Below are positions 1-27,786 of a DNA stretch of 27,786 bases, in pieces. How positions within the stretch are numbered: position 1 is the first letter of the stretch; each line of letters begins with the position of its first letter. The stretch is from a virus. The DNA lies in the IMG/VR virus record IMGVR_UViG_3300033142_001472, positions 1 through 27,786 of that record; one strand, given 5' to 3'. The translations under genes and the position numbers were made by a program. The notes under the pieces were generated by a model. That model did not search any database. It saw only the letters and a program-made list of their open reading frames with translations, and was not told where the DNA came from.

Positions 1-3000
1 GATTTATCTGCTCAGAAACACCAAAACCCATCATTAAAACCTCAAGCATGGTATCATAACCATTGCCGACCTTAGATTTAAGTAACGATAAGGCTTCTTT
101 GTTGTACTGGGCAGCATGCCACCCGCTATCCTCGATTTCTTCAAACAGATCATTCATCCATCCTGGGATGTTTGGATCTCTATCAGATCTTCCTGCACGA
201 TAGTATTCCAGGTATCCCTTCATGGCATCAACTAAAAATCCAGGGGTCTTTCGCATAGGGATGTTGGCAAAAGCTCGCATTGTTGCTGGTACAGCCATAC
301 CAAGGTTGGTAAGGTTGACCGCTACAGCTGCTGGCCGACCGGCCAGAAATTTCAACACAGCCAGGCCCTTGACCGTACCAATTATTCTGTCCACAGCTTC
401 GTCGTTTCGACCCATATCTTCCATATAGGTTAAAGCATCGTGAAAAATGTTTCGCTGTTTAACAGGATCAATACGCCGATTTTTAACAAATTCCAGATAA
501 TCCTTATAGGTGGTATCCAGACCCGCCTTGGTATGTTCGGCTTGATATTCCTGCCATGAAATATCGGTACCGGTCATGTGTCGCAGCATGTCCAGCATCA
601 TTTTCTTTTTAGCTTCACCGGCAGCTACGCCCCTCACATATTTAGCCATGCGTTGTACTGAATCTTCTTCATAACCCTTCCACACCCCAACACCGACAGC
701 ATCATTTCGCATAATCATATGCGTTCTAACACCACGACCCTTAAAGAGATTAGCCACACCTTCAGCCAGCTGCTTACCCATCTCCAACTGTGCCTTTTCC
801 AGCTCTGCCATAACGTCGGCGGCTACGCCCTTCTTCATCTCACCAGAGACCTGCTCCAGCGCCTTGTTCATTATCTCCTGAAACGCCACGACCTGTCCGG
901 CTATTTTAAAAATATCTTCCGGCATCTTATTAATCTTCTCAATATCAACAATATAATTATCATACTTTTTCCTGCTGGCTTCTTCAGCAGCGAAAAGCTC
1001 TGACTCAAAATGCTTAAGGATTGGATGGAGTTTGTTCTCATAACCCTTCTTGGGTTTTGCATACATGCTGAAACGTCCGGGCTTGCGGATTCGTGGCATA
1101 AAGTATCCACGCATATTACCCATTTTAGCCAGTGCTACCTTCAGGTCTACTTCCACCCGTGCGCCATCTACCCAGGTGGCAACACTGGGAAGACTCATTC
1201 CCTTAGCAGCGTATCGTTTAGTTAGATCGTTGATCGCTCCACGCAAAATGTTAAAAACATTATGAGACATTTCTCTGGTGCCCTGGACCCAATCCTGAGC
1301 CAATTCAGAGTATCCCAGCTCGGCCAATTTGGCTACTTCCAGCCGTGTCGCTTCAGCCCAACCATCATCATAACTATTGGCAGTACCAACAACCTTTCCG
1401 TCCGGATCTTTTATCTCGAAGGTCTTGCCCACTGATTCCTCGATGCCCTCTTTCATCTTTACCGTATAGCCATATTTATTCATATCGTTGTCGTCCAGGT
1501 ACTTATTGATGGCTCGATATTCTTTTTTGTTTGTTTTTTTCAGCTTTTTCCCGATTTGTAGCCTGGATTTTTTGTTAGAATCTTTTTCTATAAAGTTCAG
1601 CCCTTTGAAATAATTGTCTGAACGATTAGTTCCGTCCTCAACCATGGCTCCGGCAGCTGGCACCTTACCGAAATAATGAATAGGCGTAAACAACAGGCGT
1701 TCCCATGCGGTAGTATCTTCAAGTTCGCCAATTCCTATCTCTCTCTTTTTAAGCATCCACCGACCGATCTTGCCCCAACTCGTCATGGCATAATCACGCA
1801 GGGATCTACTCACATTTTCAGCAGCTGCGCTGTTGCCATGCTCTCGCATAAATTCTTCGTCCTGGGGAGTGGCTGTGGTATACTGTTCAACAGCCTCGAT
1901 ATCAACAGCACTTTCGTCAAAGACCGTATAGTTAAAATGCGGCGAATCTTTAATACCGGATAGAGTGCCGGACGGAAATTTGATACCATCTATACCTGCT
2001 CTTAAAAGGAACAGGGAAGCTTCTTTGTCTCCACCCAAAGCAGTAGATATTTCTTCATAAGCATTTTGCCCAACTCCAAGGTTTGTATAATCATAACTAT
2101 CTAAATCTTTATCGAACCAATGTTTTAATCTACCAAATGTTTTCATTCTATATTGAGCTATATCCTTTTTTTCAGATTGATTTATAATTTTTCCCAAGAT
2201 CTCTTTCGACAAAGCTTTGTCCCAATCCAACCAATCATATTCGCTGGGATCCTTACCCTTATGTAGGGTAACTTTATAAACCGCCTTGGTTTTTGGCCGC
2301 TTCATTGTCAGCTGACTGATAGAATCGGGACGGATAGCCCTTAGATAATCAATAGAATCCTGCCCGTCCTGACGATCCTTGCCCTCAGCGCTCTGACGGT
2401 CGAGTTCGTAGCCTGCAATAAGATTATCAACAACATCCTGGATGGCTGCTACCACACCCGCCTCGCCGGTATTATGGTAGGCTGCGTGCATAGCATAGTC
2501 TTCAATCATCAAATCTTCAACCAGCGTAGCTTTGGTAATAGCCAGTGTGTTTGCGTGACTGTCATCACGCGCCTTCTTCATCATTTCCGTTTTAAACATA
2601 GTCGGGCTGTAACTGGTTGGTTGACGACTTTCCCAAATTGCAACCGTTCCGCCAGCTGCTTTCCAGGAAAGGTCTATCCATTCATCCGCACCTAAGCGAT
2701 CAGCATAGTCTTTGGCAATGCTCTTTTCGTCAGTAAAATACAGACCCCACCCAAAGGCTTGTGCCCCTTCTCCAGATCCAATAAACCTGGTGCGAAAACG
2801 CTTAAAGAAAGAAGGGGATCCATGATAAGCAGTTGTCTGATATTGCGGAGCCAAAAACTTTCGGGCAAACGGTTTCTGTTTCGGACCCTGATAAATCTTG
2901 CCGGTCTCAATATCCCTGACAATGCTCTGGGGAGTAAGCTTAAATATACCCACGAACCCATTAATCAGGTCTTTGATCTTTTGTATGATCTTCTCAATAA

Positions 3001-6000
3001 TCCCTGTCTGTTTAGCTCGATTATTAATGGACCAGGAAATATAATTTGCCCTGTCTTCAGCGCCGCCCACATCTTTAATGTTTCTTGATTCCCACATGTT
3101 GTTGGCATGTAGTTCCTGGATGTGATCTCGCAGGATGTCTGATTCTTTAGATGTAATAAAGCCTACATCTTCCAGCCAGTGGTACGACTCGTGAGCTAAA
3201 ACCCAGTTGTCAGCCAGATCTTTATGTAATTCAATCTTGCCGTCAGCATATTTTCCTATGGCGGTTTCACCTTTTACAGGAACCCGACCCATGTTCACAT
3301 AAAAGTTGGCGTTATTAACATCCACCGAATCTACCGACTTGATTATTAGCTGCTGTCCATTAGGCGTGGTTACAGCTACAGATCCGTCAGCTTTTTTAAT
3401 CACGTTAGTGCCCTTAAATAAGCGCTTGATATCGTCCAAGGTGACACCCTGGTCACGCATATAGCGCTTAGCGTAGGCTTCTTTAGCTTGACGTGTGGCC
3501 ATATATTGCTCAATCGGTCCGGAAATCCGTACCGGCATTTCATTATAAAATACCTGACGGATGATTGATTCATTTTTAATCGGTGCCGTTTGGTCTCGAT
3601 ACTGGTCAGCCAACTTGCTCATACCGTTCTTCTCGCCGGCAAAAGCAGCCATAAAATCACTGGCGGTTGCTAAAGTAGTCTCGGTTTCCATGAGCATCAT
3701 CTGAAGATCAGTATCTGACTCTGCGGCTGCCTGCTTAGATAGGTTGCTGAGCTTATCAGAGGCCGACTTTAAGGCTTTCTTGATAGAGGGGTACTCTATA
3801 CCCAGAATCCCGAGTTGCGTCCCAAGATCGCGTTGTCTTGTAATGTCAAACCCGGTTTGTCGAAGGGCTTTAATCATCTGGGGAGAGTCTATTTTACTAA
3901 CCAGATCAGCAACATCCACAGTAGAAACACCCTTCTTGCCAACCTGACCATAATACACGCCATCAATCTTAACCAATGCGGCACGCTCAACTTCAGGCAA
4001 GCCTTCCGGATTTTGTGTTTTATAAAGTAAGAAATCCTGGCGCAATCTATCTTTAATCATTCGGTCGAAGCGCCGTTTATCCAGCTTGGGATCCGCCTGC
4101 TTCAAAGCATCAAACAGTTCACCGGTAGAAACCAGACCACCACGCTCAAAATTTGGATTAAGAGACACTGCAACTTCCGGAAGTTTTACCGTCAGTGCAT
4201 CACCCCAGGCTTTATGGTACAAGTCCTGAGTTTCAATCCATGTTTCGGCAACATCTTTAGGTATCTCTTTTTTGGTATCTTCATGAAACTGGATGTAGCC
4301 CTTAATGGTATGGTAACGATCTTGGATATATTTGCGCCACACCCTATCGGCGACTTCCAGCTTTTTGCCTACCGGATTAACACCAAGGAAACTGGCAAAG
4401 AGCTGAAGGTCTGCCAGCTTATATTTATTATCCATTTCCAGTACGGGCCGATCTGTAGAGGCAAAACTGTCCAAACTATCTGCCACATTCAGATTGTTTA
4501 TCACCCGTTCAAGCAACTCAGCCTTTGTGCCGGTTTCACTTGTTGAAACCAGTCTGGCCATACCGCGCAGCTCGTTAACGGTAAACTGTTCCGGTTTCAT
4601 TGTAGAAATGTCCAGATCACCCGAAAGCACTTTGTATGGTGTAGATCCTTTGGGGATACCCCAGTATTGATATTCAATACCATTAGTGAGTATCCGGAGT
4701 GCATCCGTGTGGGCTTCTCTGGTTACTGCTGCTTCGGCCCCTGTAAAATCTGCACGGTCAAATGCGCCGTCTCTTTTGCCAGCTTCGATAATCTCTTGTG
4801 GAGTGGGGAGTTGATCGCTGCCCCTGCCTCCCTCACGTTCTGCCGGACTAACTCGTCCAGGGCTGCGTCCAACCACTCGTTGGTTGAATAACCTAAGCTG
4901 CCTTGGGAGTCCTTTAGCGCGGCTGGGGTAATAGAGTTTGATGTCATTAGGTGTATCTCCTGTAGGTTCGTTGATTAATGTTTGGGCATCGAACAACTTG
5001 CCCTGCCTCATTGGTAAGGGCTTATATTCGGTGAGGATCGTTTCAACTGGGACCATGATTTCTTTCACGATCTCTTTGATTTTTTCCTTCTCGACCACAC
5101 TTTCACGGGTCAACTCTTTGTCCGGTACCTGCAAGACAGCTTCCGCAATTCTTAAAGTCTGGGGAAACAGGTGGGCAGTTTTTTTGTGCATTGCTTCACG
5201 GGCAACAGCAAACTTTTCGTCGTGTGCGCCTTGGAAAGCATGGGTAAATTCGTGATCGATCAAACCTTTAAGATATGTGGCATAGTGTAGCGGAGACTTG
5301 GCAGCGTCTTTATCCAGAGATAACGGATTCATACCCATCTCTCCCAAGCCAGCATTATACTCACCCTCAACAGCTCCACCATCTATCACCACAGATAGCA
5401 TCGGATAAAATTTTTCAAGTTTACCGCCAGCTGCTCCGGCATACATCCTGGCCACCGTTTCAAAGGCTAATATATGTTTGGCATGAAACATCGACCCACC
5501 CTTGTAACCTTTAACCCCCGTGTCAACCTTTTGATTCAGTTGTTCTATGGGTGTGTAAGGAATGGTCTGGTTCAGATATGGTCGGCGCAGCTGCTCCTCG
5601 ATAGTGAGTTTTTCAATTGGCTTCTGTGATTCGTTCCAAATACCAGTAACGGTTTTTATCAGGTCGTTGTAACCTTTATCCGTTTTGGTTTTTTCGATAG
5701 TTTTCTTCCACTCGCCTCGATCTTTTAGGTTCTGCCAGGTAAATTCCACTGTAGTCCGTTTAGCCGACAGCGGATCCACAGCAAATTTAGCAACAATCTT
5801 TTCAGCCAACTGCTTGCCGTCCCACTTCAACTCCATGCGTGAATCGGTCAGTGGATAATAGTTTCCCCCAGGAGTTTGGCTGGTAGCAACATCAATTATC
5901 AGCGCACCAGGGAAACCTTCATTATAAATATTAGTAATGCCCTGAGTAAGCTTTGCTCCAGTCTGTTTGTCCACCAGGCGGATTATCATCTTTTGGTTAT

Positions 6001-7318
6001 ACCCGGATGGAGCCTTGGGATAGTATTTCATCGAAAGTTCTGACTGATGATCGCCCTTATTTACAACATCTGTAAATTCTTTAAACTTCTTCCCACCAAA
6101 CGGATTCTTAATCTTAGCATTGTTTAAAGAAACGGAAACATTCTTGGGCAACTCGGTGGTCTCCACATAACGCTTGGAGTCGTTATCAATAATTTGACTT
6201 TCGGCCTCTACGCGAATGGACGTGCCCTGCCTTGGCTTAGACAGTGTACCAACCTGGTCAGCATTTTGTGCCCGGACCCCATCGTGTTGATTGTCTCTGG
6301 TTTCAAGCACCCAGGTGGATGACTCGTGTGGCCCCAGAATAACAGCCTTGGCAATACCGAACCCACCAAATCGCCCAACCTTATCTTTGCCAGTACCGTG
6401 CAGGGCCAGAAACTTATCTCTAATATCAGTGTCCGACATACCGACACCGTTATCAATAATTTCAAAACTGTTGTGGTAATAATCTTTACCGGCCTTGGCT
6501 ATTCTTTTGTCATCAAGCTTACGACCCCGTACAGGATAATCTTCATCAGAAGATTCGTGCCCTGAAGACAGATATGTTCGGATATCAATCGTTCCCTTTT
6601 TGATTTCGCCGGTTTCCAAACTTTCCAGCACCGCATCCAATGAATTTTGTAAACCTTCGCGCACGCTAACGTTTCCCAAATTAGACGTGTAAGGATACTT
6701 GCTTTTAGCTTCATTGTTCCAGGCTCTGGCCACATTAACACCATAGCCAGCCGACACTTTTTCTATGCTGTAACTGACACCAAACTGACCAGCTGGATCC
6801 GGATTACCCATCAGAACCATACGGGTATGATTGGCTCCAATCAGGTTCTCCTGGATTCCCTTAATCGCACCCTCCACCTTGCGTTTGTACTTTGGATCCT
6901 TGGCATACTTTTTGGTCCGACGTGCTGCAATAATGCCACCCTCAACAGGAATAGGATAGGTGCCATCGTAAACGTCACTTTTGGCAAAGGTCTTGGAATC
7001 CCAAAACATTTTCTGTAATTCGGTGATCCTGGCTTTTAGTTTGGGCAAATTGTTCCGGACAAATTCAAAGTTAAACCACCGGCCAGGCGTAGTATCGATC
7101 TTCAAGATCTGATCTTTCATCTGGCCATGCAGCTGATCAATGATGCTGTCATATTCTTTGTCCAGCGTGTCCAGCACGTCCTGAACCGCCTGGATCTCAG
7201 CTTCACCTTTGGCCATGTCCATATCTTTATAGTCGTCAGTCAGATCTCTCAAGCGCTTTGCTGTTCCAGGATCAAAACGCTTACCCATTTTTTTAAGACA
7301 ATATGCAAGTGTTGCCAT
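1..7318 (-). CDS. Giant polyvalent protein: GHKL ATPase, two metallopeptidases, SAPs, ADP-ribosyltransferase (3' end beyond window)
   Basis: Starting at ATG 7318, the frame has no stop for 2439 codons and leaves the left edge. Domains in order: helical head; GHKL/Bergerat ATPase ~200-370 (N-box REGLQNSLDA 220-229, DNGVGM 289-294, GRFGGFG 315-321, GTS at 365); HEXXH metallopeptidase HEFTH 689-693; two SAP-like DNA-binding motifs at ~907-943 and ~962-995; second metallopeptidase HESYH 1376-1380; polyvalent-type ADP-ribosyltransferase ~1494-1805 (AYHGSP with H1499, GEGAQAFGWGLYF, RAGIDGIKFPSGTL, FDESAV); helical C terminus with RGYFMPRIRKPGRFMY. Polyvalent proteins are known to be injected with phage DNA to counter host defences. 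The start follows AGGA at 11 nt. Domain calls are strong; the overall role is inferred. Confidence 0.85.
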   Translation of the reverse strand, partial: MATLAYCLKKMGKRFDPGTAKRLRDLTDDYKDMDMAKGEAEIQAVQDVLDTLDKEYDSIIDQLHGQMKDQILKIDTTPGRWFNFEFVRNNLPKLKARITELQKMFWDSKTFAKSDVYDGTYPIPVEGGIIAARRTKKYAKDPKYKRKVEGAIKGIQENLIGANHTRMVLMGNPDPAGQFGVSYSIEKVSAGYGVNVARAWNNEAKSKYPYTSNLGNVSVREGLQNSLDAVLESLETGEIKKGTIDIRTYLSSGHESSDEDYPVRGRKLDDKRIAKAGKDYYHNSFEIIDNGVGMSDTDIRDKFLALHGTGKDKVGRFGGFGIAKAVILGPHESSTWVLETRDNQHDGVRAQNADQVGTLSKPRQGTSIRVEAESQIIDNDSKRYVETTELPKNVSVSLNNAKIKNPFGGKKFKEFTDVVNKGDHQSELSMKYYPKAPSGYNQKMIIRLVDKQTGAKLTQGITNIYNEGFPGALIIDVATSQTPGGNYYPLTDSRMELKWDGKQLAEKIVAKFAVDPLSAKRTTVEFTWQNLKDRGEWKKTIEKTKTDKGYNDLIKTVTGIWNESQKPIEKLTIEEQLRRPYLNQTIPYTPIEQLNQKVDTGVKGYKGGSMFHAKHILAFETVARMYAGAAGGKLEKFYPMLSVVIDGGAVEGEYNAGLGEMGMNPLSLDKDAAKSPLHYATYLKGLIDHEFTHAFQGAHDEKFAVAREAMHKKTAHLFPQTLRIAEAVLQVPDKELTRESVVEKEKIKEIVKEIMVPVETILTEYKPLPMRQGKLFDAQTLINEPTGDTPNDIKLYYPSRAKGLPRQLRLFNQRVVGRSPGRVSPAEREGGRGSDQLPTPQEIIEAGKRDGAFDRADFTGAEAAVTREAHTDALRILTNGIEYQYWGIPKGSTPYKVLSGDLDISTMKPEQFTVNELRGMARLVSTSETGTKAELLERVINNLNVADSLDSFASTDRPVLEMDNKYKLADLQLFASFLGVNPVGKKLEVADRVWRKYIQDRYHTIKGYIQFHEDTKKEIPKDVAETWIETQDLYHKAWGDALTVKLPEVAVSLNPNFERGGLVSTGELFDALKQADPKLDKRRFDRMIKDRLRQDFLLYKTQNPEGLPEVERAALVKIDGVYYGQVGKKGVSTVDVADLVSKIDSPQMIKALRQTGFDITRQRDLGTQLGILGIEYPSIKKALKSASDKLSNLSKQAAAESDTDLQMMLMETETTLATASDFMAAFAGEKNGMSKLADQYRDQTAPIKNESIIRQVFYNEMPVRISGPIEQYMATRQAKEAYAKRYMRDQGVTLDDIKRLFKGTNVIKKADGSVAVTTPNGQQLIIKSVDSVDVNNANFYVNMGRVPVKGETAIGKYADGKIELHKDLADNWVLAHESYHWLEDVGFITSKESDILRDHIQELHANNMWESRNIKDVGGAEDRANYISWSINNRAKQTGIIEKIIQKIKDLINGFVGIFKLTPQSIVRDIETGKIYQGPKQKPFARKFLAPQYQTTAYHGSPSFFKRFRTRFIGSGEGAQAFGWGLYFTDEKSIAKDYADRLGADEWIDLSWKAAGGTVAIWESRQPTSYSPTMFKTEMMKKARDDSHANTLAITKATLVEDLMIEDYAMHAAYHNTGEAGVVAAIQDVVDNLIAGYELDRQSAEGKDRQDGQDSIDYLRAIRPDSISQLTMKRPKTKAVYKVTLHKGKDPSEYDWLDWDKALSKEILGKIINQSEKKDIAQYRMKTFGRLKHWFDKDLDSYDYTNLGVGQNAYEEISTALGGDKEASLFLLRAGIDGIKFPSGTLSGIKDSPHFNYTVFDESAVDIEAVEQYTTATPQDEEFMREHGNSAAAENVSRSLRDYAMTSWGKIGRWMLKKREIGIGELEDTTAWERLLFTPIHYFGKVPAAGAMVEDGTNRSDNYFKGLNFIEKDSNKKSRLQIGKKLKKTNKKEYRAINKYLDDNDMNKYGYTVKMKEGIEESVGKTFEIKDPDGKVVGTANSYDDGWAEATRLEVAKLAELGYSELAQDWVQGTREMSHNVFNILRGAINDLTKRYAAKGMSLPSVATWVDGARVEVDLKVALAKMGNMRGYFMPRIRKPGRFSMYAKPKKGYENKLHPILKHFESELFAAEEASRKKYDNYIVDIEKINKMPEDIFKIAGQVVAFQEIMNKALEQVSGEMKKGVAADVMAELEKAQLEMGKQLAEGVANLFKGRGVRTHMIMRNDAVGVGVWKGYEEDSVQRMAKYVRGVAAGEAKKKMMLDMLRHMTGTDISWQEYQAEHTKAGLDTTYKDYLEFVKNRRIDPVKQRNIFHDALTYMEDMGRNDEAVDRIIGTVKGLAVLKFLAGRPAAVAVNLTNLGMAVPATMRAFANIPMRKTPGFLVDAMKGYLEYYRAGRSDRDPNIPGWMNDLFEEIEDSGWHAAQYNKEALSLLKSKVGNGYDTMLEVLMMGFGVSEQIN

Positions 7319-7390
7319 CAGTTAAATAATCCTGTTTCAATTATTAGGGTCCATATTGATCAAAAATCAGAGGACCAACTGGTCTAAGTT

Positions 7391-7690
7391 TTATTTTAAT
7401 TTGCAAGCTCTACAATAGAAGACATACGTTCCTGCACTTTGGATATTCGCTGACATTTCCAGCTCTATTGTAGCATCCTGGGCAATTACGAAATTGTCAT
7501 CAACTCTTTCAATATACCAGTAGTACCCAAGAGCTAAAGTTGAAGCGTCCCACCTAACTCCAAACTGTTCCCCGGTAAAGAACTCATGCTCATACTGAGC
7601 TTCTGCCTTATTTACTAAGACCAATGAAGCAAAGAAAGTTATCCATAACAAGATAAGTGCTACATTAATCCAAGCTTTTCTTTTATCCAC
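7391..7690 (-). CDS. Exported FN3-like protein with signal peptide
   Basis: The start GTG 7690 is chosen because GGAG lies 9 nt before it; ATG 7696 has only 3 nt of spacing. The 99-residue product begins DKRKAWINVALILLWITFF and continues ASLVLVNKAEAQ. This is a basic n-region, a hydrophobic core and an AEA|Q type cleavage site after residue 31. The rest is a short FN3-like fold (FGVRWDASTLALGYYWYIER, AGTYVFYCRACKLK) with a C-terminal CxxC-like pair (C..C). A secreted phage protein in a virion cluster is unusual. It could stay membrane-anchored, and may block superinfection or help lysis; neither is shown. Confidence 0.6.
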   Translation of the reverse strand: MDKRKAWINVALILLWITFFASLVLVNKAEAQYEHEFFTGEQFGVRWDASTLALGYYWYIERVDDNFVIAQDATIELEMSANIQSAGTYVFYCRACKLK

Positions 7691-7706
7691 AACCATAGAC
7701 TCCCTA

Positions 7707-8057
7707 TTAAGAATCTGAGATAACTAAGGCTCCAACCGGGTCGGGAGCCTCGAAATCTAAAGGGACATTATCTAACAAAGTCGGACTCGCTTCGTTCCCC
7801 CTGTCATCAACACAAGCCACTCCAATGTTATACCTTCCATCAAGAGTGGTCATTCCAGGAATTTCAGCAAGATTGACTTCCCCATGCAGGGTGTCGTTAT
7901 AGGTTACTATGGTGTTTCCGATTTCCACAGACGGTGATGGGTTGGCTGGGTCTGTAACAACCAATCCAGGAGCTTCTTCATAATACATTTTATGGTTTAC
8001 CACATCCGGTGAAGTTGATACCGGCCACCTCAGCCATGTTTCTTTTAAAATTGACAT
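7707..8057 (-). CDS. FN3-like domain protein (116 aa)
   Basis: The protein is a single fibronectin type III-like beta sandwich. It has LRWPVSTSPDVVNHKMYYEE for strands A-C, VNLAEIPGMTTLDGRYNIGV for E-F, and ACVDDRGNEASP for the G-strand entry ('Y.igV...D..GNEs'). No signal peptide is seen. GGAG lies 8 nt before the ATG, and this is one of the clearest ribosome sites in the window. FN3-type domains in phage virions are usually surface-exposed adhesive extras. It sits next to a second, exported FN3-like protein, so the two may act together. Confidence 0.65.
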   Translation of the reverse strand: MSILKETWLRWPVSTSPDVVNHKMYYEEAPGLVVTDPANPSPSVEIGNTIVTYNDTLHGEVNLAEIPGMTTLDGRYNIGVACVDDRGNEASPTLLDNVPLDFEAPDPVGALVISDS

Positions 8058-8058
8058 T

Positions 8059-8229
8059 TCACAGTCTCCTTGTTAAAAATAAAGTTATTAATATCACATA
8101 CAGTACCACTACAATTAAGACACAAAGCAGTCTTTCGGGGTTAAAATTATCTTCTGCCCTTCCCCTTGCTTTTAGTAGTAGAGCAACCACCGCGGCCCCT
8201 ATTGGCCCTTTTGCCTTTTCCGCCCCCAT
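8059..8229 (-). CDS. Small membrane protein overlapping the basic gene out of frame (56 aa)
   Basis: This frame begins at ATG 8229 inside the 35-residue basic gene and continues 88 bases past its stop. It ends in a TGA 1 nt before the FN3-like gene's ATG. The product has GPIGAAVVALLLKARGRAED and then one strong membrane helix (LLCVLIVVVLYVILITLFL) closed by TRRL, giving a clear charge rule. Its Shine-Dalgarno site is weak: AAGGA lies 12 nt upstream. If it is not a gene, 88 bases between the basic gene and the FN3-like gene would be empty in an otherwise gapless operon. A nested pair of this kind recalls Rz/Rz1 or holin overlaps, but no lipobox is present. Confidence 0.5.
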   Translation of the reverse strand: MGAEKAKGPIGAAVVALLLKARGRAEDNFNPERLLCVLIVVVLYVILITLFLTRRL

Positions 8230-8254
8230 TTCTTTTCGGAATCCTTTTTGGCAT
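8147..8254 (-). CDS. Very basic Gly-rich small protein (35 aa)
   Basis: A 35-residue frame starts MPKRIPKRNGGGKGKRANRG and ends KSKGKGRR, with a single Cys. An AAGG/G-run Shine-Dalgarno site lies 4-7 nt before its ATG. Nearly half of the residues are Lys or Arg, so nucleic-acid or membrane-phospholipid binding is plausible. Similar short Lys/Arg/Gly-rich proteins occur in phage structural clusters in my memory. Most of the gene (8147-8229) is also read in another frame by the 56-residue membrane protein. Composition bias from G-rich DNA is the main reason for caution. Confidence 0.6.
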   Translation of the reverse strand: MPKRIPKRNGGGKGKRANRGRGGCSTTKSKGKGRR

Positions 8255-8272
8255 ATTACCCCCTTTATGTTA

Positions 8273-8491
8273 TTAATCGAAAATTCCTGCTTCAGCCATA
8301 ATAATTATCAACTCTAAAAAATCTTTGTCATCTTTTAAAGCTGCTTGCATCTCAAGATCATCAGACATAAACTGATATTTTCTTTGGCCGGAAACAACAA
8401 TAATGGCTGCGATTAAAAACGTTCCCAAGCCAAAAGCTATTTGCTTGCTTCCGGTGAAACCCAAGCCCTGTCCTGGTTGAATATTAAACAC
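8273..8491 (-). CDS. Small membrane protein (72 aa)
   Basis: The start GTG 8491 is preferred because AGGAG lies 10 nt before it. A TTG at 8500 has the same site only 1 nt away. The protein opens FNIQPGQGLGFTGSKQIAFG, followed by a single membrane helix (LGTFLIAAIIVVSG), a basic turn (QRKYQF) and an acidic amphipathic C terminus (DDLEMQAALKDDKDFLELII). The Gly-rich opening is a pattern I recall from other environmental phages. It overlaps the end of the 205-residue gene by 8 bases. It might be a holin-like or virion membrane-interacting protein; the function is not known. Confidence 0.65.
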   Translation of the reverse strand: MFNIQPGQGLGFTGSKQIAFGLGTFLIAAIIVVSGQRKYQFMSDDLEMQAALKDDKDFLELIIIMAEAGIFD

Positions 8492-9101
8492 TATTGGCAA
8501 GCTCCTGAGCTAAAATGCCAGCCGTTAAATCAGTGATGTCGTTCCCGTCCTTATCCTTCATTTCTTTATTTAAAATTGGCGTTACGCCATCGGTTGGATC
8601 GTAAATAATTAATTCCCAGGTTAAGCCATTTTTCACCAACACCTTCTTGCCGTCTATTACATCTTTAAGGTAGTCTGTATCTAAAGCCATTAATTGATCG
8701 TGTTCAGGTGTGGTTAGCCCAGAACCTATTGACTTTACGATTAACCCAGCCGCATTTCCGGGTATAACCTGCACTTGATTCTGATTAAGTATTCCATTTT
8801 CAACGTCAAAGATATTATTATTAGATCCCGCCAATCTTACCGTGTATTGCCCATCTTCAAAAGTCACAGAGTACCCGTTAATGATTTCTATAAATCTTGC
8901 ATATGTTATTCCTGCAACTGTAACCTCAGTGTTGTGTATATGAGTATCAGGAAACGGCATCCCTTCTACATCATCTTCAAGAGCTTTTAAGTCCCTTCTA
9001 AACTGATCGGTGTCTAACTCATATAAAGTACCCGAAATAGGAGTTAAATCAGCCTGTAAAACGTTTATTACTTTCGTTCCCCACGAAACCGAAAGAGCCA
9101 T
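8484..9101 (-). CDS. Orphan structural family protein common in aquatic phages
   Basis: The 205-residue protein starts MALSVSWGTKVINVLQADLT followed by PISGTLYELDTDQFRRDL. It then has FPDTHIHNTEVTVAGITYAR, FIEIINGYSVTFEDGQYTVR and LAGSNNNIFDVENG. I recall this highly conserved sequence order from many uncultured marine phage and pelagiphage-like genomes, always of unknown function. It is beta-rich for the first ~140 residues with a helical tail (TTPEHDQLMALDTDYLKDVI). AAGGA lies 6 nt before the ATG. Its MALSVS start is shared with the neighbouring spike-like protein, which may mark a common docking strand. Likely a virion component. Confidence 0.65.
   Translation of the reverse strand: MALSVSWGTKVINVLQADLTPISGTLYELDTDQFRRDLKALEDDVEGMPFPDTHIHNTEVTVAGITYARFIEIINGYSVTFEDGQYTVRLAGSNNNIFDVENGILNQNQVQVIPGNAAGLIVKSIGSGLTTPEHDQLMALDTDYLKDVIDGKKVLVKNGLTWELIIYDPTDGVTPILNKEMKDKDGNDITDLTAGILAQELANSV
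8502..8506 (-). promoter_or_regulatory. Shine-Dalgarno site fixing a GTG start
   Basis: AGGAG on the minus strand inside the end of the 205-residue gene lies 10 nt before GTG 8491 and only 1 nt before the alternative TTG 8500, favouring the GTG. Confidence 0.55.
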
Positions 9102-9370
9102 TATTGTTCCTTTAATTTATCTTTCAATGCTTGTATTTCAGTTCTTAAAAAATCACATTTTTCTTGATTTGCTTTTACGGTATTGACCACTATTTGTTTT
9201 TGTATAGATACGAACTTATTAGCATTTAAGAGCTGGGCTCCAAGAAAACTATTATTCTCTTTTAATGCTTCGTTTTCTTCAATAAGTTTATCAACAGCCA
9301 ACACCAAAGCATTGTGCTGACGTGACAAGTTCTTATGTTTAATTTTTAATTCTGGTAAAGTTATATCCAT
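9101..9370 (-). CDS. Small coiled-coil protein (89 aa)
   Basis: The product is almost entirely helical with heptad-like Leu/Ile/Val spacing (LPELKIKHKNLSRQHNALVL, VDKLIEENEALKENNSFLG, then IQALKDKLKEQ). It lacks a membrane segment. It begins 1 nt after the previous stop and its own TAA overlaps the next ATG (TAATG). The Shine-Dalgarno site is poor, so it may depend on translational coupling. It could act as a trimerising or chaperone-like partner for the spike proteins on either side; this is inference from position. No known family was recognised. Confidence 0.65.
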   Translation of the reverse strand: MDITLPELKIKHKNLSRQHNALVLAVDKLIEENEALKENNSFLGAQLLNANKFVSIQKQIVVNTVKANQEKCDFLRTEIQALKDKLKEQ

Positions 9371-9371
9371 A

Positions 9372-11162
9372 TTAATCCGGTATCAAAAGTACATTAAGAG
9401 TTAACCCATTGTCTTTATCTATAGTTTCTATTATGGGTTGAGTTTTATAAAAAGGAGATATAGAGCTTTTTCTGGCTCTACCAACCATATTTTGATTTGA
9501 AGCTAAAGAGCGTGTATCTGTAACAATTCCACTTACATTGGTTAGCTTATTAAACATAACTTCTGTTGAAACAATAGTTCCAGTTGCCGGAGTTACAGGG
9601 GTATTTTCAACAGCATAATTATATGCGTCAGCCGTGGTTACTGTTATTTGAGCACATATATTATAATCGTCTTGATTTGCTCCAGCTATTCTTACCCAAT
9701 CGTTAGTAACCATCCCATGTCCATTATGAACTACATAGGCTACATCCCCTATTCTCGATACAGTAACTGATTCATGATAATTAAGAGGCCCCAAAGCGTC
9801 CGCAGCTTCAAAAACAACTCTTGCATTTTCTATAACGACACTATCTTTAACATTTTTGACTGTGATTTGAGTGGTAACTGAAGTCCCCAAAAAGGTTACG
9901 GAGCTCCCTTCATATGTTGTAGGATCTGCCCCATTGTTCTTATTAATTGAAATGGCAGAACCAGACGAATTGAGAACATCATAGGTGTTTCCGGAAAAGA
10001 ATAAAGCATTATAAGCGTAGGGAGTTCCAACATCACTGGGCATTTCAATACCAGCTCCCACTGTATTACCAATAAAACTACAATCAATCATATCAATGCT
10101 TTCATTCCATAATACCGCAGCATCAACATTTGAAGTATTAATAAAAAAGCAGCTTTCAACACTCGCATCGTCAGGATCAACTTGACCGCAAGCCTCAAAA
10201 CTACATCCCAAAATTTCAACATCTGTAGTTGCCCCAGGGAAAGTTATAGCGCCAGACCCATAAACAGTGCAGCCGTATAGTTTAAAGTTATCAACATCTA
10301 CGTCAGACCCATCTATAATAAATTTTGGAGTCTGTGCTGATGATTGAACCCGGATAATACAGCCTTTAATTCCAGCAGTTCCAACCTTTTCACCTAATAT
10401 AAACTCCGTTAATCCTGTACCATTATCAACTACTGTAAATCCATATAACGATGTATTAACCGGCCTGTCTTCAAACACTAACACCTGAGACAAATCTTCA
10501 AATTCACAAGCGTTTACGCCTGCTGCATCACCAAATATTATGGAGCCATTGAGATAAAAAATACCTCCGATTTTTCGTATAATACCCCAGCCGTTTGTAG
10601 TATCTTCGTCTTCAGCTAAAATGTCGTCAAAATCAATAGCTCCACCAGCACCATTATCCCCATAAACTATTAATCCATCACCGGCATAAATATGGTCAAT
10701 CCAGGTGTTTTGTGCTTTTTTAGAGCCGGTTGTCAGGTTGACTCTGATGCCAAGGGTTGTAATAGTTGTCATGGTGGGCTTAGTCCCAGAAGAGACAGCA
10801 GCCGATAAATCAACAACAAGATTATACCACCCCCCAAGATAAGTTGTGCTTCCACTAACATTCCAATAACCCGTATTTGCCCCATCACTCAAATATACCT
10901 GGATACCACCATTAGCGTCTGTATCCAACTCTTTGAGTGCTGAACACATAAACCACATTCTAAGATGCGTGGTTCCAGACAAATCCTCGGTAACGGATAT
11001 TTCAGAATCATTGGCTCCGGAATCTATAAATTCAAACCCTATACATTGCAGGCCCTCTTTAAAAAAATCAGTTACATCTGACGGGGTACTGCCTGTCCAA
11101 TCATTTTCATTCTCACAAAGATTGATTGCATTATATCCGCTAAGACTTACTGATAGTGCCAT
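9372..11162 (-). CDS. Tail spike-like protein with carbohydrate-binding and beta-helix regions
   Basis: The 596-residue protein starts MALSVSLSGYNAINLCENEN. Residues ~1-170 look like a jelly-roll carbohydrate-binding domain (HLRMWFMCSALKELDT, GGWYNLVVDLSAAV, TTITTLGIRVNLTTG). Residues ~200-410 show short repeated strands with periodic Cys, Gly and Asn (FKLYGCTVYGSGAITFPGAT, VEILGCSFEACGQV, DMIDCSFIGNTVGAGIEM), as in right-handed parallel beta-helices of tailspikes. The C-terminal ~150 residues are beta-rich. ATG overlaps the upstream TAA and AAGGA lies 6 nt before it. No classical lyase or hydrolase catalytic motif is identifiable by eye. It is probably a host-recognition or structural spike. 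Confidence 0.6.
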   Translation of the reverse strand: MALSVSLSGYNAINLCENENDWTGSTPSDVTDFFKEGLQCIGFEFIDSGANDSEISVTEDLSGTTHLRMWFMCSALKELDTDANGGIQVYLSDGANTGYWNVSGSTTYLGGWYNLVVDLSAAVSSGTKPTMTTITTLGIRVNLTTGSKKAQNTWIDHIYAGDGLIVYGDNGAGGAIDFDDILAEDEDTTNGWGIIRKIGGIFYLNGSIIFGDAAGVNACEFEDLSQVLVFEDRPVNTSLYGFTVVDNGTGLTEFILGEKVGTAGIKGCIIRVQSSAQTPKFIIDGSDVDVDNFKLYGCTVYGSGAITFPGATTDVEILGCSFEACGQVDPDDASVESCFFINTSNVDAAVLWNESIDMIDCSFIGNTVGAGIEMPSDVGTPYAYNALFFSGNTYDVLNSSGSAISINKNNGADPTTYEGSSVTFLGTSVTTQITVKNVKDSVVIENARVVFEAADALGPLNYHESVTVSRIGDVAYVVHNGHGMVTNDWVRIAGANQDDYNICAQITVTTADAYNYAVENTPVTPATGTIVSTEVMFNKLTNVSGIVTDTRSLASNQNMVGRARKSSISPFYKTQPIIETIDKDNGLTLNVLLIPD

Positions 11163-11428
11163 TATAAATCCTTACCATGTTTAACAATTCTGTTATTTTC
11201 CCAAGTATCAAGAAAATAGAAACCGCAATGTGGATACAGTATAGGCGGAGCTTGTGGAAACCTATCACATACTCCAGGTTTGTTTTTATAAATAGCGCAG
11301 ACCGCCATCCCCTCTTTAGTATATGATAAATGCTCTGGACATACTCGTGATTCACAGCACCATCCGCACCTATTGCATTGACCTTGCCTTACATACCTTA
11401 GTTTATGCGTCTGAGATTCTTGAAGCAA
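11162..11428 (-). CDS. CxxCxxCC cysteine-cluster protein (YkgJ/UPF0153-like)
   Basis: The start is taken as TTG 11428 (88 aa), because GGAGG lies exactly 8 nt before it; no ATG, GTG or TTG follows in frame before the cluster. The gene overlaps the upstream gene by 26 bases. The core is QCNRCGWCCES, followed by CPEHL, CAIYKNKPGVCDRFP and HCGFYF. This Cys spacing and the 'IY..kP..C..FP' block are the mark of the YkgJ-type zinc/iron-chelating family. Partner and role are unknown; members are cytoplasmic and often of uncharacterised function. It is unusual between two large structural genes. A metal- or Fe-S-binding accessory for virion protein maturation is one guess. Confidence 0.7.
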   Translation of the reverse strand: MLQESQTHKLRYVRQGQCNRCGWCCESRVCPEHLSYTKEGMAVCAIYKNKPGVCDRFPQAPPILYPHCGFYFLDTWENNRIVKHGKDL

Positions 11429-13334
11429 CAGCACTTCCTCCAGTTGTATTAAGGGTACCGTTTGATTCATATGTTTTAATAGGAGTTGCACCGCCATCCC
11501 TTACTCGGATTCTAAGTGACCGAATAGCGTCAAATTGTAATGTGAAATCTTCCGTATCGGAACCGGCCACCTTATCTATAAAAGCAAGAACTACTCCATT
11601 AGCAATGGAAGCATCCGCAGGAGAAAGAAAACTTGTTGAGCCTATTGTAAATTCATCATCACTATCATGAGATGTATAGGGTACATACTTAATTACACCG
11701 TTATCTAATGTAATTCTAAGAGTCCCTGTTGCGGGAGCATCTGCTGGAATATTCCCTGCCCCAACATCAACAGTAGTTTCAGATGCCGTTGTCAAAGCAA
11801 CAGCAAGGGTCATTTCATCCCAATCAAAAGCATCTCCGGTATCTTTCTTGCATATTAAAATTCTATCTTCACCAGAAACAAGACCAGAAAGAGTAAAAGT
11901 TACATTATTAGGAGGTGTGCGCTCAGTATTCGTTAAGTCAAATACTCGGTCTGTTGAAGCTAAATCATCAGCATCGATACCAATTCCATAAGCCCCAATC
12001 AACGAACCCGTATAAGAACCAAGGAAAGTTTTTGGTACTGTGCGAGCCGTAACTGACCCTGCTACATCGCAAGTCTGACCTGATGTTCTTCCTCTTAGTT
12101 CTAAGTTATCAACGGGTGCAACACCCTGTATAACCTGTATATATTGATTATCACTTGCGGCATCCTCGCCTAAAAGTATTCCCTGGCCTCCACCAATATC
12201 ATCCTTAACAATAGTGGTAGCAATGTCTGCATAGACACCAGATGGGTCGGAAGCTTTTTGGATCACATCGTCATCAGCCAATGCGGTGGTTATATCTTCA
12301 AGGGCTACTTTCATTTGTGTAGAACCGTTATCATAACCGATTTTGCCACCGTTTATAATAACCCCTGCTCGTCTAAAGACAACATAGTCATCAGCGGCAA
12401 AAGCTCCGTTTAAACCATCATATGTGATATCAGTTCCCCATACAAGTATTTCATCTTCCGTAAACGCACCAGATCCAGCATCATATCCGTAACTATGGGT
12501 AATGCCTAAAAAGAGTTCGCCATCAATTCCATGGACACTTGCCGCCGGAGAATCGTTACCACAGATTTCCTTAATCCAATTCCAAAGAGCTTTCATTCCA
12601 AGAGTGTTCGTATTGTATGTCCACTTAGAATAATATGGCTGCGCTCCGTCACCATTATTAATATCTATTGTTTGCCAACCTTCAGCATTGGTAGGTATGT
12701 CACCGCCCGCCCATGCCTGAACAGTCCCGATAGCAATATTATTCTGAGCGTCAGGAGTCGTACCTAAAGCCCCGGTTGCTTCGCCCTGACTCAAGGTAAC
12801 ATTAAAGAAATCGTAGGAGTCCCCCCAAGAACGAGCTTGAACAACACACTTCTTTTGATTAATATCGGCTCCGGCCACCCTGGATTTAACAAGAATACGC
12901 ATAAGGATACCATCTACAGCACTCCCATTATATCCACCACCAGATTGATCCCCCCAGAAAGGAGACGATCCATCATACAGGATTCCGTCCTGAATCACTT
13001 GAATTTGAGTAGTGGAGTTATTAACCGCGCCCCAAATAATTAAACCAGAATAAAGAGTATCCCCACCATCCTGTTTAACAGAACCTCCATAAAAATACTC
13101 AGCAGCATCATCGTCGATATTATAATTATTAATCAGTTCAATGATAGTATCAAACGATTTTTCTGAGGGCGTGTCACTTGTAATATCCACATAATCATCC
13201 GCAGTTGCCGGATTTTCGTCATCTGCAAGGTCTTGTAAAAACCGATGTAGTTCTAAAACAGTATAATGGTTTGCATTAGCTGAGTGTCTAATATCTCCAT
13301 TAACTGCTACTGTAAAATCGTCAGCGATTGCCAT
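11403..13334 (-). CDS. Large virion structural protein of environmental-phage family
   Basis: This acidic, beta-rich protein of 643 residues starts AIADDFTVAVNGDIRHSANA and continues HYTVLELHRFLQDLADDENP, then DDYVDITSDTPSEKSFDTII. I recognise this opening from uncultured marine phage proteins of unknown function. GGAG lies 7 nt before the ATG. No catalytic motif or signal peptide is visible. Asp-rich strands (ITYDGLNGAFAADDYVVFRR) and a C-terminal barrel-like part (LRIRVRDGGATPIKTYES) suggest an extended surface or spike protein. It is followed by another long beta protein at 9372-11162, and the two may form one appendage. Family recall is from memory. Confidence 0.6.
   Translation of the reverse strand: MAIADDFTVAVNGDIRHSANANHYTVLELHRFLQDLADDENPATADDYVDITSDTPSEKSFDTIIELINNYNIDDDAAEYFYGGSVKQDGGDTLYSGLIIWGAVNNSTTQIQVIQDGILYDGSSPFWGDQSGGGYNGSAVDGILMRILVKSRVAGADINQKKCVVQARSWGDSYDFFNVTLSQGEATGALGTTPDAQNNIAIGTVQAWAGGDIPTNAEGWQTIDINNGDGAQPYYSKWTYNTNTLGMKALWNWIKEICGNDSPAASVHGIDGELFLGITHSYGYDAGSGAFTEDEILVWGTDITYDGLNGAFAADDYVVFRRAGVIINGGKIGYDNGSTQMKVALEDITTALADDDVIQKASDPSGVYADIATTIVKDDIGGGQGILLGEDAASDNQYIQVIQGVAPVDNLELRGRTSGQTCDVAGSVTARTVPKTFLGSYTGSLIGAYGIGIDADDLASTDRVFDLTNTERTPPNNVTFTLSGLVSGEDRILICKKDTGDAFDWDEMTLAVALTTASETTVDVGAGNIPADAPATGTLRITLDNGVIKYVPYTSHDSDDEFTIGSTSFLSPADASIANGVVLAFIDKVAGSDTEDFTLQFDAIRSLRIRVRDGGATPIKTYESNGTLNTTGGSAVASRISDA
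11437..11441 (-). promoter_or_regulatory. Shine-Dalgarno site fixing a TTG start
   Basis: GGAGG on the minus strand, inside the end of the 643-residue gene, lies 8 nt before TTG 11428. It is the best candidate signal for starting the cysteine-cluster protein. Confidence 0.6.
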
Positions 13335-13352
13335 GATAAATCTCCCTTGTAA

Positions 13353-13808
13353 TTATTTATTTTTATTTGTTTTTTTCACGATCATTTCTGCCAGCGTTTG
13401 CAATTCTTGTGTCCTGTCCTTTTGTATCATACCCTCAACCCGTGTCATTGTTGCAACCAAATCCTTTTCGGCCCTTATCCTGGCTTTATCCATTCCTTTT
13501 AGTTGGGTATTTATATTTCCGACTTCTATTTTCATTTCATCAATCTTTTTGCAATAAGTAGCCTGAAACCTTCTACAATCATCCACATGTTGATAGCGGG
13601 CAGTACCATCCCTACTGTATATTTCATGCTTTTTAACGGTGCTGGCTATATCTACGGCTGTAACCTCTTGTTTGTGAGATTGCTTTTCTACTTTCGACAT
13701 CCTTTTTGCCAGCGCAGGAATCTTATATTTTATAGTTACAGCTACGGCTAAAACAAAAGCTCCAGCCGCCAAAGCTGCCGGTGTCCAATGGGCAATCGTT
13801 CATTGCAT
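13353..13808 (-). CDS. Membrane-anchored coiled-coil protein with in-frame UGA at codon 3
   Basis: The operon-style start is ATG 13808, overlapping the upstream TAA (TAATG) with GAGG 8 nt before it. It reads M-Q-stop(TGA 13800-13802)-TIAHWTPAALAAGAFVLA and then stays open for the full protein. Residues ~8-27 form one membrane helix (AALAAGAFVLAVAVTIKY). A charged coiled-coil region follows with DDCRRFQATYCKKIDEMK and a Lys/Asn tail. Without readthrough, translation would have to begin at ATT 13796 or TTG 13772, neither with a Shine-Dalgarno site; TTG would remove part of the helix. Such architecture resembles an inner-membrane spanin or holin-associated protein, but I cannot assign it. It may be a nonsense variant. 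Confidence 0.6.
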
Positions 13809-14143
13809 TATTTAATCCTCTTTAGGGTTGCATTTTTAATCAAATCTTTTGCGTCCCTGCTGGTGACAGTAACCTCCCATTCCATAGGTGGCTCCACTTC
13901 TGGATAAGGTGGTATGGTAATCACCGGTGCCTCCATTGTAACAACCGGCATTGGAGTGCTGCGGGACAAATGCAAAATAACACTATCTACCAGCTTTCCG
14001 GTTTGTTCGTTTGCCTCAGATAGCTGGCTGACCGCGTTCTGTACTGTTATAATTAATGGATCTATAGCCTTTTTTGTTTTCTTGGCAGCTTTGGGTTGAA
14101 CCGCACCAGATTCTTTCCCATTATCTTTTAAAAAGAGTTTCAT
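13808..14143 (-). CDS. Hypothetical small protein (111 aa)
   Basis: I use ATG 14143, which overlaps the upstream TGA (ATGA) and has GGAG 11 nt before it. A GTG at 14155 lies inside the giant gene and has its Shine-Dalgarno site directly abutting. The protein starts KLFLKDNGKESGAVQPKAAK with a Lys-rich disordered head. A short helix follows (IITVQNAVSQLSEANEQTGK), then a Pro-rich beta segment (PVVTMEAPVITIPPYPEVEP) and a basic tail. I do not recognise the family. It sits between the GGDEF giant and a membrane-anchored coiled-coil protein, so it may be a small virion or lysis-region component. Confidence 0.6.
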   Translation of the reverse strand: MKLFLKDNGKESGAVQPKAAKKTKKAIDPLIITVQNAVSQLSEANEQTGKLVDSVILHLSRSTPMPVVTMEAPVITIPPYPEVEPPMEWEVTVTSRDAKDLIKNATLKRIK

Positions 14144-17100
14144 GTTTTCAGGCACTCCATTAACGAATAAAATTCGTTGACATTTTCTTCCATATCAGAG
14201 AAAGCTTCCCGCGCTGGCTCCTCTGTTTCGGTCATCTCTCCAGTCTCAGGATCCATATATCGCACCGTAGCCGTTTCGTCCATGGGCATAAATTCCATAT
14301 TCTCACGAACAAATTTAGCTTTGCGCGATTTAACCGTAGGGGCCTCCTCTGGCGACGGAAGGGTCTCAGCCAGAACCACATCAGGGGTTACAAGTTTGGG
14401 CGGTGGTGCTGGCAACTGAGGGCGCACAGGAGCCTTTTTGGGGGTTGGCACAACCTTGAGCTTTACAGGTTTGACAGCTTCTCCTCTTTTCGAGGCTACC
14501 GCAGGGATTATTTCAGCTTCAACAGCCAAAGGTACTGGTGCAACTCCAGCCTCGGTCGCTGGCACCACCCCCAACTGCTCATTGGGCAGGTACTCTTGAG
14601 CTTGCTGGAGCGCACCAGAACTTACGGCAAAGGCCAACGTACTGGGTGACATCCCGATATCTTCAGCCTCATAGGCTAATTCTTCCAAAATGAAATTCCA
14701 GGCATTTGTATCAGGTAGGGCCGGGCTTTTAGACAAACGATGAACCTGAGCCATAGTCCAAACAACAGCGTCTTCAACAGTGTCTTCAGGTGTCCACTGA
14801 GGGTTGACTCCAGTCAACCCGACATCAACAACCTGTTCATCTATTGAGACAGGTTTGGCTTGGCCAAGACTCCTGCCCACTTGTTCATTCTCTCTGGCTT
14901 GGGAAGCCAGAAGGCCCTCGCCTTTTTGACTCCACCCGACTGGGAGATAATTGACTTCAACTCTTGTCCCAGGGATCCTTGCTCTGGTGGGTTTCTCTTT
15001 ACCTTCCTCAACGATGGTTGCGTATTCCGCTGGGAGTCCATCTTTGATTTTTTCGGCAGCTGATATCGCATTAGATACTGTACCTCCCGTGGCTGACGTA
15101 AAAGCCAGTCCATTAAGTTGATAATGTATGTTGTCGTCTTTTCCTAAGAAATCAAAAATTATTTGAGATGCTGAATCTTTAACAGCAAGACGTAAAGTTT
15201 CAAGTTCGTCCCTGCTGACAGAATCCCTGTCAATTCCGCTGACTCCGTATTCGTCACCACCCATACGGTACAGCTTAACCCTATCGGTAATTCCAGTGGT
15301 TTCAGCTGCTTCAGTCATAGCCTGGCCCATCAGAGCCAATGCCTGATCACCCATGGCATGTCCACCGACAACCCTTTCGCCGGTCGGCAGCATACCTTCC
15401 TTGGTCATGTCGTTATAATATTTAAGCCCATCCACATCGATAGATACAAAAGGAACGTCCGCACCAAATTCTTCTTTATGCAACTCCAGAGCGTTTCTGT
15501 TTAATAATCCGGTAAGAACGTCTACGGTGGCAAACTTTCTGGTAAATTCCAGAGCCTCAGTTCTTTCAGCCGGAGTCATCTTGTCAATGTCGGCTGTCAT
15601 TTGCCAGTTTTCACGACGCTCAAGACCGCTACGATTGTCTTCTTCAACCGGCACTTCCGTTTGACGACGATCATCCCCTTCTCGAATCGCATCCGGATTT
15701 TCGAAAAACTCCGCCAGCTCAGGAAGCTTATTGGCAAAATCTTCTTCCATTTGGGCATTGGAATAAACATTCGTTAATTGATGCAACGGCTCAATATCTT
15801 CAATACCTGGCAGCGTCCTGGGTGCGTCTGTAATCCCTTGCGGGCCACCAATATCATACATAGTCTGCCAGTAGTTGTTACGTTTAACACCCACAACATT
15901 AAGTTCGTCTGAAGGTGGAATCTGGATCCGGTCGGTTAACGAATCTAAAACCATGTTGCCGGCTCCATCGTCTTCCGATACCACAGTATATTTATCCCAG
16001 CTGTATCCATCACCCTCAATCGCTGCCTGATCACCCAGCTCCAAAGAATCAGCCTGGACAGCAGTCCCAAGGATCTCATATCCATCTGATTCCAGTTGGG
16101 CAATCTCGCCACCCAGAAACAACTCGGGATCCGACGCTTTCATAGCCTGGGCAATTCCCATGATATGGTCAGATATAGCTAACTGACGTGCGGTTAATAG
16201 TTTGCCGGTGTCCAGCTTATCGGTCAGGTCGAAAAAATCTTTTCGGTTAAGGCCGTATTTAAACTCCTCTTTCTTTTCCTGCATCTCGCGCACGGGAATC
16301 TTCTTGTCCGGTTCAATAACCGTCTTGCCGCTTTTATCTTTTTTAATTCGTGAATCCCGATACCTGATAGTAAACGGTTCTTTAAACCATCCAGGATAAC
16401 TGGATCCATATCCGTGCGCCATACCTTCTGCAAGATTTAGATTTCCAGCTTCATCTATAAAGGTTACACCCTTCGGTTCGGCAGATCCAAGTTGTTCGGC
16501 CATCATGCTATAGGCAGCCCGCAAATCCGGTGGAATCTGGCTGCGATCAACAAAGTAAAAATCAGACAAGGTTCCCAGCAAATTAGCCCGCCGGTCATAT
16601 TCTTCACGGGTTAAACCAATTGGCTCTATACCACTGAAAGCAGGACGGTCAGGGATACCGTTGCCCCTAATGATACCGATCTGTTCCATTGCTCCTTCGT
16701 ATTGATCTTGCGTTTGGACCAATCCCAGATCCTGGAGTATGCGCTCTTTTTGGATGTCGTCTAAGTTGGGCTGGCGTGTAAAAACGTCGTTGCCGACTAT
16801 GCGAAGCGTTTTTGCAAATTCATCAGCAGCTTCCAGCGCTCGCTCTTGCCGGTTTTCAATTTCAACAGGATTATCCGGCATAGCAGCATTTATCTCAGCA
16901 AACCGTTCTCGGAAATTGGACTTCAAAAAAACCTGCTGTTGTTCCGGGGTCATCATATCCAGATGGGCTTGAGTCACTGAAGACGCCTTTCTGTTTGGCA
17001 CACGTCTGGAAATAATATCGTTATCAGAAAAAGGTACAAAGTCACCTTCGTCTGCTGCCTCCATAGCCGGACCTTTGCCAAGCTTATCTTCTTCCATTCG

Positions 17101-18156
17101 AAGTCGGTGATATCTTTCGTCTTCCTCTTTCTTCGTAGCCCTATCTGTTTTCCTCTGCTTCCTGGCAGCAACTGCACCAAAGGGAGCAAAAAGCAACGAC
17201 CATGGAGCTGTTAGTGTGCCTTCATACATGCCCTGCTTGGTGGTTTCCCATAAGCTATCTTTAAATAGTTCCGCCCGTTTCCACAGGTCTTTGTCTGGAT
17301 TAGTAGCAAAGATATTAATAAAGGAATCAGGATAGGCTTGTGCCCATTCAGTCAGGAACTCTGTACCAACAACCTGGCCAAGAGATTTAAGACCTTCAAG
17401 CATCGGCATCCGGAGCTTAAACTTATTCATGGCATGTAAAAACGGCACCATCTCTAAAGCGCCCTGGACAACAGCATTGCCAAGTGACCAATAATAAGCA
17501 TCTTCCGGCGGTGTGCCTTCCTGAATCAAACCGTCATAAGTGCCACCCAGGATCTGCATACCGATCATTCCAAAACCAGCCCATGGTCCACCAACTGCTG
17601 AAGCCAGTATCATAGATCCAATCTGGGGCCCTACCGATACCAACCCCTCAAACCAGTTATGGGTTTCCAGCCCTCTGGGATCTGCCTTAAGATATTCAGA
17701 CTCAGCCAGCATAGACAAAGCCATCTCGTGGTTTTCATCCATGGCCATAATGCCGGGACCAAATTTGGTAATTGTATCTGCCAGAGCTTTAACCGCTGTG
17801 CTTTCGGTATAATAAGGAACATACTTTTGTTTCATCCGGTTGAGCCATTCAGAAGTTGATAATGCACCAATGGCCATGTTGCGACCAACATCTTTGGTAT
17901 GGGCACCCAGGATTTCTCCCAGCCGTTGTGTATGTTCAGAACCCCATTCCTTACTGGTAGTCATAATCTCCCAGGGGTTTAACTCAACAGGAGGATGTTT
18001 TTCGGGCCTGTCTTCATCGTAAGAATCAATACCCTTGTAAAATTCCTCTATTGGCCGCGGTGTCTCTCCGGACAACAAACGCGAAAACATCGGGTCGTCA
18101 TCATCTTCGTAAAGACCACTACCGGCATAAGCTAAAATATCGTCGTTAATTCCCAT
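14140..18156 (-). CDS. Giant internal virion protein with GGDEF domain
   Basis: This is a 1338-residue protein. Residues ~170-240 hold Gly/Ala-rich hydrophobic stretches (IGSMILASAVGGPWAGFGMI) that could cross membranes during ejection. A basic/acidic linker lies near 335-375. Residues ~870-1050 form a GGDEF domain: DVLTGLLNR, then D907-V-D909-G-L-K912, N915-D916, GHAMGD (D937), and GGDEY at 966-970. The metal, guanine and catalytic positions known from diguanylate cyclases such as PleD are all retained. The product-inhibition RxxD site is absent: residues 957-960 are TDRV. A Pro-rich linker lies near 1210-1290. The Shine-Dalgarno site is weak. The stop overlaps the next start as ATGA. The domain is clear; whether it makes c-di-GMP is unknown. 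Confidence 0.75.
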   Translation of the reverse strand: MGINDDILAYAGSGLYEDDDDPMFSRLLSGETPRPIEEFYKGIDSYDEDRPEKHPPVELNPWEIMTTSKEWGSEHTQRLGEILGAHTKDVGRNMAIGALSTSEWLNRMKQKYVPYYTESTAVKALADTITKFGPGIMAMDENHEMALSMLAESEYLKADPRGLETHNWFEGLVSVGPQIGSMILASAVGGPWAGFGMIGMQILGGTYDGLIQEGTPPEDAYYWSLGNAVVQGALEMVPFLHAMNKFKLRMPMLEGLKSLGQVVGTEFLTEWAQAYPDSFINIFATNPDKDLWKRAELFKDSLWETTKQGMYEGTLTAPWSLLFAPFGAVAARKQRKTDRATKKEEDERYHRLRMEEDKLGKGPAMEAADEGDFVPFSDNDIISRRVPNRKASSVTQAHLDMMTPEQQQVFLKSNFRERFAEINAAMPDNPVEIENRQERALEAADEFAKTLRIVGNDVFTRQPNLDDIQKERILQDLGLVQTQDQYEGAMEQIGIIRGNGIPDRPAFSGIEPIGLTREEYDRRANLLGTLSDFYFVDRSQIPPDLRAAYSMMAEQLGSAEPKGVTFIDEAGNLNLAEGMAHGYGSSYPGWFKEPFTIRYRDSRIKKDKSGKTVIEPDKKIPVREMQEKKEEFKYGLNRKDFFDLTDKLDTGKLLTARQLAISDHIMGIAQAMKASDPELFLGGEIAQLESDGYEILGTAVQADSLELGDQAAIEGDGYSWDKYTVVSEDDGAGNMVLDSLTDRIQIPPSDELNVVGVKRNNYWQTMYDIGGPQGITDAPRTLPGIEDIEPLHQLTNVYSNAQMEEDFANKLPELAEFFENPDAIREGDDRRQTEVPVEEDNRSGLERRENWQMTADIDKMTPAERTEALEFTRKFATVDVLTGLLNRNALELHKEEFGADVPFVSIDVDGLKYYNDMTKEGMLPTGERVVGGHAMGDQALALMGQAMTEAAETTGITDRVKLYRMGGDEYGVSGIDRDSVSRDELETLRLAVKDSASQIIFDFLGKDDNIHYQLNGLAFTSATGGTVSNAISAAEKIKDGLPAEYATIVEEGKEKPTRARIPGTRVEVNYLPVGWSQKGEGLLASQARENEQVGRSLGQAKPVSIDEQVVDVGLTGVNPQWTPEDTVEDAVVWTMAQVHRLSKSPALPDTNAWNFILEELAYEAEDIGMSPSTLAFAVSSGALQQAQEYLPNEQLGVVPATEAGVAPVPLAVEAEIIPAVASKRGEAVKPVKLKVVPTPKKAPVRPQLPAPPPKLVTPDVVLAETLPSPEEAPTVKSRKAKFVRENMEFMPMDETATVRYMDPETGEMTETEEPAREAFSDMEENVNEFYSLMECLKT

Positions 18157-18169
18157 ATTATTGTCCCGT

Positions 18170-19996
18170 TCAGTAAGGTCTTTCTCTTAGGAACGCTCCT
18201 TCATCTCGTTCCCTTTTTCGATTCATCACCATTTCCTTTTCTTCCTGGGGTAGATTTCTTTGTTCCTCTAAAAATCTTGAAGCGGGTGAAGTTCTGTTAC
18301 TCATTGCTTTACTTATTTCTTCTGGAGTCATTTGGTTTGCAGGTTTATCCTCTAACCTCATAGCGTCGGAGATAGCAGATCTTGGTTTTAAATCTGCATC
18401 ACCAATTGGTTTAAGAAGGTCCGAAGAACTATACGGTGTCATACGCTCTGCTTCCAACAACTGTATAACTTCCTGAGCCTTGCTGTCACCATCTTTAGCC
18501 TTTATTTGAAGCATATTATAATAGGCTTTCAGTGTTGACGGCTCCATTGCGGTCCACGTTTTTTTATTTTTATCCCAACGCATAGGTCGCTTTAGATCTT
18601 TATCGATAGCAAAGCCAAACCCGTCTTTTCCAATATCTTCATCAAAAATGCTGATAACATTTTCTTCACCCCTACCAAAATTCGGTGCCTTTTTGGGACT
18701 ATCAGCCTCGAAGTCCAATTCGCCAGGTGTCAGTTCTGCCTTAAATTCTTTGGCCATATGGTAGGCAAAAGCAGGGCCATACTCCTTTAAACCACTCTGC
18801 ATTATCATCCGGAGGTCGGGTCTCTTACCCGCTTGGCCATCAAACATTTCCCTGACTCTGCTGGCAGCGACCTTGGCTGCCTGTGGAGTTAAGAAATTTT
18901 TACCTGTTAGTCCATACCGGTTTGCAAGTTTGTTCGACTTGCTGCCACCGACCATTTCTTGAAAAATCTTCATACCCTTAAGAAAATCTTTCTGGTGTTG
19001 TTCAGCAGTTTTTGGCTTTGGGTTTATCAAATCACGTTCTTCGCCTTTTGCAAGTTCTACTGGGATCCCTTCGGCATATTGCAAGGCAGCTTCCATAGCA
19101 GATTTACCTGCTGTAATATTGTTTTTCATAATCACAGACTGGTCTTTAGCTGATATTTTTTCTCCGGTTGCAAGTCCGGCAGAGCCTCCACCGCCAACTG
19201 GTTGCATCATACTCTGATGGATAGACGTATGGATTTGTCGCAATCGGTTTGACCCTATCGGCACAGGAGTGTTGTCCCCAAATTGCATAGACACTACACC
19301 ACCATCGGTTCGATGTTTAGGGTAGCCCATTTGTCTGGCCTGCTGCTGTTCTTCAGTAACCGGATTGCCCTGGGCATCATACTGTTGCTTCATTTCTCCC
19401 AAGACCGGATTGCCCTGCTCGTCTAATACAGGATTACCCTGGGCATCTTTCAGTGGTTGGTTTTGCCTGGTAACACTCGTCTTGCTATTTGCACCCATGC
19501 CCGGATAGATCCCCCTGAAATGTTTGTCGGCAGCCGTAGCATCTCCACGATAGATCGCATCTGAATAAGCCTTATAGTGACGCATCTGTTCCTGATAAGC
19601 CAGTGCATCTTCATCTACACCTTTACGGATCCTGTCAGATCTTATGCCTTCAACTTCCGCTATAATTCGATCCTGGGTTTTGTAAGCCACAGCATTTTCT
19701 TTTTCAGTTTTAGCCTGATTTAAAATATCGGTTTCTAACTCAGCAACCTCCATAGCCTTGGCGTGGGTTTCTTCCAGCCTTCTTTCTTTGCCTTCAGCTC
19801 TTTCTTCAGTTGCTTTGCGCTTATCTTCATCTGCAAAGCTTTCTATTGCAGAACGGTTGCCACCCGGTATGCCTACCCGTGAACCAGGCGCCCTTCTCAT
19901 TGGTCGCTGGATAAGGGCATTTAATACACCCAGCTTTTGATTTTGCGCTTGAGTTGCTACTCGCTGCCCCGCTAAAAAAGCACTTGATATTGACAT
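18170..19996 (-). CDS. Internal virion protein-like, helical with degenerate repeats
   Basis: The 608-residue protein has GGAGG 7 nt before its ATG. Residues ~50-170 are a charged coiled-coil-like stretch (EERAEGKERRLEETHAKAME). Residues ~184-213 carry three copies of a short unit (DAQGNPV, DEQGNPV, DAQGNPV). The C-terminal half is mostly helical and charged, ending in RFLEEQRNLPQEEKEMVMNR. No enzyme motif or membrane segment was seen. Placement between the Ala/Gln-rich protein and the GGDEF giant fits a middle ejection protein of podovirus type. Function is by analogy only. Confidence 0.55.
   Translation of the reverse strand: MSISSAFLAGQRVATQAQNQKLGVLNALIQRPMRRAPGSRVGIPGGNRSAIESFADEDKRKATEERAEGKERRLEETHAKAMEVAELETDILNQAKTEKENAVAYKTQDRIIAEVEGIRSDRIRKGVDEDALAYQEQMRHYKAYSDAIYRGDATAADKHFRGIYPGMGANSKTSVTRQNQPLKDAQGNPVLDEQGNPVLGEMKQQYDAQGNPVTEEQQQARQMGYPKHRTDGGVVSMQFGDNTPVPIGSNRLRQIHTSIHQSMMQPVGGGGSAGLATGEKISAKDQSVIMKNNITAGKSAMEAALQYAEGIPVELAKGEERDLINPKPKTAEQHQKDFLKGMKIFQEMVGGSKSNKLANRYGLTGKNFLTPQAAKVAASRVREMFDGQAGKRPDLRMIMQSGLKEYGPAFAYHMAKEFKAELTPGELDFEADSPKKAPNFGRGEENVISIFDEDIGKDGFGFAIDKDLKRPMRWDKNKKTWTAMEPSTLKAYYNMLQIKAKDGDSKAQEVIQLLEAERMTPYSSSDLLKPIGDADLKPRSAISDAMRLEDKPANQMTPEEISKAMSNRTSPASRFLEEQRNLPQEEKEMVMNRKRERDEGAFLRERPY
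19359..19447 (-). repeat. Three degenerate direct repeats inside a coding region
   Basis: Copies near 19359-19380, 19404-19423 and 19429-19447 share the plus-strand core GGATTGCCCTG (one copy with a single change), mostly followed by GGCATC. They encode (D)xQGNPV units. This is consistent with local duplication and drift within the internal virion protein. Confidence 0.7.
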
Positions 19997-20034
19997 GATT
20001 ATACCTCCGTTATTTCATACATTACCATCAGTAA

Positions 20035-21078
20035 TTATGTTAAACTGAAGGGAGAACTTGCCGGTTGCCCATAAGAAGGCATGCTCCCCATAAAGTTCAT
20101 AGCATTTTGCTGTGCGCCATACTGTAAGCCCATCTGCAAGCCACCCATGTCACCATATTGACCGGCAATGTTCGTAGCCATACCACCGGCAATATTTGCC
20201 TGCCCCTGAGCAATTTGTGTCTGCTGACCAGCAAGACCTGCCAACGTAGAAGCGTGCTGACCTCTCATTTGTGCAGATTGCCCCAACATGCTGGCACCAG
20301 CACTCCTAATGCCCATAGCCGATTGCATCATTCTTGTTGGATCTAACAGCTGCATAGCCATAGCTGTTGCTCCAGTCGCTCGCTCTTTTTCACCACGCCT
20401 TGCCTGAGTGGACGCCATTGCTTTTCCGGTAGCTTCCTGCCCGGATATACGGTCCATAGACGCCCGACCCTGCGTGGTGGTTGGATCCATACCCAGTCTC
20501 TGCAATCGTCTGGCATCCGCCTGCCTGGCCAGATTACCCTGGGAGCTAACATCCGCCATAGCCCGACCAGACACACCTTCATAATCAGCCTGGGTCGCTT
20601 GCATCAACTGCTCCCTGGCCACACCCCTGGCTTCCAGTTCTTCTTGAGCTGCCAGTCGGAAGTTTTCGTCAAGACCGGCAAAGTCTTCACGAAATCGTGT
20701 ATACTCACCTTCCATCTGTTCAGCCAAATTACCCAAACGGCTTGCAGATTCTCCAGCACTTGTCATCCATTCGTAGGTTCCCTCAAAAGACTGCAAAGCT
20801 TGATTATAAACACCCTTAGACTCCTGAAGCGTTTGGTTCCATTGGTCTAACCATTGATTCATACCGGCATTTGCCCCACCACCCTGGCCTAATCCCAGGG
20901 CTTGCTGTGCCGCCATATATTGCATTTCGCGCATATTAATCTCATGCGATCTGTCTTGACCCATCATTTGTCTTTGTACTTGGAAAAACCGGGAAGTCCC
21001 CATAGTAGGCCCATAATTACCTCCGATTCCACCTGTCCCGGAATAAGCCCCCCTTGATGCCATAGTGTTTGTATACAT
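20035..21078 (-). CDS. Internal virion (ejection) protein-like, Ala/Gln/Met-rich
   Basis: The 347-residue product is Gly-rich at the start, then strongly helical and rich in Ala, Gln, Met and Arg (MQYMAAQQALGLGQGGG, EELEARGVAREQLMQATQAD). It ends with a Gly/Met/Gln-rich tail (MGLQYGAQQNAMNFMGSMPS). There is no catalytic motif or membrane helix. Composition, position after the nozzle genes and position before two other large internal-type proteins are typical of the first podoviral core or ejection protein. A G-run lies 9 nt before ATG 21078, overlapping the upstream stop region. An internal ATG six codons in is a less likely start. Confidence 0.55.
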   Translation of the reverse strand: MYTNTMASRGAYSGTGGIGGNYGPTMGTSRFFQVQRQMMGQDRSHEINMREMQYMAAQQALGLGQGGGANAGMNQWLDQWNQTLQESKGVYNQALQSFEGTYEWMTSAGESASRLGNLAEQMEGEYTRFREDFAGLDENFRLAAQEELEARGVAREQLMQATQADYEGVSGRAMADVSSQGNLARQADARRLQRLGMDPTTTQGRASMDRISGQEATGKAMASTQARRGEKERATGATAMAMQLLDPTRMMQSAMGIRSAGASMLGQSAQMRGQHASTLAGLAGQQTQIAQGQANIAGGMATNIAGQYGDMGGLQMGLQYGAQQNAMNFMGSMPSYGQPASSPFSLT

Positions 21079-21084
21079 TATTAA

Positions 21085-21609
21085 CTACCCCCCTTGCTGT
21101 GATTGCATAAGCTCTACTACTGATGGTGCAAATTCTATACGTTTAACATTTTCCACATTACCCTCCAGCTCAAATTCCCATCGATTAGCTCTAAGCTGGG
21201 CGTCCAGCCTGAAAGGAAGCTGGGTAAATATTTGTGTAGTTGATATTAATGTTCCGTCAGCATAAATTTTGAGTAACAATTCCTTCATCCCCGTATAAGT
21301 TGGCATTGCTCCAGTGTCCCGAATCACAGATCCGGCCAACGGCAACCCACCAACTGGCCAGCCCTGGTGCGGTGCATTTACATATATCACATAGCCACCG
21401 GATAAATACCCCAGATTCTGGTTAATCAAAAGGTTGTAAGCATCCAAAGCTGCGAGATAAGCGTCAAAGTCGCCTTCGTCAAAATAGATTCGACCAAAGC
21501 CAAAGCGCATCCGATCTTCAAGGTTATACAGCTTTGTCTTCCAGTTGAAGGTTCCGAAGGGCTGGGTGTCGTCACCTTCCCATTCATATATTTCTGTTAT
21601 ATAGGCCAT
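21085..21609 (-). CDS. Virion protein resembling a nozzle C-terminal domain
   Basis: The 174-residue protein contains FGTFNWKTKLYNLEDRMRFG near the N terminus, then LLLKIYADGTLISTTQIFTQ, LPFRLDAQLRANRWEFELEG and IEFAPSVVEL. This order ('F.WkSK.F.L', 'yADG.li.t', 'PFRL....a..WE.El.G', 'A.S..EL') matches the C-terminal end of long phage nozzle-type proteins as I remember them. I infer that it completes the shorter 532-residue protein encoded two genes upstream. ATG overlaps the upstream stop and GGAG lies 8 nt before it. The alternative is an independent minor tail protein. Confidence 0.5.
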   Translation of the reverse strand: MAYITEIYEWEGDDTQPFGTFNWKTKLYNLEDRMRFGFGRIYFDEGDFDAYLAALDAYNLLINQNLGYLSGGYVIYVNAPHQGWPVGGLPLAGSVIRDTGAMPTYTGMKELLLKIYADGTLISTTQIFTQLPFRLDAQLRANRWEFELEGNVENVKRIEFAPSVVELMQSQQGG

Positions 21610-22388
21610 TAGCCAAACTCCAAGGTTACGGTTAATCCATTCGGTGCTGTGCCGCTGTGAATAGCGCTAATGTTGATATTTATTATGTCGCCGGTTGCAA
21701 CATCATCGTTTGCTGTATCAATAACTCCGTCTTGTGCATACCACTCGTCACCAATAGTGACTTCCGTAGAAAGCATGGCTGCTTCCGATCCGGCCCTACT
21801 ACGATGGACTCCGATACTGGTTGCTCCCGTTACACCTTTATCCCAAACTCCACAGATCACACCGATTAAATCCAGGCCATTATACTGTGCCGGGATAACA
21901 ATAATTCCTTTTTCTCCAGCAACAACAGCTTCTGCGGCACCATAGACCGGAATAGTCACAGAATAGTTAAGCGTTCCACCATTTACTACATTGGAATGAT
22001 CGTGGTTCATATTGGTCAAATCACCAATCGTGGGTGTAGTCAAAGTCTTATTGGTAAGCGTCTGGGTACCATCTATGGTGGTAATATCTCCAGCCGCAGA
22101 ACCTCCAACCGACACGCCATCCAACTGGTTCAGCTCTGTAGAGGTAGCTAACAGATGGACAGCTTCGTTAAGATGAACGGTACCTGCCGAAAGATCAAGC
22201 GTAGCAGCAGCATTTAGGACGATATCACTCTGGTATCCACCATCAAGATACTGAAACAGGTTTTCAATCTCAATATGTTTATTCTGATCGGCAAGAACCA
22301 CCTCTGAAACGTCTCCAAGGTAAACAACATCGTCTGCTGCCGGAGCTACCGACAATTGGGTCATTTGGGTAATGTCAAGATCTGCCAT
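21609..22388 (-). CDS. Tail fibre / receptor-binding-like protein
   Basis: The 259-residue acidic protein opens DLDITQMTQLSVAPAADDVV followed by YLGDVSEV, a common N-terminal pattern of short phage fibre proteins. Residues ~100-120 hold TIDGTQTLTNKTLTTPTIGD, the 'TLTNKTLT.P.I' motif of fibre shafts. The remaining ~120 residues are beta-rich (VTIPVYGAAEAVVAGEKGII, LDLIGVICGVWDKGVTGATS) and could be the receptor-binding tip. AGGAG lies 6 nt before the ATG. It sits between the nozzle-like gene and the putative nozzle C-terminal gene, which is unusual, and it overlaps the following gene as TAATG. No enzymatic motif is visible. Confidence 0.65.
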   Translation of the reverse strand: MADLDITQMTQLSVAPAADDVVYLGDVSEVVLADQNKHIEIENLFQYLDGGYQSDIVLNAAATLDLSAGTVHLNEAVHLLATSTELNQLDGVSVGGSAAGDITTIDGTQTLTNKTLTTPTIGDLTNMNHDHSNVVNGGTLNYSVTIPVYGAAEAVVAGEKGIIVIPAQYNGLDLIGVICGVWDKGVTGATSIGVHRSRAGSEAAMLSTEVTIGDEWYAQDGVIDTANDDVATGDIININISAIHSGTAPNGLTVTLEFG

Positions 22389-22397
22389 AACGGTCTC

Positions 22398-23996
22398 CTA
22401 TAAGTCTGCAATTAAAAATATATTATCCCCAGATCCGATCTGCACAATCTGATCAGCCCTGTTAGGATAACTGGTTCCGCCCATCTGCAATAAAACCTCA
22501 GCGGTTTGTTTCACAAAATAAAGCGTATCGGTGCGTGGATCTACATGCACAGCCGGAGCATAATTCGTATTAGGTTCAGCGCCTAAAAGCAAGGTTGTAA
22601 TCTTTTTTTGGTCAAAATCTATGACCAGAACGCGACCCTCAAAGTCACCCTGATCATAAAATCCATAGTACCGTCCATTCTGATAGGCCCCTATAAAGGT
22701 ATCTGGTTCGTAATCTTCCCATTCGTTTTTAGTAAAAAACCCCTCGGTGGCATTAACAGCTCGGCCTCCCGAAACCAGGACAAGGCCATCACTGGTAGCA
22801 TAAAGAACACCAAACTTATATTCAGCCAAAGACCGTTTGGATATACATGGTTGCGATTCCGGCATTTTGTTTGGCGTCATAGAGTATGGCGTAGTGCCTG
22901 TAACGATATACGGATTTTGATCTGTAGCTACCACCAGGTTGTTCTCCATCACGCCCAGGGACACAATGGAAAATTCCAAAGTAAGCACATATTCTTCCGG
23001 CCATGCGTGCGGCTGGAACGGCTCGGAAAAATAAAGATCCTTTCCGACAAAACCCGCCAATATCCCACCGGGTAATGCCACAATTCCAAGCAGATTGTCC
23101 GGTGGTGGCAACCATCGTGGAGGCGAAAGCCCTGTCTGTAAAACCTCTCCCAATTCAGTATCTTCTTTGCTGTCGGAATAAACCGTAGCTGTCGCTGTAA
23201 TCTGATCTACATACTGATACTGAGCTGCTGTTTCACCCTGATTCAATCTGTAAATAAACTTGGACAATATCGTGTTTTCATAAGCTCTCCAGATAACCGT
23301 ATTGTCGGTTGTGTCACCATCTACAACGGTTCCCCAAGCAGGCTCTGGGCCACCTGTTGTGCCAGCCTGAACACATTTATAAACATACCCATTGGGAGTG
23401 CTGGGAATTACAAAATCAGTTAAATCATAACCCTGTCCAGTAAGCCAGGTCATGTCCATATTGGTAAGATCGATCTGGTCTCCCGGTAATGCTCCGACCA
23501 CTACATCAGAAACCGGTGACGGGGCGGACTCCTCACCCCAGGTTGTCATTACAGTCCACGCGTAAACCAGATCTCTGGCATCACCGGAACCCCCACCCAC
23601 ATTATTGGTTGTTGGCTTTATCCATGGCTGTGGGCTGGCCATGGAATAAAAATTAATCGGCAGCGCACCGCCACCGGTAGTGGCCTCAGCCTCGTTTGAT
23701 TTCTTGGGAATCCCATCCCCAGTATAATAAAACTTAAAATCAGTATCTCCGGATACCGGCCCTAAAACAACATCCACGTCAGCTGACCACTCCAACCAAA
23801 ACTGAGACCGATATAGATAAATCGTTCTAACCAGTACGCCAAGCTTTGCATCGGCATCTTTCAGCTCATTATCCCAGGGCCGTATCTCCCCGGAAACAAG
23901 CTTAACGTTGCTGGCCACCTGCGCTTCATTGGCTTCCAGAAGCTGCCTGGCCCTGACCGGCCTGAGACCACTGAATAATGGGATGCTTATTTTCAT
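22398..23996 (-). CDS. Tail nozzle-like protein
   Basis: The 532-residue protein begins ISIPLFSGLRPVRARQLLEA and continues NEAQVASNVKLVSGEIRPW. This is the 'select loci, Asn, Gly-x-x-x-Pro' opening shared by podoviral nozzle (tail tubular protein B-like) proteins. The body is beta-rich with propeller-like blades (LVYAWTVMTTWGEESAPSPV, LLGIVALPGGILAGFVGKDL, YGFYDQGDFEGRVLVIDFD). It should form the tube below the adaptor through which DNA leaves. Compared with relatives I remember, it stops early, and a C-terminal segment seems to be supplied by the separate gene at 21085-21609. Family assignment is moderate, from pattern and position. Confidence 0.6.
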   Translation of the reverse strand: MKISIPLFSGLRPVRARQLLEANEAQVASNVKLVSGEIRPWDNELKDADAKLGVLVRTIYLYRSQFWLEWSADVDVVLGPVSGDTDFKFYYTGDGIPKKSNEAEATTGGGALPINFYSMASPQPWIKPTTNNVGGGSGDARDLVYAWTVMTTWGEESAPSPVSDVVVGALPGDQIDLTNMDMTWLTGQGYDLTDFVIPSTPNGYVYKCVQAGTTGGPEPAWGTVVDGDTTDNTVIWRAYENTILSKFIYRLNQGETAAQYQYVDQITATATVYSDSKEDTELGEVLQTGLSPPRWLPPPDNLLGIVALPGGILAGFVGKDLYFSEPFQPHAWPEEYVLTLEFSIVSLGVMENNLVVATDQNPYIVTGTTPYSMTPNKMPESQPCISKRSLAEYKFGVLYATSDGLVLVSGGRAVNATEGFFTKNEWEDYEPDTFIGAYQNGRYYGFYDQGDFEGRVLVIDFDQKKITTLLLGAEPNTNYAPAVHVDPRTDTLYFVKQTAEVLLQMGGTSYPNRADQIVQIGSGDNIFLIADL

Positions 23997-24109
23997 ATTC
24001 TATCCTTGATTGGAGATACGCCCAGCCGCAGGCATTTTAAAAACCCTTTCCCGACCGTCTCCACAGTTGTTATAAAAGTTTTTTGTCGCCTTGCGGCTGA
24101 GCGCATCAT
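23993..24109 (-). CDS. Tiny basic protein, candidate (38 aa)
   Basis: A 39-codon frame fills the gap between two tail genes. It starts 3 nt after the upstream TAA, has AGGA 9 nt before its ATG, and ends in a TGA that overlaps the next ATG (ATGA). The product starts MMRSAARRQKTFITTVET and ends RLGVSPIKDRI; it is basic and has no clear membrane helix. The overlap pattern matches the rest of the operon, which favours a real gene. However, the same DNA holds an 11-bp inverted repeat, and a second frame here is also open, so this could instead be a structured spacer. Function unknown. Confidence 0.45.
   Translation of the reverse strand: MMRSAARRQKTFITTVETVGKGFLKCLRLGVSPIKDRI
24023..24099 (-). 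repeat. Inverted repeat, 11-bp arms with one bulge
   Basis: CAGCCGCAGGC at 24023-24033 pairs with GCCTTGCGGCTG at 24088-24099 except for one bulged base, leaving a 54-nt loop. It lies entirely between two tail genes, within the 38-residue candidate gene. No U-tract follows the stem on the transcribed strand, so it does not look like an intrinsic terminator. It could be an RNA structure that tunes translation of the nozzle-like gene or protects mRNA. Confidence 0.4.
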
Positions 24110-24112
24110 AAT

Positions 24113-25465
24113 TTATGGTCCTATCCAGTTAATAATGCTTATTCCTACCTTATCAAAGTATGCTGTGTATTCATGGAAGGTTTCACTACCGTCTATTGCA
24201 CCAAGATCTAAATGGTTAAATTCAATCGTTGTACTCCACGAACCACTATCTATAGTTACCCCGTTTACCTTCCACTCCCAACCCGACTGGTCGTGATGGA
24301 TCTCAATCCTATAAACTGTGTCAAGGCTAATGGCATCGCTTAATGCTGGTTGATTCTGAATCTTGAACTTATATACGCCCACTGATTCTCGATACACAGA
24401 GATGGAATTAGCCCACGAATTAGAAGGGGTAAGAAGCCTAAATATATCTGTTTCATCATATGAATCTGTTAACGATAAAGAAGTGAACACAATCTCAAAC
24501 CTTATATACAGGGCAGCCTGAGACGTAAAGAGTGGAGAAATCGTACCGTTAGATCCCCCTTCAAGGCTGGGAGTAAAAATCTTTAGACATTCTGTTCCCC
24601 AACCAGGCGGACTACCAACTATTGAACTTAAAGCATCTGCATCAACTATTCCATTGGCGGTTGTAGCTTCACTCCAGCCAACATTATCATAACCATCATA
24701 AAGTGGTCCGGGGCGTTCAAAATATTCTGCAAATACTCCAACAAAAGGTTCGATCTCATAGACACCGCTGGTAATGTTTACACTTGGGCTTTGCCAACGC
24801 TCTGCCCCAAAAGCCCTGGCTTTATAAGTTGTAGGTCCTGGCTCCGGCAACGTGATAGGAGCAGTATAAAGCGTATCGGTTTCGTCAGGATCTGTGCCAT
24901 CATCGGTATAATAGATAGACACACCAGACGTAATGCAAGACATTGTTAATGTGTAGCCCGGTGGATACGTTCCCGATGACGGATCGAAGTCTACATCAGC
25001 AACAAAAATCTCACCTGCAATCAAGCGCCATTCGGTAGAAGCAGCAGCAATAGCCTTCCACCACATTTGTGTATCCGACTGATAAACCTTCTCACCGATA
25101 TAGTCAGAAACCAACGCACCATCAGGGATATAAGCCACTTGCCTGGAAATTGATTTCTGCCCAACCGCATCCCAGGAGGTTTCGGATAAAACCTGCCATA
25201 TAATCGTTCCTCCACCCCAGGCCCTGGCAACAGTCGATTCCACCCCACGCGTGACGGATAAGCCCTGAACCGCATCAGAATTTTCAACATCTACCAGTAC
25301 GATTTCCCGGTCCCCTTCAACATTAATCATCTGGGCATAAAAACTATCACCGACACCACCTTTATTCAAAAATGTATCGTAGCTGGTTAAAAGTATCCTG
25401 GTGTCAACAGCGGCAATGTTAGCCGCCAGCCTTGCCTGAGATCCCATATTGAAGACCAGAGCCAT
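24113..25465 (-). CDS. Tail protein with chitobiase C-term-like and lectin-like domains
   Basis: I place the start at ATG 25465 (450 aa). It overlaps the upstream TAA and has GGAG 11 nt before it, whereas ATG 25486 has no Shine-Dalgarno site. Residues ~1-150 are homologous to the preceding 145-residue protein. Residues ~156-229 form a chitobiase/beta-hexosaminidase C-terminal-like beta domain (FDPSSGTYPPGYTLTMS, IYYTDDGTDP, TTYKARAF). The rest, from about 240, is a single beta-rich domain (EYFERPGPLYDG, LYIRFEIVF, YRIEIHHDQSGWEWKVNG) with the look of a concanavalin/LamG-type lectin fold. No glycosidase motif is evident. It probably binds a host surface glycan as part of the tail. Confidence 0.65.
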   Translation of the reverse strand: MALVFNMGSQARLAANIAAVDTRILLTSYDTFLNKGGVGDSFYAQMINVEGDREIVLVDVENSDAVQGLSVTRGVESTVARAWGGGTIIWQVLSETSWDAVGQKSISRQVAYIPDGALVSDYIGEKVYQSDTQMWWKAIAAASTEWRLIAGEIFVADVDFDPSSGTYPPGYTLTMSCITSGVSIYYTDDGTDPDETDTLYTAPITLPEPGPTTYKARAFGAERWQSPSVNITSGVYEIEPFVGVFAEYFERPGPLYDGYDNVGWSEATTANGIVDADALSSIVGSPPGWGTECLKIFTPSLEGGSNGTISPLFTSQAALYIRFEIVFTSLSLTDSYDETDIFRLLTPSNSWANSISVYRESVGVYKFKIQNQPALSDAISLDTVYRIEIHHDQSGWEWKVNGVTIDSGSWSTTIEFNHLDLGAIDGSETFHEYTAYFDKVGISIINWIGP

Positions 25466-25902
25466 TAGATATTCATCTCCTTCCATTCGGTACCAGTCGT
25501 GTGCTTAAACCATACACCAGTAACGCTCTGATAAACTTCTTCCCCAAAGTACGATGCCGCCAAAGATCCATCCGGATCTGATGTTACTATGCGATCAGTG
25601 CCTTTTTGTAAAAAATTCTCCAAGGCTTCATCGTCTATCCGATGTTCCACGGATGCCCCAATATTAAAAGAAAGCGGGCTCGCACTTCGCGTAACCGTTA
25701 AAGAGTCGCCGGACACCCCAGTGCAGGTCATCCACTCAAAAACAGAAGCGCTTTCGAAAACAATAAGCCGGAAAGCTTCGCCAGCCCCAGGAGATGGAAA
25801 CAGTGCCCCGTCTCCAGATTCAAGCACAAGCAACGTGTCACCGGTACCGATAGCTGTATTTAATGCACCAGCAGCATTATTTGCAAATAAATATTCTGTC
25901 AT
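25465..25902 (-). CDS. Tail structural protein, paralogue of next gene's N terminus
   Basis: This 145-residue protein has a strong AGGAGG site 9 nt before its ATG. It begins with TEYLFANNAAGALNTAIG and continues with beta strands ending LIVFESASVFEWM and DSLTVTRSASPLSF. This is a layout common in phage tail and fibre N-terminal domains. Its last third (PDGSLAASYFGEEVYQS, then W and EW) matches residues ~115-150 of the next protein (PDGALVSDYIGEKVYQS, W, EW), so the two are tandem paralogues. The stop TAA overlaps the next ATG (TAATG). It may be a tail connector or collar subunit; the precise role is unknown. Confidence 0.6.
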   Translation of the reverse strand: MTEYLFANNAAGALNTAIGTGDTLLVLESGDGALFPSPGAGEAFRLIVFESASVFEWMTCTGVSGDSLTVTRSASPLSFNIGASVEHRIDDEALENFLQKGTDRIVTSDPDGSLAASYFGEEVYQSVTGVWFKHTTGTEWKEMNI

Positions 25903-26564
25903 TGTGGTTGACCTCCTTCTTGCTGCAAGCCCAGAGCCATTATGAACCGTTGGTAATATAACTGAGACCTGGGCGTATTCCCGGGAATATCTGTATCATC
26001 ATCATAGGCTTGAAACAAGATCCCGTTAATATATCCATCTAAATAATAGTCACTGGTAGGAATTGCCAGTGATCTCCAGGCCCCGGGTGCATCATAGACA
26101 ATATCGGGTGGAGTCTCGGCCTGCTCAAGTTCTATATAACCGGTACCATCAGACTTTGGATGCACATAAAACTGTTCCGGATATTCAGGAAGGGGCCACC
26201 AGTCCCAGATACTGGCATCAGCATTAACCGGATCCGTGGAAAATGCAGGCACATAGCGTGTGATAAAACTCCTGTCTGTCTGACGAATGGCGCGCCCTGG
26301 CGTTAATCCATCAGTGCCCATATTGCGAATTACGTCAATAAGCTCTAAGCCAACAGGTGGCGTAGCTGACAGAATCTGTTTGTTTCCGGGTTGCATTTTT
26401 AATGTCCGGATCCTGGTATGCACCTTTGGATTTAGCATTACCATCTTGCGACCGGTCAAATTAAACAAATTCAGCATCTCCGGATCATCAAAATCGATAC
26501 TGGATTCATCCAGGATACGCTTTCTGCAAACATCGATTACCGATCCGACTGTGTAGGTAGACAT
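25899..26564 (-). CDS. Head-tail adaptor-like protein
   Basis: The 221-residue protein opens with STYTVGSVIDVCRKRILDE and a helical first ~60 residues, followed by RTLKMQPGNKQILSATPP. A Trp/Pro-rich middle section (WDWWPLPEYPEQFYVHP) follows, then a helical C terminus. This layout matches phage adaptor proteins (the DUF6682-like or gp11/tail tubular A-like group), which bind below the portal and receive the nozzle. GGAG lies 8 nt before the ATG. The stop overlaps the next start as ATGA at 25899-25902. Position supports the call, since tail genes follow it. The family assignment is from memory of the pattern, not from a search. Confidence 0.6.
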   Translation of the reverse strand: MSTYTVGSVIDVCRKRILDESSIDFDDPEMLNLFNLTGRKMVMLNPKVHTRIRTLKMQPGNKQILSATPPVGLELIDVIRNMGTDGLTPGRAIRQTDRSFITRYVPAFSTDPVNADASIWDWWPLPEYPEQFYVHPKSDGTGYIELEQAETPPDIVYDAPGAWRSLAIPTSDYYLDGYINGILFQAYDDDTDIPGNTPRSQLYYQRFIMALGLQQEGGQPQ

Positions 26565-26580
26565 ATTTTTAACTCCCTGA

Positions 26581-26766
26581 TTATTGTTCTATAACTTCAA
26601 GTTTTTCCGGTGTATTTTTTCCCGTTCCTAAATCTTTGCCATCTACATCCAGCCCCTTAAGCCAATTTTGATATTCCCGCCAATCATTATTCCTTTCATC
26701 GTTAGGAATAAAAGCTGTTGTTTCTGTGTTTTGTACTCCGCCTTCTGTTAATTTATATTTTACCAC
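26581..26766 (-). CDS. Small hypothetical phage protein (61 aa)
   Basis: I start this gene at GTG 26766 because AGGAG sits 5 nt upstream and overlaps the TAG stop of the preceding gene. A longer frame beginning at 26859 would lie inside that gene. The acidic 61-residue protein carries TTAFIPNDERNNDWREYQNWL-type sequence. Short proteins of the pattern 'xYxL...G.....T.A.IP.D..N.DW.EY..WL' are common in tailed phage structural clusters. Its function is unknown, and it may assist fibre assembly because of its position. It has no membrane segment or catalytic motif. Confidence 0.75.
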   Translation of the reverse strand: MVKYKLTEGGVQNTETTAFIPNDERNNDWREYQNWLKGLDVDGKDLGTGKNTPEKLEVIEQ

Positions 26767-26771
26767 AATTT

Positions 26772-26776
26772 CTCCT
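26772..26776 (-). promoter_or_regulatory. Shine-Dalgarno site fixing a GTG start
   Basis: AGGAG on the minus strand lies 5 nt before GTG 26766 and shares bases with the TAG stop of the upstream fibre gene. This suggests translational coupling and makes the GTG the best start for the 61-residue protein. Confidence 0.7.
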
Positions 26777-27786
26777 ATATCCTTGAAACTGCCACCCACT
26801 GAAACGTCAATTTCCTGTCTGTCGCAACAGCTCCATTTGTAGCTGTCACAAGAAAACAAGAGTCTGATATTCCTGTAGCAGAACCAATGATATCGTCTCC
26901 TGCCGACATCGTAACCTTGCCGGAGTTACCAGCAACATCCCAAATGGTTACAGTTGGAGCAGCCTTCATAACAGAAAACAGCCGAACATTAAAATACATT
27001 GAATAATTTGAACTTGCCACACCCGTTAAATAAGTATGTGTGGAGCCAACAGTTGTTGCTGCCCCAACGGCAGTCGCTTGTAAATAACTTTTCTGGTAAT
27101 ATCTCTGACAAAGCCTTAAATCCTCACCTGTATTTCTTGGAATTAAAGCTGTAGCAACTGAACCAAGTTCGAGTTTCATCCACTGGACGTATATTGACCC
27201 CGTTGTGGAGATTGTACCTGTTAAAGCAATAACATCAAAACCTCGCAATTCTAATCCAGTTGCATTATTATCTACGGTTAAGGTTGTTGAATATGTTACC
27301 CAGGAAGTTGTTACAGATGATATAGTGGTGCTACTTGCGCTCACCCCATCCCACATTAATATTCTGGCGACAGTTAAGGCTATCGCAGTTGACGCTTTAA
27401 TCCTAATTGAAAAAGTTACAGTCTTCCCCCGATATTTTTCAAAATCTTCAATTTTTTGTCTGTATGACCAAGATCGTGTTGTCCCCGCTGAACCAACATT
27501 TGTAATTTCCCATTCACAACATTGAGCAAACCCTGTTTCCATAGCAGAGGTATTTTTCTTTACATTTATAGTTGGGATAGTTCCCCCACCAGCAGTACTA
27601 TTAACATAATATCCATCAGCCGTATAGACACCATTTGCAGGATTAGTAAAAGTTGTATTCTCTTGCCAGATAGAAAAGTTTTGATTGATAAGAATATTGG
27701 GCAAGTCTCCACCAGCAGCTCCATCTACATAGGTTTTAACTGCCTTTTCAGTTGGAACCGCATCATCTGAATCACCAGCTAATGTT
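26775..27786 (-). CDS. Tail or head fibre-like protein, 5'-truncated by window edge
   Basis: The frame is open to the right edge, so the true start lies outside; 336 residues are visible and the stop is TAG. The first visible residues include AVPTEKAVKTYVDG, a motif typical of phage fibre proteins at the junction of repeated N-terminal segments. A jelly-roll-like, Ser/Thr-rich beta region follows (WSYRQKIEDFEKYRGKTVTF, then an LRGFDV strand), resembling carbohydrate-binding modules. Near the end is RNTGEDLRLCQRYYQKS, a sequence type often seen towards the C terminus of fibre proteins. An internal TTG at 27704 is not the start, because the coding frame continues upstream without interruption. 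The gene precedes the adaptor gene, so a head-fibre role is as possible as a tail-fibre role. The fibre-type call is fairly secure; the exact role is not. Confidence 0.75.
   Translation of the reverse strand, partial: TLAGDSDDAVPTEKAVKTYVDGAAGGDLPNILINQNFSIWQENTTFTNPANGVYTADGYYVNSTAGGGTIPTINVKKNTSAMETGFAQCCEWEITNVGSAGTTRSWSYRQKIEDFEKYRGKTVTFSIRIKASTAIALTVARILMWDGVSASSTTISSVTTSWVTYSTTLTVDNNATGLELRGFDVIALTGTISTTGSIYVQWMKLELGSVATALIPRNTGEDLRLCQRYYQKSYLQATAVGAATTVGSTHTYLTGVASSNYSMYFNVRLFSVMKAAPTVTIWDVAGNSGKVTMSAGDDIIGSATGISDSCFLVTATNGAVATDRKLTFQWVAVSRI

Follow-up and report, generated by a model that had tools for sequence, protein, structure and literature searches.

The stretch of viral DNA analysed here, which we call the window (27,786 nucleotides; IMG/VR record IMGVR_UViG_3300033142_001472, positions 1 to 27,786), encodes a giant polyvalent protein whose N-terminal part, about residues 80-745, is, judged by sequence comparison, one conserved module in which a GHKL ATPase is joined to a zinc peptidase resembling WLM/Wss1. 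The pair was found in 14 proteins, 7 of them polyvalent and 7 standing alone, and in all 14 an N-box is followed by HExxH. The original prediction had placed the first peptidase between other domains, where it might allow self-cleavage; since the ATPase-peptidase unit is conserved and also exists alone, it is likelier that this peptidase belongs with the ATPase. The polyvalent architecture itself was confirmed, with the GHKL ATPase, the WLM-like peptidase, a SAP domain, a second HExxH region, and an ART segment all lying in one frame (Table 1).

Table 1. Features of the polyvalent protein gene and of two upstream late genes (window positions; residues of the polyvalent protein)
Feature	Residues	Window position	Strand	Basis or remark
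Polyvalent protein gene		2..7318	minus	ATG at 7318; 2439 codons; 3' end cut by window end
GHKL ATPase plus second (S5/transducer/middle-like) domain, predicted	191-516	5771..6748	minus	Fold matches, alignments
N-box REGLQNSLDA	220-229	6632..6661	minus	Alignment
G1 box DNGVGM	289-294	6437..6454	minus	Alignment
G2 box GRFGGFGIAK	315-324	6347..6376	minus	Alignment
G3 box QGT	364-366	6221..6229	minus	G365, T366 invariant in 8 aligned proteins
YPLTDSRM loop	488-495	5834..5857	minus	R494 invariant in 8 aligned proteins
Peptidase 1, predicted WLM/Wss1-like minigluzincin	600-745	5084..5521	minus	Profile, Pfam, fold matches
HEFTHAFQGAH	689-699	5222..5254	minus	HExxH-x5-H, predicted zinc site
SAP domain	910-943	4490..4591	minus	Pfam 24.3 bits on isolated segment, cut-off 23.9
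Peptidase 2 region (HESYH), putative	1267-1476	2891..3520	minus	Homologous to a section of the G004 protein (4248 aa)
ART-PolyVal-type ART, predicted	1494-1810	1889..2839	minus	H1499, Y1527; D1801 by eye
C-terminal region	1820-2439 (to 2802 in L045)	2..1861	minus	No Pfam match above cut-off
1338-aa upstream protein, GGDEF-like motif RMGGDEYGV		14140..18156	minus	Pfam GGDEF 19.2 bits (cut-off 23.8); phrog_5594, E 3.9e-6
Internal virion protein, upstream late gene		22398..23996	minus	phrog_511, E 8e-110

The six motifs quoted in the original prediction, as parts of one frame of more than 2439 codons, are all present and in order (DNGVGM, residues 289-294; GRFGGFG, 315-321; HEFTH, 689-693; HESYH, 1376-1380; AYHGSP, 1497-1502; GWGLYF, 1523-1528); the strand, which the prediction left unnamed, is the minus strand, and the frame reads without a stop up to the window edge. 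A contig from a deltaproteobacterial metagenome-assembled genome (MAG) (L045; 66,499 bases) derives from the same phage, matching the window over 9587 bases at 99.97% identity and over 7404 bases at 99.99%; there the frame runs to its end at 2802 aa, with 2439 of 2439 shared residues identical. A phage contig of 61,221 bases (G001) encodes a complete homologue of 2828 aa that is 82% identical and keeps all six motifs. Because of this homologue and the complete, identical frame in L045, the motifs are not due to chance. A further relative, G002 (L003/L011), is 100% identical to the window across 2249 and 2676 bases; it is without 44 bases of the ART segment (window about 2677-2720) and its frame is therefore broken there, perhaps because it is a variant, perhaps through misassembly. 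The ART segment frame is unbroken in the window, L045, and G001. Just upstream of the gene, L045 carries 90 bases (9588-9677) that are extra relative to the window (about position 7404), and a small upstream frame is altered.

Motifs and predicted fold support the proposal that the N-terminal part is an Hsp90/MORC-type GHKL ATPase. Across eight aligned proteins, E221, N225, D228, D289, G291, G293, G318-G321 (GGFG in the window), K324, G365, T366, and R494 are invariant, as are H689, E690, and H693 on the peptidase side. By analogy with GHKL enzymes, E221 is presumably the catalytic base and N225 the Mg ligand; the YPLTDSRM loop resembles what we take to be the catalytic-arginine loop of Hsp90, with R494 as the candidate catalytic arginine. 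Pfam profiles bore out the original prediction in part: HATPase_c matched the window protein at 17.1 bits, below its cut-off of 26.4, and ART-PolyVal was likewise below threshold, while HATPase_c_3 exceeded its cut-off of 25 in three of six relatives scanned (G003, 25.7; G006, 28.4; L046, 29.1), fell below it in G001 and G005, and no HATPase match was listed for G004. An AlphaFold model of residues 1-770, built from an 8-row alignment, had a mean pLDDT of 62.4 and a pTM of 0.44, with pLDDT below 50 at 154-201, 253-279, 300-311, and 319-323, among others. Despite this moderate model confidence, both the Bergerat fold and the second domain are supported by the structural matches: Foldseek returned 123 PDB matches at E<=1e-3, with TRAP1 on top (6.6e-11), and VIA-align of residues 191-516 gave topoisomerase VI-B at Z 17.3 (268 aligned residues, 4.3 Å), followed by TRAP1 (Z 16.0), Hsp90 (15.9), and MORC2 (15.6). 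The assignment of residues 200-370 to a Bergerat fold thus held in the fold comparison, with low model confidence in parts of the region. Profile searches against PDB sequences gave nothing significant with a six-row module profile (best match, a sigma factor at E 0.28; TRAP1 at E 1.2) and no relevant match with a two-row profile.

The ATPase resembles Hsp90/TRAP1, MORC, and topoisomerase VI-B in its four GHKL motifs, its two-domain organization, and a conserved arginine in the second domain, but it is too divergent for PDB sequence matches and is followed by a zinc peptidase. The place of the Hsp90 C-terminal dimerization domain was considered in this respect: residues 560-745 alone match Wss1 best, with TRAP1 listed at Z 6.2, and full-length Hsp90 rows extend to about residue 720 only at the cost of an rmsd of about 17-19 Å. 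General Pfam listings contained no MORC-type CW zinc finger.

Both HExxH peptidase motifs of the original prediction are present. For the first, profile, Pfam, and fold comparisons are each weak and jointly point to a Wss1-like minigluzincin; it is possibly a minigluzincin of another kind. An acidic pair and an aromatic residue come after HEFTH-AFQGA-H, as in the HExTH-x5-H-[DN]-E-x-[FY] site of the WLM/Wss1 and SPRTN crosslink proteases, which are also the best fold match. A peptidase-1 profile searched against the PDB at E<=10 returned only two sequences, S. pombe and yeast Wss1/WLM (E 0.16 and 0.47). In Pfam, the isolated segments of the window protein (15.8 bits) and of L041 (21.1 bits) had a single listed family, WLM (cut-off, 26.0); because the curated cut-off was missed, we call the peptidase WLM-like and not a WLM member. 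In a separate model of residues 560-745 (pLDDT 69.6, pTM 0.65), the four best fold matches were Wss1 entries (Z 8.7 over 104 residues, 8.6, 8.0, and 7.8), followed by selecase (7.0), and the Wss1 values lie just above the Z of 7-8 that, by the tool's own remark, models often reach even when nothing matches them clearly; Foldseek gave this model no match with E at or below 1e-3 (best E, 0.32). A further fold match, at Z 5.5, was to 6mdx, a protease of DNA-protein-crosslink repair that we take to be SPRTN. Wss1 is activated by DNA binding, cleaves itself, and partners with the ATPase Cdc48 (PMC4559962), whereas the window protein carries its ATPase in the same chain, and that ATPase is of the GHKL and not the AAA type.

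The polyvalent members of the module set are the window protein, its G001 homologue, and proteins of G003 (4547 aa), G004 (4248 aa), G005 (about 3225 aa), G011 (2508 aa), and G006/G007 (about 2242 aa, counted once). Stand-alone members are encoded by a Levybacteria MAG contig (501 aa), the viral contig G160 (about 495 aa), and plasmids of Pseudomonas silesiensis, Pseudomonas sp. FeN3W, Rhizobium leguminosarum, Bosea, and Methylorubrum (about 560-930 aa, as open frames). HExxH-x5/6-H is kept in 13/14 module proteins, very divergent ones included, a proportion that is no population estimate since the set was collected by likeness to either half; the exception, in G011, has HEINH and a Glu in place of the third zinc-ligand His. 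One stand-alone protein (L062) reads GDGRGM in place of DxGxGM. None of six GHKL controls (three annotated rIIA proteins, Arthrobacter phage Atuin 154, an HtpG-like protein identified by reading, and the Poribacteria protein L047) contains HExxH-x5/6-H. Two of these control groups had been candidates for the family: rIIA, whose GHKL parts match, was ruled out with HExxH in 0/3 annotated proteins, and L047 was ruled out with a GHKL part and no HExxH-x5/6-H. By eye, L047 (9773-11764) has a C-terminal end resembling the Shedu-type nuclease of VcSduA.

The fairest test of the pairing approached it from the ATPase side: three plasmid proteins were matched only at query residues 12-272, 18-242, and 21-128 of 561, and the peptidase was present in all three. 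From the peptidase side, a pattern scan found nine contigs, of which six (two with the same protein) were already known and were found by construction because the pattern had been typed from the family's own peptidase motif; among the three new contigs, G160 had a GHKL part in the same frame, L069 was cut by the contig end, and L066 was without GHKL. Of 14 stretches hit by a DNA pattern for the G2 motif, 6 belonged to long homologous frames and the other 8 to chance or unrelated ones. Alignment-led scans found relatives in 7/28 viral-contig stretches and 3/560 genome-contig stretches, one of the latter three being L047, which is without the peptidase. The family was reached only through the DNA-pattern scan; scans for close relatives gave G001 and G002, or G001 only. 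In tblastn searches of phage records, the whole protein matched ART fragments only (4 records), residues 1-619 gave one match at E 5, and a stand-alone Pseudomonas protein gave nothing; against 148 genomes from the phylum of G009 the last query, a weak test with one divergent sequence, found only the window's own phage contig. In a tree of the module, six polyvalent sequences formed a supported group (100/99), and branches were long and positions unsure for G011, the Levybacteria protein, and G160. On two Pseudomonas plasmids (0.9-1.2 Mb), the gene directly after the stand-alone one is itself conserved (22% identity, E 1e-15; L061 8010-9254, minus strand, and L062 7659-8792), and the two plasmids have more neighbors in common.

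The companions of the pair differ among its polyvalent carriers. Of the two SAP motifs in the original prediction, the window protein yielded one, which exceeds the Pfam cut-off as an isolated segment only (19.6 bits in the whole-protein scan); the other (residues 955-1009) gave no SAP match at E<=10 in Pfam. Residues 1267-1476 form a putative second HExxH peptidase region, which aligns over about 210 residues at 35% with the G004 protein and has E1421 conserved in 3 aligned proteins; it matched no Pfam peptidase family, and in a scan for it 3/24 stretches were true, every one in an already known contig. The predicted ART-type segment is upheld by its motifs, AYHG and GLYF standing at the start of ART-PolyVal, and by an ART-PolyVal score of 28.7 bits on the isolated segment (E 2.6e-6), which is below the curated 31.2. 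phrog_873 matches residues 1748-1812, and since the matches to the two ends of the ART have 205 residues between them (1543 to 1748), the segment probably holds a long insertion; an alignment with the ART region of L041 was misaligned and was discarded. Among five polyvalent relatives scanned, ART-PolyVal passed in G003 (34.4 bits) and G005 (91.6), failed in G001 (28.4), and was not listed in G004 or G006. In this Pfam scan of G001 and G003-G006, the pair was accompanied by LPD23, SAP, ART-PolyVal, and a sub-threshold Kinase-PolyVal in G003, by ART-PolyVal in G005, and by LPD38 in G004; in G006 (L042 9167-15889, 2241 aa), MuF (47.2 bits, cut-off 29.6), the ATPase-peptidase module, a PolyA_pol head domain, and HD share one frame. 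The distant 2508-aa phage protein of G011 (L044 9434-16957) contains GHKL, HEINH, and HEFSH.

The polyvalent gene is the last in a minus-strand run of late genes. Besides the internal virion protein of Table 1, a 174-aa frame matches the C-terminal part of an internal virion protein (phrog_511, E 8e-12), and the same region also gave a tail-fiber match and, weakly, a virion structural one (phrog_8003, 5.5e-4); G001 additionally matches portal, major head, terminase, and tail-spike proteins. The MuF domain of the G006 relative likewise speaks for a virion setting. Among the neighbors of four relatives, 0/9 proteins matched a structural PHROG. By gene order, the context fits a virion protein and falls short of proof. 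The 1338-aa GGDEF-like protein encoded upstream is possibly a second polyvalent virion protein. Known phage polyvalent proteins (PMC5512222) are similarly giant and multidomain, combine ART with an HExxH metallopeptidase, and are encoded near virion genes; the window protein differs from them by the GHKL ATPase fused to a WLM-like peptidase.

What this protein does can be approached from its architecture, its conserved catalytic motifs, the fold matches, and the recurrence of the pair, all of which come from computation. We tentatively favor, at somewhat less than an even chance, a polyvalent, virion-borne protein that enters with the DNA and whose front end is an ATP-gated GHKL/S5-Wss1-like protease. 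Such a protein would be packaged in the virion and let into the host along with phage DNA; on binding ATP, the GHKL dimer would close like a clamp over DNA or over a client protein, and the closed clamp would hand the captured protein to the Wss1-like protease for cutting. A precedent for a GHKL domain with proposed control over a C-terminal effector is the Shedu protein VcSduA (PMC12137116). The SAP domain may help to hold DNA, and the ART may modify host proteins; T4 Alt, an ART of a different clade, is injected from the virion (PMC5512222). The targets would be DNA-bound proteins, to the benefit of the phage, and a protease acting on such proteins would suit a protein that arrives with phage DNA. 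A broader version, in which GHKL-WLM is a new class of ATP-gated proteases that strip DNA-bound proteins, injected by phages to clear host proteins, defense proteins included, from the incoming genome, and carried alone by plasmids, seems to us rather unlikely.

The position of the gene, after internal virion genes in the late region, would also suit a chaperone-protease for maturation, a module that refolds or trims the giant protein or other head proteins in the producing cell and is no injected weapon. Autoprocessing has been proposed for the DdrB metallopeptidase of P1 (PMC5512222), and activated Wss1 cleaves itself (PMC4559962), but the pair stands alone (about 500-930 aa) without recognized virion domains, on plasmids among other places, and the second HExxH region could do the processing; we regard this explanation as unlikely. 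The existence of stand-alone forms means that the module need not work from the virion, which counts against the favored reading. A further reading, which we hold to be improbable, is that a stand-alone GHKL sensor gates an immune protease and that phages captured it for use against the host or rival phages. VcSduA, an anti-phage Shedu protein that serves cellular defense, offers a precedent, as its N-terminal GHKL ATPase is followed by a C-terminal effector whose control by GHKL its authors propose, with a middle domain modeled as a clamp; where the module has a protease, this effector is a nuclease of the PD-(D/E)xK type (PMC12137116). Five plasmids carry stand-alone forms, and L047 appears by eye to be a GHKL protein with a VcSduA-type nuclease end; against this, PADLOC-DB matched 0/7 proteins (the window protein included), and a viral contig encodes one of the stand-alone forms and a MAG contig of unclear origin another.

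Two other readings strike us as very unlikely. T4 rIIA is also a phage protein with an N-terminal GHKL ATPase and belongs to the poorly understood counter-defense factors (PMC7824862), so the GHKL part might target a host exclusion system with help from the peptidase. An annotated rIIA occurs in 1/8 records matched by the L046 protein, and annotated rIIA accounts for 19 among the best 20 of 21 matches of the L044 module, but the similarity spans about 110 ATPase residues (E 6e-4 to 9e-3), and the three annotated rIIA proteins, in stand-alone frames of 721-756 codons, are without HExxH, whereas the window protein has HExxH-x5-H. The fold matches to MORC and topoisomerase VI, together with the SAP domain, could also be read as a DNA-compaction or ejection factor, with a GHKL clamp that organizes head DNA or draws DNA in and a peptidase that is a vestige or has a regulatory role; since 13/14 module proteins keep HExxH-x5/6-H, even when very divergent, the peptidase is not expected to be a vestige.

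The original prediction had called GHKL an unusual partner in polyvalent proteins, and this agrees with the main text of Iyer 2017 (PMC5512222), where GHKL, HSP90, histidine kinase, and gyrase each have 0 mentions. In the open-licence literature searched, the available parts of PMC13299392, PMC7159879, PMC9503650, PMC13373217, PMC5512222, PMC7824862, PMC2292703, PMC4559962, and PMC12137116 contain no description of a GHKL-peptidase pairing; the coupling of GHKL to a nuclease effector is already known from Shedu VcSduA (PMC12137116). Polyvalent proteins are a recognized store of phage effectors, and the pair, if active, would be a route of ATP-controlled proteolysis distinct from AAA+ proteases and might clear DNA-bound proteins at infection. 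The activity is directly testable, since the shortest stand-alone forms have about 500 residues.

A short motif of the window protein, QLRLF (residues 807-811; window 4886-4900, minus strand), follows a coiled-coil-like stretch, and RQLRLF occurs in the G004 protein too. It resembles what we take to be a sliding-clamp-binding motif and may be a chance occurrence.
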